Origin: Planctomycetota bacterium
Lineage (GTDB): Bacteria > Planctomycetota > Phycisphaerae > UBA1845
Assembly: GCA_024280855.1 (NCBI GenBank)
Contig: JAJRPG010000082.1
Span: 1-64,000 of the forward strand
Direction: 5' to 3'
DNA: 64,000 nucleotides
Under the pieces are notes generated by a model. It did not search any database and was not told the DNA's origin. It was given only the letters and a program-made list of their open reading frames with translations. Shown piece by piece: positions 1 through 64,000 of the stretch; position 1 is the first letter of the stretch, and the number at the start of each line of letters is the position of its first letter. Made by a program: the position numbers and the translations under genes.

Positions 1-148
1 CTCGCGACGACGTGAGCGGATCAGAAAATGTGCAGGAAAATTCTGTCAGGAAAACACTTGAAAGAAAAACTCTTTCAGGTATGGGCCACCCGACGGCTAC
101 CAGATTATGAATGGTTAGATGTTATTGTTTGCTGAACGCCATAGTTCA

Positions 149-190
149 GGCAGGTCAACCTGTCGTCAGTAAACGACAGAACGACCTGCC
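149..190. repeat. Long imperfect hairpin upstream of the first gene
   Basis: GGCAGGTC (149-156) pairs with GACCTGCC (183-190), and inside it CTGTCGT (160-166) pairs with ACGACAG (173-179). The two stems are separated by a symmetric AAC/AAC internal loop, and the apical loop is CAGTAA. There is no T-run after it, so it is not a standard intrinsic terminator. It could be a dispersed palindromic repeat or an RNA structure ahead of the 403-10617 operon. The rest of 1-402 holds no gene that I can support; a smaller hairpin (TTGAAAGA/TCTTTCAG) lies at about 58-77. Confidence 0.5.
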
Positions 191-414
191 CTACCGTTTG
201 ATATAAGTTCTTACAACTCATTACCTTTGCGTGACGTTTTTTGTATTGGCCTGGCTTTGTTACCTGTTGTTCGCGCAATCCTTGAATAGCGGGACTGCAT
301 CGACTAGCCTTATGTGGATAGAGATGGGTCGTTTTGGTTACTTTTGAACTTAAAGCGAAACGCTGGTTAGCTACGAATGATTTTGGCTATTAAAGTTGTG
401 CGTTGCGAGTGGTT

Positions 415-864
415 ATGCAAAGTGAAAGTCTGCTATATAAGCGTTCGAGGTTCTCAACGCGGTTGCCGGTGGGCCGATTGTACTCGCCTAGTCACTGCTG
501 GCTTGAGGCGCAGGCGGATGGTGCTTGGCGGGTTGGGTTGACGAAATTTGCTACGCGGATTTTGGGTGAGCCTGTTGAGATTGACTTTGATGTTGAAGTA
601 CAAACGCCGATTCGTGCCGGGACGATTGTGGGGTGGATTGAAGGGTTCAAAGCGGTGACGGATTTGTATAGCCCGCTTGGTGGGAATTTTTCAGGGCGAA
701 ATCCTGGTTTAGATGAAGACCTCGAAGCTGTGCAGCGCGATCCTTACGGTAACGGTTGGTTGTATTTGGTTGAAGGTACGCCGCCTGAGGATTGCGTGGA
801 TGCTGAAGGATATGTGGCTATTTTAGATGGTGCGATCGATAAAATGTTGGGTAAAAGTGCATGA
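415..864 (+). CDS. GcvH-like lipoyl carrier protein
   Basis: This is a biotin/lipoyl-attachment protein of the glycine cleavage H family. GFKAVTDLYSPLGG fits the H-protein lipoyl loop (ESVKA..DLY.P..G); the Lys, residue 79 from this start, is the expected lipoylation site. The long acidic segment after it (NPGLDEDLEAV) and GNGWLY also match H-proteins. I prefer ATG 415; an in-frame TTG lies at 403. The stop overlaps the next gene by 4 bases (ATGA), so translation is probably coupled. No GcvT or GcvP is present, so it is more likely a dedicated carrier (LbpA/GcvH2-like) for the neighbouring redox genes than part of glycine cleavage. That role is inference. Confidence 0.85.
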   Translation: MQSESLLYKRSRFSTRLPVGRLYSPSHCWLEAQADGAWRVGLTKFATRILGEPVEIDFDVEVQTPIRAGTIVGWIEGFKAVTDLYSPLGGNFSGRNPGLDEDLEAVQRDPYGNGWLYLVEGTPPEDCVDAEGYVAILDGAIDKMLGKSA

Positions 865-1991
865 GCGATCCAGACAATACTAAAGCACGATACATCATGA
901 TTGGCGGGTTTCTCGGCGCGGGTAAGACGACGGCGGTGGCGAAGCTTGGCCGGTATCTTCTTGATAAGGGATTGCGTGTTGGGCTGATTAGTAACGATCA
1001 AAGCACGGGGCTTGTTGATACGGCACTGCTGAGGTCGCAAGGTTTTGATGTTGAGGAAATTGCTGGTGGATGTTTCTGCTGTCGGTTTAATTCACTTGTC
1101 GAAGCCGCGAATAAATTAAGCGAATCGACTAAGCCGGATGTGTTTATAGCGGAGCCTGTGGGTAGTTGTACTGACCTTGTAGCTACGGTTAGTTATCCGC
1201 TGCGACGCATTTATGGTGAGCGGTTTTCCATCGCGCCGCTGAGTGTGCTTGTTGATCCGCAACGGTGTGCGCGAATTTTTGGATTGGTCGAGGGGCGATC
1301 TTTTTCGAGTAAGGTTTGCTATGTGTATCGCAAGCAACTCGAAGAGGCCGACCTCATTGTAGTCAACAAATGCGACCTTGTTGCAGAGCCGTTACAATCG
1401 AGGTTATTGTCTACGTTACGCGAAACATATCCAAAAACTAAAGTGATTACATGCTCGGCTAAGATGGGCGATGGCTTGGATCATTGGTTTGATGAAATTG
1501 TATCGGGAGAACCCGCACTATCACCGACGATGGATGTTGATTATGAAACGTATGCGGAGGGTGAAGCGCTGCTTGGTTGGTTAAATTGCACCGTTGGTTT
1601 AGTTGGTGAACAACTTTTTGATGCCAATGCGATGCTGGTGGAATTTGCAGATGAGATTCGTAACAAGTTGTCGGCTCATGACATTGAGATCGCTCATTTG
1701 AAAATGACGCTGGACGCTGGTGACGAGGCGGGTAATCTGTCGGTGGTTAGTTTGGTGGGTAGCGATGATACCGTTGATCTGCGTGAGTCTTTGCATGATC
1801 GAATTGGCGGCGGCGAATTAATTATCAACCTGCGGGCTGAAGCAGCGCCGGAACTGCTAGGCGAAGTTGTGAAGCAAACATTGGATACATGTGTTCGGGC
1901 CGGGCATCAAGTATCAACAGAGATTGTTCACCTGGAACAGTTTCGTCCTGGCAAGCCAGAGCCGACACATCGCGTGGCGATTGAGTCGTAA
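861..1991 (+). CDS. CobW/G3E-family GTPase
   Basis: This is a P-loop GTPase of the G3E family (CobW, HypB, UreG), which load metals or cofactors onto target enzymes. GGFLGAGKTT at residues 15-24 is the Walker A motif, CFCC at 71-74 is the CxCC metal-binding motif typical of CobW/COG0523 proteins, and NKCD at 169-172 gives guanine specificity. The C-terminal half (about 220-376) is a less conserved CobW-C-like region. It overlaps the lipoyl carrier gene by 4 bases. The target is unknown; the Fe-S and radical SAM proteins downstream are obvious candidates, but this is inference. Confidence 0.85.
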   Translation: MSDPDNTKARYIMIGGFLGAGKTTAVAKLGRYLLDKGLRVGLISNDQSTGLVDTALLRSQGFDVEEIAGGCFCCRFNSLVEAANKLSESTKPDVFIAEPVGSCTDLVATVSYPLRRIYGERFSIAPLSVLVDPQRCARIFGLVEGRSFSSKVCYVYRKQLEEADLIVVNKCDLVAEPLQSRLLSTLRETYPKTKVITCSAKMGDGLDHWFDEIVSGEPALSPTMDVDYETYAEGEALLGWLNCTVGLVGEQLFDANAMLVEFADEIRNKLSAHDIEIAHLKMTLDAGDEAGNLSVVSLVGSDDTVDLRESLHDRIGGGELIINLRAEAAPELLGEVVKQTLDTCVRAGHQVSTEIVHLEQFRPGKPEPTHRVAIES

Positions 1992-2069
1992 GTCTGTTTG
2001 CCTTTGGTTTGGTCGAGCATACTCGACGCATTGCTATTGTGGTTCTGCGTAAGTGTTTCTGAATCGTGA

Positions 2070-2471
2070 ATGATGATGAGTAGGTTTTTCATGAATCAAT
2101 CACAATCCAAACTTCCTCAACATCGCGTAGTTTATTGTAACTGCACCTATGCCAAAGTCGTTCCCCAAGAGACCAAGCAAAAGGTGCTTCGTGAACTCAC
2201 TTCGTCGGGCGTAGCTTTTGATGCTTTTGCAGACCTTTGTCAGATGTCGGCGAGAAAAGACCCTGTGCTAAAAGAGTTGGCGGAATCTGGTGATTTGAAA
2301 ATTGCGGCTTGTTACCCGCGTGCGGTGAAGTGGTTGTTCCACGCGGCTGATGCTGCGCTGGCTGATGAGCGCCATGAGATTTTGAATATGCGCGAGCAGG
2401 ATGCGGACGAAATCGTTCCACTTCTATTAGAAGGTCAACCATTATCCGGGGGGCCTGGTTATGAAGAATAG
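2070..2471 (+). CDS. Small Cys-rich protein resembling the HdrA N-terminal domain
   Basis: A soluble protein of 133 residues with four Cys: C23 and C25 (YCNCTYAKVV), C57 (DLCQMS) and C81 (IAACYPRAVKW). The layout resembles the N-terminal region of heterodisulfide reductase subunit A, where VCHCG..., a mid-domain Cys and VAACSPR bind a [4Fe-4S] cluster. I propose a stand-alone Fe-S domain of that type, not a full HdrA, since the FAD domains are missing. The start is one of several Met codons at 2070-2091. It overlaps the ferredoxin gene by 11 bases, so the two are probably co-translated partners. Confidence 0.6.
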   Translation: MMMSRFFMNQSQSKLPQHRVVYCNCTYAKVVPQETKQKVLRELTSSGVAFDAFADLCQMSARKDPVLKELAESGDLKIAACYPRAVKWLFHAADAALADERHEILNMREQDADEIVPLLLEGQPLSGGPGYEE

Positions 2472-3360
2472 TAGCCAATCGTCGCTGCGGGTGGTTGTTT
2501 ATGAAGGCGCGGATAGTACGCGACTCACAGACAATGAACGACTGGAACTTGTGTCATCGCTGCTAACTGGCGGCTACGATGTGACGTGCGTGAATGGTCA
2601 AGGGCTTGTCAGAGAAAATCACGGCGCGTCGATGCTCGTACTCGGAAAGTTTTCTGGGGAGATGCCTTCTCAGGCGGCGGATGCTCAGGGTGATGGTCAA
2701 GTTATTTTTGAAGACGTAGCTGGTCTATCGACTCAAGACATCGTCGGCAAAGTTGAAGCGGCGGGTGAACGACTAGGGAAAACTTCGCCGGGTGGATGGA
2801 AGCCGTGGTTTCCGGTGATTGATTTTGATCGATGCACAAACTGTATGCAATGTTTGAGCTTTTGCCTGTTCGATGTATATGCGGTTGATGGGCAGGAGCA
2901 AATTACGGTTCAAAATCAAGAGAAATGTAAGACCGATTGCCCGGCTTGTTCTCGCGTTTGTCCGGAGGTCGCGATTTTATTCCCCAAGTATAGTAAGGGG
3001 CCTATCAACGGCGATGTGGTGCGTGAGTCTGATATTCAGCGTGAGGCGATGAAGGTGGATGTGTCGGCGCTGCTTGGTGGTGATATTTATTCCTCATTGC
3101 GTAGTCGTCAAAGTGATGCGAGAAAAAGATTTTCTACGGAGCGCGATGAGTCGAAGGCGCTGCTGGAACGAAAGCGATGCTTGAAGAAACTTCAAGGTGA
3201 TTTAGATATTCCCAACGAAGTTTTGATGTCGCTACCGTCGGTTGGTGATATTCACGAACGTGCGGAACGGGCTAAGGCTAAGGCGGTAAAACGCCAGGCG
3301 AGATCGCAGACGGTTAAAGATACGCGCACGACAACGACACCGGAAGAATGGGGTATCTGA
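2461..3360 (+). CDS. 2[4Fe-4S] ferredoxin-domain protein
   Basis: Residues 1-110 form an unrecognised domain. Residues 119-177 carry a ferredoxin fold with C125/C128/C131/C135 and a second, looser set C156/C160/C163/C167, so two [4Fe-4S] clusters are likely. The tail (about 205-299) is basic, helical and charged. It is a cytoplasmic electron carrier, probably serving the radical SAM enzyme or the HdrA-N-like protein that overlaps its start. The last codons (EEWGI) lie inside the first unit of a tandem repeat, so the present C-terminus may have been created or altered by that repeat. Confidence 0.8.
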   Translation: MKNSSQSSLRVVVYEGADSTRLTDNERLELVSSLLTGGYDVTCVNGQGLVRENHGASMLVLGKFSGEMPSQAADAQGDGQVIFEDVAGLSTQDIVGKVEAAGERLGKTSPGGWKPWFPVIDFDRCTNCMQCLSFCLFDVYAVDGQEQITVQNQEKCKTDCPACSRVCPEVAILFPKYSKGPINGDVVRESDIQREAMKVDVSALLGGDIYSSLRSRQSDARKRFSTERDESKALLERKRCLKKLQGDLDIPNEVLMSLPSVGDIHERAERAKAKAVKRQARSQTVKDTRTTTTPEEWGI

Positions 3361-3619
3361 TCTTTGTATAAGACAGCGCTAGACAAAATTGGTGACGCGA
3401 TAGATGCGAGACGGCTTGTTGTCGATTGTCCTTCCCCCACCCTTCGGGAGTACCCGAAGAATGGGGCACCTGACGGAAGAATGGGGTATTTGATCTTTGT
3501 ATAAGACAGCGCTAGACAAAATTGGTGACGCGATAGATGCGGGATGGCTTGTTGTCGATTTCCTTCCCCCACCCTTCGGGAGTACCCGAAGAATGGGGCA
3601 CCTGACGGAAGAGTGGGGC
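3341..3619. repeat. Tandem ~133-bp duplication between ferredoxin and radical SAM genes
   Basis: Copy 1 is 3341-3473 (133 bp), copy 2 is 3474-3605 (132 bp, one base lost and a few substitutions), and a partial third copy starts at 3606 (cggaagagtgggg). Each full unit contains a perfect 7-bp hairpin CTTCGGG-AGTA-CCCGAAG (3442-3459 and 3574-3591) and two internal gaagaatgggg motifs. The first unit includes the ferredoxin stop codon and the partial third unit supplies the region just before the radical SAM start at 3622. The hairpins could attenuate or process the polycistronic mRNA; that is inference. Confidence 0.85.
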
Positions 3620-3621
3620 AA

Positions 3622-4818
3622 ATGATTACAAAACTTGGCTATCGCATGGTTCGCAGTGTTGACGCCCGCCTGTTGTGGAAGTTTGCGTATAACTTTGGCT
3701 ATAAAGGTATGCGCTCCGTTCAACGATTTAAGAAGCGTCTTAAACAGGGTACGACTTTCCCCCCCTTCTTGTATATTTCTATTACCAATAGTTGTAATCT
3801 TCGTTGTACGGGATGTTGGATTGATGTTGAAGCCCCGCAATCTCTGATTAGCTTCGAGCAGATGGACAAGTTGATTACCAATGCCAAGAAACATGGCAAC
3901 AGTTTTTTTGGGATTTTGGGCGGTGAGCCTTTCATGCACCCTGATTTGATGCGTATTTTGAATGCACACCCGGACTGCTATTTTCAAATTTTCACGAATG
4001 GACATTTTATTACGGATGAGATTGCAGCTCAGTTGAGAAAGGCTGGGAATGCGACGACGCTGATTAGTGTAGAAGGTACGGAACTTGTCAGCGACCAACG
4101 GCGTGGTCGATTGGGCGTGTATAACAAAACGCTTGCGGGGATTGATGCCTGTTTGCGCCATCGCATTATTACAGGCGTAGCTACGAGTGTGTGTCAGACG
4201 AACATTGATGATTTGGTGAATGAAGAATGGGTTGATGCGTTAATTAAACGCGGCGTGCATTACATGTGGTATCACACCTATCGGCCTGTTGGCCCCGATG
4301 CCGCGCCGGAGCTTGCACTTCGGCCTGAGCAGGTGCTTATGGTGCGGCGGTTTGCGGTGGAGATGCGATCGAAAAAGGCGATTGGTTTTGTAGACGCCTA
4401 TTGGGATGACAAAGGTCAGGCACTCTGCCCTGCTGCGACGGGTATTAGCCATCATGTTGGACCTTGGGGACATGTGGAACCGTGCCCGATTATCCAATTA
4501 GCGACTGAGCATATTGATGATAACGATGGCGACATATACAAAACGTTGACAGAGTCTGCTTACTTAAAAGATTTTCGAGAGACGGCTGCCAAGGCGACGC
4601 GCGGGTGTATTGTGTTGGAACGGCCTGACTTGCTTAAGGAGTTGGGAAATCGACATGGGGCTGCGGATACGACGGATCGTAAGGCTATGTACGCAGAGTT
4701 GGATGAGATGGGATCGTTAAATAGCCAGCATAATCCCGGTAACGAAATTCCGGAGGATCATTGGCTATATCGATTTGCGAAGAAGCATTGGTTTTTCGGC
4801 TTTGGTGCATATACATAG
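3622..4818 (+). CDS. Radical SAM protein
   Basis: C58, C62 and C65 form the CxxxCxxC cluster motif (SCNLRCTGCW) that binds the [4Fe-4S] used to cleave S-adenosylmethionine; GGEP at 100-103 is the SAM-binding motif. Two further Cys pairs near the C-terminal third (LCPAATG, VEPCPI) suggest an auxiliary cluster or SPASM-like end. ATG 3622 is chosen because the in-frame upstream ATG at 3544 lies inside the tandem repeat and adds repeat-encoded residues. The substrate is unknown. Its place beside polyprenyl synthase and terpene cyclase genes suggests modification of an isoprenoid lipid, as HpnH does for hopanoids, but it does not look like HpnH. Confidence 0.85.
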   Translation: MITKLGYRMVRSVDARLLWKFAYNFGYKGMRSVQRFKKRLKQGTTFPPFLYISITNSCNLRCTGCWIDVEAPQSLISFEQMDKLITNAKKHGNSFFGILGGEPFMHPDLMRILNAHPDCYFQIFTNGHFITDEIAAQLRKAGNATTLISVEGTELVSDQRRGRLGVYNKTLAGIDACLRHRIITGVATSVCQTNIDDLVNEEWVDALIKRGVHYMWYHTYRPVGPDAAPELALRPEQVLMVRRFAVEMRSKKAIGFVDAYWDDKGQALCPAATGISHHVGPWGHVEPCPIIQLATEHIDDNDGDIYKTLTESAYLKDFRETAAKATRGCIVLERPDLLKELGNRHGAADTTDRKAMYAELDEMGSLNSQHNPGNEIPEDHWLYRFAKKHWFFGFGAYT

Positions 4819-4869
4819 GCGTGAGCTTTGTTGGGAAAGTCGGGACGAGTCTTAAAAGGAATAGCGCTT

Positions 4870-6693
4870 ATGATTAGGCATAATGATATAGATACGTCTC
4901 CGCAAATGCCTGCGCAAGAGGTTGGGCAGGTTGATGAGGCCGGTCAAGCTGCGAGGTCGGTCGCGCTGCCGTTGTTAACGCTTCCGCCACGAGTACCTCA
5001 GCAGGTTGAGCGCGATTCGCAATCAAATATACCTAATGATCGTGACGTGCGCGATAGGCTGAAGCGATGTGCGGCTGAGGTGATTGAGGCGGATGGGGTT
5101 ATGCCTCCGTTGTCGTTGGATGAGATGCAAACGCTCATGAAGAAGGTGCGTGAGTTAGCTGATGTTGATGCGGTCTATGATGATTACACTTCCGTGCTGG
5201 TGAGTAATGCGGCGTGGCGTGAGACTTTGGCGAGAACGCCTTACGATCGTCGCCTGCTGCTGGTACCGAAATGCCTACGAGCGGAGGATATTTGTCCTGC
5301 GCCGTTTGATGAGTTTGGTTTGTTGTGTAAAGAATGTGGACTTTGTTCGCTACATGATCTTACGGTTGAAGCGGAGCGTCTTGGTTACGCGGTGTTAGTG
5401 GCTGAGGGGTCTGCGATTGTGCGGAAGATGATTGAGTCTGGTAAAGTAGAAGCCATTGTGGGCGTGAGTTGTCTTAACGTGTTGGAAAAATGTTTTCCGC
5501 ATTTAGAAGCGACGGCTGTTCCGGGTGTAGCCATTCCCCTGCTTCAAGATGATTGCGTGAATACATCTGTAGACCTTGATTGGGTGTGGGATGTGATTCA
5601 TCTTACGTCTGACGATCATACTTATCGCATGGACCTAAATGAACTTAAAGGTCGTGTGCAAAGTTGGTTTGGTGCTGAGTCTTTGTCACAAATCATGGGA
5701 GAGGCTGCGGATGAGACTACTAAGATTGCCCAGCGCGGGCTAGCGCGTGCGGGGAAACGCTGGCGACCTTATCTGACGACATGCGTATACTTAGCGCTGA
5801 CTGGGGATCAAGGCGAAGATGAGCCTATAATTCCAGAGGATTTCAAGAAATTGGCTGTCGCAGTGGAATGCTTTCATAAGGCGTCGCTGATTCATGATGA
5901 TATTGAAGATGATGATGATGAGCGGTATGGCGAGAAGGCGCTGCATGTTGAATATGGCATGCCTGTGGCACTTAATGTGGGAGACTTTCTTCTTGGTGAA
6001 GGATATCGACTCATCGGTGAGTTAGACGTAGCTGCCGAGGTTAAGGTTGAGATGCTGCGGGTGGCGGCACATGGCCACTTGACACTGAGCCGTGGGCAAG
6101 GGGCGGAGCTTTGCTGGACGCGAGATCCCAAGCCTATGTCGTCGCTTGAGGTGCTGGATATTTTCAGGCAAAAGACGGCGCCGGCGTTTGAAGTGGCTTT
6201 ACAATTGGGCGCTTATTATGGCGGGTCGGATGATAACACGCACGAAGTGTTGCAGGCTTACAGCGAGTCCTTGGGGATAGCGTATCAAATTCGTGATGAT
6301 CTTGAAGATTATAATGGCGAGAGTGATTCTAATGACCTGGAGGATTTACGGCCTTCGATTATACTTTCTATTGCCCACAAGCGGGCTGCGTTGGGACAGG
6401 AAAAAGACCTGCTCACGAAGCTCTGGGAGCGTCGGTGCGATTATGACAAGGTGCGTCAGGAGCTTGGCACTATATTGGAAAATGCCGGTGTCATCGAGAA
6501 GGCTGGCGAATTGCAAGAGGCTTATACTGAGCAAGCGATTCGTTCATTAAGTACGCTGACTAATGCGACCTTGAAAGGTTTGCTACGTCGGGTGATTGGG
6601 AAAATGTTCGGCGACAATCTCATCGAAGGGTATTGTAGTGAGTTTGAGGCTCGAAATGCTGCAAGTAGCCAGGCTCGCACCGAAACTGCTTGA
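4870..6693 (+). CDS. DUF116-polyprenyl diphosphate synthase fusion
   Basis: Two domains in 607 residues. Residues about 50-280 resemble DUF116, with C135, C142, C153, C156 and C159 (CKECGLC) likely to bind a metal or Fe-S cluster. Residues about 290-600 are a trans-isoprenyl diphosphate synthase: the first Asp-rich motif is at 343-347 (DDIED) and the second at 476-480 (DDLED). The enzyme would condense isopentenyl diphosphate onto an allylic diphosphate. ATG 4870 has an AAAGGA ribosome site at 4855-4860; an in-frame TTG at 4828 is less convincing. The fusion is unusual and ties DUF116 chemistry directly to isoprenoid synthesis. Confidence 0.87.
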   Translation: MIRHNDIDTSPQMPAQEVGQVDEAGQAARSVALPLLTLPPRVPQQVERDSQSNIPNDRDVRDRLKRCAAEVIEADGVMPPLSLDEMQTLMKKVRELADVDAVYDDYTSVLVSNAAWRETLARTPYDRRLLLVPKCLRAEDICPAPFDEFGLLCKECGLCSLHDLTVEAERLGYAVLVAEGSAIVRKMIESGKVEAIVGVSCLNVLEKCFPHLEATAVPGVAIPLLQDDCVNTSVDLDWVWDVIHLTSDDHTYRMDLNELKGRVQSWFGAESLSQIMGEAADETTKIAQRGLARAGKRWRPYLTTCVYLALTGDQGEDEPIIPEDFKKLAVAVECFHKASLIHDDIEDDDDERYGEKALHVEYGMPVALNVGDFLLGEGYRLIGELDVAAEVKVEMLRVAAHGHLTLSRGQGAELCWTRDPKPMSSLEVLDIFRQKTAPAFEVALQLGAYYGGSDDNTHEVLQAYSESLGIAYQIRDDLEDYNGESDSNDLEDLRPSIILSIAHKRAALGQEKDLLTKLWERRCDYDKVRQELGTILENAGVIEKAGELQEAYTEQAIRSLSTLTNATLKGLLRRVIGKMFGDNLIEGYCSEFEARNAASSQARTETA

Positions 6694-7519
6694 TGAAGCC
6701 GGTGATCGGGTCGTCGAATTCCTGCAAGGTCAATTCAACGAAGACGGCGGTGGGAACAATCGCGCTGGCGAAAGTGATCTATACTACACGGTGTTCACCC
6801 TGGACGGTCTGATTGCGATGCGTGCGCAGATCCCTATTGACCGTGTGCGCGGTTATTTACATCATTTTGAGCATGGCCAGGATTTGGATTTCGTTCACCT
6901 TTGTTGTTTATCACGCTGCTGGGCTGCGATTGGACATGACGGTTTAGCTGACTCGACGCGCGATCTCATTATCGCACGGATAGAAGCGTTTCGTAGCGCT
7001 GATGGAGGCTATCACGCGACGAAAAGTGCTTCTAGTGGCTCCGTCTACCACTCTTTTTTAGCATTGGGCGCTTATCAAGACCTTGCCCGAAATCTGCCTA
7101 ATCCTAACGATGTTTGTGAAAGTACTTACGCATTGCAAACTGAAGATGGCGCGTTCACGAATGAAAAACGCGCCCGCGAAGGTACGACGACAACGACTGC
7201 AGCAGCCGTAACTTTGTTGCGGCATCTTGAAGGAGCAGTGCCCGCGCAGGCTGGGGCGTGGCTGCGCGATCAAGCTCACGCGGAAGGTGGGTTCAAGGCT
7301 GCGCCTCGTGCGCCGATGCCGGATTTATTATCGACAGCTACGACGCTTCACGCCTTGGCTGGGCTGCATGTGGCGTTTGATGATTTGAAGGAATCGTGCC
7401 TGGATTTTGTTGATTCATTGTGGACGGGAAAAGCGTTTTGTGGTCACTGGGCTGATGACGTTCACGATAGCGAATACACTTATTACGGGCTGCTCGCACT
7501 GGGGCATTTAAGCCTTTAA
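6656..7519 (+). CDS. Prenyltransferase beta-subunit-like alpha/alpha-barrel protein
   Basis: About 287 residues made of repeated helical hairpins with DGG/DGAF/EGGF turns, as in protein prenyltransferase beta subunits and terpene cyclase barrels. The motif near the end (EYTYYGLLALGHL) aligns with the HTxYxLxGL motif of farnesyltransferase beta, but the zinc-ligand His is Tyr here, so zinc-dependent prenyl transfer is doubtful. ATG 6656 follows GAGG at 6646-6649 and overlaps the fusion gene by 38 bases. It may act with the cyclase gene that begins five bases downstream. Substrate unknown. Confidence 0.75.
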   Translation: MLQVARLAPKLLDEAGDRVVEFLQGQFNEDGGGNNRAGESDLYYTVFTLDGLIAMRAQIPIDRVRGYLHHFEHGQDLDFVHLCCLSRCWAAIGHDGLADSTRDLIIARIEAFRSADGGYHATKSASSGSVYHSFLALGAYQDLARNLPNPNDVCESTYALQTEDGAFTNEKRAREGTTTTTAAAVTLLRHLEGAVPAQAGAWLRDQAHAEGGFKAAPRAPMPDLLSTATTLHALAGLHVAFDDLKESCLDFVDSLWTGKAFCGHWADDVHDSEYTYYGLLALGHLSL

Positions 7520-7524
7520 TCATC

Positions 7525-9423
7525 ATGACTATTCAACGCGACATTGAAGAAACACTCTTAGCTGCGACGAAGCGATTGCTGGAATTGCGCGATGAACATC
7601 AAGGCTGGACGGGCGAATTGTCTAGCAGTGCGCTATCTACAGCGACGTCAGTATGCGCGCTGTCGTTGGTGTGTCACCACCATAGCGATAATGATTTATT
7701 TGAAAACCTGCGACTTCAAAAGTTGAATGAGCGTGGATTGCAATGGCTGATTCAGTATCAAAATGAAGACGGCGGCTGGGGAGATACGACTGATAGCCCA
7801 AGCAATATCAGCACGACGACGCTTTGTTGGGCTGCGCTGAATATGGATTCGCCTGCTCTTGAAAACTTGGCTAATGCAGAGCAGCGGGCGGAGGCTTGGA
7901 TGTTATCGCGAGCCAAGAGCTTGTCACCGGCGGATTTGTCGCAGGCTATCGACGCGGTATATGGTTCGGATCGAACATTTTCCGCGCCTATCCTGACGAT
8001 GTGTGCGCTGTCAGGCCGATTTGGCAAAGGTTCGGATGCGTGGAAGCATATCAAAGCGCTTCCGTTTGAGATTGCAGCTTGTCCTCATCAGTGGTTTCGT
8101 TGGTTGGGATTGCCGGTGGTGAGTTATGCGCTGCCCGCGCTAATCGCGATAGGTCAAGCGCGTCACTATCATCGCCCTTCCAAGAACCCTATCGCTCGCT
8201 GCCTTAGAAATCTGACTAAGAAAAAAACGCTGCGGGTATTACAAGCGATTCAGCCTGACGCTGGTGGTTTTTTGGAGGCGGCGCCGCTGACGGGTTTCGT
8301 ACTGATGAGCCTGGCTTCCATAGAACAAGGTGTCACACAGGTGGCCACTAAAGCGGTGAGATTCCTGGTTGATTCCGCCCGCGACGACGGTAGTTGGCCT
8401 ATCGACACAAACCTGGCGACGTGGGTGTCCACACTTTCGGTTCAAGCGCTGGCGGGCAAGGGTGATTTGTCGAATGTGCTTACTGACATCGATCAAAAAA
8501 ACATTTCGCAATGGCTGTTGGATCAACAATATCAAACCGAACATCCGTACACGCACGCTGCGCCGGGCGGCTGGGCGTGGACCAACCTGAGCGGCGGCGT
8601 TCCCGATGCGGACGATACGGCTGGGGCGCTGTTGACATTGAAATCGTTGTCTCAATCGTCATCTTCGATTGTTGATGCGAAGCTAATCAAAGCCGTCGAG
8701 CATGGCGTGCTGTGGTTGATGGATTTGCAAAATAAAGATGGAGGTATTCCCACGTTTTGTCGTGGTTGGGGGAAGCTCCCTTTTGATCAGAGTAGCCCGG
8801 ACCTTACGGCTCATAGTTTGCGGGCGTGGCATGTGTGGCGATCTTTAATGTCACGGCCTTGTCAATTAAAAATAGATCATGCGTCGCATAAAGCCGTGCG
8901 ATATTTGCTGGCGATACAAAACGATAGCGGGGCTTGGACGCCATTATGGTTTGGTAACCAGCACGCGCCGCAACAACTTAATCCGACGTATGGCACGTCG
9001 CGCGTGCTACGCGCGCCGCTTGATATGGGCCTCGATGAAAAAACGGCGCAGTCGTGGCTGGCCGCTCGATTGAGAGGCCTGAACTGGTTGCTATCGAGTC
9101 AAAATGATGATGGCGGCTGGGGCGGAGATGTTTCTACACCGTCCAGTATCGAGGAAACGGCGTTGGCGGTGGAAGCGTTGGCTTGTGTAATTAAAGAATC
9201 TAATGACGATGGATTACGCCCTGCTATCGAGCGGGGTTGTGCATGGCTGATTAAACGTACTGAAAGTGGAACGGTTTTTGAGCCGGCTCCCATCGGTCTT
9301 TACTTCGCTAACTTGTGGTATACGGAGCGCCTTTATCCGCTTATCTTTACGGTTTCGGCGCTGGGGCAGGCGATGCGCAGCTTGAAATATATCGACGCGT
9401 CAAACATGGCTAAGGCGTCTTGA
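7525..9423 (+). CDS. Squalene-hopene cyclase-like class II terpene cyclase
   Basis: 632 residues, the usual length of squalene-hopene cyclases. DADDTA at residues 361-366 is the DxDDTA motif whose Asp protonates the polyene. QW-type repeats are frequent (QNEDGGWGD, DDGSWP, QNKDGGI, QNDSGAW, QNDDGGWGG). The reaction is cation-driven cyclisation of a linear isoprenoid at the membrane. No squalene synthase (HpnC/D/E) is in the window, so the natural substrate could be squalene made elsewhere or a product of the polyprenyl synthase upstream. I therefore do not assign shc/hpnF firmly. Confidence 0.85.
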   Translation: MTIQRDIEETLLAATKRLLELRDEHQGWTGELSSSALSTATSVCALSLVCHHHSDNDLFENLRLQKLNERGLQWLIQYQNEDGGWGDTTDSPSNISTTTLCWAALNMDSPALENLANAEQRAEAWMLSRAKSLSPADLSQAIDAVYGSDRTFSAPILTMCALSGRFGKGSDAWKHIKALPFEIAACPHQWFRWLGLPVVSYALPALIAIGQARHYHRPSKNPIARCLRNLTKKKTLRVLQAIQPDAGGFLEAAPLTGFVLMSLASIEQGVTQVATKAVRFLVDSARDDGSWPIDTNLATWVSTLSVQALAGKGDLSNVLTDIDQKNISQWLLDQQYQTEHPYTHAAPGGWAWTNLSGGVPDADDTAGALLTLKSLSQSSSSIVDAKLIKAVEHGVLWLMDLQNKDGGIPTFCRGWGKLPFDQSSPDLTAHSLRAWHVWRSLMSRPCQLKIDHASHKAVRYLLAIQNDSGAWTPLWFGNQHAPQQLNPTYGTSRVLRAPLDMGLDEKTAQSWLAARLRGLNWLLSSQNDDGGWGGDVSTPSSIEETALAVEALACVIKESNDDGLRPAIERGCAWLIKRTESGTVFEPAPIGLYFANLWYTERLYPLIFTVSALGQAMRSLKYIDASNMAKAS

Positions 9424-9444
9424 GTTTGGTGTTTACATGATTTT

Positions 9445-10617
9445 ATGGAATGGAAATTTCTTCAATTGAACGCGCCTATTTATCTCGACAATAATGCCAC
9501 CACGCCGATGGACCCTGACGTACTCACGGCGATGACCCCTTACTTTCTCAACAAGTTTGGAAACGCGGCTAGTCGCAATCATTCATTCGGATGCGAGGCC
9601 GCGGGCGCAGTAGAAGATGCGCGGCAGCAAATAGCTAAGCTAATCGGGGCTGATGTTAGAGAAATCATTTTTACGAGCGGCGCGACGGAGGCGGTTAATC
9701 TTGCGATAAAAGGTGTAGCTGAGTCTACATTTTATGCAGATAAGGGTCGTCATATTGTCACTGTTCGCACGGAACACAAAGCCGTGCTTGACACCTGCGC
9801 CTGGCTTGAAACAAAAGGTTGGCACGTCACATATCTTCCCGTTGACGAGTTTGGACTTATTGGCTTGAAGCAACTCGAAGCTGCGATTACCGATCAAACG
9901 GTTCTCGTATGCGTCATGCACGCGAACAATGAAACCGGCGTGATTCAGCCAATCCAGGAGATCGCTACATTGTGCAAGCATCGTGGCACGCTGTTTTTTA
10001 CCGACGCTACGCAGTCCGTTGGCAAGCAGCTACTCGACGTTGATGACTTTGGTATTGATTTGTTGGCTATGTCTGCTCATAAAATGTATGGGCCTAAGGG
10101 GGTGGGCGTGCTGTTCGTTCGCAGGAGAAAACCTCGTGTGCGGTGCGAAGCAATGATTCATGGCGGCGGGCACGAACGGGGCATGCGTAGTGGTACGTTA
10201 AATGTGCCTGGCATAATCGGGATGGGTGCTGTGGCTACGCTTTGTCGTCAGAATATGGGTACAGAACAGCAACGGATTCGGAATTTACGAGATGAGCTTC
10301 AGCGAGGTCTAAGCGATCGAATAAGCGGTATAGTTATCAACGGCAGCGTTGAACATCGTCTAGTTAATACACTAAACATTAGTATTGAAGGTATTGATAG
10401 CGAAGTTCTTATGGAAAACATTCCTGACATCGCAGTGTCATCAAGTTCGGCATGCACGAGCGCGGCGCTTCAACCAAGTCATGTTCTTGCGGCAATGGGT
10501 CGCAGTGATGGTCACATAGCCGGGAGCATTCGATTTTCATTGGGACGCTTTACGACAGCAATAGAAATCGCCAAAACTGTTGAGGCCTTCGCGGCGGCGG
10601 TTAATTCATTACGCTAA
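9445..10617 (+). CDS. Cysteine desulfurase, NifS/IscS family
   Basis: A PLP-dependent class V aminotransferase that takes sulfur from cysteine. The N-terminus YLDNNATTPMDP is the family signature, K213 (SAHKMYG) is the PLP-binding Lys, and C337 (SSSACTSAAL) is the persulfide-forming Cys in the NifS-like loop. It is the last gene of the + strand locus, 21 bases after the cyclase gene. No scaffold protein follows. It could supply sulfur for the Fe-S proteins of the locus or for lipoyl synthesis; both are inference. The gene converges on the hemerythrin gene 32 bases away. Confidence 0.92.
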   Translation: MEWKFLQLNAPIYLDNNATTPMDPDVLTAMTPYFLNKFGNAASRNHSFGCEAAGAVEDARQQIAKLIGADVREIIFTSGATEAVNLAIKGVAESTFYADKGRHIVTVRTEHKAVLDTCAWLETKGWHVTYLPVDEFGLIGLKQLEAAITDQTVLVCVMHANNETGVIQPIQEIATLCKHRGTLFFTDATQSVGKQLLDVDDFGIDLLAMSAHKMYGPKGVGVLFVRRRKPRVRCEAMIHGGGHERGMRSGTLNVPGIIGMGAVATLCRQNMGTEQQRIRNLRDELQRGLSDRISGIVINGSVEHRLVNTLNISIEGIDSEVLMENIPDIAVSSSSACTSAALQPSHVLAAMGRSDGHIAGSIRFSLGRFTTAIEIAKTVEAFAAAVNSLR

Positions 10618-10649
10618 AGCCGTCGTGGCTAGGCAAGACTGCCCTCGCA

Positions 10650-11228
10650 CTAATCACTTGTCCACTGCTGACATAGCTCATCAGCTAGGCGCAATAGTTC
10701 TTCTCGTTTCTTACCGCCGAAAGATTTACACCCAACCTCACAATACTGACTGCACAAATTTTGATGATCTTCCGGGGTTAATGCTTGGTCTCCCATGTTA
10801 AAAAGGACGTTATCTTCCTTGAATATGTGGCCTGTTAATAACTCTGCATATTGGCCAGCCGCTTCCAGGAATTGTTCGGTTGCGCCTGCGTCGTCCTTGT
10901 CGAAATCATCGAGCACATCGGACATGACAGCCGTGTAACCTCGCGCGAGCCTATGCTCATAAAGCATCATACCAATGGGGCCATTATCTTTTGGAATGCC
11001 CCGCGATTCGAGTGCGGGGAAAAGCAGTTCTTCTTCTTTGGCGTGGTGGCAGGCGTCGGCGAAGGATTTTATAAAACTCACGCATTGTCTGAATGCTTCC
11101 TTTTCAAAACCACGACCTTCGCGTGATCGAGCCACAAGTTTGTTGAGTACGTCAATCACTCGAAGAATGATTTGATGCTCTTCACGAAGCAAATCTGAAG
11201 CGTTTTCGTTTTTGTTACATGATTCCAT
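10650..11228 (-). CDS. Hemerythrin-like HHE-domain protein
   Basis: 192 residues with the His/Glu pattern of HHE cation-binding domains: EEHQII near the N-terminus, CHHAKEEELLFP, YEHRLARGY and GHIFKEDNVLF. Such domains form a four-helix bundle with a di-iron site that binds O2 or NO, or senses iron. A C-terminal extension holds three Cys (LCSQYC..GC). It is the last gene of the operon that starts at 26878, 11 bases after the ferredoxin gene. Next to a nitrate-reductase-like system an NO or O2 protective role is reasonable, but that is inference. Confidence 0.85.
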   Translation of the reverse strand: MESCNKNENASDLLREEHQIILRVIDVLNKLVARSREGRGFEKEAFRQCVSFIKSFADACHHAKEEELLFPALESRGIPKDNGPIGMMLYEHRLARGYTAVMSDVLDDFDKDDAGATEQFLEAAGQYAELLTGHIFKEDNVLFNMGDQALTPEDHQNLCSQYCEVGCKSFGGKKREELLRLADELCQQWTSD

Positions 11229-11239
11229 AAAGATGAGTC

Positions 11240-11860
11240 CTAACTATTTCTTGTGTTTTTCGGTCCGAATTCTGGACGAATCGTGATCGCATTAGCTGGG
11301 CAAATGTAATCGCATACGCCGCAGCCTGTGCATCCATCTTCTTTTATAATCGGTAATTTATCATCGCCAAATTGGATAGCCTGTAATTGAACGGGACATC
11401 GCGCCACGCAGTAATCGCAGCGTTGACCTTGCGAAACGTAGCACGCTTGAAGGTCAATCACCGCAGTTCCCATCGTAACATCAGATTGAGCAACTGGTAG
11501 CAGAGCAAGCGGCTCACACGCGCTAATACAGGGCATGTCTTCGCATAAATAACAAGGTGATTCGCTAGGAATGATAGCTGGCGTACCTGCGTTTTCCCCA
11601 AACTCCGGGCCAAGGCGTCTTATCGAATCGTAAGGGCAAGCTGTCTGACAATCTGTACATTGAGTGCAAGCTTTTAGAAACTGAGGCTCTGGCAGTGCAC
11701 CAGGTGGACGCAGCCACTTGGCTAATTCAATTTTGGGCGACGCATCAATAGGCGCGTCGAAAATTCCACTTCGACCGCGAATAGCGTGCAGCGAATCAAT
11801 CGCGTCCGAAACGAGCGATTGACTAAACCGGGTAAAAAATTCTCTTCTTGTGCATGCCAT
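11240..11860 (-). CDS. NapG/MauM-like ferredoxin protein (copy 1)
   Basis: 206 residues with four Cys-rich [4Fe-4S] motifs (CTQCTDCQTACP, CYLCEDMPC, CDYCVARCP, CTGCGVCDYICP). LRPPGAL followed by CxxCxxCxxxCP is the NapG signature, shared with the two other ferredoxins of this operon. NapG proteins pass electrons from a quinol-oxidising membrane protein such as NapH towards periplasmic nitrate reductase. The N-terminus CTRREFFTRF resembles a twin-arginine motif, but the hydrophobic stretch is weak, so export is uncertain. It lies 12 bases after the YHS/NapH-like gene. Confidence 0.85.
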   Translation of the reverse strand: MACTRREFFTRFSQSLVSDAIDSLHAIRGRSGIFDAPIDASPKIELAKWLRPPGALPEPQFLKACTQCTDCQTACPYDSIRRLGPEFGENAGTPAIIPSESPCYLCEDMPCISACEPLALLPVAQSDVTMGTAVIDLQACYVSQGQRCDYCVARCPVQLQAIQFGDDKLPIIKEDGCTGCGVCDYICPANAITIRPEFGPKNTRNS

Positions 11861-11872
11861 ATATCTGACACC

Positions 11873-13948
11873 TTACATAGCCGACGTTCGCATTTCCATC
11901 GGCTGCTTCAGTAACCAAAGGCTAAAGACGCTAAAGGCAATCATCCCTGCGAGCATGGGTAATTGACTACGAAACGCGGATTGGGATGATCCGAATATTC
12001 GCAAAGAAATTTTTTGGGCTACCCATAAGCTATAGACATGGCCCACTAAAACCATAAATACCTGCACGATCCAAAGTTTGTCCAAAGCGATCAACGGCGG
12101 AATAACCCAGCCTGCGGTTCCAAATAGGTTCCACTTCCATCCGAATGGATCGGAAATGATAGCTATGATCTTCGGACCTTCCATGAGCAAATGTTCCAGG
12201 TTGTGCGCAATGTGATAAAACAGCGCGATAGGAAGCATCGCGTAGGCGTAGCGAATGAAATAATCGCGGTAGGTAAATGATTGTACCGCGTGGGCATCAC
12301 CCAGGGATTTAGAAATACCAACCAGCACGGCGTATATTGCAATAGGGCCGAGGATTAACATCCCCATGCCAAGGCTAAAACCGAGGATTCTGCCAACGTC
12401 AACGCTTTCTCTTATCGCATCGACTAGCTGCTGCCAGACTGGTGTCATCGTTATGCCATGAAACGCAGCTAAGGTTAGCATTAACAACGCGAGGTACGCT
12501 TCATCCGCTCTAGGCTTACCCTCATTGACGAGGTCGCTACCCCAGGGTCTGAGATTTAGCGATAGATTATCATGCGGACAGGCTTGAACGCATTCCATGC
12601 ACTGAATGCAATAGGTGTTGCTTTCGATTTTTCCTGGATACAAAAAAGTGGGGCAACCGTAAGCGCTTTCACTTCCCGTAACACATTCTTTTGTGTGACA
12701 GGATTTGCAGACACCGCTATCTTTCGACCGGACTTCTACGCCAGCAAACAAAGCATACAACCCGCTGACTCTCCCAACCAGGCATCCATAACGGCAGAAA
12801 GATTTCCTATCGAACACCAAAGCCGACACCACGGTCATTAGCAACATGCCAATGGCTAAGTATGCGGTGATGCGCGGTTTCATGGTCACGCCGAAGCCTA
12901 GTTCGATCCATGTTAGCCCGACAAACATGAGCGTTGCGATGGCGATGTTTCTTACGACTCTTGGCCATTTTAGCCGCAGGCTTAATCCATCTTCGGATTT
13001 TTTCCAGATTGACAATTTCTCAATCCAGCCGGCTATCGCGTCCCAAGGGCAGACATAACACCACGCTTTTCCGGCATACATGATTAACACGATGAGTAGC
13101 GCCCACCAAATCGTCCAGGTGAGAATCGGGGCGATATTGAGTGCCGGGTTTTGGTTGCCAAACAACCCGGCTGCGATGGTTAAGAGAAAGAGTGCAACCA
13201 CAATCGCCTGACATATAGACCTGAATATTCGTGATCGAACAGCAAACCTAATCCAGGAAAGGGATAATAAATCGAATCGGTCTTTAGCCTGTGCATTAGC
13301 ACCGACCATGTTAATGGCTTGGGCAGACAATACGGGCAACGACAAATTAATCGCAGCTACTGGAGATGCACCTATCATACCGGATTGTGCCAGTCGCTCG
13401 CCTTCCCCCACGATTTCGGACGCAGGTATATGGACCGATTTTTTAGGTGCAGCCTCTTTGTCCGGAGTGGTAGTCGTTTTGCGACTTAGCCAATCGAACA
13501 CGCCGAAACTCACGATAAGCACAATCGCAATTGACACATAGTAAAGCCAGCTCGGTATCCCCCACATGCTGTGCATGAAATATGCTGCGGGGTCTTGCTT
13601 AAAAGTACTGCGATGAGCCTGGCTACAAAGTTGGTAAGTTTGACCTAAATAAGTGGCGGGAAATGTTGGCTGATCTGAGAGGGGAAGCTCACAAACCATG
13701 CAGGAGGCCGTCAAAAATTTTGATGGCGTCGCTACAAACTGGTCTCGACACTGCGTGGTGCAAAAATAATATCGCTGGTCATTATGGTCGGCGTGAATGT
13801 CCCAGCCTTTATTGACTTCCATACTGCAAACCACGTCTACCAGACGTCCTGTAGATGAAGACGAAGTCGCGTCCATATTGGTTAGCGCTATAGCTACGGA
13901 TAATACACCCAGCAACAGGTACGGAAATAATAAGTGAAATCGCTTCAC
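11873..13948 (-). CDS. Membrane polyferredoxin (NapH/NosR-like) with two YHS-type domains
   Basis: 691 residues. After an N-terminal membrane segment come two YHS/TRASH-type Cys modules (DVVCSMEV...YYFCTTQC and CMVCELPL...YQLCSQAH), likely metal-binding and periplasmic. Then follow about ten membrane helices with NapH/NosR-like motifs (CYVCPWDA, CRYGCLVG) and ferredoxin motifs (CKSCHTKEC; CIQCMECVQACP). The role would be moving electrons between the quinone pool and periplasmic ferredoxins. The start overlaps the stop of the previous gene by 4 bases. The YHS fusion is the odd part: it suggests a metal-delivery or metal-sensing task beyond plain NapH. Confidence 0.83.
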   Translation of the reverse strand: MKRFHLLFPYLLLGVLSVAIALTNMDATSSSSTGRLVDVVCSMEVNKGWDIHADHNDQRYYFCTTQCRDQFVATPSKFLTASCMVCELPLSDQPTFPATYLGQTYQLCSQAHRSTFKQDPAAYFMHSMWGIPSWLYYVSIAIVLIVSFGVFDWLSRKTTTTPDKEAAPKKSVHIPASEIVGEGERLAQSGMIGASPVAAINLSLPVLSAQAINMVGANAQAKDRFDLLSLSWIRFAVRSRIFRSICQAIVVALFLLTIAAGLFGNQNPALNIAPILTWTIWWALLIVLIMYAGKAWCYVCPWDAIAGWIEKLSIWKKSEDGLSLRLKWPRVVRNIAIATLMFVGLTWIELGFGVTMKPRITAYLAIGMLLMTVVSALVFDRKSFCRYGCLVGRVSGLYALFAGVEVRSKDSGVCKSCHTKECVTGSESAYGCPTFLYPGKIESNTYCIQCMECVQACPHDNLSLNLRPWGSDLVNEGKPRADEAYLALLMLTLAAFHGITMTPVWQQLVDAIRESVDVGRILGFSLGMGMLILGPIAIYAVLVGISKSLGDAHAVQSFTYRDYFIRYAYAMLPIALFYHIAHNLEHLLMEGPKIIAIISDPFGWKWNLFGTAGWVIPPLIALDKLWIVQVFMVLVGHVYSLWVAQKISLRIFGSSQSAFRSQLPMLAGMIAFSVFSLWLLKQPMEMRTSAM

Positions 13949-15522
13949 AATATTTTCTCCCCTAACGTCACTAGCTTCCCTGCTGCGAAAGAATCAGGCT
14001 GCTTGCCGACATGCGTCCCTGCCCATCGCCGACGCTGCCGCTTCTTTTGAATGGCCCGAATCACGACGAATACAAATACGACTCCGAATGACCCTGCAAT
14101 GACAACGGACGCCATAGCTGTCGGTTGCCCTACGACCATGAGGAACGGTATGACTTCGATACGCCCCTCCACTGGCATCGATATTTCTACAATGTATTCG
14201 CCATCGATTGGCATCGTCACCTGAACTTTGTATTCGTTGTCGAATGGGGTGCGTGTGGTGGATGGCAAAATAATCGTATTGTCGCCAAATGTATATGTCT
14301 GTAGTACGCAGATCGTAATTGGCTCGGTATATACCTGCTTCGTTTCACGATTTTTTATATACATCGCGATATTGGCAGGCTCGCCAGGGACCGGAATGCC
14401 TGGGTACGATGTCATCAACACGTCATAAGGACCAGTCGTAGCCGGGTATTCCAACGTCGGTCGCTGTGGGTAATTTTCTTTATATGAATAATGTGGCAAG
14501 CCAAGAACATGATGAGCCTGAGCCTGAGAAGGCGCGAATAACGGTATCATACCCACCATCAATACTGCAGCGGCTTTGGCTATTACGCGCGTTTTCTTTT
14601 TTGGCTGCGAATTTTGTTGCCCCGGTAATCCGATAGTAAAATACAAGGCCTGGTCGTCGCAATGACTTATACATACGCCGCAATTGTCACATTCAATCGA
14701 AGCTGATTGTGTAATTGGATTGATGCCCGCTTCGCAAACCGGAATACAATCCATACACCCGGTACACATACTTTTTCTGAGTTTAATGCGAACTGGGCGT
14801 GCCCAGCCCAATAAACCGTACAACGCGCCGCCGGGGCATATAGTCCGACACCACCATCGCGGTGACACAAACAATTCTACCGCGACCATTACGCCAAGAA
14901 GTATCAACATCCCTGAAAGTGCGGTGCCGAATATCCAGGCATGGACGATGCGACTAATCACAACTGGTGGATAGATCAGTGCAAATAACGGCGCGGAGCA
15001 AACCGCAGCCATCGCTAACCCTACGATGAGAAATATGTATTTATTACGATGCGAAAACGTAACCTCGCCTGGCTGAATCTCTGCAAAACGTAGCACTTTT
15101 CTAAACTTGGTCGTTAATTCAAATAGTACATACCCAGGGCATATCCAACTACAAAATACCCGGCCTAGCAAAACCGCAAGCAGTACAGGCATGACAATCG
15201 AAGCCATCAATGGCCAGTGAACGCGCTTTGAGGTTGCTAACATCTCCGCTGCGGCGAGTGGGTCCGTGAGACTAACCCCCAAAAACTTCATGGACCAAAG
15301 CGTGCCCTTATTGCCATTCAAAAATGTGTTGGGATCATCGAGCGAATCGATATATGGGTGAATCAGTTTCGTCATCGTCTCGCCGCGCATCCCATTCATG
15401 AGTTGGTCGTCGTCAATGACGCGGGCAGATCGGTAATGCGCGTACAAACTCAACAGTGCAATACCGACCATCACGAGCAGTACACTAGCTTGAACCATAC
15501 GCCTTAAAATCTGGAGGATCAT
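13945..15522 (-). CDS. NapH-like membrane ferredoxin with periplasmic C-terminal domain
   Basis: 525 residues. Several N-terminal membrane helices carry the two NapH motifs CSWICPGY and CRTICPGG. A 2[4Fe-4S] ferredoxin segment follows (CTGCMDCIPVCE; CDNCGVCISHCD), then a membrane helix and a beta-rich, probably periplasmic domain of about 140 residues ending in another helix. The C-terminal domain recalls the extra domains of FixG/CcoG-like proteins, but I do not recognise it firmly. It overlaps both neighbours by 4 bases (ATGA junctions), so it is translationally coupled with the NapG-like gene before it. Confidence 0.85.
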   Translation of the reverse strand: MILQILRRMVQASVLLVMVGIALLSLYAHYRSARVIDDDQLMNGMRGETMTKLIHPYIDSLDDPNTFLNGNKGTLWSMKFLGVSLTDPLAAAEMLATSKRVHWPLMASIVMPVLLAVLLGRVFCSWICPGYVLFELTTKFRKVLRFAEIQPGEVTFSHRNKYIFLIVGLAMAAVCSAPLFALIYPPVVISRIVHAWIFGTALSGMLILLGVMVAVELFVSPRWWCRTICPGGALYGLLGWARPVRIKLRKSMCTGCMDCIPVCEAGINPITQSASIECDNCGVCISHCDDQALYFTIGLPGQQNSQPKKKTRVIAKAAAVLMVGMIPLFAPSQAQAHHVLGLPHYSYKENYPQRPTLEYPATTGPYDVLMTSYPGIPVPGEPANIAMYIKNRETKQVYTEPITICVLQTYTFGDNTIILPSTTRTPFDNEYKVQVTMPIDGEYIVEISMPVEGRIEVIPFLMVVGQPTAMASVVIAGSFGVVFVFVVIRAIQKKRQRRRWAGTHVGKQPDSFAAGKLVTLGEKIL

Positions 15523-16340
15523 GATATGGCCTCCAACCGATGAGGCTTGCGCGTACGAACCACTCGTATCGCTGGTTCACCGCGAACGACAGTACGACAT
15601 ATGTCTTCACACATTCCGCAGCCTACGCAATGCTCGGTAAACACTATTGGTGCCAGAAAAGCGCCCGGCTCTAATTTGATCGCGCGGTTTCTTAGCGGAC
15701 AAAACATGAAACATTCACCGCACGGACCGCGTCTTTCTGTTATCGCCTGCGACTCGGTCGGTTCTTGGCCGAGCTGCATGAGAAGTTCCTGTTCGTGTCG
15801 AATGTGCTTGGCTTTATAGGATAAACAAAGGTCTTCTCGTAGTTCGACGCTGCCCATGTCCACCTCGACTAAGCTGTCGAAAGACAACAGGGCACCAGTC
15901 GGACAGACCGGTCCGCAAGCGTTGCATAACGTGCAAGCAGCTTTTGCGGGATCGACGTAAGGCGTATGAAAATATTCGCCATCAGCTTCGGTATAAAATT
16001 GAATCGCGCCTGGTTCGCAGGCATCCTGACATCGATAGCAGCGGATACATGCCGCGAGAAAATCAGGCTCATCAAGTGCGCCTGGAGGGCGTAAAATGCC
16101 AGCTAGCTTTTCGTATGGCCGTCTGATCGCTGGAAATTTTGAAAGCCTTGTCACAGATAAAAAGTGTGCCAACCCACTGACTAACGCAAAACCAATGCCA
16201 GTTGCGAATGTCTGAATCACATCACGACGGGTAAATGCCCGGCGACGGGAATATATGGATTTCTTGTTAGTTGAATCACCGCGCGAGCTAAAACTTGCAG
16301 CCTCATTGATCGATATTGACCTGCGCGACGGGAGATTCAT
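15519..16340 (-). CDS. NapG/MauM-like ferredoxin protein (copy 2)
   Basis: About 273 residues. SRRRAFTRRDVIQ followed by a hydrophobic helix looks like a twin-arginine signal. LRPPGAL precedes four [4Fe-4S] motifs (CIRCYRCQDACE, CTLCNACGPVCP, CGECFMFCP, CVGCGMCEDICR). ATG 16340 is used because it overlaps the stop of the preceding gene in an ATGA junction; the reading frame is open further upstream to 16445 but only inside that gene. It would take electrons from the NapH-like protein that follows. It is a paralog of the proteins at 11240 and 16337. Confidence 0.87.
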   Translation of the reverse strand: MNLPSRRSISINEAASFSSRGDSTNKKSIYSRRRAFTRRDVIQTFATGIGFALVSGLAHFLSVTRLSKFPAIRRPYEKLAGILRPPGALDEPDFLAACIRCYRCQDACEPGAIQFYTEADGEYFHTPYVDPAKAACTLCNACGPVCPTGALLSFDSLVEVDMGSVELREDLCLSYKAKHIRHEQELLMQLGQEPTESQAITERRGPCGECFMFCPLRNRAIKLEPGAFLAPIVFTEHCVGCGMCEDICRTVVRGEPAIRVVRTRKPHRLEAIS

Positions 16341-16951
16341 GTCGTCACCGCCTTGACACGAATCGCGTGCGGGTAACGAATGCAAGAACGCTCGCAACAG
16401 CCGCAACCGACGCACGCCTCCGGGTGAATGGTAGGTCGTTCCCACGCACCGATGGTCATGGCTTCACCGGCTAAAGGGCAGGCGCGAAAACACGCGCCAC
16501 AACTCCAATTGTTATAGGAATAGCACAAATCGAAATCGATCTCAGCTACGCCAATAGTTACCTTCTCTTTGATGTCTTCCCTGGTCTTCTCGATGAGTTG
16601 AAGTGCACCGGAAGGGCAAACCTCCGTACATTTTAGATAATCACCCTCTTCGCTGAGGCACAACATACATGCCGCTTTTCTTGGCTTCATGGTGGGCGTA
16701 CCAGCATGTCCACCCGGTGCATTTCCTGGCGTGGAAACCAACGCGTGATTAGGACACGCATCCACGCATCGCATACAACGAATACACGTTGACAGAAAAT
16801 CATCCTCAGCCAATGCGCCTGGCGGGCGCAATGGACTAGCTTTTGCCGTCGACGCAGTGCCCATTAGCCCGGATACATACGCGCTACCGCCGATCGTTAT
16901 ACCGATGGCTGCCGACTGCTTCACAAATTGTCGCCGATCGACATTAGCCAT
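16337..16951 (-). CDS. NapG/MauM-like ferredoxin protein (copy 3)
   Basis: 204 residues with a twin-arginine-type N-terminus (VDRRQFVKQS then a hydrophobic helix to about residue 35), so periplasmic. LRPPGAL and four Cys motifs follow (CIRCMRCVDACP, CMLCLSEEGDYLKCTEVCP, CGACFRACP, CVGCGCCERSC), giving up to four [4Fe-4S] clusters. It starts two bases after the NapA-like gene, so it is the most likely direct electron donor to the molybdoenzyme. Confidence 0.88.
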   Translation of the reverse strand: MANVDRRQFVKQSAAIGITIGGSAYVSGLMGTASTAKASPLRPPGALAEDDFLSTCIRCMRCVDACPNHALVSTPGNAPGGHAGTPTMKPRKAACMLCLSEEGDYLKCTEVCPSGALQLIEKTREDIKEKVTIGVAEIDFDLCYSYNNWSCGACFRACPLAGEAMTIGAWERPTIHPEACVGCGCCERSCIRYPHAIRVKAVTT

Positions 16952-16953
16952 GC

Positions 16954-19755
16954 TTACATTACCTCAATGCGAGCGGCGAGTTTCTTGTAATCGCACTGAC
17001 CGCTAACCGGATCCCACGCGCGATGGCTCACCGAGTTGACCAACCATTTATTCTTTTTAGGATCGGCACTATCCGCGACCGACAAATTCCACGGACTAAA
17101 CAAATAACCAGGCGGCACTTCTGTACGCGAAGGACGAATCATGCTCATTTGCCCTACCGAAACACGCGCTTCATAAGAGCCACGACGAGTCACCAGCCGT
17201 ACACGCTGACCGTCACGAATACCAAATCGTTTCGCATCCTCTTCGCTAAGTTCTACATATTGCTCTGGGACAAGCTTCAAAGTCGTAGCCCCTCGAATCG
17301 TCTTCGCGGTGTGGAAGTGTTCATACACCACACCCAACCCTAACCAGAATGGATAAACATCTTTTTCCTTATGATCGTTTAGTGTTAAAGAAGCGTCTCG
17401 ATACTCATCCAAATGTGGCAATTCAGGTGGTAGACCGGCATCACGGGCTTCGACCAAAATCTTTGGCTTGCCCTTGTTTTTACCTTCTGTGTACACGTCA
17501 TCAATTAAAAACGGACCTTCACCGGGGCGACTCTTATTGCCATATTTACTGAGTCTTTCGGTCACATCTTTGAGCTTGGAATAATCCTGCTCGCAAAGTT
17601 TCATTTTCGCTTTGCCATCCGCATGACGGAAGGCGCCATAGGGCATACCGCTCCACCCTTCTTGCCCCAGATAACGGCGTGGCGTACCGCCGGCCTTGGC
17701 GATGTCAGCCGTTGGCGCGGGCCATTGAACACCACGCAGAGCGCGCAATTGATCGTAGGGCGACGTGCCATCCTGTTTTTCAACTTCTAACATACCCGTC
17801 AAATCCGCATCAGAGCCTTTACTTGCTTTCAGTATGTCTCGGAAAATATCTTCGGGGTCATAAGCCATGATGCCATTGCCCATTTTTATTGTCTTTTCAT
17901 AGGGGAAAATTTTGTGTGCATCCATGCCAAGTTTTTCAGCTAAGACCTTGGCTTTGTCGATGGCCATGTCCATATCCGGGCGGCAGTTCGGCGGCGGGTT
18001 TGCCGTTCCGTCACACACATAAATACGTCGCTCCGATTGGATGTACGTCCCGCCGGTCCATTCCCCCCAAGTCGCAGCCGGGAAAATAACGTCGGCGTAC
18101 AAATTGTTTGGCGCGTGACGATAAATTTCTTGAATAACAACAAACATTTTGGTCAACGCGGGGCGAACCAATGTATCCAGGTCCGGCATGTGAACGTGCG
18201 TGGTGTACATCCAGAACATCGCATCCAAGCCGCCCTTCAAAGCCCGCTCCATCATGCCGATGACCATGCCCGGGTTCGGTAACGTAGAAGCTTGTGTTAA
18301 ATTTTCATAGGGTACACGCCACGCTTTCGCTATATGCTTTCGCCACTCAACATTTTTTAGTGACTCATTGAAAGGCAATCGCCCCGTAAGCCCACCCATA
18401 AGACGTTCGCTCATCGCATTAGGCTGGCCGGTTTGCGAATGGCTACCGCATCCAGGTCTTCCAAGATTTCCGGTTAACAGATGCAGATTGATAATGCTGA
18501 TGGTGTTATGTTGCCCGTGAAGCATTTGGTTATAGCCAATGCCCCAAAAACTTAGCACGCCACCTCGACCACGCTGCCGACCCTTGATCGAAGCCTCCGC
18601 CCACTCACGAGCAACATTTTCAATCATCTCAACCGTCACACGACCACCTTCAATGGGGTCCATGCTTTTAACGACTTGCTCAGGCGAATACCTGGCTAGC
18701 ACACCCTCTTTATACGCCTGCCAACCGTTGACATTCTTTTCCAACCAACTTTCAGACATACAAGCAGCTGGATACCGCTTTATAATCACATGGGCAATGG
18801 CGTTGATATGGCTAATGTCGCCGTTGAGCGTTGGAATGTGATAGCTATTTCGCGGGTTGATGTCTTCCAAACCAATCACACTACCCGTCTTTCTCGGATC
18901 AGCGATACAAGTAGGAATGTCGTGCTTTGCTTTGTGGTCAGCTACCCGCCAATACAAAATGGGGTGCGCTTCGCGTGCGTTGTGTCCCCAAAAAGTAATA
19001 AAGTCCGCCTCTTCAATATCTTCATAACTCGTTGGTGGTGCATCCGAACCATATGAATGAAAGTACCCCGTCACAGCTGAGGTCATGCACATACGGGCGT
19101 TGGCTTCGATGGAATTACTTCCAAGCACGCCCTTCATCATGACGTTCTCGATCCACTGCGCTTCCATGGTAAGTTGACCAGAACCATTAAGACCTACAGC
19201 ATTAGCCCCCTTCTCTTTGATGATCTCAGCGATACGTTCTGCGACGAGTTCCTCGGCCTCTTCATAGGTCGCCTCACGATAGACATCGTCACTAAACCGC
19301 CCCTTCGTCGCAGACACATGGCCACGCAAGGGGTCGCTCATGTCCTTGCGAATAAGAACTTTGGTCAGTCGATCACGATAAATTGGCTCGTGTGCATTGA
19401 GGCCTTTGATACATTGAATACCGCGGTTAGTCGGATGCTTTTTATCCGGAACCATACCCACCACTTTGCCTCGCTCCACCTTAATGAGCGTCCCACAGCC
19501 AACGCCACAATAAGGACACGCAGCTTGCAACAGCTTCACGCCGTTATTTATCTTCCCCGTTACAGGACTTGCGTGCGCCTGCACAAATTCATCTGGTAAA
19601 AAACCAGTCGCAGCTACCGCTGCCCCAGTCCCCGCAGCCATTTGCATAAACTTTCGCCGATCAAAACCTTCGCCGTACTTCACCTTTCGGTGAATCGTGC
19701 ATGGCATCTCTGCGTCTTTGTCATTTAGAACATCAAGTGGTTTGTCACTCATCAT
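16954..19755 (-). CDS. napA: NapA-type periplasmic nitrate reductase (molybdopterin oxidoreductase)
   Basis: 933 residues of the bis-MGD DMSO-reductase superfamily. A twin-arginine signal (FDRRKFMQMA, R33-R34) predicts folded export. C80, C83, C87 and C115 bind the [4Fe-4S] cluster, followed by the NapA Lys at 117 (CIKG). C223 in RMCMTSAV occupies the molybdenum-ligand position as in NapA; the codon is a normal Cys codon, so this is not a selenocysteine formate dehydrogenase. It is longer than typical NapA (about 830). No NapB or NapC is present; the multiheme cytochrome and NapG-like genes take their place. Nitrate is the expected substrate, but related oxyanions are not excluded by sequence. 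Confidence 0.82.
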   Translation of the reverse strand: MMSDKPLDVLNDKDAEMPCTIHRKVKYGEGFDRRKFMQMAAGTGAAVAATGFLPDEFVQAHASPVTGKINNGVKLLQAACPYCGVGCGTLIKVERGKVVGMVPDKKHPTNRGIQCIKGLNAHEPIYRDRLTKVLIRKDMSDPLRGHVSATKGRFSDDVYREATYEEAEELVAERIAEIIKEKGANAVGLNGSGQLTMEAQWIENVMMKGVLGSNSIEANARMCMTSAVTGYFHSYGSDAPPTSYEDIEEADFITFWGHNAREAHPILYWRVADHKAKHDIPTCIADPRKTGSVIGLEDINPRNSYHIPTLNGDISHINAIAHVIIKRYPAACMSESWLEKNVNGWQAYKEGVLARYSPEQVVKSMDPIEGGRVTVEMIENVAREWAEASIKGRQRGRGGVLSFWGIGYNQMLHGQHNTISIINLHLLTGNLGRPGCGSHSQTGQPNAMSERLMGGLTGRLPFNESLKNVEWRKHIAKAWRVPYENLTQASTLPNPGMVIGMMERALKGGLDAMFWMYTTHVHMPDLDTLVRPALTKMFVVIQEIYRHAPNNLYADVIFPAATWGEWTGGTYIQSERRIYVCDGTANPPPNCRPDMDMAIDKAKVLAEKLGMDAHKIFPYEKTIKMGNGIMAYDPEDIFRDILKASKGSDADLTGMLEVEKQDGTSPYDQLRALRGVQWPAPTADIAKAGGTPRRYLGQEGWSGMPYGAFRHADGKAKMKLCEQDYSKLKDVTERLSKYGNKSRPGEGPFLIDDVYTEGKNKGKPKILVEARDAGLPPELPHLDEYRDASLTLNDHKEKDVYPFWLGLGVVYEHFHTAKTIRGATTLKLVPEQYVELSEEDAKRFGIRDGQRVRLVTRRGSYEARVSVGQMSMIRPSRTEVPPGYLFSPWNLSVADSADPKKNKWLVNSVSHRAWDPVSGQCDYKKLAARIEVM

Positions 19756-22700
19756 CTATTCTCCTTGCACCTGCGAAACGACCGCGGCTATGGTTCGCTT
19801 CGCTTGCGACTCCTGCGGGTTCTTAAACTTTTGATTCGTCTGCGTATGTTCAAAATCCACCGCCGAAGTGATCGGAGATGAAATTGATTCGTGATTCAAT
19901 TTCGTTATATCCACATCGATAGAATGAGCCGCCGGCAATGTCATCGGTGACGGCGTATCTTTTGACCAATGTCGAATGTAAGCCACAATGTCATCAATAT
20001 CGTCCGACGACAAATCAGAAAGGCCCTGCGCACCACGACCAAATGGCCGCATCGCCGTACCCTTTCGACCGCGCACGATCGTCGCCTGCAAAAAACCGTC
20101 CGTCGCCGCAGCCAGGAAGCCCTCGTTGTTTAGCTCCGGTGCCCAAGAACCCTTGCCTTCTTCACCATGACAGCCTTCACAATTCGACGTGAAAAGTTCC
20201 TGCCCACGAGACAAATCCCAAGGCACGACAAATCGATGCGGTGTGGCATTAACAAAATGAGGTCTTTCGTGTTCCCACAATCTCAAATAGGCCACGAGAT
20301 CATTTATTTCATCGCCGGTTAATTCCGCGATTGATTGAGGACCACGTTTTACAGGCCTCATCTCCGTACCCGTTCGCCCCAAAGCCATCGTCGCCATTAA
20401 GAAACCATCAGAGGCATACTTTAAGAAATTCGGATTAGATAGCGCAGGGCCACTCGCCCCTTCGCCATGTACGCCATGGCAACCAGCACAATTCGCCGCA
20501 TAGAGCAAAACACCATTTTCCGGTCTGCCATGTGGAGACTTAGCCACACGATTTAATTCATCCCGACCAGTACGTTCCAACAGTCGCAGATAAGACACGA
20601 CGTCTTCTATCTGACGATCACTAAGTTCCGAAATCCCCTGACCACCCTTACGAAAGCCACGCATTTCCGTGCCTTCTTTACCGAATGTAATCCATTCTCG
20701 AAGCATTACATCGCTTGCATTACGCAAAAAAGTTGGATTATTTAATTGTGGACCAGTCGCACCTTCAGCGTCCGTGCCATGACATCCAGAACAATGGCCT
20801 ACAAATAATTGCTTGCCCGCGTCCCAATCACCGTGAGGTACAACCTCACTATAAAACGTATCCGGTTTGCTTTCTCGCAATTGCCATGTGCGCATATATT
20901 TAATAAGTGAAGCCACATCCGCGCTAGATAAGTGCCGCCAGCTCGGCATCCCCGTTCCCGCACGACCATTCACCATCGTATCCACAAGATATTCGTCGCG
21001 TGCGACGGTCAAAAATGCTTGCGTATTAAGCGTCGGCGCCAAATCTCCTGCCCCATCCCAGCCGTGACACATCACACAATTCGCCTTATACAGCGTTTGG
21101 CCAATGTCAACCGAGACCTGCGTCGAGTCTTCCATTTCAACTAACGACAGCACCTCTGCTTCATCCGCGCGATGAACTTGCCACTGACGAATATAGGCTA
21201 AGATGTCGCTAAGTTCTCGACCATCGAACCCGCGCCAGGCAGGCATAGCTGTGTTAGGTCTACCGAAAACAATCGTATCCCGGAGAAAATCATCGGATGC
21301 AACAGCAAGAAAAGTCGGAGAGTTCAGCGTGTTACCAATGCCCCCTTCACCCAAATATCCATGACAAGCCGAGCAGTTCGCACGATACAACGCCCCACCA
21401 ACTCTAGCATCGCCAGTCGTAGCTGACACACTCGCCAAATCAGGCAAAGGCTCATCCCAATCACGAATGTAATCCACCAGCAGCGTCACCTCATCATCAG
21501 TCAGCCCACCTTCATTTGACCAAGCTAGCATCTTCGTATTCGGACGCCCCTTTGAAATGATGTTGTACAGATATTGATCGCTCACCGTAGCTAAAGTATC
21601 CGCATGATTTAGCGACGGAACCAATACATCTAGATTACTTCGCTGCTCAACCACCACACTACGCGCATCCCAGTCATGCCCCCACGGATCAGCATCCTTA
21701 GGCCAAAGCCCTTCGCGCATCGTCGTGCCAAAACCCTCGCTACCGTGACAGGCGCTACAAAACATAGCAAACAAATTATCACCGCGAACAATTTCCCCGC
21801 TAACCAATTCCACCGACGGCGACGGCATATGACTAGCCGGCGCGGATTTCCGATGCAGACTCATCATATATAGTGAAAGGTCACGGGCCTCGTCATCACT
21901 CAAAGACATGTCCGGCATGAGCGTATCGGGCGAAACCTCTTGCGGAAACTTGAAATGCTCGAACAACCATTGTTCGATAGTATGCTCGCCCTTCACATGA
22001 CCAAAATCATAATCATGACGTATTTTATCACCTACATAAGTCAGGTCCGGGCCAAGCGACCCGCCTCGACCTCGATATTGATGGCAACCAAGACAGCCTA
22101 GCCCAACCGTTAAAGATTTACCATGTGCCAATCTTGTGGCACTAGGCAGAGACGCCGTCAATGAAGCCAGGCGAATCGGCGGAGTTTGTTTTCCACTTGA
22201 ACTTGCCCCGCCATTAGCACCCGCAAAAAGGTCTTCACCGCCTCCGAACAAATCAATTTCACCATGACAGCGACCGCAACTCGTATACACCGCATCCCCA
22301 CGCAACATCGGGGTATCAATATGCGGAACGGGCTTGCCGTCATCATACCAGCCATGCGCCGAAGTTTTTGTCATCGCCCTGCCACGACCCTCGTGACAAA
22401 TCGTACAACCAAACTTGTCTGGCGAATGGTTTTGCATTAGCCCGCCAGAATGATAGGCAAGCGGCGGCGCAGCGTTAACCATCGCGGGGTTCTCGACACC
22501 AAGATGACACGACGTACAACGATCAATCGTACCAAGCTCTGCCAGATACAACTGCTTTTGCTCTATGGCAAACGCCGAAGCCGCTCGCAGCGCACCTTCG
22601 CCATCAGCTGTCGCCAATAGCTTTTCTTTGTACGTCGCCTGCGCCTCGCGCCAATCACCAGTCAGATTCTCTTCGTATGCCGCTGATACTAGCAGTAGCA

Positions 22701-22761
22701 GCGAAGCCAGCGAGCTGACCAGCAGCACGACCTTCATCATATTAACTTGTCGATAATCCAT
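19756..22761 (-). CDS. Ten-heme cytochrome c with six tandem monoheme domains
   Basis: About 1001 residues. An N-terminal membrane segment (MMKVVLLVSSL...) is followed by ten CxxCH heme sites: CTSCH, CTICH, CGRCH, CLGCH, then CSACH, CSACH, CVMCH, CSGCH, CAGCH and CEGCH. The last six sit in similar cytochrome c domains of roughly 85-95 residues, each ending in a Met-containing TxMP or TEMR segment, clearly a product of duplication. It is encoded between cytochrome b and NapA, so it probably carries electrons from the bc complex to periplasmic acceptors. ATG 22761 is chosen; the in-frame start at 22821 would be TTG and overlap the cytochrome b gene. Confidence 0.88.
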   Translation of the reverse strand: MDYRQVNMMKVVLLVSSLASLLLLVSAAYEENLTGDWREAQATYKEKLLATADGEGALRAASAFAIEQKQLYLAELGTIDRCTSCHLGVENPAMVNAAPPLAYHSGGLMQNHSPDKFGCTICHEGRGRAMTKTSAHGWYDDGKPVPHIDTPMLRGDAVYTSCGRCHGEIDLFGGGEDLFAGANGGASSSGKQTPPIRLASLTASLPSATRLAHGKSLTVGLGCLGCHQYRGRGGSLGPDLTYVGDKIRHDYDFGHVKGEHTIEQWLFEHFKFPQEVSPDTLMPDMSLSDDEARDLSLYMMSLHRKSAPASHMPSPSVELVSGEIVRGDNLFAMFCSACHGSEGFGTTMREGLWPKDADPWGHDWDARSVVVEQRSNLDVLVPSLNHADTLATVSDQYLYNIISKGRPNTKMLAWSNEGGLTDDEVTLLVDYIRDWDEPLPDLASVSATTGDARVGGALYRANCSACHGYLGEGGIGNTLNSPTFLAVASDDFLRDTIVFGRPNTAMPAWRGFDGRELSDILAYIRQWQVHRADEAEVLSLVEMEDSTQVSVDIGQTLYKANCVMCHGWDGAGDLAPTLNTQAFLTVARDEYLVDTMVNGRAGTGMPSWRHLSSADVASLIKYMRTWQLRESKPDTFYSEVVPHGDWDAGKQLFVGHCSGCHGTDAEGATGPQLNNPTFLRNASDVMLREWITFGKEGTEMRGFRKGGQGISELSDRQIEDVVSYLRLLERTGRDELNRVAKSPHGRPENGVLLYAANCAGCHGVHGEGASGPALSNPNFLKYASDGFLMATMALGRTGTEMRPVKRGPQSIAELTGDEINDLVAYLRLWEHERPHFVNATPHRFVVPWDLSRGQELFTSNCEGCHGEEGKGSWAPELNNEGFLAAATDGFLQATIVRGRKGTAMRPFGRGAQGLSDLSSDDIDDIVAYIRHWSKDTPSPMTLPAAHSIDVDITKLNHESISSPITSAVDFEHTQTNQKFKNPQESQAKRTIAAVVSQVQGE

Positions 22762-22805
22762 GACATTTTTCCGGGCAGGTTTCACTCCGCCAATAACCAC
22801 ACCGC

Positions 22806-24398
22806 CTAATGCACAGGCCAATCACTTTGCGACCAATAGAAATCCCAATTCGGTCCGCGATGAACCATGGCGAAGTAGGTCAAAATGACAAACCCAACCA
22901 CGAAACAAGTAAACAATGCAATTGCGCCCATGCGCGTCGAATTCATAAATCGAACCGTCCCCACTGACCACATCGCAAACAATGCGACCAGCACCGTACC
23001 TGGATTAAAAAAGGTAATCACGATTTGCGGTACATGCGCAGTCGCCTCCCAATTCCGCAACCAACCGACGCTCACCGTAAACCAAAGCATGCCAATGACC
23101 GCGACGGCAGCGAACAGGCCACTAACCAGCGTCACACGGCGGCCTCGTGGGCCACTGAACCATAAACCGACGTCTTCTTTTTCACGATCAAGGTAAGGAA
23201 CCAAACCCAGCCCAAGCACCACTATCGCTGGAATCGCAACACCACCCATAAACGCTGAATATGAAACTAACTCTTGTAGACCAAGGAAATACCAGGGCGC
23301 TTTCGCAGGATTTTCAGGAACTTCGGGGTTAGCCATCTCGGTTAATGGAGCATCAAAAAAGTAGCCCAACAGCAACATCGCAAGCACTGTCACCATCGTA
23401 GCTGCCCCAATGACGTACATAACGTTAGGCCAAGTCGTAATCGTATTACGCATCTCACGGTTCACAGATGGTGTCTTATCTTTCATCATCGCCATCAAGC
23501 CGTAGGATTTGAGAGGCGCAGGCTCAGAGGCTAGCGCAGGCATTTCTTGTGAACTCGCATCGGCATGACTTGGCCTGGCAAAACCACCATCTTTACGAAT
23601 GCGCCAGAAATGCACGCCAAGCAGCATCGACATCGCAACCGGCAACACCATGATGTGCAGCACATAAAAACGAATTAACGCTTCCTGCCCGACCTGATGA
23701 GCGCCAAGCAACACCTCTTTCTGCCACAAACCAATGTCAAAGTATTGCGTTAGCCCCAACGCATCCGTCAACTCTTGCGGCGATTGCGCGATATTCGCAC
23801 CAATCGTCACAGCCCAAAACGCCAACTGATCCCACGGCAATAGGTATCCTGTGAAGCTCAAACTAAGCGTCAACACAAACAGCCCCATGCCAATAACCCA
23901 GTTAAAAGCCCGAGGCCTCTTATAAGCAGACGTATAAAAAGCCCTAGCCATGTGCAACATCACGAACGCCACCATCGCGTGCGCCGACCATCTATGAACA
24001 TTGCGAATCAATCGCCCCGTCGGAACCACATGCATAATGTCGAGCATCGAAGCATAAGCCTGATCGACGCTGGGTTTGTAATAAACCATCAACAGCACGC
24101 CGGTCACGCAAAGCAAAATAAACAAGACAAACGACGCAACACCAAACCCCAATGTCGTCGTCGCCTTAATCGCATGAATATGCGTACGCACGGGCAAAAT
24201 ATGCAGGAAAAAATTACTGAAAATCGTTTGAGATTTCGCTCGATCAGACGTCGGCTTACCGTGTCGCACGATCGATTCACGCAACGCAGCCGGGGTTGAA
24301 ATCAGGTTGCTTCCAAACTCTTTCAATGCCCCTTCATCGCCAATGCTACGCTCGCGCAACGGCTTTTGTGGAGTCTGCTTGTCGCCCAAATCACTCAT
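22806..24398 (-). CDS. Cytochrome b of a bc-type quinol-oxidising complex
   Basis: About 530 residues with an N-terminal cytochrome b6-like part: NVHRWSAHAMV and LLGAHQVGQEAL carry the heme-binding His, with GYLLPWDQLAFWA between them. The C-terminal part has subunit IV features (PWYFLGLQELVSYSAF, close to the PEWY region of quinol oxidation, here PAKAPWYF). It is a membrane quinol oxidase core working with the Rieske protein encoded just before it. ATG 24398 has a strong AAGGAG site eight bases upstream. Fusion of the b6 and subunit IV halves gives the long bc1-like form. Confidence 0.9.
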   Translation of the reverse strand: MSDLGDKQTPQKPLRERSIGDEGALKEFGSNLISTPAALRESIVRHGKPTSDRAKSQTIFSNFFLHILPVRTHIHAIKATTTLGFGVASFVLFILLCVTGVLLMVYYKPSVDQAYASMLDIMHVVPTGRLIRNVHRWSAHAMVAFVMLHMARAFYTSAYKRPRAFNWVIGMGLFVLTLSLSFTGYLLPWDQLAFWAVTIGANIAQSPQELTDALGLTQYFDIGLWQKEVLLGAHQVGQEALIRFYVLHIMVLPVAMSMLLGVHFWRIRKDGGFARPSHADASSQEMPALASEPAPLKSYGLMAMMKDKTPSVNREMRNTITTWPNVMYVIGAATMVTVLAMLLLGYFFDAPLTEMANPEVPENPAKAPWYFLGLQELVSYSAFMGGVAIPAIVVLGLGLVPYLDREKEDVGLWFSGPRGRRVTLVSGLFAAVAVIGMLWFTVSVGWLRNWEATAHVPQIVITFFNPGTVLVALFAMWSVGTVRFMNSTRMGAIALFTCFVVGFVILTYFAMVHRGPNWDFYWSQSDWPVH

Positions 24399-24448
24399 AC
24401 CCACGCTCCTTGCATACACCTCAACACTGATGTACGCATGCCTAAAAC

Positions 24449-24943
24449 TTACGCCTTCAACACGACCTCTCGATCAACATCAGAAAGCGTATCCGCCACA
24501 ATCCAACCTTCTGGCGACAAAGTTAAATCCACCCAGACCAAACTTTTTGGCGCAGGCCCACTAATGACATCACCAACCTCATCAAACCTTGACCCATGAC
24601 AAGGACACAAAAAATGACCCTCTTCATCACGCTCAGCTACACATCCCAAATGCGTACACACCGAAGAAATAGCTTTGAAACCAGCCTCATCACGAAACAG
24701 CCACAACCGTAGCTTTGAAAAGTAAGTTGATGATCCAACCGCAAAACGAGCCGGTTTGCCAAGCTTCACGCGTGAATTCGATTCCGGAAATACCGAAGGC
24801 ATCGGCAACCTGAGTGCCCCCAGCATAGCCATCACAAAGGCTACGATCGCAGACCAAGTAGCCGCTAAGCCCAGGAAATCCCGACGCGTCGCCGCAGGCT
24901 TAAACCGTTGACTGGTTTCAATTAGATTTTTATCCGCTGCCAT
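24449..24943 (-). CDS. Rieske [2Fe-2S] protein of the bc complex
   Basis: 164 residues. TRRDFLGLA at residues 19-27 plus a hydrophobic helix forms a twin-arginine signal anchor. The Rieske cluster is bound by C96/H98 (CTHLGC) and C113/H116 (CPCHGS), with C101 and C115 available for the stabilising disulfide; GPAPKSL is the proline loop. It extracts the first electron from quinol at cytochrome b. The gene lies 50 bases upstream of cytochrome b and 12 bases after the flavoprotein. Confidence 0.94.
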   Translation of the reverse strand: MAADKNLIETSQRFKPAATRRDFLGLAATWSAIVAFVMAMLGALRLPMPSVFPESNSRVKLGKPARFAVGSSTYFSKLRLWLFRDEAGFKAISSVCTHLGCVAERDEEGHFLCPCHGSRFDEVGDVISGPAPKSLVWVDLTLSPEGWIVADTLSDVDREVVLKA

Positions 24944-24955
24944 CAGATTGTCCTT

Positions 24956-26878
24956 TTACTTCGCCGCCACGCCTGCTTCCCAACAACTCGTAAAACCAAA
25001 ACGCTCCATCGTGATCGCATCCACAGGGCATCGCTCCGCGCAAAGCGCACAGCGAATACACTTTTCCTCATCCTTAATAATAGCAGACATGCCAGACAAA
25101 TCGACGTCGCCGTATCTCTCTAACAGAGATTCATTCAACGTCGCTTCCCCAGTTAATCTGTCGCACGACACCAACTGCAAACAAAGCTCCGGACACACGT
25201 CCGCACACCCGCCACACAAAATGCACTTTTCAGAATCAAAAATAGTATTCACACCGCAATCAAAACAACGAGACGCTTCACGCATAGACTGCTGCTCATC
25301 ATAGCCATGCTCAACCACGGTTGACTGACTTTTACTTCGCTCGGCTGCGCCCATCGTAGGAATTTCTGTTCGCGGCAGTTTTTCGTAATCAGCTTCGCGC
25401 GAATAATTAGGTATATTTATGTGAACATAATCATGCGACTCGCTGAGTTGTTTCCCGGTTAAGAACGCATGAACGTAGCGGGCACATTTTTTCCCAGACG
25501 CCACCGCATCAATCAGCAGTCGCGGGCCATAAGTAATATCACCGGCGGCGAATACATCGGGAGCTGACGTTTGCCATGTGCGATCATTCGTCTCAATCAA
25601 GCCGCGATCAGTAATTTTCACATCGCCATCAGTTTTAAGAAAAGAGACATCCGATTGCTGACCAATCGCCCAGATCACCGTATCCGCTTCGATGATCGTC
25701 ATATCATCTTCATCAAACTTAGGCGAAAATCGGCCCTGCTCATCAAACACGCGCAAGCACTTTTTAAACTTCGCTCCGCAAACCTTTCCGTCTTTCCTGA
25801 GAATTTCAACAGGCCCAAACGATGGATGAAGAAAAACGCCTTCTTCGTGCCCTTCCAGAATCTCAATATCATCCGCGGGCATTTCCTCAACACTCTCCAG
25901 ACAGCACAAATGAACCTCGCCAACATTCGCCTGACGAAGCATACTTCTGGATACGTCGTAACCAATTTGCCTAATGACAGTTCGAGAGACGTCATAAGCG
26001 ACGTTCCCCCCACCGATCACAACAATGCGTTTTCCAAGCCGAGGCAAAATCGAATCTTCGTCAGTATTTCTTACCGACACATCACGCAAAAATTCCACCC
26101 CACCAAATACCCCCGGACCTTCGCCGCCTGGAATGGGAATAATGCGCGATCGTTTCGCTCCGACCGATATCACCGTAGCCTTAAACTTACTACGAATTTC
26201 CTCGAACGAAATGTCCTTACCGACCTGCGTGTTGCAGATAAATTCAACACCTAGTGAACGAATGACTTCGACCTCTGCTTCGATCAGCTCTCTTGGCAAA
26301 CGATAGGCTGGAATACCAACAGCTAACATGCCCGCTGGCATGGGTTCCATCTCGAACACCGTAGGCCGATGCCCCAACATCGCCAGATCGTGAGCTACAG
26401 CTAACCCCGCCGGACCAGAGCCTATAATCGCCACAGCTTCGCCATCTTGTTTGCGCGTTTCAATACCATCTAACAGATTTCGAAACGCATGAAGCTCTTC
26501 GCTCCCGCTACAGTCCCGCTGTTTACCATGACTAAAAACCCGTTTCAGCAGTTCAATAGGCTTGAGTGTTTCTTTGGTAAATGACTCAGCGCCAAACCGC
26601 TCGGTGACGTATCTTTTTAATGCGCGAATAGAAACGGCGTCATCGACCGCCCCCCGCCGACAGGCTGCTTCGCACGGCGCACCACACACCCGCCCACAAA
26701 TACTCGCCAACGGGTTCGGACCACGAGCAATCAGATAAGCGGACTCGAAATCACCCCGGGCAATCGCCCGAACATACCCACGGGCGTCAGTATTCACAGG
26801 GCAGGCGTACTGGCACTTAATTTGCTTTCGCCAGTATTCCTCATCCGGAACTTCAACATGTAGTTTGCCCAACGGCAT
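24956..26878 (-). CDS. GltD-like FAD/NAD(P) oxidoreductase with ferredoxin domain
   Basis: 640 residues. Residues 20-75 form the Cys-rich Fe-S domain found in glutamate synthase small subunit and dihydropyrimidine dehydrogenase (CQYACPVNTDARGY, CGRVCGAPCEAAC). GSGPAGLAVAHDL binds FAD and VVIGGGNVAYDV binds NAD(P). The C-terminal part has two [4Fe-4S] motifs (CILCGGCADVCP, CIRCALCAERCP). No glutamate synthase large subunit is nearby, so it is likely a redox module moving electrons between NAD(P)H and ferredoxin or quinone. It is the first gene of the operon. Confidence 0.88.
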   Translation of the reverse strand: MPLGKLHVEVPDEEYWRKQIKCQYACPVNTDARGYVRAIARGDFESAYLIARGPNPLASICGRVCGAPCEAACRRGAVDDAVSIRALKRYVTERFGAESFTKETLKPIELLKRVFSHGKQRDCSGSEELHAFRNLLDGIETRKQDGEAVAIIGSGPAGLAVAHDLAMLGHRPTVFEMEPMPAGMLAVGIPAYRLPRELIEAEVEVIRSLGVEFICNTQVGKDISFEEIRSKFKATVISVGAKRSRIIPIPGGEGPGVFGGVEFLRDVSVRNTDEDSILPRLGKRIVVIGGGNVAYDVSRTVIRQIGYDVSRSMLRQANVGEVHLCCLESVEEMPADDIEILEGHEEGVFLHPSFGPVEILRKDGKVCGAKFKKCLRVFDEQGRFSPKFDEDDMTIIEADTVIWAIGQQSDVSFLKTDGDVKITDRGLIETNDRTWQTSAPDVFAAGDITYGPRLLIDAVASGKKCARYVHAFLTGKQLSESHDYVHINIPNYSREADYEKLPRTEIPTMGAAERSKSQSTVVEHGYDEQQSMREASRCFDCGVNTIFDSEKCILCGGCADVCPELCLQLVSCDRLTGEATLNESLLERYGDVDLSGMSAIIKDEEKCIRCALCAERCPVDAITMERFGFTSCWEAGVAAK

Positions 26879-27528
26879 AATATTTTTCTCTATTCACCTG
26901 ATAAGGTGGGGTACGTCCCGGCCCTTCGCCGCCCTATCCACTCTTCTCTTTGAATACGGCGACTTCCATTCCTACAGGCATCCCAAACAGCATCGCCGCA
27001 GTTTGGAATCGCAGCCTAGCTCAAGCACGCATCGCCAATCCTGAGACGCACCGCATGGCTATCCATAGTCATTGCAATCCTCATTCCAAACTGGTCAGAA
27101 CCAACGCCCGAATCGCTCAAATACCTTCAAAATCTCAGACTATTTTGTTTTATTAGCGGACTTAATTTTCCTGAATCCCTCAAGCTCGCCCAGCGGCGAG
27201 GTCAGCACACCAAACACGGCCCAAATCTTCGAGAATTTTGTGAAAAGATATTTCGGGAAAGCCCTGTGGCCCAACCACGACTTGATACCCGAAATGCGGC
27301 CAATATCTATCGTTCCGAGTCAGTTAGAACAACGCCCAAAAGGGGGCAAACACCTGCCAACAATACCCTCTATACACATCTATACCTAAGGAATGTCAAG
27401 AAGATAACCTGATCGGCACACAATCATCCTAACCTTATGCCACCAATAAAGTTACGAACGCATCATGGTGGCAAATCCCGAACGTGGCTAGCTAATTAAC
27501 CTGTTAGATGATTTTTACAAGGGACAAA
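26879..27528. other. 650-bp intergenic region upstream of the nitrate reductase-type operon
   Basis: No gene can be supported. The promoter of the operon starting at 26878 should be here, but I found no convincing FNR-type (TTGAT-N4-ATCAA) box. An open minus-strand frame of about 58 codons ends at 27140 and has a protein-like C-terminus (LGELEGFRKIKSANKTK), but it has no ATG start and no recognised family; it may be a gene relic. Confidence 0.4.
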
Positions 27529-28269
27529 TTAAGCCTGCGACGTATCTACAACTTCTTCATGGGCATCGAAGCCATACCGCCATCGAGCCAACCGCTCAGG
27601 TGAAATGCCCAACCAATACGCAGCAATAATGGCTTGATTTCGTAGCGTCGTCCGCCATATGCCTTCTGACTCCCAGCGCCGTGAAGATGTGATAACGCTC
27701 GACCCAGCTATGTAAATTTTTCCAAGTTTTCGCAATCGGCGGGCGAATACAAAATCTTCCATCACCGGCAACGCAGGAAAACCGCCAAGCTGGTGAAATG
27801 TTCCTGCCTTCACAAAAATAGCTTGGTCCCCGTATGGCAGCTGCAGCCACCGCGATCGATAGTCAACCATTTTTTCTATCAAACGATAAGCCCGCTTTTG
27901 TGAATCTATTCGCAACCGAAAAGCCCCCGCCACGACGCCAGGCCGATTCAATACATCCTCAATCTCATGCTCAAATCCACATTGTAATTGTGAGTCAGCA
28001 TGAATAAACAATAGTGAATCGCCAGTAGCCGCCGCCGCCCCGGCATTTAACTGGCAACCTCGGCTAGGCTCAGATACGACGACCTTAGCGCCATGCGCTC
28101 GAGCAATAGCCTCCGTATCGTCATCACTCTGGCCATCAACCACGATGATTTCCCGGATATTTGCCGTAGTCAATCCCTTGAGCGTCCCAGAAAGCACGCC
28201 GCTCTCATTCCTCGCTGGAATTACGATTGACAAATCTACGCCCAAAATTCGATCCTTATCGAAAACCAC
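27529..28269 (-). CDS. Family 2 glycosyltransferase, TIGR04283-like
   Basis: 246 residues with LSIVIPARNESGVL, VVDGQSDDDT and IHADSQLQ, the nucleotide-sugar and metal-binding pattern of GT2 enzymes; the D-x-D equivalent is HAD in IHADS. MEDFVFARRLRKLG and the preceding GGFP region fit the family called rSAM/selenodomain-associated transferase 2 (TIGR04283), later linked to arsenosugar synthesis. The translation starts at GTG 28269. The usual partners are not in the window. The family's association with selenium-related genes is a mild contextual note for the UGA-containing DUF3179 gene 1.7 kb away. Confidence 0.85.
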   Translation of the reverse strand: MVFDKDRILGVDLSIVIPARNESGVLSGTLKGLTTANIREIIVVDGQSDDDTEAIARAHGAKVVVSEPSRGCQLNAGAAAATGDSLLFIHADSQLQCGFEHEIEDVLNRPGVVAGAFRLRIDSQKRAYRLIEKMVDYRSRWLQLPYGDQAIFVKAGTFHQLGGFPALPVMEDFVFARRLRKLGKIYIAGSSVITSSRRWESEGIWRTTLRNQAIIAAYWLGISPERLARWRYGFDAHEEVVDTSQA

Positions 28270-28497
28270 TGATCCCGAGTCGCCATGTTCGCCACAGAAA
28301 AACCTTGTAAATATCGGCCCTCCACCGTTGATAGATGAACAGAATAAGGCGAATCATTGCGAAAAACAGTTGTCGCGGCAGGATAACGGTTTTTCTGCAA
28401 TAGACCGAATCATTCTGGAATGTAGACATTGATAGGTCAGTTGCCTTATAACTGCTAATATAATCGTCACCGTGAAGCGTGATCACGAAGCGACGAA

Positions 28498-29130
28498 TTG
28501 ACCAAGTTAGTGCCCAATGGGAGGCATTCGATACGCTATGAGCAGGAGTCTAAAAGCTTGAAGACAAAGCACTCACGCTCGGAATTCCTTGAGCTATTGG
28601 AGCCTATCAAAGATCAATTGTATCGCTACGCCCACAGGGCGACATGGCAGGTGGACGACACCGCTGATGCCATACAAGAAGCCGTGATGACTGCTTGGAA
28701 ATCGTTCTCTCGTTACCAACCCGGGACCAATTTTCGAGCGTGGATTTTTCAGATACTGGTATTCACAATCTACCGATTTAACAAACAGTCGGTAAGACAC
28801 CGCAGTGTCGCATTGGATGATATCGGCGATGATTTTCAGGTGACGATGGACCAGGAAGAATCCTGGTCATACCTGCTCGATCATCCAGATAAACTCCGGG
28901 AGCTTTTGGATGATCGACTCGTCGCAGCCTTGGAGCAGCTAGGTCAGGACGAACGGCAGTGCATACTGCTTAGACTATTAGAAGATTTTTCATATAAAGA
29001 AATCGCCAACATGATGAATATTCCGCTAGGGACCGCGATGTCTCATGTATATAGAGCCAGAAAAAAGTTGCGGCAAACATTAGCCTCACTAAATATGGAA
29101 AACCGCCGAGCCAAGGAGAAGGCATCATGA
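28498..29130 (+). CDS. ECF-type RNA polymerase sigma factor
   Basis: About 210 residues. Region 2 (LYRYAHRATWQVDDTADAIQ..., FRAWIFQI) and region 4 (ALEQLGQDERQCILLRLLED, FSYKEIANMMNIPLGT) are clear. There is no ATG near the N-terminus; TTG 28498 is the longest start and GTG 28510 or TTG 28558 are alternatives. The stop overlaps the anti-sigma gene by 4 bases. A TATAAT at 28459-28464 lies upstream, but I see no good -35 for it. The regulon is unknown; the DUF3179 gene just downstream is a candidate member. Confidence 0.9.
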   Translation: MTKLVPNGRHSIRYEQESKSLKTKHSRSEFLELLEPIKDQLYRYAHRATWQVDDTADAIQEAVMTAWKSFSRYQPGTNFRAWIFQILVFTIYRFNKQSVRHRSVALDDIGDDFQVTMDQEESWSYLLDHPDKLRELLDDRLVAALEQLGQDERQCILLRLLEDFSYKEIANMMNIPLGTAMSHVYRARKKLRQTLASLNMENRRAKEKAS

Positions 29131-29894
29131 AATGCCACGAAGCTCAGAAATTTTTCAGTCCGTATCTGGACTCAGAGCTGGACCAAACCAAAACCTTTGA
29201 GGTTAGTCAACACTTACAAAGCTGCGAAGCTTGCGCGCATCGCTTTGAAGCAGAACGTCGCGCCGACAATCTCATGGCTGAATCGCTTGCCCAAGGTTCG
29301 ATGCCCAAGCAGACATGGTCGCGCATCCAAACCACAGTCGCTCATCCATCCTGGTTACAGCGATTAGTCTCACCGCGCAGCTTAGCCCTAGCCGCCTGCC
29401 TGGCACTGGCCCTTACGGCCTTGATGATGAGTCCTCGAAACACTGTGCAAGCGCAGCCCTGGCTGGTTTCCGAATTAGCCAGAGTTTCCCAAACCGCGAC
29501 AACATTTCCTGTTACATCAAAACCGTCAGACGAATCACAACGCGAGATACTCACACGATTTGGCATTTCATTTGAAAGCCTCACGCCCGAAGCCATGCGA
29601 CCTCACGGAAATTTTGAACTGGTCTCCATCGTAACCAAGCAAGACAATAAGGGCCAAAACTACTACGAAGTCAGACTTAACTGCTGCAACCACCCCGTAC
29701 TCTTAGCCATCACCGATTCAAACACCCCGTTGATGCCCGCACCTTTCGCGGACATCCCCGAAGAAGCCCTCGGTGCCAGCGTCATCATTGGCAATACCCA
29801 CTTAGCCGAGCGAAATACTGGCGCGTTCATAGTCGCCGCAGCCTCAACGCACCATATCAACCACTTATTAAACAGAATGGTGTCTGCGGATTAA
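29127..29894 (+). CDS. Zinc-finger anti-sigma factor
   Basis: 255 residues. The N-terminus CHEAQKFFSPYLDSEL and HLQSCEACAHRFE give the HxxxCxxC zinc-binding anti-sigma motif, which holds ECF sigma factors inactive. A membrane helix follows at about residues 85-102 (LALAACLALALTALMM), then an extracytoplasmic domain of about 150 residues without a family I recognise. It is translationally coupled to the sigma factor by an ATGA overlap. Confidence 0.88.
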   Translation: MKCHEAQKFFSPYLDSELDQTKTFEVSQHLQSCEACAHRFEAERRADNLMAESLAQGSMPKQTWSRIQTTVAHPSWLQRLVSPRSLALAACLALALTALMMSPRNTVQAQPWLVSELARVSQTATTFPVTSKPSDESQREILTRFGISFESLTPEAMRPHGNFELVSIVTKQDNKGQNYYEVRLNCCNHPVLLAITDSNTPLMPAPFADIPEEALGASVIIGNTHLAERNTGAFIVAAASTHHINHLLNRMVSAD

Positions 29895-29957
29895 TAAAAT
29901 CGAGCCGCACGCTTCAGCTTGCGCGGACTTTAGATTTATGTAAGGCCCAACAAGTAA

Positions 29958-30776
29958 ATGACACCATCCCGACACAAAAATCGATTAGCGTGGTGCTGCG
30001 TCATACCTATTGTTGGATTATCCTTCCTTCTGCTTTATCGCTCTGTTAGCTCTAACACCGCCGACATCATGTTCCAACTGTCTCACGGGCAGCATACCCA
30101 ACCCGCCGATGTATTCCTGAAATACTATTTCGACGGCGACAAACAATACCTTTGGGCCATCGGGCCTAAAGTGCCTGATGACCCTTCTTCCGAATGGTTT
30201 GATATGACAGGCTCTCCGCTTGATCTGAAGAAAATCAATCATGGCCTGGGACGTGACGACATTCCCGCTATCGACAATCCGTTTTTCGTCACGCCAGACG
30301 ATAAGCGACTATTAAATAAATGGTCTAAGTACATCAAAGATAGCAGCGACGAACTGCCGGTCGTCGGATATGTACACAACGGCGTCGCCCGCGCTTACCC
30401 ACTACACATTTTATACCGACACGAGTTAGTCAACGACACCGTTGGCGGAAAGCCCGTCACCATAGGCTGGTGACCACTCGCCGGTTTGTCCGTCGTGTAC
30501 GGACGTCAGGTCAATGGCCAAACCACAACTTTTGGCACGACGGGGTACACCTACAACAATCTATTTCTACTCTACGATAGACTTACGGAATCGGTATGGT
30601 ATCCCATGCAAGACGGCTCCATCGACGGCATCGGCGGGTCACAACTAGGCCAGCGCATAACTTTCATTGAAGAACCGCCAATCGTTTCTCTAAAACAATG
30701 GCGCGAGCTACATCCTGAAACTATGGTTCTGCTAGACGACGCAGCATCCGTCATTCCCGCGAAGGCGGGAATCTAG
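29958..30776 (+). CDS. DUF3179 protein with in-frame UGA at the conserved Cys (candidate selenoprotein)
   Basis: A secreted or membrane-anchored protein of the DUF3179 family, function unknown. Residues 1-30 are a signal or anchor. IPAIDNPFFV, ARAYPLHILYRHELVND and GGKPVTIGW are family motifs. TGA at 30471-30473 (codon 172) interrupts the frame, which continues in phase as PLAGLSVVYGRQVNG to 30776. In the family this stretch reads VTxxCPLxGxxxVxxR, so the TGA replaces the conserved Cys. A stem-loop follows at 30488-30504. If UGA is not read as selenocysteine the gene is a nonsense-mutated pseudogene. The C-terminus ends in a repeat (SVIPAKAGI), so it is also shortened compared with the family. 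Confidence 0.7.
30471..30504 (+). promoter_or_regulatory. Candidate bacterial SECIS element after in-frame UGA
   Basis: UGA at 30471-30473 is followed after 14 bases by a perfect 6-bp stem GTCCGT (30488-30493) and ACGGAC (30499-30504) around a 5-nt loop CGTGT. A flanking T-G wobble extends it to 7 bp. The apical loop begins 20 bases after UGA and has G as its second base, which fits the loose bacterial SECIS rules (short stem, loop about 16-37 nt from UGA, G in the first two loop positions). The fit is suggestive, not proof. Confidence 0.5.
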
Positions 30777-31034
30777 CGCGTTGCCAACTTCAGCCGGGTG
30801 TGTGACAGCTTTGGCAAGCATCTTTCAGCGCACAGGGCGCGAGCCCTGTGGCCATCCTGGTGTCGCGGAAGCGCTATGCTTGTACTCATCCGTGTCCGCA
30901 GGCTTGCGCCCACGGCTCTGATACCGCGTACCGCTGTCATGGTGGAATCGATACACCCGTCAAAACTGTCACACACCCACTTCAGCCCAAGACTGAATTC
31001 CAGCTCCCGATGTACTTCGGGATGGGAATGACGG
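30748..31034. repeat. 287-bp composite inverted-repeat element (MITE/REP-like)
   Basis: The ends are inverted 11-mers: CCGTCATTCCC (30748-30758) and GGGAATGACGG (31024-31034). The left end forms ATTCCCGC-GAAG-GCGGGAAT (30753-30772). Inside are a perfect hairpin CACAGGGC-GCGA-GCCCTGTG (30831-30850) and an inverted pair of about 20 bp with two mismatches (30796-30815 against 30959-30978). It encodes no transposase. It supplies the last codons and stop of the DUF3179 gene. It accounts for most of the gene-free stretch 30777-31100. Confidence 0.65.
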
Positions 31035-31100
31035 GAAATAAAGTCCCCAATAGATTTTCTCAATAACGCCTTATCGTTTGAATCGAAATCTCGAACAACC

Positions 31101-32111
31101 TCAAATGACAACTTGTTCACGCAGCACTATCGTGCCTGAAATCATTAATAGACCTACCATGACTATCACACCCCAGGTTGAGACAGCCGGTACATCCGTA
31201 GTCGGAAACACAAATTTCTGCACGCGAAAATTACTCGAGTCAGAAACATACACGACGCCATTCGCCCCAGGCCTTATCGCGTACGGCAAGTTAAACTGGC
31301 TCTCCCCGCTGCCAAATGCTCCCCAGGAGGAAAGAAAAACACCCGTGTTGGAAAACTTCTGCATACGATGCGCGTTTCTGTCGCTTACATAAACGTTACC
31401 AAATTCATCAGTAGCTAAGCCGCGTGGAAAATTGAACTGACCATCAGCGACACCAGCCGACCCCCATGAAGTAATAAACACGCCATCGTTCGTAAACTTT
31501 TGTATTCGTGGACTACTGTCACCAACAAAAACATCACCATTGCCGTCCACAGCTACGCCGTTCGTCCCGGTAAATTGGCCATCGCCAGTCCCCAAAGTTC
31601 CCCAAGCCAGGAGGAACGTACCGTTGCTGTCAAACTTTTGCACGCGATTTTGATCTCTGTCAGCCACGAATACATTTCCGTTTCCATCAACAGCCAGTCC
31701 GTGATTGTGCGAAAACTGACCATCCCCATTTCCAGCCGACCCCCATGTCGTGATGAATACACCACCACTGGTAAACTTTTGAACACGATTGTTGCCAGTC
31801 TCTGAGATATACAAATTACCCTGCGGACCAATCCCCACGCCGTGCGGATGAATAAATTGGCCAGGCGCAGAACCAAAACCTCCCCACTTCATAATAAACG
31901 TACCATCGCTCGTAAATTTCTGAACGCGATGATTGAGCGTATCAACCACATACACGTCACCAGCGTCATCAACCACAATACCGTGCGAACCGCCGAATTG
32001 ACCATCTCCTGTACCATTAGTCCCCCATTCAAGCACAAAAGTGGGAGGATTAGTCTGGGCAAGGCCCTGACTGGAAACTACCGCTACAATCAATACAAAT
32101 ATCCATTTCAT
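31101..32111 (-). CDS. Secreted NHL-repeat beta-propeller with IPTL-CTERM-like tail
   Basis: About 336 residues. MKWIFVLIVAVVSSQGLAQ is a signal peptide. Six repeats of about 47 residues with GDGQF...HG(I/L)AVD..GNVYV.D..N.RVQKF make an NHL propeller, a likely extracellular binding scaffold. The end VPAVSTWGVIVMVGLL followed by a basic residue resembles the IPTL-CTERM sorting signal. ATG 32111 has a GGGGAG site seven bases upstream. Its tail matches in type that of the giant protein at 33757. Confidence 0.88.
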   Translation of the reverse strand: MKWIFVLIVAVVSSQGLAQTNPPTFVLEWGTNGTGDGQFGGSHGIVVDDAGDVYVVDTLNHRVQKFTSDGTFIMKWGGFGSAPGQFIHPHGVGIGPQGNLYISETGNNRVQKFTSGGVFITTWGSAGNGDGQFSHNHGLAVDGNGNVFVADRDQNRVQKFDSNGTFLLAWGTLGTGDGQFTGTNGVAVDGNGDVFVGDSSPRIQKFTNDGVFITSWGSAGVADGQFNFPRGLATDEFGNVYVSDRNAHRMQKFSNTGVFLSSWGAFGSGESQFNLPYAIRPGANGVVYVSDSSNFRVQKFVFPTTDVPAVSTWGVIVMVGLLMISGTIVLREQVVI

Positions 32112-32209
32112 GCTATCGCTCCCCAAGACAACTTCAAATATCGCGGAGTAATTTGGCCCGCTCTAAGTCATCAGCCTACCAAACCGAACATTATGAATCA
32201 ATAAAAAAA

Positions 32210-33439
32210 TTACAGAGATGATTCGCTATGCACTTTTTCAAGTACAGCTACAACTTGCGCGCCGAGGTTGTCTCGTGAGAATTTGTCTTGGGCCAGCTTT
32301 CGCGCATTTAACCCCATCTGCGCTAGCCGCTGCTTGTCGTCTCGCATTCGAACAATCGCATTCACAAAAGCCTTGGGATCATTAGGATTTACGGCCAGGC
32401 CGCAGTCACACTCTTTAATCATATCCGCAAGCCATCCGGGATAATTATTCAACACCGGCAAGCCACTGGCGAGATAATCAAAAAACTTGTTTGGAGAAGT
32501 GCCATAATAAAACGAAGGGATATTGCTCAAAATCATCATGCCGACATCCATCTGCGGCAAAAGCTTAGCTAGCTCCTGCTTGGGCATGGAGTCTATCCAG
32601 CTAATATAATCATCAAGTTTTTCCGTTTTCGACCGGGCGACAAGACGCTGCTTTTGGTTGCCCTGCCCAATGAAAATAAAACGCACGTTGGAAATGTTGC
32701 GTCGTTTAATTTCGGCGACTGCGTCCAACACCGCATCAAGACCATTGGCTAATCCATGCGCGCCGGTAAAGACCAAACGAAATTCTTCAGGCGAACCGTA
32801 ACGCGCGTCTTGCGGCTTTGCATCAGTTGGCTGGAATAAATCCATGTCAGCGCTATTGGGAATAATTGAAACCTTTTGCTCGGATGCGCCAGCGCGACAA
32901 ACACCCTCTTTAATACCGGGGGCTAACGCGATAATATGTTTCGCTGCCCGGTATATTTTTCGTTCCAATCTTCGGGCATACCAAACCAGCGCGGGATTCT
33001 TCAAAACGCCCATAGCTATCGGCAACTCAGGCCAAAGATCGCGCACTTCAAACACAAAAGGAACGCCTATCTTTTTCGCGCCCTTCATCCCCGGAATCCC
33101 CACAGTCAGCGGGGTGGATGAAGCGAAAACGAGATCAGCATCAAGTTGGGACACAACTTTTGTCGCGCCCCGTGCGAACTTTAAGAAAGATGCAATGCGC
33201 TGCATAAAAGACATTTGGTTGCCATAAGAAACCGCGATTTGCTTAATAGAGATTCCATCTATGTCATATGACGAAACCGGATCACTCGACACATCAGCCT
33301 GATGCCCCACGGCGTAGTTTCCGCAGATCATGGTGACACGATGCCCGGCTTCGATCAGACGGCGGCTCATCTCGTAAGACCGCGTCCCCGTCGCCCCCTG
33401 CTTGGTTGAAAAGTGCTGGTGTATATAGGCTATGTGCAT
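32210..33439 (-). CDS. Family 4 glycosyltransferase
   Basis: 409 residues with the GT-B fold of GT4 enzymes. The N-terminal domain begins MHIAYIHQHFSTKQGATGTRSYE; the C-terminal domain has FTGAHGLANGLDAVLDA and the donor-binding stretch FFDYLASGLPVLNNYPG, although the usual E-x7-E first Glu is replaced (SPNKFFDYLASG). It transfers a sugar from a nucleotide donor, probably for exopolysaccharide or glycan. No other polysaccharide genes adjoin it, apart from the separate asparagine synthetase at 42346. Confidence 0.9.
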   Translation of the reverse strand: MHIAYIHQHFSTKQGATGTRSYEMSRRLIEAGHRVTMICGNYAVGHQADVSSDPVSSYDIDGISIKQIAVSYGNQMSFMQRIASFLKFARGATKVVSQLDADLVFASSTPLTVGIPGMKGAKKIGVPFVFEVRDLWPELPIAMGVLKNPALVWYARRLERKIYRAAKHIIALAPGIKEGVCRAGASEQKVSIIPNSADMDLFQPTDAKPQDARYGSPEEFRLVFTGAHGLANGLDAVLDAVAEIKRRNISNVRFIFIGQGNQKQRLVARSKTEKLDDYISWIDSMPKQELAKLLPQMDVGMMILSNIPSFYYGTSPNKFFDYLASGLPVLNNYPGWLADMIKECDCGLAVNPNDPKAFVNAIVRMRDDKQRLAQMGLNARKLAQDKFSRDNLGAQVVAVLEKVHSESSL

Positions 33440-33756
33440 TCTACATATCTCATTCTTCGATTACACTGCGCTCCCCTCTGTTGATCGACGCGAACCGCGT
33501 GCTTACTCCACTTTGCGACAACCCTGAGCAGATTATCGGAAGATAAGTCGTACTGAAATCTCCCGGTAAAATCCAGCCCTAACGGAATTCGTCCTATTTA
33601 CATAAGGGATATATTTTTTAATTACTTGTTTCCTGCGTCCAATCAACACCCTATAATAAACGTCGCTTGGGAAACTCAGAGGTTCGGTCAAATAGGCCGA
33701 CAAATCTTTTGGACGCACACAGGGGACGATGGTGAACAATCTACGGATATACACAA
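33440..33756. other. Intergenic region with a possible promoter for the giant secreted protein
   Basis: The 317 bases between divergent genes hold no gene. TATAAT at 33652-33657 on the + strand is a perfect -10 hexamer about 100 bases before the start at 33757, but the only nearby -35-like TTGTTT (33626-33631) is 20 bases away, so the promoter call is weak. Confidence 0.3.
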
Positions 33757-36700
33757 GTGCCTAAATACTCAACGCTTACTTACTCTCATACTCGGCTATT
33801 GTTAGTCGTAGCCTGTTGCGTTTTGTTAATGGGAACGCTTCCTGCTTACGCGCAAAGTATTGGCCCTACTTCATTACGGATCATTGTTGTTGACACAGAC
33901 CAGACCGTTATTCCCGACGCAAAGGTTGGCCTTCGATCACGAGAAGGCCTCGTCATAGAAACATTTGAACTCGCAGAAGGCGCATCTTTTTTCAAACCAA
34001 TCGCGTCTGGTCAAACGGGATTATTCATACAGCTACCTGGGAAATCGCTAATCGAAACCTCCGTGCTGCTTCCGCCGACACCGCGCACCATGATGATCGT
34101 CAGGGTAAAAGACAACCAGGCGTTTGCTGAAATAGTTGATACTCAAACGTTTCTAGCCATGACCCAGGCGGGGCAACGTCGTCCACTTTCGATTGGCACT
34201 GTGGTGATTGCGTCTGGGCTTATCGCACCTGATGGCCAGGGTTTTGATAAACCAACCGGCAGTGGAAATTTCAACAGTGACGGGTTTGACGTGTTGAGAT
34301 TGCCCGCTACTGAGGTTGATACGTTTGGGGCTTGTTGCGACGATCAGTTGCTCACCTGCGAAGATTGCGTACTCAGTACAGACTGTTTCACGAGATTCAT
34401 GGCTAATACCAGTTGCGATACACTTGATCCACCATGCGGAGCAGTCATCGGCGCATGTTGCGCGATACTAGGTGGTTCGTGTACACTCAACACACCAATC
34501 GCGTGCGTAAATTCTGGGGGTATATACGGCGGTGATTTCACTACATGCTCAGACGGCACCTGTGCGTGCGCATTGGCCTGCCCAAGCGGTGCAGCCACTG
34601 AAGCAGAGCCAATTTGCAGCGACGACTATGATGACACGATCAATACCGGATGCAATGACGTATTTAATATTCCCACGCTGCCTATCAACGCCAACGGTAC
34701 AGTCTGCGGAACCGCAGGCACTTTTCGGGCTTCGATTGATTGCATGATTGACGAAAACTGCGCCCAAGGCCGATGCGTCGATGGCCTATGCGAAGACGTA
34801 TTCATCACCCAACGTGACACCGACTGGTACTCGTTCACATTGACAGAAGATATGCAATTTTCCATACAACTAGAAGCAGAGTTTCACAATGATAGGTTCA
34901 TCTTCAATGCAACATCAGACTGCTCTAATTTATCAACGGCGGCGCCTCGCATCAGCTCCCCGTCTTGTGGCATAGTCGATCGTTCTTACTGCCTACCAGC
35001 GGGCGACTACTTCATCGCCATTGCCCCAACGGAATTTACCGGCGTCCCCTGCGGCAGCGACTACATACTAACAACCTCCGCATCACCCTGCCTCACCGGG
35101 GCATGTTGCACGCCCGATGGCCAATGCCTGGATAATGTCAACGAACTAACCTGCGCAGCATCACAAGGCCTATGGCAAGGAGCTGCGACAACTTGCCAAG
35201 CGGTCAATTGCCCATCACCGCCGAGCAATGACTCTTGTAGCACGGCTGAGATTCTAACAATTGGCGACCGTGTCTTTGGCAATAACTTTGCAGCATCAAG
35301 TGATAATGCTCCTGTCTGCGACACAGATTCTCCCGGTGCTGGCGTGTGGTATTCTATCGTTGGAACGGGGAACACGATTTCTATATCAACATGCAACCCA
35401 GGCACAGACTTTGATACGTCACTACAAGTTTTCTGCGACTGCGGACCAGCCGGATGCGTGATTGGCAACGATGATGCCCAAGCCGCGAATAACGCTTGTA
35501 ACCTTGGCGGTGTCAACAGCAAAGCCGCGACTTCCTTTTGCACTATCGCTGGACAAGTTTACTACATTCATGTGGGCGGATTCATCGACGGACAAGGTGT
35601 TGTCGCTACGGGCAATTTTGAATTAACCATTACTGACGACGCGATGACATGCAATAACGCCAAACCATGCACCGGCGCTTGTTGCGACGGCGTAAGCTGC
35701 CTTGGAAACATGAGCGACACGGATTGCCAAGCAAGCAGCGGGACTTGGTTTCGCGGCGAAGATTGCAGCCAATTCTCCTGCCCCGGGCCTTTGCCCGATT
35801 CTTGTATTAGCGCAACTTTGATTACAAACCTGCCAGCCGAAATCACAATTAATAATAGTGCCGCATTAGCTGATGGACTTAGCGGTAGTTGCGATAAGTT
35901 TACTCCCACAGCATCAGGACTCATGCAAAATGACTTATGGTTTACTTGGCAGGCGACGCAATCATGCACAGCCGTTGTGAAGGCGACTCCGATTGATGGG
36001 AATTACGACCCAATAATTGCCATTCGTGACGCATGTATCGCGGGGCAGGAAGTAACTTGTCGAGACAGCGGCGATGTTGGCCAATCCGAAACCGTTGCAT
36101 GGTCAGCTATTGCGGGCACGACCTATTACATCCAAGTCGGCGAGACCGGCGACTTCGCAGGCGGCGGGCTAACTCGATTCGAGTTTAATTGCACCAATGA
36201 GACAGGCGCCTGCTGCCTCGACGATGGCACTTGCTCCATGATCGACCAAGCGTCGTGCCAATCTTCTTTAGGCGCATACCAAGGTGATGGCGTAACATGC
36301 CAGGTAAATACTTGCCCATCTCCCCCATCAAACGATGACTGCAGCGCAGCCATTGGCCCACTGACGATCCCATCCGACACGCCTGCCGCAAACGATTTAG
36401 CCACCGACGATGGCCCGGACTGCATCGACGGCGTCGGCGAACTGCCGCTTAGCGTTTGGTACACCGTTGTAGGAACAGGCAACACCATCAAGACCTCGGT
36501 GTGCGACTTCGAGGGTAGTAACGATGACACTTCCATCGTCGTCTTTTGCCGCGATTGCGATAATCCAATATGCATAGCCTCAAACGAAGACGGGTGTGGC
36601 AGCGGCGAAGGGTTACGCTCGACTGTTGATTGGTGTTCTACCGCAGGGACCACCTATTGGATTGGCGTAGGTAGCCGATTCGGAGTCGTTGGCGACTTCA

Positions 36701-37881
36701 CCCTGTCACTGTCGGACGATGACGCGGTTTGCACTAATGCAACCGACTGCGCCGCAGCGCCGACCTATTGCGAATCTGGCGCTCAATCCTCAGCCGACAC
36801 ACTTTGCGAAGAAATTGTACTCAACGACCTAACCAACAACACGGCTGACATTTGTGCTACCTATTCCGATTTCACGAATCTCTCAGCCACGCTATCCCTC
36901 GGCTCTACCCACGAACTACGCATCACTGCTTCGACATGCAACGCTTGCCAGGACAAATGGATCAAGGCCTATATTGACTGGAATCAGGATGCAGATTTCG
37001 ACGACGTGGGCGAACTGGTGCTTTCGTCGGAGCAGACATCCATGCCTTGCCCGGAAACCTATGCCCGCATGATAACCGTCCCCGCCGACGCGACGCTCGG
37101 CATTTCTCGAATGCGTATTGTAGTACGAGAAGATGGCGATGATGCGTCTACGCAGTCCTGCGGAATTTTCGGCTGGGGCGAGACAGAGGACTATGCGGTA
37201 CTCATTAAGCAAGCTTCCCCCATCGGCATTCCAGGCGGTCCTTGGGACGACAATGATGTAGACGGTATTCCAAACTTTTGTGACAACTGTGATGATAACG
37301 TCAACGAAGACCAAGCCGATGTTGACGCGGATGGCTTCGGAGATGCTTGCGACAATTGCCCGACCATAGTTAACGAAATGCAGGATGATGGCGACTCTGA
37401 TAACGTCGGCGATGTTTGCGACAACTGTCCGGGAGACAGCAACACGTCACAAACCGACGTTGATAACGACGATGTCGGCGACGTTTGCGACAACTGCATC
37501 TTACGAAACAATGCCACACAAGCGGACGCAGACATTGACGGCGTTGGCGATGCGTGCGACGGCTGTCCAAATATCAGCAACCCCAGCCAACTGGATAGTG
37601 ACAACGACGGTACTGATGACGCCTGTGACGGATGTCCAACTGATTCGACCAAAACCGCCCCAGGCCTATGCGGTTGCGGCGTAAACGATTTTGGCGATAC
37701 CGATTTTGACGGTGTCCCAGACTGTGTAGACCGATGCCCCGGTGGCGATGACGCGGTCTTTGGCGATTGCAACGTAGCAATTCCCACGGTTTCCCAATGG
37801 GGACTGCTGATACTCACATTGACGTTGCTGGTGTTAGCCAAGACGGTTATGCTGGGTGAACCTCGAAGCAATCAAGCTTAG
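33757..37881 (+). CDS. Giant secreted Cys-rich protein with GEVED, TSP3 repeats and IPTL-CTERM
   Basis: 1374 residues from GTG 33757. A signal peptide ends at AYAQ (about residue 33). Cys-rich modules beginning GACC recur five times, mostly alternating with pre-peptidase C-like beta domains (SVWYTVVGTGNTI and similar, about 350-1000). A GEVED domain follows (WIKAYIDWNQDADFDD...GWGETEDYAV). Then come thrombospondin type 3 calcium repeats (DNDVDGIPNFCDNC and five more) and an IPTL-CTERM tail (IPTVSQWGLLILTL). It is a surface or extracellular structural protein, probably sorted by an exosortase-like system not in this window. Binding target unknown. Confidence 0.88.
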   Translation: MPKYSTLTYSHTRLLLVVACCVLLMGTLPAYAQSIGPTSLRIIVVDTDQTVIPDAKVGLRSREGLVIETFELAEGASFFKPIASGQTGLFIQLPGKSLIETSVLLPPTPRTMMIVRVKDNQAFAEIVDTQTFLAMTQAGQRRPLSIGTVVIASGLIAPDGQGFDKPTGSGNFNSDGFDVLRLPATEVDTFGACCDDQLLTCEDCVLSTDCFTRFMANTSCDTLDPPCGAVIGACCAILGGSCTLNTPIACVNSGGIYGGDFTTCSDGTCACALACPSGAATEAEPICSDDYDDTINTGCNDVFNIPTLPINANGTVCGTAGTFRASIDCMIDENCAQGRCVDGLCEDVFITQRDTDWYSFTLTEDMQFSIQLEAEFHNDRFIFNATSDCSNLSTAAPRISSPSCGIVDRSYCLPAGDYFIAIAPTEFTGVPCGSDYILTTSASPCLTGACCTPDGQCLDNVNELTCAASQGLWQGAATTCQAVNCPSPPSNDSCSTAEILTIGDRVFGNNFAASSDNAPVCDTDSPGAGVWYSIVGTGNTISISTCNPGTDFDTSLQVFCDCGPAGCVIGNDDAQAANNACNLGGVNSKAATSFCTIAGQVYYIHVGGFIDGQGVVATGNFELTITDDAMTCNNAKPCTGACCDGVSCLGNMSDTDCQASSGTWFRGEDCSQFSCPGPLPDSCISATLITNLPAEITINNSAALADGLSGSCDKFTPTASGLMQNDLWFTWQATQSCTAVVKATPIDGNYDPIIAIRDACIAGQEVTCRDSGDVGQSETVAWSAIAGTTYYIQVGETGDFAGGGLTRFEFNCTNETGACCLDDGTCSMIDQASCQSSLGAYQGDGVTCQVNTCPSPPSNDDCSAAIGPLTIPSDTPAANDLATDDGPDCIDGVGELPLSVWYTVVGTGNTIKTSVCDFEGSNDDTSIVVFCRDCDNPICIASNEDGCGSGEGLRSTVDWCSTAGTTYWIGVGSRFGVVGDFTLSLSDDDAVCTNATDCAAAPTYCESGAQSSADTLCEEIVLNDLTNNTADICATYSDFTNLSATLSLGSTHELRITASTCNACQDKWIKAYIDWNQDADFDDVGELVLSSEQTSMPCPETYARMITVPADATLGISRMRIVVREDGDDASTQSCGIFGWGETEDYAVLIKQASPIGIPGGPWDDNDVDGIPNFCDNCDDNVNEDQADVDADGFGDACDNCPTIVNEMQDDGDSDNVGDVCDNCPGDSNTSQTDVDNDDVGDVCDNCILRNNATQADADIDGVGDACDGCPNISNPSQLDSDNDGTDDACDGCPTDSTKTAPGLCGCGVNDFGDTDFDGVPDCVDRCPGGDDAVFGDCNVAIPTVSQWGLLILTLTLLVLAKTVMLGEPRSNQA

Positions 37882-38019
37882 AGCGTTTAACGGTCAACTT
37901 TGGCGTCACTATTTCCATTTTCCAGGCATAGCATGCCTATCACCGCGCGGGCTAAGTGGAACACTCCGGTTATGTGATGAACAATGCGGTTACGAAGATA
38001 GTATGAATACGAGAATTTG

Positions 38020-38634
38020 TTACTTCAGTTCCACGTCCCAATATGCAATGTCTAGAAACTGCTTCCAGGAAGCATACCGCTCGTCTGTGAGCTTTATCTG
38101 CAACATGGGATTGCACTTCGGCTTAATGGGTTCGCGGATAAGTCGAATGTGCGCCTGAGCCGGCGTTCGTCCACCTTTTCTGACGTTGCATCGAATGCAC
38201 GCGCAGACGATATTATCCCAGGTACTTCGCCCGCCTTGCGAACGGGGGATGACGTGATCGAAGCTCAGCTCTTGAGTGACAAACTTTTTGCCGCAATACT
38301 GGCAAGTATTTGCATCGCGGGCGAAAATGTTACGGCGGTTAAATTTAACGTCCAGCCTTGGCAGTTTGGAAAATGATAAAACTCTAACAATACGAGGCAC
38401 CGCTAAATCGAATCGCACGGTCTTAACCCAGTCGTGCCCTTTTTCATCTAACTGCCTCCGCATCGCACTTACCTCAGCCCAGTCCTTAAAGTCGTAGGAT
38501 AGATATTGACCATTCTCAACATGAACGACTTCCGCCACATGTTTACGTTGCTTATCTCGTTTGAACAGAAGTGCGAATGCACGACGAGCGCTGACCACAC
38601 GAAGGGCCATGTAATGCGCGTTAAGCAGCAACAC
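38020..38634 (-). CDS. HNH endonuclease family protein
   Basis: 204 residues. The HNH site is in CQYCGKKF, LSFDHVIPRSQGGRSTWDN and CIRCNVRKGG, with two CxxC pairs binding structural zinc around the His-Asn-His metal finger. The N-terminal 100 residues match the common bacterial architecture of this family, where the role is unclear (repair or stress). It is not associated with a restriction or phage gene here. Confidence 0.92.
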   Translation of the reverse strand: MLLLNAHYMALRVVSARRAFALLFKRDKQRKHVAEVVHVENGQYLSYDFKDWAEVSAMRRQLDEKGHDWVKTVRFDLAVPRIVRVLSFSKLPRLDVKFNRRNIFARDANTCQYCGKKFVTQELSFDHVIPRSQGGRSTWDNIVCACIRCNVRKGGRTPAQAHIRLIREPIKPKCNPMLQIKLTDERYASWKQFLDIAYWDVELK

Positions 38635-38881
38635 ATTGCTATCAAGACTAGACCGACTTAGGTTTGAGGGCGCTACAGCGAAGACATTACCTCCTCGATT
38701 TTCAGTCTATACGCTGGGCGATCTGAACTTTACCTAGCCAAGGCGTATGAGTACTCACCCCCAATTGTACCATTCCATAGCCAATTTCTCAATGAAAATC
38801 TTCAACTTACGGTATGGTAAGGGCATCTTTGCTTATTTCTACTTGACCAACAGGCGGTACAAACACTATCGTAGCCGTAAT

Positions 38882-39967
38882 ATGACAGTTGGAAACGAAC
38901 GAAAATCACACTTAGTCACAGGTGGCACGGGCCTGCTTGGCAGTCATATTGTCGAACAACTTCGACATAAAGGGCATCGCGTGCGCGTACTCTGCCGGGC
39001 AGGTAGCGATACTTCATACGTTCAATCAATCGGCGCGAGTATCGTCGAAGGCGACATTACCAACGCCTCATCACTACGTCACGCTTGCCAGGATATCGAC
39101 ACCGTCTATCACGCAGCGGCAAGGGTAGGAGATTGGGGGCCTTGGTCTGAGTTTGTTACAATTTCCATCGATGGCACACAACACCTTCTCGAAGCAGCCG
39201 CCGGCGCGCAGGTGCGGCGGTTCATTCACATTAGCTCAATCAGCGCCTATGGCCACGTCAATGGTCGGGGATTAGTGCTGGACGAGAGCGCCCCGCTCGG
39301 CGTGAACTTGGCTAAATGGAGCTATTATAGCAGAGCGAAAGTTGCAGCGGAACGGTCGGTTTGGCAAATGCACAAAGCCGTGAAGTTGCCTGTCACTGTC
39401 ATTCGACCAAGTTGGTTATATGGCCCACGCGACCGAGCGTCGATGTCTCGTCTTTGCGAGTCCATAAGAAAACGCAAGCTTAAACTTATTGGCAACGGAG
39501 AGAATCGGCTGAATCTAGTTCACGCCGCCAACGTAGCCGAAGCAGCTATCCTGGCGGCCCAAAGCGACAATGCCAATGGCGAGGCATACAACGTCTGCCA
39601 CGATGGGCACATCACCCAGCGTGAATACTTCAATCGTATTGCTGCTCAACTTGGTGAGCCGGAAGTCACCGCGAGCATCCCCTATGGCCTAGCGAAGTCG
39701 CTCGCTTTTATGCTGGAATGCGTGGGCCATGCGACGAAATCTAAGAAGGCTCCGCTCGTCACCCGCTACGCATTATGGCTAATGGGTCGCCAGTGTTTCT
39801 TTGAATGTGAGAAAATCAAGAAGCATTTGGGCTGGAAATCGACTATTGGCTACGAAAATGGCATTGCGGAGGCCGTCGATGACTACCTCACCTGCGGCGG
39901 GCCTCGTTCAAAAGACAAAGCAGAATTGCAACCGTCCGCACAAACCACAAGCAAAGAATCGGTGTAA
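38882..39967 (+). CDS. NAD(P)-dependent epimerase/dehydratase (3-beta-HSD-like SDR)
   Basis: An extended short-chain dehydrogenase. VTGGTGLLGSHIVEQL is the GxxGxxG nucleotide site close to this N-terminus; VYHAAARVGDWG and YYSRAKVAAE (YxxxK catalytic pair) follow. Residues with RPSWLYGPRD fit the 3-beta-hydroxysteroid dehydrogenase/isomerase type. The frame is open further upstream to ATG 38747; the extra 45 residues are unlike the family, so ATG 38882 is preferred, though neither start has a good ribosome site. Substrate is unknown: sugar nucleotide or isoprenoid alcohol. Confidence 0.85.
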   Translation: MTVGNERKSHLVTGGTGLLGSHIVEQLRHKGHRVRVLCRAGSDTSYVQSIGASIVEGDITNASSLRHACQDIDTVYHAAARVGDWGPWSEFVTISIDGTQHLLEAAAGAQVRRFIHISSISAYGHVNGRGLVLDESAPLGVNLAKWSYYSRAKVAAERSVWQMHKAVKLPVTVIRPSWLYGPRDRASMSRLCESIRKRKLKLIGNGENRLNLVHAANVAEAAILAAQSDNANGEAYNVCHDGHITQREYFNRIAAQLGEPEVTASIPYGLAKSLAFMLECVGHATKSKKAPLVTRYALWLMGRQCFFECEKIKKHLGWKSTIGYENGIAEAVDDYLTCGGPRSKDKAELQPSAQTTSKESV

Positions 39968-40230
39968 CGCCCGCAAAAATCAGGCAATCGATCCTTATCA
40001 CAGGCCAAAGCCCTTTTTCCATTGCATGAGACAAGGTGAAATCGCGTTTTTTCTGGTCAATTTTCGCCCCAATCGTCGATACGAGACATTAGTTTCGGCT
40101 TTTTGTGCCCGCAGCGATACTTGGCTAACCAAGCCTGAAATGGCCGCTCATAGAGTGGAAATTTAATTATACGCTGCATAGCCATGGTTCACGCACTAAA
40201 ATCGGTGCGTCTTACAACGGAGACTCTGAT

Positions 40231-40707
40231 ATGTCTCGACGTCGTCGAAAAAACAAAAATGCAATAGCTGGTAAAGCACGAAATGTTTACAAACAGCGAC
40301 GCGAAATGGCTACAAATACCAAGCGGTCGGTGGAGGAATTCCACTTCGACTTCGACGAACAGCCCGAGGTATCTCCTGATGTCCCCATTTGCTCGCGCAA
40401 CGATTTCCGCCCTTCAGCGACACCTGATGTTGTGACGACATCCCGGCATCAAGCTTCGCCTGGCGATAATCAACTGACGTTCCCAGAAACTAAAGCCGCA
40501 CCAGCTGTGATGCGCATTGTAAAAGACGATGACCAAAAAACCGCACCGGCAACTCGTCGAAAATTGATCCAGCAAAATCTCAGCAAGCTCAACGCGAAAT
40601 CCGCTGATAGAAATAGCACCTTCACTTGGCGGGGTTACTTCCAGGGCTGTGCTTGGGGCGGGGCTGTAGCAGCCACGATTCTGGCAGCGCTTCGAATCGC
40701 AAGCTGA
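40231..40707 (+). CDS. Hypothetical basic protein with C-terminal membrane helix
   Basis: 158 residues. The N-terminus is strongly basic (SRRRRKNKNAIAGKAR), the centre is low complexity and acidic or polar, and the C-terminus WGGAVAATILAALRIAS is a single hydrophobic helix, suggesting a tail-anchored inner-membrane protein facing the cytoplasm. No family is recognised. GGAG in caacggagactctgat lies upstream of the ATG. It converges on prfA. Confidence 0.65.
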   Translation: MSRRRRKNKNAIAGKARNVYKQRREMATNTKRSVEEFHFDFDEQPEVSPDVPICSRNDFRPSATPDVVTTSRHQASPGDNQLTFPETKAAPAVMRIVKDDDQKTAPATRRKLIQQNLSKLNAKSADRNSTFTWRGYFQGCAWGGAVAATILAALRIAS

Positions 40708-40730
40708 AACCGTTACGGGCGGTAATTGAA

Positions 40731-41825
40731 TTAAATGTTTTGTAGACGCTGCTCTTTATCATGCGTCTGCAAAGCATCGATTAGCTGGTCCATCTCGCCT
40801 TGAATCACTTTATCCAGTGAGTGTAGGTCTAATCTAATACGATGATCTGTTAGACGATTCTGCGGAAAATTATAAGTACGAATTCTTTGCGAGCGATCAC
40901 CACTACCCACCATTGTTTTTCTAGCAGCGGACCTTTCATCATCACCAATTTTTTGGAAATGATCGTACAAGCGCGTCTTCATGATACGACGGGCTTTTGA
41001 ACGATTTTTATGTTGGCTTTTATCATCACGCATCGAAACGGTAATGCCTGTCTCCTTGTGTTGCAGCTTAATGGCAGATGAAACCTTGTTGACGTTTTGA
41101 CCGCCAGGCCCACCCGCACGAGACACGAATTCATCAACGTCCTTATCCCAGTCAATGGTGATGTTAATCTCTTCCGGCTCGGGCAAAACAGCTACCGTCG
41201 CGGCGGAGGTGTGAATGCGCCCTTGAGTTTCCGTGTCGGGAACCCGCTGCACACGATGCCCCCCACTTTCGTAGCCTAGATACCGGTACACTTCCTCACC
41301 TTTGATATTCAGCACGATGTCCTTGAACCCGCCCACGTCGGACCCGCTAATGTCCAGCACTTCAACGGTAAATTTTTTCTTCTCGCAATAACGCTGATAC
41401 ATATTATATAAGTCACGAGCAAAAAGAGCGGCTTCGTCACCCCCCGTGCCCGCGCGAATTTCCATGATAATCGAGTTGATAGCAGCATCGTCGTCGGTGA
41501 CAATCAGGCTTTTTAACTTTTCGAGCAACGCATCGCTTTGCGGGGTTAACTCATCGACCTCCATTGAGGCCATTTCGCGTATATCGTCATCTTGGGTTTT
41601 GTCTAGCGTAATAGCCTGGGCATCTGTCAACTCAATCCGCATTTTACGAAGCAATCGATACGGATCGACCAACCGACGTAATCGACCTATTTCTTTTGTG
41701 ATACTAACGAGTTTAATGGGATTTGATGACACCGCAGGATCGCAGAGTTGTTCGTTTAGATCCTCTGATCGTAATGACAGTTCTTCAAGTCTCGCGAGCA
41801 GTCGTTCATCAACTTCTACAGCCAT
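40731..41825 (-). CDS. prfA: Peptide chain release factor 1
   Basis: 364 residues, the usual RF1 length. GGPGGQN carries the GGQ motif that triggers peptidyl-tRNA hydrolysis. The stop-codon recognition site is the RF1 type PxT (VQRVPDTETQGRIHTS), so it reads UAA and UAG. TDHRIRLDLHSLDKV is the RF1 C-terminal signature. The gene follows rpmE on the same strand, as in many bacteria, but the usual next gene prmC is absent here. Confidence 0.96.
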   Translation of the reverse strand: MAVEVDERLLARLEELSLRSEDLNEQLCDPAVSSNPIKLVSITKEIGRLRRLVDPYRLLRKMRIELTDAQAITLDKTQDDDIREMASMEVDELTPQSDALLEKLKSLIVTDDDAAINSIIMEIRAGTGGDEAALFARDLYNMYQRYCEKKKFTVEVLDISGSDVGGFKDIVLNIKGEEVYRYLGYESGGHRVQRVPDTETQGRIHTSAATVAVLPEPEEINITIDWDKDVDEFVSRAGGPGGQNVNKVSSAIKLQHKETGITVSMRDDKSQHKNRSKARRIMKTRLYDHFQKIGDDERSAARKTMVGSGDRSQRIRTYNFPQNRLTDHRIRLDLHSLDKVIQGEMDQLIDALQTHDKEQRLQNI

Positions 41826-41906
41826 AGCAATAAATCCCAGCCAATGCCGTCAACAACTGACAGAGACAGCATCAATATATGTAGATGGTCCAGGCGTTGC
41901 ATAGAT

Positions 41907-41949
41907 AAAAAAACACGCGCATCCCCACTCATGTGTGCGACTGCGCGTG
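41907..41949 (-). terminator. Rho-independent terminator after rpmE
   Basis: On the minus strand CACGCGCA (41949-41942) pairs with TGCGCGTG (41921-41914), followed at once by seven T (41913-41907). The stem has 8 perfect base pairs and a 20-nt loop with a weaker inner pairing. It sits 22 bases after the rpmE stop and before prfA, so prfA probably has its own promoter or depends on readthrough. Confidence 0.85.
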
Positions 41950-41971
41950 CATGTTAATCAAATCGTGTAGG

Positions 41972-42229
41972 CTAACCCAGCGTATATCTTTTGCTCTTCG
42001 TAGCCTTCTTCTTTTCTGGCTTCTTGAAATACTCGCCGCCGAATTTCTTCGTAAAACGATCGACTCGACCAAGCGAGTCAACCATCTTCTGCGTACCCGT
42101 ATAGAACGGATGACAGCTCGAGCAAATCTCGACTTTGATTTCACTAAGAGTGCTGCGGGTTTCGTAGGTTGCGCCGCAACCACACTTAACCACGCATGTC
42201 TCATACTTCGGATGTATATCTTTCTTCAT
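41972..42229 (-). CDS. rpmE: 50S ribosomal protein L31
   Basis: 85 residues from ATG 42229 ([10 protein letters not shown]). [12 protein letters not shown] and [13 protein letters not shown] are L31 motifs; the Cys (CxC and CxxC) form the zinc ribbon of the zinc-containing L31 type. A lysine-rich tail ([14 protein letters not shown]) extends beyond E. coli L31, as in several other bacteria. Confidence 0.95.
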
Positions 42230-42345
42230 GTCTATCCTACCAATCCCGGTCAGCAGCTCATTTCTCTCGAGCACCTAAGTATATGCTTCCGCTGACACTT
42301 TTCAAGTGGGCATACCTAACAACCTTTCAGACGGCGAAAATCCAA

Positions 42346-44229
42346 CTATTGTTTCCTCAGCCACCAGCATAGCGATAGGATCGTGAACAAAACATCCGCA
42401 TTTTCGGCCCTGCGGGAACGGTGATCGGCCAAAAGTCTCTCTACGCCCTCAAAATTGAGTCCCTGACAAGATTCCACTGTCGCCCGATCCACCACATCCC
42501 GGAATAGTCCGTATAACGGGCCACGCAGCATTTCACCTACAGGAACCTCAAAACCCTGTTTCGGGCGATCCAAGGCTATATCTGGCACCAGACCTCGATA
42601 GGCGTCAACCAACACGCGCTTCCGCATCCCGCGATCAATTTTCCATTGGCTTGGCATACTCCAGGCTAGACCTACAACCCTCGGGTCCAGAAACGGAATC
42701 CGCACCTCCAGCGAGTGCATCATACTGGCTGAATCTACCTTTTGCAGCATGTCACCGGGCAAGCCGTGCTGTAAATCAAACGCAAGGATGCGGTTCACAG
42801 GATCATCCGCGTCAATGCCAGCGGTTATTGAATGAGCCAGTTCCAGTGTGGTATCATCCCCTTGCTCGAATAGGGATTGGCTGGTCTGCTCGGAGATTAT
42901 GCGTGACCAAGCAACGTGCCTGGCTAACGGGTCAGTCGAATTTGATCGCAGGAGCTTGCGCAATTGTCGCACACGGTTGCCGATCGCCCCGCCTCTTGTA
43001 GACGCGAAGCGATTCGTAACTGGCTCAATAATCCTGCTTCGCAACAAAGCTGGGATGCGATGATACGCCCGCCAGGAATCATGGGCCGCGTAGCGCCAAT
43101 ATCCAGCGAATAATTCATCTGCACCGTCACCACTAATCGCAACCGTTACATGTTGACGCGCAAAAGCGGATAGCAAACTTGTTGGAAGGATTGAGCTATC
43201 GCCGAACGGCTCGGACAAATGATCGAGCATCTTAGGCACAGCGCTCAGCACGTCGGCTTCGCTGAGTATCAGTTCGTGATGCCTGGCCCCCAAACCAGAC
43301 GCGACGGTTCGCGCGTAACTCGACTCATCATAACTTCCGTGAGATGAATAACCGATCGAAAATGTGTCAATAGGCTGCCCTATCGAACGCTGCAAATGAT
43401 AGGCTAAAATCGTTGAGTCTGTTCCGCCTGATAAAAAAGCACCGACGGGGACATCCGACACGCATCGTGCCGTCACCGCGTCACCTAATACGCGGCGCAA
43501 CTGAACTTGAGCGCCAGCATAAGACGATGGTGATAGCGAGGGGGCAACTGCTTCGTAAGGATCATAATATCGCCGAACCGCCTTTACACTGCCCTTCTCA
43601 AACTCAAGCACATGGGCCGGTTCCAATCGGCGGACCTTGCTATAGATGGTATTGGGATGCGCGATGTAGCCATAACGCAATAACTGACCAACCGCAGCGG
43701 GGTCTATGGCTGAGTCTGCCGTGCTCAATGCGTGATACGCACTCATCTCACTTGCGAACCAAAAACCATCGTCCCGGATACTATAAAATAATGGCTTGAT
43801 ACCAAATCTGTCGCGTGATAGGAAACCGCGATCATCTTGCGAATCATAAAAAGCGATCGCCCACATGCCATTGAACCGTGCCAGCGCCTCGACACCCCAT
43901 TGCACACAGGCCGCGAGAACAACTTCAGTATCGCCACTGGTGCGAAAAGCGTGGCCTAACGATTCTAATTCGCGGCGAATAGATTCAAAATTGTATATTT
44001 CCCCGTTAAATACAAGGTGAAACCGACCGGACAGATCGTGCATCGGTTGGCCTGCATAATGGGCCGGGTCTTGCACGACAAGTCGCACCGCCCCCAACCC
44101 GACAGACTTATTCACCCACTGATTAGATTGGTCCGGGCCACGATGGCGCATGAGCGCGCACGATCGCCGTAGTGGCTCCGCAGCTACGGGAGATTGATCG
44201 AAATGTACGATGCCGCATATACCGCACAT
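42346..44229 (-). CDS. asnB: Glutamine-hydrolysing asparagine synthetase
   Basis: 627 residues. Cys2 after the initiator Met (MCGICGIVHF) is the glutaminase nucleophile; LVFNGEIYNFESI is the class II amidotransferase motif. The synthetase domain has the ATP-binding SGGTDST loop and GDGADELFAGYWRY. It converts aspartate, glutamine and ATP to asparagine. Proteins of this form are also common in surface-polysaccharide clusters of planctomycetes and other bacteria, where they may amidate other acids. It lies 10 bases upstream of the end of the TPR gene on the same strand. Confidence 0.93.
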   Translation of the reverse strand: MCGICGIVHFDQSPVAAEPLRRSCALMRHRGPDQSNQWVNKSVGLGAVRLVVQDPAHYAGQPMHDLSGRFHLVFNGEIYNFESIRRELESLGHAFRTSGDTEVVLAACVQWGVEALARFNGMWAIAFYDSQDDRGFLSRDRFGIKPLFYSIRDDGFWFASEMSAYHALSTADSAIDPAAVGQLLRYGYIAHPNTIYSKVRRLEPAHVLEFEKGSVKAVRRYYDPYEAVAPSLSPSSYAGAQVQLRRVLGDAVTARCVSDVPVGAFLSGGTDSTILAYHLQRSIGQPIDTFSIGYSSHGSYDESSYARTVASGLGARHHELILSEADVLSAVPKMLDHLSEPFGDSSILPTSLLSAFARQHVTVAISGDGADELFAGYWRYAAHDSWRAYHRIPALLRSRIIEPVTNRFASTRGGAIGNRVRQLRKLLRSNSTDPLARHVAWSRIISEQTSQSLFEQGDDTTLELAHSITAGIDADDPVNRILAFDLQHGLPGDMLQKVDSASMMHSLEVRIPFLDPRVVGLAWSMPSQWKIDRGMRKRVLVDAYRGLVPDIALDRPKQGFEVPVGEMLRGPLYGLFRDVVDRATVESCQGLNFEGVERLLADHRSRRAENADVLFTILSLCWWLRKQ

Positions 44230-44239
44230 CGAATTATAC

Positions 44240-44995
44240 TTATGAGCCGCCGTCTTTGGCGGGGACTATTGAAGGCAGAGCGCTTCGTGCGATAAGTTCG
44301 CTTCGCACCCATTCATCTCGCGGGTCGATCTGGAACGCCCGCTGCAGATGGTGAACCGCTGCCTGGTCTCGGCCATGACGAATTAAAAATTTGGCAAAAG
44401 CCCGATGAGCCTGAGAAGAGTTTCCTTCTATGGCTACCGCTTGTTTATATCGAAGCAATGCCTCATCGATTTGGCCCCGCTCTTCCAACTCTTTGGCTAG
44501 GAATATATATTGTTTAGCAGATGGGCCAACAAACCGAGCGACCCATTCCGCGTGATCAAGCGCCTGGTCGAATTGCCCTTTAAGCTCCAGCACAGTGCTT
44601 AGCCCTTCAAGCGAGGGTTGATGACCAGGGAAAGCACGAATCGCCCGACGATAGTATTCAATCGCGGCATCAACCTCACGCAAGGCAACGGCTCTTTGGG
44701 TGCGTTCAAAATTATTCTTGGCTAAAATTTCACTACAGACCGCTAAATCGTGAAGGTTATGAACCCGGTCTGGTCGCCGTTGGTCTGCCTGCTCAAAAAG
44801 CATCCGGGCTTCGCCGTAGTTGCCTGAGATCATAAATCTTTGACCTTCGTGCCGAAGATTACGATAGGTTGGACCACAGCCAACAGTCGCAAGCAAACAC
44901 ACGAGCGTACAAAGCGTCATCCAGGGTGAAGCTAAACGCGCGATATTTGTCCAGCCTGCAACGGCGGGATTGTTATTGAAATATGTTCTCATCAT
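44240..44995 (-). CDS. TPR-repeat lipoprotein
   Basis: 251 residues. A hydrophobic N-terminus ends in LLATVGCG, a lipobox, so it is membrane-anchored outside the cytoplasm. At least four tetratricopeptide repeats follow (NYGEARMLFEQADQRRPD, AIEYYRRAIRAFPGHQPS, QIDEALLRYKQAVAIEGN, AVHHLQRAFQIDPRDEW), a protein-binding scaffold. It is encoded immediately upstream of asnB and probably co-transcribed with it; no specific partner is evident. Confidence 0.85.
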   Translation of the reverse strand: MMRTYFNNNPAVAGWTNIARLASPWMTLCTLVCLLATVGCGPTYRNLRHEGQRFMISGNYGEARMLFEQADQRRPDRVHNLHDLAVCSEILAKNNFERTQRAVALREVDAAIEYYRRAIRAFPGHQPSLEGLSTVLELKGQFDQALDHAEWVARFVGPSAKQYIFLAKELEERGQIDEALLRYKQAVAIEGNSSQAHRAFAKFLIRHGRDQAAVHHLQRAFQIDPRDEWVRSELIARSALPSIVPAKDGGS

Positions 44996-45108
44996 ATGCC
45001 CCTATATGAGCCATCGACGCTATCGCGCCACATCTCAGAAACCAACACGAGGCCTGGGAAACTTTGACGAACGCCCCCAGCCGAGTACCTTTGGGCAGAG
45101 GAAAAACC

Positions 45109-45468
45109 ATGCCCAGTCGATTCGTTATTCTACATCACTGTGTCAACGGAAGCGAGCATTGGGATTTGATGATTGAGCATAAAGGCGTTCTGTTAACCTG
45201 GCAGCTAGACAAAGAACCTGTGAACTTGTCCAGTCTGCCCATTCGGGCAAGGCGCATTGATGACCACCGCGTAGCTTATCTGGACTATGAAGGTGAGATT
45301 AGTGGAAATCGAGGCGAGGTCTGGCGAGTTGATGCGGGCGCATCTCACATTAAAGAACTCACAGTCTGCGAGATTTTGGTTCGGCTTGAAGGGCGAAGGC
45401 TTGCAGGAGATTTTACGCTCTCGAATGAGCGCAATGAGGATTGGGCATTCGATCGCTCGATCAATTGA
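45109..45468 (+). CDS. Stand-alone LigD-type 3'-phosphoesterase domain protein
   Basis: About 119 residues. FVILHHCVNGSEHWDLMIE matches the 3'-phosphoesterase (PE) domain of the DNA ligase LigD: H10, D19 and H53 (DDHRVAYLDYEGEI) align with its catalytic metal-binding residues, and GEVWRVDAG with the end of the domain. The PE domain trims 3' phosphates and ribonucleotides at DNA ends during end joining. Here it has no ligase or polymerase attached and no Ku nearby. ATG 45109 follows AGAGGAAA. A repair role is inferred from the family. Confidence 0.8.
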   Translation: MPSRFVILHHCVNGSEHWDLMIEHKGVLLTWQLDKEPVNLSSLPIRARRIDDHRVAYLDYEGEISGNRGEVWRVDAGASHIKELTVCEILVRLEGRRLAGDFTLSNERNEDWAFDRSIN

Positions 45469-45628
45469 TGGCGAAAACCACTGACGCCAAACGTGTGATA
45501 TTCAACCGGGGAATGACCGAAGAGCGCGAGTTTTTACTGCGCACTCAAACTTAAATGAGTTGCCATAGCGAAACCAGAGCTTGTAGATTCCCCGAGAAGC
45601 CACGAGTGCCCACGGAGCCACCGGCGTC

Positions 45629-45997
45629 TTAAGCACCACACATAACGCGGCCCATAGCTTCTTCCACACGATCTTTTTCAAACGGTTTGACAACATAATC
45701 AGCCGCACCGAGCTTGAGCGCTTCCATCAAAGGCTCTCGCTGATCGATGGCAGAGATCATGATAATCTTGGCGTTCGGATCGCTTGCACGAATTGCTTTA
45801 AGCGCCTCAATACCGCTTACAGTAGGCATCACGATATCCATCGTCACGATGTCCGGCTTGAGCTGCGCGTACATCTCAATAGCTTCGTTCCCGTCGCCCG
45901 CTTCACCGACAATTTCGTAACCGGCTTCGGTTAGCATGTTTTTCAACATGTGCCTCATGAATTTGGCGTCGTCAACAACTAATACTCTAGTGGACAC
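45629..45997 (-). CDS. cheY: CheY-like single-domain response regulator
   Basis: 122 residues, receiver domain only. VLVVDDAKF has the acidic pair, TMDIVMP the phosphorylated Asp, MISA the conserved Thr/Ser position (Ser) and VVKPF the Lys. GTG 45997 is preceded by AGGAG seven bases upstream. It is the last gene of the - strand chemosensory operon and would carry the signal from CheA to the output, whether flagella, pili or another target. Confidence 0.92.
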   Translation of the reverse strand: MSTRVLVVDDAKFMRHMLKNMLTEAGYEIVGEAGDGNEAIEMYAQLKPDIVTMDIVMPTVSGIEALKAIRASDPNAKIIMISAIDQREPLMEALKLGAADYVVKPFEKDRVEEAMGRVMCGA

Positions 45998-46030
45998 AAT
46001 GTATCTCCTGCTTCTTGTAATCCGCGTGGT

Positions 46031-46555
46031 CTAAATTTTCGCGGGTTCCTGGCCAATAATTTCTACGGTGACATCGCCCTGACTGGGATCAAGCAACATT
46101 TTACGCCCCTTCTTGCCGCCTGTATCGCTGGCCAGAAGTTTGATACCATGATGGGTAAGACGCTTTTTCACTGCCGCTTCATTTCGTACACCCAACGATT
46201 TTGAAGTCTGGTCCCCAAACATAACTGACCCGCCAGAAATTTTGGCTTGAATCATTTTGGAGTTCGCACCAGCTTCGACCATGCGTTCGATTAGAACATC
46301 GACGGCGGTGTCTGCAAATTTACCGGGATCGCCTGCGCCTTCCTTGGAACTTGGAAGGATAACATGCGCCAAGCCGCCAATGCCTTTTTGACAATCGAAC
46401 AAGGCTATTCCGATACAAGAACCTAGGACTGTGCGTATGCAGTCGGGGGCTTGTACGACAGCTATACCAGCAATACCGATGCTATGCACTTTACCCGCCT
46501 TATTTTCTTCTAGCGCCATTGCGCTAGACGGTGATATTGTATGCGTAGCTGCCAT
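46031..46555 (-). CDS. cheD: Chemoreceptor glutamine deamidase CheD
   Basis: About 174 residues. VLGSCIGIALFD contains the catalytic Cys, and GGLAHVILP the His of the CheD Cys-His-Thr triad; AKISGGSVMF is also a family motif. CheD deamidates receptor glutamines and binds CheC. ATG 46555 has AAGGG six bases upstream; a GTG at 46576 overlapping the previous gene is the alternative. Adjacent cheC supports the call. Confidence 0.93.
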   Translation of the reverse strand: MAATHTISPSSAMALEENKAGKVHSIGIAGIAVVQAPDCIRTVLGSCIGIALFDCQKGIGGLAHVILPSSKEGAGDPGKFADTAVDVLIERMVEAGANSKMIQAKISGGSVMFGDQTSKSLGVRNEAAVKKRLTHHGIKLLASDTGGKKGRKMLLDPSQGDVTVEIIGQEPAKI

Positions 46556-46566
46556 CGCATTCCCTT

Positions 46567-47757
46567 CTATTGACACGCTGTTTCAATCAACCGCATCGCG
46601 GTAGGCGAAGGCAGCAGAATTAACGTCATTTCCAGCCAGGTATCGTCCAGCATAAAATCGGTGCGTGCTAAAAACACACTATCAGAACCGACCACCTGAT
46701 CGGCGATGACCGACTCTATAATCGCACTTGCATGATCAAACGCATAGATCGGCGGACCAGTCTCAAACTGCATCTCCAGCCACGTAGACCAGCTATTTAC
46801 AAATGAGCTTGAAATGATGTTGGCCGTTTCCTGCAAGGCCGAAATTTCAAGCTCTTCAAGCGTATTTGGAAGATTGTGAGGATCCCCCATAAGCAGGGCA
46901 CACAGTTTCCGGGCATGCGTCTCACCAAGCACTAACAATACATGCCCATGTACATTACTTCCCAGAGGCATATGCATAGCCGCCACAGGTTCATCGCTTG
47001 TCAGCTCGTCCCCTAATTCTTCCAATGGCACTTTCACAAAACCTTCGGTAGATATTTTTACGCCCTTCTTAACCCACTTAGACATAGACCGAGACGCATT
47101 GAAGGCACCATTGACCGCGATGGTACGAAGGGCTTGCTCGCGGACCTGCTCAAGCTGACATTGCGATTGCACCTTGTCCCAGGATTCAGTAGACAAAATA
47201 AACAGCATGGGCCACTGCATACATTTCCCATCTATCATGAACTCAGTCGTAGCTACGAGGACTTCATCGCTATTGACAACAATTTGCCCCACCACTGACT
47301 CAATAATGGCACTACCCATGTCATATGCAAAAAGTGGAGCTTCGGGTTCAATGGAAAGCTGGAGCCATTTCGCTAAACTGTTCGCGTAAGCACTACAAAC
47401 AATATTGCCAGTCTCTTCAAGGCAAGATTGCTCAAGTTCCGAAATAACCGTTGTTGTACCGGGCTTATTTTGCATCATCATGTCGACGAGCTGCATGCTT
47501 ACATCGTCTGGAAACATGAGTAACATATGCCCGGTCAAGTCTCCGCTTAATGGAAGATGCACGGCGGCAATCACATCATCGGTTAGACCAAGCACTTCGC
47601 TGGCTTCAACTACAGGGACAGATTGAAATCCGTCACTGGTAAGCCTAACGCCACGATGAAACCATTTAGAAAGCGCGCGTGACGCATTGTACGAACCGTT
47701 CACAGCCACGGTTCGTAGCGCATTTTCTAATGACGTATCCTGAATTTCTACGGACAT
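46567..47757 (-). CDS. cheC: Tandem CheC-type phosphatase-like protein
   Basis: 396 residues made of two homologous halves of about 200 residues. Each begins with ALRT(V/I)AVNG..NASR..SKW, then a CheC/CheX/FliY-type domain with the E-x2-N motif (LEETGNIV in half 1, LQETANII in half 2). Single CheC proteins have about 200 residues with two such motifs; here the unit is duplicated. It would dephosphorylate CheY and interact with CheD, encoded next. It begins one base after the cheA stop. Confidence 0.82.
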   Translation of the reverse strand: MSVEIQDTSLENALRTVAVNGSYNASRALSKWFHRGVRLTSDGFQSVPVVEASEVLGLTDDVIAAVHLPLSGDLTGHMLLMFPDDVSMQLVDMMMQNKPGTTTVISELEQSCLEETGNIVCSAYANSLAKWLQLSIEPEAPLFAYDMGSAIIESVVGQIVVNSDEVLVATTEFMIDGKCMQWPMLFILSTESWDKVQSQCQLEQVREQALRTIAVNGAFNASRSMSKWVKKGVKISTEGFVKVPLEELGDELTSDEPVAAMHMPLGSNVHGHVLLVLGETHARKLCALLMGDPHNLPNTLEELEISALQETANIISSSFVNSWSTWLEMQFETGPPIYAFDHASAIIESVIADQVVGSDSVFLARTDFMLDDTWLEMTLILLPSPTAMRLIETACQ

Positions 47758-47758
47758 T

Positions 47759-50758
47759 CTAGGCTCCCGATGCGACTAAAGTTGCCGCTTCAGATTCAAC
47801 TTCTTCACTTACCTTCGCGGCGAGGTCCATCATGGCACTTACGTCAAGGATAAGAGACACGGTACCGTCACCTCGTATCGAAGCGCCAGCAATACCCCGC
47901 ACGTTCGTATAGTTTTCAGCGATTGACTTAATCACCACATCATCCTGGCCATACAATTCATCTACGATTAAGCCGATGTTGTCTTTCTCAAATCCAATGA
48001 TGACCACTTCTAATTCGTCCGCGTCACGAGATTCGGTACAAAGAGAAGGCGCGTTAGTACGAAATATTTTCTCAAATGTTAGCAGCGGAATCACGCGATC
48101 ACGTACCCGCACCACATCGCGGCGTTGGATCCTTTTGATCTCTTTGCGCTTGACCGTAATGATCTCGGCTACAGTTTCCAAGGGAATGGCGTACACACCT
48201 TTACCTATACGAGCGACCAACGAAGTCAAAATAGCCAGCGTGAGAGGTAATCTAATCGTTACTTTACTACCAACACCAGGCGTCGTATCAAGCTCGACAG
48301 CGCCACTAAGACGATCAATCTTCGCTTTCACGATGTCCATACCCATGCCACGACCGGACAAGTCCGTCACCACTTGAGCGGTCGAAAACCCTGGCTGCAT
48401 GATGAATTGAGCGATTTCCTGATGTCCCATTTTCTCCAACTGGGCTTCAGTTACCAACTCTTTTTCAACCGCTTTTTGCCCGACTCTCTCGATGTTGACA
48501 CCAGCGCCATCGTCAGACACTTCGATGCAAATGGTATTGCCGCGATGACATGCTTCGAGCGTTAAAATGCCTGTTTCCGGCTTACCCGCTGCCAATCTAT
48601 CTTCTGGAACTTCGATGCCGTGATCGACACTATTGCGAACCATGTGCGTCAATGGATCGCCTAACTCATCGATCATGCGTTTATCAAGTTCGGTATGCTC
48701 GCCCTTTAATACCAGCTCTACTTTCTTGCCAGTAGATTTACAAATATCACGCACAACCCGGCGGAATCGACCAAACAACGGTCCAACTGAAACCATGCGC
48801 GTACCCATGATACCTTTTTGTATACCCTCAGAAACACGACTCAGGCCATGCAACGCTTCATCAAAATCGTACATCGCAGGACGTAAATCGGATACTTTTT
48901 TTACCAACGAACAAACCGGAGCAATGCTCTGCGATAGAATAAGAAGATCACTACGAACCTCCTCTAGTTCCCGCTGAGACTCGCTTGCACTGCCAGTTTG
49001 TAATTGAGAGATATGCGTATTCAGTCGTTCCAATCGTTCGTTCATATCATCAGCAAGGAATCCGAGATTTTTACCCTCGAAAACCTCACGGAACAGGCTA
49101 TGGACTTGAGAAAAACGTGCGCGGTTAATTACTAATTCGCCGCCGAGATTCATCAGATCATCCAGGCGTGCCTGGTCTACGCGTAATGTTTCACCGGTTT
49201 TGACAGGAGCCTTCTCAGCCTTGGCCGCGGGCTTACCGGCAGCAGGCTTCCCCGCGACAGGTGGTGCTTTTGGTGGAGATGATGACGCTGGCTCTTTTGC
49301 TTTCTCTGCCTGAACATTTCCAGTTTTTCCCGCATCACTCGTTCCATCTAGCGTGGGAATCGCGGCGACGTCTTTCGAAAGATCAGCTGAAGTATCATTG
49401 TTAGTTTCAGCATTTTCTGCCTGCGAAGAATCTTCCTCACTTGACATGTCATCATCAGAACCCGCATGAGCGACAGTCACTTTCTCCACAGAATACGTCA
49501 TAATAGATTCTTGAACGTCTTTCGGGCTAACGTCCGATTCAACAAGGTAAACAACCTCGCTCAAAGATGAATCGCCCGTCACATCGTCCAAATCCGGCGT
49601 GGTCGATACCACATGCCCCACTTCGCCAAGCTTATTAAAAATGAGATAAGATTGGATGGATGACTCATCCGAATTTTCTGGAAACTTTACGATGACAGAA
49701 AGATGACCCTCTGCAATTTTCTCATCAATAATTACCCCGGAAGCATTCCCTGTAGCAGCGCCTGCTTCTGTTGACTCTGTGGCATCAGCCGATTTTCCAT
49801 TGGGGGACCATTTGTCAAATTTGTTCGCAAATTCATCAGGATCAATATCACTGACTTCGCCCTGCCTGAGCAAATCATTGACACTGCGTATGCGATCGAC
49901 AACTGAAAAGAAAACCGTCATCAACTCTTCGTCGAGCGTCAGTCGTTGCGCTCGAAGCTCGTCGAATATGGTTTCCATGTCGTGAGTCACGCGATTCATT
50001 CCGGTAAGCCCTGCGGCACCGGAAGCGCCTTTGATGTTATGTGCGGCGCGAAATACGCGATTTAGTAAATCAATATCAGATGGTGACTCTTCCAGCCCTA
50101 GAAGAGCCTCATTCAACTCTTCTATGGTCTCCGCAGTCGTCTCGACAAACAAGGCGGCTAATTCCGGGTCACTAAAAACTTCGTTTGTCGTGCGTGAATT
50201 TGCACTTGCCTCCGGCCCAGACGCACCTGAACCAGGCGTTGCCTCTATTGTCGATTGTTCCGATCCTTCAGCATCGCTCGCACCTTCATTTGAAGAACCC
50301 TGTTCGGCCTGTTCAGCGCTTTTATTCTGCGAATTGTCATCCAAAATAGCGTTTAGGCTTGCAAGCACATCATCGATCTCAACAGGCTCATCCTGTGGCT
50401 CAGATAGTTCTGCGACTAACGCCTTCAAACGATCAAATACACGAAACAATACCTCAAAACTGTTGGCAGATAAATCGCGTTTTAACATGCGCACCTGGTC
50501 AAATAGCGTTTCCATGATGTGTGTCAGATCCTTGATTTTGTCGAATCCAAACGCCGCCGCTAGCCCTTTCAAGCTATGTGCAGCACGAAACATCGTGTTC
50601 ATTTGCTCACGATCTTCTGGCGCATCTAACGACAACACACCCGACCCGGCCTTCGACTCAAATTCCATCAGACCCGTATCGAGCATTTCTAAATACTCGG
50701 GAGCCTCGTCGAGAAAGCCAGCCATCAATTCTGGAGTGATTTCAATTCCGCTACTCAT
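47759..50758 (-). CDS. cheA: Chemotaxis histidine kinase CheA with two HPt domains
   Basis: 999 residues from ATG 50758, which has a GAGGAT site. HPt domains sit near residues 10-120 and 195-305, with phospho-accepting H61 (RAAHSLKG) and H240 (RAAHNIKG). A P2-like region of about 75 residues follows (near 365-440), then a long Ala/Pro/Glu linker, the dimerisation helices, the ATPase domain (MVRNSVDHGIE N box, DDGAGV G1, GRGMGM G2) and a C-terminal CheW-like domain. A second HPt is uncommon and may allow two response regulators to be phosphorylated. Confidence 0.94.
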   Translation of the reverse strand: MSSGIEITPELMAGFLDEAPEYLEMLDTGLMEFESKAGSGVLSLDAPEDREQMNTMFRAAHSLKGLAAAFGFDKIKDLTHIMETLFDQVRMLKRDLSANSFEVLFRVFDRLKALVAELSEPQDEPVEIDDVLASLNAILDDNSQNKSAEQAEQGSSNEGASDAEGSEQSTIEATPGSGASGPEASANSRTTNEVFSDPELAALFVETTAETIEELNEALLGLEESPSDIDLLNRVFRAAHNIKGASGAAGLTGMNRVTHDMETIFDELRAQRLTLDEELMTVFFSVVDRIRSVNDLLRQGEVSDIDPDEFANKFDKWSPNGKSADATESTEAGAATGNASGVIIDEKIAEGHLSVIVKFPENSDESSIQSYLIFNKLGEVGHVVSTTPDLDDVTGDSSLSEVVYLVESDVSPKDVQESIMTYSVEKVTVAHAGSDDDMSSEEDSSQAENAETNNDTSADLSKDVAAIPTLDGTSDAGKTGNVQAEKAKEPASSSPPKAPPVAGKPAAGKPAAKAEKAPVKTGETLRVDQARLDDLMNLGGELVINRARFSQVHSLFREVFEGKNLGFLADDMNERLERLNTHISQLQTGSASESQRELEEVRSDLLILSQSIAPVCSLVKKVSDLRPAMYDFDEALHGLSRVSEGIQKGIMGTRMVSVGPLFGRFRRVVRDICKSTGKKVELVLKGEHTELDKRMIDELGDPLTHMVRNSVDHGIEVPEDRLAAGKPETGILTLEACHRGNTICIEVSDDGAGVNIERVGQKAVEKELVTEAQLEKMGHQEIAQFIMQPGFSTAQVVTDLSGRGMGMDIVKAKIDRLSGAVELDTTPGVGSKVTIRLPLTLAILTSLVARIGKGVYAIPLETVAEIITVKRKEIKRIQRRDVVRVRDRVIPLLTFEKIFRTNAPSLCTESRDADELEVVIIGFEKDNIGLIVDELYGQDDVVIKSIAENYTNVRGIAGASIRGDGTVSLILDVSAMMDLAAKVSEEVESEAATLVASGA

Positions 50759-50771
50759 AATATCCTCACAA

Positions 50772-51644
50772 TCACTTAGCCAGTACTGCCCGAGCGGCTG
50801 TTGCACTCAAGGGCTTGGTGTAAACATTAGGGCCGCCATAATCCAATTTTATGGCGTCACGAAGCTCTTGCGTGCTACGAATGGGATCAACATCTCCAAT
50901 AATCAGATTACCGCCACATCCCAATGCGTTGGTCAAATGATCGATCACGCGCAATTTCATGGCGTTATCGAAATACATCAATACGTTACGCAAGAATATC
51001 AAATCAAATTTTGACTCGGGGAATGGGTCGCGTAGGTTATGAAATTTGAATTTTACATGCTTGCGAATTTCAGATTTTAGTTCGTAGGTATCGTCTTTTT
51101 GGGTGAACCATTTCGCAACGATCTTAGGATCAGAACGCGAGATAGCGTATTCGTTGTATATGCCGCTACTGGCTTTGTCCAAAACATCGTGACTAATATC
51201 ACTTCCAACAATTTCTATTTTCCATGTCGAAAAACCAGGCAGTGATTCGCGTAAACAAATCGCCGCAGTATAGGCCTCTTCCCCACTGCTGCTCGCAGCG
51301 CTCCAAATTCGGATCGTCTTTGAAGCGACTTGCTTCTTTCTCTCGATCACCTCAGGCAGCCACTTTTCACGGAAGAATTTCCAAAGTGTTTCATTTCGAA
51401 AGAAATAGGTTTCATTGGTCGTCACCGCAGCCAGGAAGTGCGGGAGTTCTTTCTCGCAGGCCTTATCATCTTGAAGCAAACTGTAATAGTCTTTGAAGGA
51501 GGCGAGGTCCAATGATTTTAGACGCCTACGCAAACGATTGCTGAGCATACCCAGCTTCGATTCTGGCAGGAAAATCCCCGTCTTTTCATAGATGGTGTCA
51601 GCGAATTTCTTAAATTCGGCTTCTGTCAAATTGACTAATTCCAC
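50772..51644 (-). CDS. cheR: Chemoreceptor methyltransferase CheR
   Basis: 290 residues. The N-terminal helical domain (TGIFLPESKLGMLSNRLRRRL) is followed by the SAM-dependent methyltransferase domain with IRIWSAASSSGEEAYTAA, IVGSDIS and DLIFLRNVLMYF. It methylates receptor glutamates. GTG 51644 is preceded by GAGAGGTGA. It ends 13 bases before cheA. Its opposing esterase cheB is not in the window. Confidence 0.94.
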   Translation of the reverse strand: MELVNLTEAEFKKFADTIYEKTGIFLPESKLGMLSNRLRRRLKSLDLASFKDYYSLLQDDKACEKELPHFLAAVTTNETYFFRNETLWKFFREKWLPEVIERKKQVASKTIRIWSAASSSGEEAYTAAICLRESLPGFSTWKIEIVGSDISHDVLDKASSGIYNEYAISRSDPKIVAKWFTQKDDTYELKSEIRKHVKFKFHNLRDPFPESKFDLIFLRNVLMYFDNAMKLRVIDHLTNALGCGGNLIIGDVDPIRSTQELRDAIKLDYGGPNVYTKPLSATAARAVLAK

Positions 51645-51749
51645 GAATCACCTCTCGGTTATTAAACTCATCCAATAATAAAACAGCCAACTATCGTAAC
51701 GATTTCCAGTAAAGGAAATTTTTCATATCCGCCTGGCAAATTCATGCCT

Positions 51750-52259
51750 CTACGATGACGCCATTTCCATCTTTATCAATTCACCAATATTCAATAAAAT
51801 CAGCAGCGTGCCTTCATGATTGACAATACCTGAAACAAAACCAGTATCGCAATTTAGCGCACCACGCGGTGCCGGTTCAATGTCTGAAAGCTTTGCGCGA
51901 AGAACTTCATTCACGGCGTCCACGACGACGCCCACTGTTCTATTCTCTACGTTGAGTACTATCACGCGTGAATCATCGGTCGGCTCAGCAGCTTCAAGAC
52001 CGAATTTTCGCCGCAAATCAATGATAGGTATCACATGCCCTCGAAGGTTCACCAATCCACGAACATGGGTGGGAACGCCTGGCATTTCTGTCGTGTGTCC
52101 AATGAGAATAATCTCCTGGACGTCCATGATATCAACGCCGTACTCTTCCGACGCCAACCTAAAGCTAACCAACTGACAGGCATCTTCAGCAAGAAGATCC
52201 GAATCGATTTCGCCGTTAGAGCCGGTCGTTAGTTGTTCGTCTGCGGTCAATGTAGACAT
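51750..52259 (-). CDS. cheW: Chemotaxis coupling protein CheW
   Basis: 169 residues, one CheW domain: CQLVSFRLASEEYGVDIMDVQEII, VRGLVNLRGHVIPIIDLRRKFGL and NVENRTVGVVVDAVNEVL are all typical. It links receptors to CheA. It is the first gene of the - strand chemosensory operon; the gap to cheR is about 105 bases with no evident gene. Confidence 0.95.
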   Translation of the reverse strand: MSTLTADEQLTTGSNGEIDSDLLAEDACQLVSFRLASEEYGVDIMDVQEIILIGHTTEMPGVPTHVRGLVNLRGHVIPIIDLRRKFGLEAAEPTDDSRVIVLNVENRTVGVVVDAVNEVLRAKLSDIEPAPRGALNCDTGFVSGIVNHEGTLLILLNIGELIKMEMASS

Positions 52260-52685
52260 ATTCGTATCACTATTATCAAGAGTTCAACATAGCTAGGATC
52301 ACTACTACGATATCGACTGATAACGTCACGCAGTCTCGCTAGAAACGTCATCTAATCTGCAATTCTCTACAAGTTTGATGCACCACCAAACCACACACGG
52401 TGCATTGCCCCAGAAGATCTTCCCAATAAAGAAGGCTCTACATCTCCGCATCGGGATCATTATTGCGCGGCTTGAGATAGAAAAAGCTTACGGCTAATCA
52501 TATCAGGACTAAACCCCAATATTGCTGTAAACCCCCTACGCAATCCTCGTCTTTGCAACTCGGCATAATCACCTAGCTGCTCACCAATCGCCTCGCCATC
52601 TGTATCGGAGTCGGTACATGATTGAATTCGAATCGTTTATTGTTCGCCTGGTTACAGTCAGCAGCAGTCGAAGTCGATAGTTGGA

Positions 52686-52717
52686 TTGTACAAATTGTAA
52701 GATACGGTTGTACAAAT
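52686..52717 (+). promoter_or_regulatory. Direct-repeat palindromic sites upstream of cheX
   Basis: TTGTACAAAT occurs twice, at 52686-52695 and 52708-52717, centres 22 bp apart (two helical turns). Each contains the 8-bp palindrome TTGTACAA, so a dimeric regulator binding twice on one DNA face is plausible. A TATATT at 52728-52733 lies just downstream and could be a -10. The rest of the 548-bp gap between cheW and cheX (52260-52807) holds no gene I can support. Confidence 0.45.
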
Positions 52718-52807
52718 GTAGAGCTGTTATATTTTTCCTTGGGTTATGGTCGGGCATGTACCAGGGATATATTATTGCCCAAGCTGACGTGATGGAGCTG
52801 TGATACT

Positions 52808-53308
52808 ATGAATGTAAGATTTATAAACCCTTTTATTGCATCGATCTGTAATACGCTGGAAACGATGTGCGCTACAAAGGTGACTATCGGAAAGCCTTCG
52901 CTCAAAGGCGATAATGATGGCTCTACAGATGTGTCAGGCGTCATCGGATTCTCAGGTGATGCTGCTGGTAGCTTGGTCCTACACTTCAGTTTTGATGTAG
53001 CTTCTGCCATCGCAAGTAAATTTGCAGGTTGCGAAATTACGCAAGATCATGAAGATTTTTCTGATGCCATTGGTGAATTAGCGAACATGGTAGCTGGTGC
53101 GGCTAAAGCACAGTTCGAAGGATTGAACGTTTCGATATCACTACCCAACGTCGTAGTTGGAAAAGGTCATAACGTTACTTCATCCAAGGGTGAGAAGCGC
53201 GTGATCATTCCATGCGAAACCGAAGTTGGAAATTTCATGGTTGAGGTAGGTATGATTATCAAAAAAGCATCTGAATCCAGACAAGCGGTCGCGGCTACGG
53301 GAGCATAG
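52808..53308 (+). CDS. cheX: CheX-type CheY phosphatase
   Basis: 166 residues with the CheX fold pattern: MNVRFINPFIASICNTLETM at the start, VIGFSGDAAGSLVLHF in the middle, and the catalytic E-x2-N motif in AIGELANMVAGAAK. CheX dephosphorylates CheY-P. The CheY gene follows four bases downstream, so the pair may form a signal-termination module. It is divergent from the cheW-cheY operon. Confidence 0.92.
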   Translation: MNVRFINPFIASICNTLETMCATKVTIGKPSLKGDNDGSTDVSGVIGFSGDAAGSLVLHFSFDVASAIASKFAGCEITQDHEDFSDAIGELANMVAGAAKAQFEGLNVSISLPNVVVGKGHNVTSSKGEKRVIIPCETEVGNFMVEVGMIIKKASESRQAVAATGA

Positions 53309-53312
53309 AACG

Positions 53313-53687
53313 ATGAAAATCATGTTAGTGGATGATTCCAGAACTATTCGTAACATTCAAAAAAATGTTCTAAAACAGCTAGGCTACGAAGACATCGTAG
53401 AGGCTGAGGACGGCGTTATTGCGCTGGCTAAGTTCGCGGAAACGTCACCGGACTTATGCCTTGTTGACTGGAACATGCCTAACATGGACGGTATCACGCT
53501 CATAAGAAAGATTCGTGAAACCAACAAGACCGTGCCGCTAATTATGTGTACCACAGAAGCGGAAAAAACGCGCGTGATCGAAGCCATCAAAGCTGGCGTA
53601 AATAATTACATCGTCAAGCCATTCACTGTAGAATCTCTGGGCGAGAAAATCAATCAAACCCTTTCCAAAGCTGGAGCTGGGGCGTAA
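53313..53687 (+). CDS. cheY: CheY-like response regulator (second copy)
   Basis: 124 residues: MLVDDSR acidic pair, CLVDWNMPNMDG phospho-Asp region, IMCTTE Thr, IVKPF Lys. It is encoded with cheX in a small operon. With the CheY at 45629 and a CheA carrying two HPt domains, the cluster appears to use two phosphate acceptors, one of which could serve as a sink. Confidence 0.94.
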   Translation: MKIMLVDDSRTIRNIQKNVLKQLGYEDIVEAEDGVIALAKFAETSPDLCLVDWNMPNMDGITLIRKIRETNKTVPLIMCTTEAEKTRVIEAIKAGVNNYIVKPFTVESLGEKINQTLSKAGAGA

Positions 53688-53722
53688 CGCTACTGTCATC
53701 AGGTGCTAGCTATTTGGTAGGC

Positions 53723-54073
53723 CTAGGAGCGTTTCGCGTCGGCAGAGGTCGGAATAACTAAACCCGTCGCAGCATCGACATTGAGGGGGGCCTCATCAAG
53801 TCGCATTTTCATCACTCGACCGACTTTGAATTTGACCGTGCGCTTGGGGGGTACGGGAACCTTGGCCATCGTCTTGGGATTCTGAGCTAACCGAGCCGCA
53901 CGAATACGACTCTCAAAAACGCCAAAATCTCTAAATTCCAAACGATTGCCCTGACTCAGCTCGTCAACAATGGCGTCTAAAAAAGATTGCAGGATACGTT
54001 TTACCAGAACACGTTTGCACTGCTCTTTATCGGCGATTCGATCAATTAGCTCTTTTTTTGTAATCGTTGCCAT
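53723..54073 (-). CDS. HU/IHF-family DNA-binding protein
   Basis: 116 residues. KKELIDRIADKEQCKR, VLVKRILQSFLDAIVDEL and GNRLEFRDFGVFESRIRAARLAQNPKT are the HU/IHF fold with the beta-arm; the arm carries AQNPKT (RNPxT in HU). The 16-20 residue C-terminal tail is an extension. It is a nucleoid or architectural protein; the present data do not separate HU from IHF. It converges on the cheX-cheY operon. Confidence 0.9.
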   Translation of the reverse strand: MATITKKELIDRIADKEQCKRVLVKRILQSFLDAIVDELSQGNRLEFRDFGVFESRIRAARLAQNPKTMAKVPVPPKRTVKFKVGRVMKMRLDEAPLNVDAATGLVIPTSADAKRS

Positions 54074-54336
54074 GATGTACTCACTTCTCGCTCTTGCTTC
54101 TATTCAACAAAACCAGCGTGACGCTTACCTGCAAACGCCCGTCCACCTCACCGGGATGATATATCACTTGGCTAGCTTCTAAATTCTACCGGCCCTGTCG
54201 ATCAAAATCGTCGCAAGTCATAGTAGCGTATAGACTTCTGACAATCAAGCCGCCTGTGATTCCTTACAATTTCTAGATATTTTTGGCGATTTAGCATCGC
54301 TCATCGACAGTTAAAATGGATTTATTCCATTTTTAC

Positions 54337-54660
54337 TTATCTAATTTGGCGACCGGTTCGAGTTGAATAAAAACGTCTTTGATATGTATTGCCATGACCA
54401 AAATTACGGCTTCCTTGATCGGTAATCGTTTCGCGGTACTCAACGGTCTCACCTGTGGCTTGGTATGCCGATGTGGATGGCCAATCTGCCCGACCAACGA
54501 ACTGTGGCGGTAGTTGAACATAATCCGGATTGAATATGACGTTAGCTTTGCCGATATTATCGGCATATTGAGACGTGTATTTCATGGACGACTTTACGTT
54601 GCATCCTGTTGCTGCAAATAACGCGATGCCGCAAATCAGTGATAACCAATGTCTAGACAT
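54337..54660 (-). CDS. Small hypothetical lipoprotein
   Basis: About 107 residues from ATG 54660. MSRHWLSLICGIALFAATGCN is a lipoprotein signal with lipobox AATGC, so the mature protein starts at that Cys. The mature part is polar, rich in Tyr and Arg, and has no family I recognise. The gap to the next gene upstream holds no other supported gene. Confidence 0.72.
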   Translation of the reverse strand: MSRHWLSLICGIALFAATGCNVKSSMKYTSQYADNIGKANVIFNPDYVQLPPQFVGRADWPSTSAYQATGETVEYRETITDQGSRNFGHGNTYQRRFYSTRTGRQIR

Positions 54661-55004
54661 AGAAAATTTCCCTTCCATGCCTGATTTATTGCATATGCTG
54701 TCCCAGCCTTAACAATTTCTCAGTATACGCCTGCAAGTCCGAGAAATACGGCGTTTTCTACCAGCAGGTGTAGACTTAACCTGTTTATCTTCTCAATTCT
54801 GGATCTTGCGGGTTGTGTGGATTATAAGGATTTTCTTCAAAAACCCTCCTATCATTAGGGTAAGGATTCAATTTGAGAAACATGGCCATCGCCACAAAAT
54901 CTGGCGTTCGCCAACTTAATTGTTGTGATATGTGATACGTCTCTATAAAATGAAGTAAAGTCTGTTTTCGTAAGCTTTTCTCTATGCTCACATTGGGGTC
55001 AAGA

Positions 55005-58000
55005 ATGCACGCTCGACAAGACAATCTGATTTCCTTCCAAAGTCGAATGTCTCGATCGGTCTCATTCCAACTACTTTTTGTCACTGTATCCTGGGTTACG
55101 ATCCCTGCATTAACCGGCCTGGCGCAATCGCCTGAGTCAACAATCCAATCTCTGATCTCACCCGGCGACACAGCGCTAGACCTCTCAATAAAAATACATG
55201 ACACGCAGGCCAATAAATTGCCTTCTCAGCCTGCCAATCCGGGACTATCGTTCAACTATCATCCCAAACGATTCCTAGTACGTTTCGCACGCCATTGCGA
55301 TGGTCCACAGCGACAATTAATTCATAAGTCTATTGGGTACGTCAAAAATCTTCGCAACTATCGCGCATGCGCCGGGCTATGCCTAGTCGAAGTGGACGTG
55401 GCCGATTACAACAAAGCTCTATCCTCCTATCAGAGACATGTAGATGTCACCTATGCAGAAGCTGATACGGTGATCCAACTTAGCGCCTTACCAAATGACC
55501 CGCTATTCGATCAACTTTGGGGTATGCAAAATACAGGGCAAACCATAAATGGCACACCAGGTTTACCCGGTGCTGACATTGGTGCGTCACACGGATGGGA
55601 ACAATGGACTGGTGATCCCAATTATCGCATCGCTATTATTGACACAGGGATTGATTATACACACGTCGATCTGGCAGCTAACATCTGGACGAATCCCGAT
55701 GAAATCCCCAACAACGGGATTGATGATGATGGGAATGGCTATGTCGATGACATACATGGCTATGATGTGGTAAACGAAGACGGTGACCCTTTCGACGATA
55801 ATGGCCATGGCACACACATCGCAGGCTCTATTGGCGCAGTCGGCGATAACAACATCGGCGTCACCGGTCTTAATTGGCGATGCCAGCTTGTTGCGATTAA
55901 AGCATTTGGTAGTGACGGGCGAGGATTCGTATCCGACGCTATCGAAGCATTAGAATATGTAATTGCCAATAACATAAATCTTTCAAACAATAGCTACGGT
56001 TTCAATACACATTCACAATCGCTGTCTGACACTATCGCGGCTAGCCAGCTAATCGATCACTTATTTGTCACCGCAGCCGGTAACGACGTAGGGCGAAATA
56101 TAGATGATAGGTTGGTTTTCCCTGCTTCGTACAATTTGGATAACATACTTGTTGCCACGGCCACTGAGAATCTTGATGTACTGTCTATTGTTTCAAATGT
56201 AGGTCTAGTCAGCGTTGATGTTGGTGCGCCTGGTCAGCTAATTTTAAGCACTTTTCCCGGTAACAATTATGCATTTTTAACGGGCACGTCAATGGCGTGT
56301 GCGTATACTACAGGCCTTGCCGCACTATTGCGCAGTAAAGAACCTGACCTTGAGGCAGTAAATATTAAGGAACAGATTATCTCTACCACTCGACCGCTAG
56401 CGTCCTTGCAAGGGCGCATCATGTCGGGTGGCATTATCGACGCAGCGGCTGCGCTTGGCGACTGTAACCGAAACGGCTTACTCGATAGCAGCGAAATTTT
56501 TGCTGGAGCCTCAGATTGCAATCAGAATGACAGACTAGACATTTGCGAGGCAGACTGCGACCTGGATGGACTGATCGATGAATGTGCTATTTCCCAGAAT
56601 TTCGATACCGATTGCAATCAAAATAACTTACCCGACTCTTGCGACCTAGCCGAGAACTCGAACCTCGATTGTGACGCCAATCAGATTCTAGATGTCTGCG
56701 AAATCATGGCTAGCGCAGACAATGATATTAACATGAATGGCGTATTAGATGTTTGCGAAAGCTGCCTCACCGAAGTTGACTGTATCAACAGCAATCCGTG
56801 TATGAGAATGGAATGCCTCGATAATTTTTGCGTATCAACGGCTTTGGACAATGTGGCATGTGACGACAACAACATGTGCAGCGAGAATGACATGTGCAAT
56901 GCCGGAGAATGCGCAGGCGAGCTTATTCTCTCATCGTCCTGTGGCCCATTGTTTACAACTGTATTAAGCAGCTTGAACGGGCAATTCCTCCCCGGCGGAT
57001 CACAAAATTTCATTACCGCTGCTCGCGGTGATGAATTGATCATCGAATTTTTCGGGCAAAGATGGTCGCCACGAAGTATCGTAGCTTACAATTTATTGGT
57101 AGACCCTATTGGCTACACGAGCGGCACCACAGGCCGTATCGGGCCTGACCTCGCCGGTGACGTGGTATTAGGCGCTTTTATTAATGAGAACCGAGCAGAC
57201 TACATTTTTTCCGGCTTTGCTCATATATCTGTATTGTTTAATGACACTATCAATTTTCTAGAATATATCGGCCTGCTGATCGTAGAAAACGATTGTACTT
57301 TTGACGATAACGCCCCCTCCTATCTTGGCTCTCTAACCGTTAGAGTTTCGGATACGGCTAGCGGCACCTTTCGAATATGCCCTCAGGAAACATCCAACTC
57401 GCTACCGATTACCTTTCTGCTTGAATGCGAATCACTTTTTACCATCGCACCATCAGAGATACAATGCGTCACGGTGGACATCCCCTTGGGTAATTGCGAT
57501 CGCACACCGGACTGCAACAGCAATGGCACTTGGGACGTATGCGATATTGCGATGGGCACTAGCCTGGATTGCAACCGGAATGATGTACCTGATGAATGCG
57601 ACCTGACTTCAGATTCAAGTTTTGATTGCAATAATAATGATATTCCAGATGAGTGTGACATTGCGTCGGACATAGAAACAGACTGCGACGCTAATATTAT
57701 TCCAGATTCGTGCGAGCCAGATTGCAACGGCAACGGAATGACTGATGCGTGCGACATATTAGATGGACTGGCCTTCGATTGTAATGGCAATGGCACGCTG
57801 GATGTTTGCGACATCGCTAACGAATCCAGCCGGGATTGTTTTGATCGCGGCAATGGCATCCCCGATGAATGCGAGGCTGACTGCAATGAAAACGGTGAAG
57901 CAGATACTTGTGATCTTGCTTTGGGAGCTAGTATCGATCGAGACGCGAACACAATCCCTGACGAATGCCAGTCTTCCTTGCTCGTCCCTGCGGATTTCCC

Positions 58001-59726
58001 AACTATTGCAGAGGCTATTAACGCGGCAGTATCAGGCGACGTGATCGTACTTGCACCAGGCACTTATGGAGGGAATGGCAATCTTTTCCTTGATTTCGGC
58101 GGAAAGATTTTAACCGTCCAATGCGAAGGACGTCGAGAAGACTGCATCATAGATTGCGATGGCGAAAGATTCGCTTTTGCACTCCGTGATGATGAGACCA
58201 CATTGTCTCGAATTGAACGTTTAACGATGCGCAACTGCGGTGCGGCGGTTTCCATGGAACGCGGCGCGAGCGTTACCATTTCAGATTGCGTTATAGAAAA
58301 CAGTTTTGGCGCAGCTATTTTTGGCTCACGCTCCAAGGCTATCGTTGAAGATTGTCTTATCACTGGTTCTACTGGATTTGCTGCGATTAATTTTGTCACA
58401 TCAGAGCCAACTATTCTTCGCACACAAATTGTTGCCAACCAAGGCCGAGCGTTTTTCAGTGATGTATGCACAGTAGAATTGCATAGCTGCACGATGGCTG
58501 ACAATGGACAACTGAACGGCGGAGGCATTTTTGCACGTCGTAGCCAATATACGATCGACCATTGCACCGTCGCCAACAATTTTGGAAATGGCGCTCCTGC
58601 CTTGTTCGCATCAGATTCGCAAGTATCAATTACTAACAGTGTTATCTGGAATAATATCGAAACCAGCCAGCCAGGAGAGGTTTCAGAATCTGACGCGGTG
58701 TGCATGAATTTATTATGCCCTAACGAGCCGACGATTGTTGTCATCAATAAGACGCAACTCACGATTAGTGACACGCTAATAGACGGCGGTGTCTCAAGTA
58801 TCGTAAGCGACGACTCCAGTATCTTGAGTTTTGAACAAGGGCTGATCGATGCGTCGCCACGATTCGTCAAAGCCTCTCGAAGAGATGATGTCTTTGCCGA
58901 ATTGGAATTTAACGACTACCACCTGTCTGCAAACTCGCCATGCATCAATACAGGCCAGCGACTATTCCTGGCTGAGTATCCTGATGTCGATCTTGAAACG
59001 CGCGTCTTATTTTCTCGGACTGACCTGGGCAGCGACGAGGCGACTTCGTTTGCGGATTGCAACGGAAACGGGAATCCCGATGGACAAGATATTGTTACAG
59101 GCCGAAGTGCCGATTGCAATACGAATGGCTGGCCTGACTCTTGCGATGTGCTACTGGGCCGAAGTCTGGACGATGATGGCAATGGTACGCCGGACGAATG
59201 CGAAATGGGGCTTACCGTATTAGCGGGGTCGCGACATTTGGAATTGAATATGGACAATTCAAATGTGCTTGTCGCACTGCGCATCAATACAGCAGAGCTT
59301 GAAGCGCTAGGTTGCGACAATACGTTTGTCGGCGCGAGTAATGAAATGCAAGATTTACCCTTTTACAAAACACCTCAGGCCTGGGCTTCTGTTATTGTCA
59401 ACGGGCCAACCGTTCAATCTAACACTAACTATACGATCGAATTGTGGACGCTGATTGACGAATTACCCAAAACTATTCTTACGCAACAGGTCCGCACAGG
59501 CCCAATGGGCGATGTGAATAGTGATGGCTTGGTCAATGTGCGTGATCTTTTTGACATTCAGAAAATAAAGGCTACTTCGTGGGATGAAAAAACGCTCGCG
59601 CGGTTCGATCTCGCGCCATGCCTGGCAGACGGAATCATCGACAATGACGATATCACGGTCGTACGTCTTGGGTTTATGTCAGAAATTGACGCCGCCCTGC
59701 CACCATGCGTGGCCGATTGTCCGTAG
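55005..59726 (+). CDS. Secreted subtilisin-like (S8) protease with Cys-rich repeats, beta-helix and dockerin
   Basis: 1573 residues from ATG 55005 (GGGG six bases upstream); ATG 54984 and 55047 are alternatives. A signal peptide ends near LTGLAQ. The S8 triad is D213 (IIDTGIDYTHVDL), H268 (NGHGTHIAGS) and S429 (GTSMAC). Next are many DCN.N..PD.C repeats, interrupted by a choice-of-anchor-like beta domain, then a right-handed beta-helix (from PADFPTIAEAINAA) and a dockerin-like end (GDVNSDGLVNVRDLFD...DGIIDNDD). It is an extracellular or surface protease; the dockerin-like end may bind a cohesin partner not seen here. The preceding 54661-55004 holds no supported gene. Confidence 0.9.
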   Translation: MHARQDNLISFQSRMSRSVSFQLLFVTVSWVTIPALTGLAQSPESTIQSLISPGDTALDLSIKIHDTQANKLPSQPANPGLSFNYHPKRFLVRFARHCDGPQRQLIHKSIGYVKNLRNYRACAGLCLVEVDVADYNKALSSYQRHVDVTYAEADTVIQLSALPNDPLFDQLWGMQNTGQTINGTPGLPGADIGASHGWEQWTGDPNYRIAIIDTGIDYTHVDLAANIWTNPDEIPNNGIDDDGNGYVDDIHGYDVVNEDGDPFDDNGHGTHIAGSIGAVGDNNIGVTGLNWRCQLVAIKAFGSDGRGFVSDAIEALEYVIANNINLSNNSYGFNTHSQSLSDTIAASQLIDHLFVTAAGNDVGRNIDDRLVFPASYNLDNILVATATENLDVLSIVSNVGLVSVDVGAPGQLILSTFPGNNYAFLTGTSMACAYTTGLAALLRSKEPDLEAVNIKEQIISTTRPLASLQGRIMSGGIIDAAAALGDCNRNGLLDSSEIFAGASDCNQNDRLDICEADCDLDGLIDECAISQNFDTDCNQNNLPDSCDLAENSNLDCDANQILDVCEIMASADNDINMNGVLDVCESCLTEVDCINSNPCMRMECLDNFCVSTALDNVACDDNNMCSENDMCNAGECAGELILSSSCGPLFTTVLSSLNGQFLPGGSQNFITAARGDELIIEFFGQRWSPRSIVAYNLLVDPIGYTSGTTGRIGPDLAGDVVLGAFINENRADYIFSGFAHISVLFNDTINFLEYIGLLIVENDCTFDDNAPSYLGSLTVRVSDTASGTFRICPQETSNSLPITFLLECESLFTIAPSEIQCVTVDIPLGNCDRTPDCNSNGTWDVCDIAMGTSLDCNRNDVPDECDLTSDSSFDCNNNDIPDECDIASDIETDCDANIIPDSCEPDCNGNGMTDACDILDGLAFDCNGNGTLDVCDIANESSRDCFDRGNGIPDECEADCNENGEADTCDLALGASIDRDANTIPDECQSSLLVPADFPTIAEAINAAVSGDVIVLAPGTYGGNGNLFLDFGGKILTVQCEGRREDCIIDCDGERFAFALRDDETTLSRIERLTMRNCGAAVSMERGASVTISDCVIENSFGAAIFGSRSKAIVEDCLITGSTGFAAINFVTSEPTILRTQIVANQGRAFFSDVCTVELHSCTMADNGQLNGGGIFARRSQYTIDHCTVANNFGNGAPALFASDSQVSITNSVIWNNIETSQPGEVSESDAVCMNLLCPNEPTIVVINKTQLTISDTLIDGGVSSIVSDDSSILSFEQGLIDASPRFVKASRRDDVFAELEFNDYHLSANSPCINTGQRLFLAEYPDVDLETRVLFSRTDLGSDEATSFADCNGNGNPDGQDIVTGRSADCNTNGWPDSCDVLLGRSLDDDGNGTPDECEMGLTVLAGSRHLELNMDNSNVLVALRINTAELEALGCDNTFVGASNEMQDLPFYKTPQAWASVIVNGPTVQSNTNYTIELWTLIDELPKTILTQQVRTGPMGDVNSDGLVNVRDLFDIQKIKATSWDEKTLARFDLAPCLADGIIDNDDITVVRLGFMSEIDAALPPCVADCP

Positions 59727-59904
59727 ATTTTTTTGCACCTTCCTGAGTGCGAATCGATACATTTTGGTCTTTTTAACGCGGTATTTCTGACTACAAGGGC
59801 TTCCGCATTCAATCCATTAAACTTCAGGCTTGCCCGGCGAATAGTCGATGGCTAAAATGTATGCGGGTGAATCAACATGGGCTGCCACTCAAGGAGAAGC
59901 TGCG

Positions 59905-60549
59905 ATGAGGCATAAACTTATTTCATTGGGATCGACAGTCGGTGTATTGTCATGCTGCCTATTGGGATGTCAGGCGAATAACCAATCAGAAATACGCCTA
60001 GCAAGACATGTTCCTGAAATGCAAACAACAACGACAGTGGCATTGGCGAGCTTCCGCACAAGCCCTTCTCTGATCCAGCAGCCTCAGACAAGTACGACGA
60101 AGGCGAATATGCAAAACGCTAATCAGGCCAACGTCGCTAAGCCAGTTCAGAAAATTACACTTCAGGCAAATAATAAAGACGCCGAAGAAGAAACTGCTGC
60201 CACAACGGCAACTAAGACGCTATACACTGCGCCATCCAGTGCGTCGGCGTTGGCCATCGCTTCTGCGGCATTAGGCTCAACGCAGGATATAGCTAATGGC
60301 GGGCAAGAGGCGTCAGAGAATATCAATATTTCAGCGAGTTTTCGGCAGGCGCTTCAGCCATCGGTTTCTATTGGAGATGGGGGTAGTATCGGTAAGCGTG
60401 GTCTTCAACGTGGCTCGCCGCTTACGGGTTCTAATAATCTGAACATCTTTACGCCTCGTTCAAATGGTATTACCAATCGCTGCCAGGAACTTATCACGGC
60501 TGGATTTTTTGCGGACGTCACCGGATGTCGCAATCATTTCAGGCGGTAA
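59905..60549 (+). CDS. Hypothetical lipoprotein
   Basis: About 214 residues from ATG 59905, with AAGGAG at 59891-59896. LISLGSTVGVLSCCLLGCQ is a lipoprotein signal with lipobox LLGC. The mature protein is rich in Thr, Ala, Gln and Asn, mostly low complexity, and ends in a short Cys-containing segment (NRCQELITAGFFADVTGCRNHF). No family is recognised. Confidence 0.75.
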   Translation: MRHKLISLGSTVGVLSCCLLGCQANNQSEIRLARHVPEMQTTTTVALASFRTSPSLIQQPQTSTTKANMQNANQANVAKPVQKITLQANNKDAEEETAATTATKTLYTAPSSASALAIASAALGSTQDIANGGQEASENINISASFRQALQPSVSIGDGGSIGKRGLQRGSPLTGSNNLNIFTPRSNGITNRCQELITAGFFADVTGCRNHFRR

Positions 60550-60574
60550 CGCAGTGTTATAATTTGCATCCTTG

Positions 60575-61663
60575 CTATGGCGCGAGTATTTCGTCGAAGT
60601 ATAACTGCGGGTCTTGAATAACGGTGGTGAACACTTCGTCGCCTCGGCCTACATCCAACGCTATTTGACTTCGCTGAAATTGCAATTGACGCTGAATCGC
60701 AAAGCTCGGAGACGACGACATGATACCGTCCAACGCGGTATGATTCAGGCCTAGCAGATGGCCAATTTCGTGCGCGCCGCTTAGGGCGAGGGCGTTGATG
60801 ATGTTGTTCGTAGAATTGATAATTAACCCGGCATTGCATGTGCCCGTGCCTCGAAAACTGCCGACGTAAACTATGGCGTTGTCAGCTAACTCTTGGTTGC
60901 CAGCATCCACGCGAACCGTATCGGAAAGCACCTCTCCGAACACGACAATGTCTGAACAGCCAACGACTTCCAGCGCGTCCAATTCGTCACCGTCTGCGAG
61001 CATACGTTGGCCACTGATGGTCAAAGTTGAAAACGGCGTTTGTGGCGTATCGTCTGGGCCAAACAACGTGACACCCGTCCCGTCATAAATTTGCTGAATA
61101 CGGGAGAGTAGCTCGTCGCGAACCGTTGACTGAATCGATGAGAGAAATTCCATTGATTCTGTATCGCCTGCTTCTCCTTCAGCGTCTGGATCAAACAATC
61201 CATCGACTAGAAAATCCGTATCAAAAACGATTTGTATACGCTGGCTTGGCAGTGCTGGCACGGCGATTGAATTCGTAGCGGCTTCGATGGTAGCTGTAGC
61301 TTGACTACCAATTAGTGCGTCAACGAACAGAAATAATTCGCCATCTTCGCGCACGACATGCGTAAACATTTCGTTGACAGGCCCGCCGCTAATAATGACA
61401 CCCGCACTTGCTTGTAATGCGTCTGGCTTAAGAAGATATACCGCGCGTACTTCATCAGAAGTAACTTCGATACTCAACAATTCGCCCGCGCTACGCATGC
61501 CTAATCGTGAGATTTCAGCGGCTAAGCTTTGCGAGGTTCCATCTGTATTAAGCTGTGGGCCATCAGCAAACGGATCAAATGTATCTCCAGATGACACATT
61601 GCAGGATGAGACGCCGCAAAGCAGCGCGGTGCAAACTGAACTTAAAAGAATCAACTGCTTCAC
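60575..61663 (-). CDS. Metzincin-like zinc metallopeptidase lipoprotein
   Basis: 362 residues. MKQLILLSSVCTALLCGVSSC is a lipoprotein-type signal. HEIGHLLGLNH is the HExxHxxGxxH zinc site of metzincins, followed by GIMSS, whose Met could be the Met-turn. The N-terminal 170 residues are a separate domain, and the catalytic domain lies in about 170-362. It should act outside the cytoplasm on protein substrates. Its start overlaps the stop of the previous lipoprotein gene by 4 bases, so they are coupled. Confidence 0.85.
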   Translation of the reverse strand: MKQLILLSSVCTALLCGVSSCNVSSGDTFDPFADGPQLNTDGTSQSLAAEISRLGMRSAGELLSIEVTSDEVRAVYLLKPDALQASAGVIISGGPVNEMFTHVVREDGELFLFVDALIGSQATATIEAATNSIAVPALPSQRIQIVFDTDFLVDGLFDPDAEGEAGDTESMEFLSSIQSTVRDELLSRIQQIYDGTGVTLFGPDDTPQTPFSTLTISGQRMLADGDELDALEVVGCSDIVVFGEVLSDTVRVDAGNQELADNAIVYVGSFRGTGTCNAGLIINSTNNIINALALSGAHEIGHLLGLNHTALDGIMSSSPSFAIQRQLQFQRSQIALDVGRGDEVFTTVIQDPQLYFDEILAP

Positions 61664-62541
61664 GGACTCACCTCAGCTATGAAAGTAATGTTGTCGATCG
61701 GCGATTCTACCGTTACCGCTACTGGGCGAAACAGCAAATCGTCTGCAAATACTTCTACCCAATACGCGCCGGGGGGACGATCGAAAGAAAAATTACCGGC
61801 CGCGTCGGTCGTGACAATGGCGATTGGCGCGTCGTAACAACAAGCTGTGGCATCCTCCACATCGGTCGGGCCACCTGAGTTTATGTTACAACAAGCTGGA
61901 TCATTATCGCCTCGACGCACGCGCGTCCGCAATAGTACGCCGACCCCTTCAAGACCAGTTCCGTCGGCCATCACCACGCGACCTGACAGGCTGGCGTTTT
62001 CTAAAAGATCCGGCAAAGGATTAAGCGGCTCTAGCGTGTTACCTGTAAATGTGCCATCCTGTTCGCCATCTAATTCCTGGGCAAACTTGAGTATACCCTC
62101 ACCTTCTTCGGAATCTCGAAGGACGATGGTATATGAAGAAGCCACGACAACTTCACAGGCCAGGATGTCCAGCAGCTCAGCGGAGGCGACAGGCGTAGGG
62201 GCAACTTCTTCCATATCATCCAGGCCAATGGGCAGGTCTTCGTTGAGACGCTTATATAAGTGTACACGAATGTCAAAACGATTTGGGCACCCGCCCGTTT
62301 CTGGGAAAATGTTGATAAATCTTTCACGCAACAAAGCGCCCGGAGCAATCAACTTAGATTGAAAATCAAATGCGCTGCCCTCTGATGCGGTATCAGGTCT
62401 TAAACCCATCGTGACGTACCAACGCGATGACGTGTTGACGATCAAAAACTCTGTCTCAACTGGCAACACGATTGAAGGCGTAGTGCCACATGATAGGCAC
62501 AGTGGTAGCATCATCATGAAAATCCCACAGGCTCGCCTCAC
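61660..62541 (-). CDS. Lipoprotein with carboxypeptidase-regulatory-like domain
   Basis: 293 residues. MRRACGIFMMMLPLCLSCG is a lipoprotein signal with lipobox. Residues from about 185 (LSGRVVMADGTGLEGVGVLL ... ITTDAAGNFSF, PPGAYWVEV by pattern) form a beta-sandwich of the carboxypeptidase-regulatory/transthyretin-like kind, with an inserted CC loop rich in Cys. It overlaps the metallopeptidase gene and the FGE-domain gene by 4 bases each, so the three form one coupled unit. Function unknown. Confidence 0.78.
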   Translation of the reverse strand: MRRACGIFMMMLPLCLSCGTTPSIVLPVETEFLIVNTSSRWYVTMGLRPDTASEGSAFDFQSKLIAPGALLRERFINIFPETGGCPNRFDIRVHLYKRLNEDLPIGLDDMEEVAPTPVASAELLDILACEVVVASSYTIVLRDSEEGEGILKFAQELDGEQDGTFTGNTLEPLNPLPDLLENASLSGRVVMADGTGLEGVGVLLRTRVRRGDNDPACCNINSGGPTDVEDATACCYDAPIAIVTTDAAGNFSFDRPPGAYWVEVFADDLLFRPVAVTVESPIDNITFIAEVSP

Positions 62542-64000
62542 GGTGTTACTCCCTCTTCTCGAACCATACGAAACGTGCTTTCTGTACCGGACTTGTTGGC
62601 TGGAATGAAATTACGCTGCGCCGACCGACAGGCCTTAGCGGGTGAATAATTAGCGCCTCCTCGCTGCACAAATCCATTCGGTGACTCGCCAATCAACGGC
62701 GGATCACTATATTTTTCACGGTAGGAAGTTGAACAGATTTCCCACAAATTACCGTGCATATCGAATAAGCCATAGCTATTGGGCATGTGTAATGACGATT
62801 GCAAAGTAACGCCTTCCTGGCCGCCGTGAGTCGCGAAAAATTCGAGATAACGAGAATCCCGGCCATAACTATACGCCCCACCATTCCCGCTGCGGCAGGC
62901 GTATTCCCACTCCGCTTCTGTGGGCAGACGATAGGTTACTCGACTTCCCGAAGCGCTGGACTTTTTGGTTAGCCATTCGCAGTATCTATAGGCGATGACC
63001 GGCGACATGGCCCCCATGGCTCTGTCCGCCGATGCGATGTCGTTATGTGCGGAAGTTTGTTTATGAAGCGAATCTAACAAATTTTTCTCAATGGCTGGTG
63101 GGAATTTTTCCCGCGAATCGTCATTAGCGAATTTTTGAAATTGAGCGATTGACGTTTCGGTCGTGGCTAACCAAATACTCCGAATTTCTTCGCCTTGATC
63201 CGCACGATCTTCATCTTTCCATCGGCCTAATTCATTTTTATCTGAGCCAGGACTGAAGGACGTCGCAGCAGGTAATTTGACAAAATTCACGTCGGCTAAT
63301 TCATCGCGCATAAATTGGTCGCTATTTTGCGGATCAAGTTTTCGCCCCAAGCGTTTTGAAGCCCACATCGCGGCGTTAATCACGCCAGGGGTAGAATTTT
63401 TCTTCACGGCGCCTGCACAAATTTTCGTCCATTTATCGCCACGGCCAAGTTGGCCAATTAAACACAAAGCTACATATTGCTGCTTTGGTGAACCGCTTAT
63501 AGCCATGCCTCCCACGTCGAGGGCGTCTAATAATTTTTGTGGTTCAGGCCAACGTGCGGTACACAATTCCAGCCATTCACCGTTTTTCCATAATGCACCA
63601 TCAGATTTTATGGAAGACCAGAATGCGTCAGGATTAATCCACGGCGACCCTAAAGAACCAAGGGCACGCTCCATGTGAGCGTTAGAAACCACATATCGCT
63701 GGGTCAAACCTGGGAAGTATCGCTGCACGCCGCTACCCGCGCTATCCATGCGGGATAATCCTTCTGCGGGGTTGGTAGCTATCGTTGCTAAAATTTGCCC
63801 GGCTTGGTTACGATCTAACTCGCGCTGTTTCATAAATGACTGGGCTAAGCCGACTGTTGCGAGCATCGCGGCGAACGTCAGCACAACGAGAAAAGGGTTT
63901 CGTTGTAGAAATTTCTTGGCCCGATACGAACCATTGTGTCGCAAGGGTGAAACCGGGCGTTTCGCCCGCCATGCCTGAAGATCATCCAACACAGCGTTCA
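62538..64000 (-). CDS. Membrane protein with FGE-sulfatase (SUMF1) domain, 5' end outside window
   Basis: The frame has no stop up to the right edge, so the N-terminus is missing. The visible part begins with a juxtamembrane stretch (LDDLQAWRAKRPVSP) typical of the end of planctomycete Ser/Thr kinase domains, then a membrane helix (FLVVLTFAAMLATVGLA), a helical region of about 250 residues, and a C-terminal formylglycine-generating-enzyme-like domain (YRLPTEAEWEYACRSGNGG, NSYGLFDMHGNLWEICS, RGGANY). The last Cys-containing loop reads KACRSAQR; many such domains are not true FGE enzymes. It is the first visible gene of a coupled unit with the two lipoproteins. Confidence 0.82.
   Translation of the reverse strand, partial: NAVLDDLQAWRAKRPVSPLRHNGSYRAKKFLQRNPFLVVLTFAAMLATVGLAQSFMKQRELDRNQAGQILATIATNPAEGLSRMDSAGSGVQRYFPGLTQRYVVSNAHMERALGSLGSPWINPDAFWSSIKSDGALWKNGEWLELCTARWPEPQKLLDALDVGGMAISGSPKQQYVALCLIGQLGRGDKWTKICAGAVKKNSTPGVINAAMWASKRLGRKLDPQNSDQFMRDELADVNFVKLPAATSFSPGSDKNELGRWKDEDRADQGEEIRSIWLATTETSIAQFQKFANDDSREKFPPAIEKNLLDSLHKQTSAHNDIASADRAMGAMSPVIAYRYCEWLTKKSSASGSRVTYRLPTEAEWEYACRSGNGGAYSYGRDSRYLEFFATHGGQEGVTLQSSLHMPNSYGLFDMHGNLWEICSTSYREKYSDPPLIGESPNGFVQRGGANYSPAKACRSAQRNFIPANKSGTESTFRMVREEGVTP

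Follow-up and report, generated by a model that had tools for sequence, protein, structure and literature searches.

A predicted selenocysteine-containing branch of DUF3179 proteins in the Phycisphaerae (Planctomycetota)

Introduction

Selenocysteine (Sec)-containing DUF3179 proteins are already listed as a selenoprotein family, with the motif UxxC/T (PMC9312934, PMC13188914), and a 2026 review attributes them to the Olavius symbiont study of 2007. The locus analyzed here belongs to the same Pfam family, PF11376, and has its in-frame UGA at the same conserved Cys position. It was identified in a 64,000-nucleotide stretch of DNA (from here on, the window) of an assembly of 4.56 Mb in 112 contigs, which named relatives assign to the Phycisphaerae (Planctomycetota). 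A preliminary description, made from the letters of the window alone, had left open whether Sec forms of DUF3179 had been described; they are in the literature cited above, and this is not a new selenoprotein family. In what follows we argue from sequence comparison that the window almost certainly carries a genuine selenoprotein gene, in which UGA would be read as selenocysteine through SelB and tRNA-Sec under the direction of a hairpin, and that it belongs to a branch that differs from the listed forms.

The gene and its genomic context

The coding frame lies on the plus strand at positions 29958 to 30776 and gives 272 residues, with Sec at residue 172 (U172). It is open except for a single TGA at 30471-30473 (codon 172) and is closed by a TAG at 30774-30776, and both the letters and the translation bear out this part of the preliminary description. 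The sequence around codon 172 reads ...GGKPVTIGW-U-PLAGLSVVYGRQVNG..., and the read-through product matches PF11376 with an E value of 8e-39 and 134 bits, far above the gathering score of 27 bits. The match runs from residues 99 to 261 and covers positions 1-150 of the 292 of the profile; the orthologs are short too, and Pfam membership does not require full coverage. The organism uses the standard code, since TGA closes 14 of the 43 large open reading frames in the window. No other TGA read-through frame in the 64 kb was of such quality. The remaining candidates sit at the junctions of neighboring genes or overlap a gene, with the exception of a weak frame at 52622-53305 that has no Cys-like context.

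A dispersed repeat (30742-31043), with GTCATTCCCGCGAAGGCGGGAAT-type ends and 47 whole or partial matches in the genome, overlaps the gene at its 3' end: the final codons (PAKAGI) and the stop codon come from the left end of the repeat. The protein was initially thought to have been shortened by this repeat. The comparison with the same-genus ortholog (L063), which ends in ...VLLDDAASVIE* where the window protein ends in ...VLLDDAASVIPAKAGI*, does not bear this out, as there is no truncation.

Upstream, on the same strand, there is an ECF sigma factor gene (28498-29130) followed by an anti-sigma factor gene with a zf-HC2 domain (29127-29894) that ends 63 nt before the DUF3179 start. A related sigma gene is found beside Sec-DUF3179 in several other loci, and related ECF sigma/anti-sigma pairs adjoin several members of the clade. 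The TIGR04283-type glycosyltransferase reported nearby is real (27529-28269, minus strand; 250 bits against a cut-off of 182), and 7 of 37 Sec-DUF3179 loci have a homolog of it close by. These arrangements suggest a regulatory or functional link between DUF3179 and its neighbors.

Selenocysteine machinery

All four genes of the Sec machinery, for which a genome search had been proposed, were recovered from the assembly of the window, as expected for a bacterial selenoprotein, and the absence of selB or selC is refuted. The tRNA-Sec gene (selC) was detected by ARAGORN with the anticodon TCA, selB scored above its curated cut-off, selA adjoins selB (it was identified by translation beside selB, without a family search), and selD carries one in-frame TGA of its own. 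A deiodinase-like gene with an in-frame TGA (SYTUPPF; L009, 3525-4187) adjoins selA/selB in the same genome. There are exactly two DUF3179 genes in this genome, each with one TGA at the motif and neither a Cys copy; the second (L018) reads GGKPVTVGW-U-PLAQLSVVHGR, with the UGA at the same column. Among the 28 genomes with listed UGA forms, selB was found in 26; completeness is 81% and 85% in the two remaining ones. This co-occurrence is consistent with Sec decoding, but it is confounded by descent and provides no independent evidence, since selB is present in almost every genome of the family, with or without DUF3179.

Conservation of the selenocysteine position

DUF3179 was found in 147 of 397 genomes of the class Phycisphaerae. 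The in-frame TGA falls at exactly the same column in all 37 UGA-bearing loci examined in the class (35 further listed matches with an in-frame TGA plus the two genes of the genome itself), always within GW-U-P or close variants. Over a wider range of relatives, the 80 loci from the named search had UGA in 49 cases and Cys in 31, and when duplicates were removed and the loci from the class search were added, the resulting 121 distinct sequences had 62 Sec, 53 Cys, 3 Ser, and 3 Asn at this column. The alignment of homologs supports the anticipated UGA/Cys pairing at codon 172, with UGA in the closer homologs and Cys in the more distant ones, which is the pattern expected for a bacterial selenoprotein. 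Profiles of the Sec and Cys forms match with a probability of 100 and an E value of 1e-52, aligning U172 to C115 of the Cys form. Sec forms were found in Planctomycetota, Chloroflexota, Nitrospinota, Acidobacteriota, Thermodesulfobacteriota, and records filed under Myxococcota; no relative was found in viral contigs. On the tree, the Sec state changes seven times, with strong support on few of the deciding branches, and within the Phycisphaerae branch all 43 sampled sequences have Sec. For Sec gain versus loss of the second Cys, the tree provides only three independent pairs on starred branches. Among the 50 Uxxn sequences, the fourth position of the motif was occupied by A, V, D, S, or E (mostly A, V, D, or S in the clade).

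Several individual records deserve mention. In six long planctomycete DUF3179 proteins (L034, L038, L039, L040, L042, and L046), the first Cys is replaced by Ser or Asn and the second is retained (YSPLCDS, YNPLCDS). The DUF3179 sequence of L106, titled Alphaproteobacteria bacterium (IP29b_bin.190), is the same as that of G022, from the window's own family, and the assembly is probably mislabelled. In L087, a near named homolog, the reading frame is lost shortly past the hairpin and close to the contig end, probably through an assembly fault.

The part of the gene downstream of the UGA appears to evolve as coding sequence. Between the window and the same-genus ortholog, dN/dS was 0.111 before the UGA and 0.128 after it, and in six other pairs the value past the UGA ranged from 0.03 to 0.26. 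Comparative data of this kind indicate a translated and constrained 3' part, in agreement with the early impression that it is kept as in a working gene.

The predicted SECIS hairpin

The predicted bacterial SECIS hairpin (GUCCGU-CGUGU-ACGGAC, plus strand) occupies positions 30488-30504. As first noticed, it begins 14 nt past the UGA and has a G among the first two loop bases, namely at loop position 2. The stem has 6 bp, the loop is CGUGU, the distance from the UGA to the apical loop is 20 nt, and the energy in a 21-nt context is -8.3 kcal/mol. The length, the spacing, and the apical-loop G fit the bacterial SECIS model summarized in PMC13188914. Numbering the T of the TGA as nucleotide 1, the six pairs (18-34 to 23-29) are intact throughout the 37 sequences (222 of 222 cells), whereas slid controls were 15 to 46% paired. 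Compensatory changes on both sides were seen at three of the six pairs, a level of covariation reached by none of 500 shuffles. It should be noted that the hairpin overlaps conserved codons (LSVVYGR), so its conservation is partly a protein constraint, and for this reason we give more weight to the contrast with the Cys genes than to raw conservation. Non-Sec relatives mostly do not have the hairpin: in a fixed 21-nt window, a fold of -7.5 kcal/mol or lower was found in 59 of 62 Sec genes versus 6 of 59 non-Sec genes.

The single-sequence fold of the 63-nt region had nothing unusual (z of -0.86); the hairpin is significant only through the comparison between sequences. It ranks among the weaker ones, and an Rfam search retrieved neither a SECIS nor any other credible match. 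In the proposed check against bacterial SECIS elements, the fit to the published model and the covariation hold, but the bare stem fails a stricter scan: a search for strict perfect stems accepted 38 of 62 Sec genes and 3 of 59 non-Sec genes and missed the 6-bp hairpin of the window.

Protein architecture and possible function

The AlphaFold2 model (mean pLDDT of 88) consists of an N-terminal helix, residues 7-42, and a beta domain with Sec172 at the end of a strand. The helix (29976-30083, plus strand) coincides with a hydrophobic stretch in the translation and is a predicted transmembrane helix or signal anchor. An extracytoplasmic place is likely for the protein, because the paralog and many relatives start with signal-like sequences. 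The window protein has Cys only at residues 13 and 14, within the membrane helix, so that the mature domain has none. Most members of the clade likewise have Cys only near the N terminus, the exceptions being L054, L064, L076, and the divergent L053 and L058. This last group (ASWUPSEQTIVVHDR) has a conserved CxxC end (CEHC or CDHC) with possible partner thiols. His155 and Glu156, in the motif HELVND, are nearly invariant across the Sec forms. Long Cys forms, including L142, show an apparent internal duplication in which the second half repeats a VxGxxxxGxARAYP...strand pattern, and the Sec branch retains the first unit alone.

Structural comparison of the models pointed to Rieske domains. With VIA-align they filled the first 24 rows for the Sec model (best Z of 6.4, 92 residues, 3.2 Å) and, independently, the first 28 rows for the model of a Cys form (best Z of 7.2), both scores being below 8. 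Foldseek gave no E value under 0.001 for either model, and nothing was found by sequence search of the PDB or by profile comparison with Rieske proteins. The CxH...CxxH cluster ligands that define Rieske proteins are absent, and homology by profile is unsupported. A shared fold between DUF3179 and Rieske domains is possible from the models, and membership is not claimed. Judged by chain ranges, the Sec loop may lie outside the Rieske cluster loops.

Taken together, these data are compatible with the following scheme. The UGA at 30471-30473 would be decoded as selenocysteine by SelB and tRNA-Sec, with the hairpin at 30488-30504 directing the process, and these decoding steps are strongly supported by the comparisons. 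The product would be a membrane-anchored, probably extracytoplasmic DUF3179 protein, with Sec at the site where most relatives carry the first Cys of a CPLC motif. The mature domain has no Cys, which rules out an internal Se-S bond, and the selenol may act as a redox (or metal-binding) residue. Since a lone Sec cannot form such a bond, it would have to rely on an external reductant, on a mixed bond, or on metal binding, and an outside thiol or reductase might regenerate the selenol. Our best guess for the function is that of a redox enzyme acting outside the cytoplasm through a lone selenol.

Alternative explanations

One objection is that the TGA is a fresh nonsense mutation in a pseudogene, or a miscalled TGC or TGT. 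The repeat at the gene's 3' end would fit such decay, and one sequence alone cannot exclude it. However, this codon is UGA in both paralogs and in dozens of genomes that were assembled independently, with purifying selection past it (dN/dS of about 0.13), making a misread very unlikely and this explanation as a whole extremely improbable. Genuine termination would give a protein of 171 residues, with the 3' part translated separately or by occasional read-through only, and UGA is indeed a normal stop in this genome. Against it, the 3' part is half of a conserved domain within one fold and is itself under purifying selection, the hairpin covaries, and the Sec machinery is present, so we consider termination very improbable. 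That UGA has been reassigned, e.g., to Trp or Gly, would also open the frame, but it closes many genes of the window, the only read-through frame with the context of a Cys family is this one, the homologs carry Cys and not Trp or Gly at the column, and there is a gene for tRNA-Sec(UCA); the chance of reassignment is next to nil.

A different kind of alternative leaves Sec decoding as it is and concerns the function only. Instead of cycling as a redox selenol, Sec could be a ligand of a metal or cluster in a Rieske-like fold. Both the Sec and the Cys models have Rieske domains as their best matches over 92 residues, and the near invariance of His155 and Glu156 would also suit a metal site. The missing ligand motif, the negative profile comparison, Z scores under 8, and the chain ranges that seem to set the Sec loop apart from the cluster loops speak against it, and we regard it as unlikely. 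The lone redox selenol remains our preferred reading. A broader proposition, that the branch combines Sec in every sampled member with a Rieske-like scaffold devoid of Rieske ligands, a CPLC pair replaced by a lone Sec, and mostly Cys-free mature domains, is put forward only tentatively and is open to considerable doubt. Should it be true, it would mean that the planctomycete envelope hosts single-selenol chemistry, which a zinc-finger anti-sigma/ECF switch might control. With no partner Cys, fewer kinds of chemistry are possible, and the Rieske-like predicted model offers a first structural lead for DUF3179.

Comparison with known systems

Rieske [2Fe-2S] domains (2qpz, 3dqy, 4aiv) are the best structural matches to both predicted models, over 91 to 98 residues at ca. 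3 Å, but they have the CxH...CxxH ligands that are absent here, and there is no sequence-profile similarity. The Cys-DUF3179 proteins, such as L142 from Myxococcota, the Cys form to which U172 was aligned, carry the two Cys of CPLC and, in addition, a second half similar to the first, which the Sec branch does not have. The listed Sec-DUF3179 proteins have Cys or Thr three residues past the Sec (UxxC/T), whereas the window protein has UPLA, a predicted N-terminal membrane helix, and a match confined to the first half of the Pfam model. We found no description of a short, Sec-only planctomycete branch with UxxA/V/D/S in the accessible literature, and it may already sit in annotation databases. 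What looks new is therefore the branch: UxxA/V/D/S, single repeat, membrane or export targeted, with Sec in all the sampled sequences and usually no Cys in the mature domain. It is arguably a new subfamily. Genes of this kind would come out split or truncated from annotation pipelines in which UGA counts as a stop codon. The branch would add a large Sec-only group to the known selenoprotein family and, next to the Cys-DUF3179 proteins, would provide naturally occurring Sec/Cys pairs with which the reason for using selenium there could be tested.
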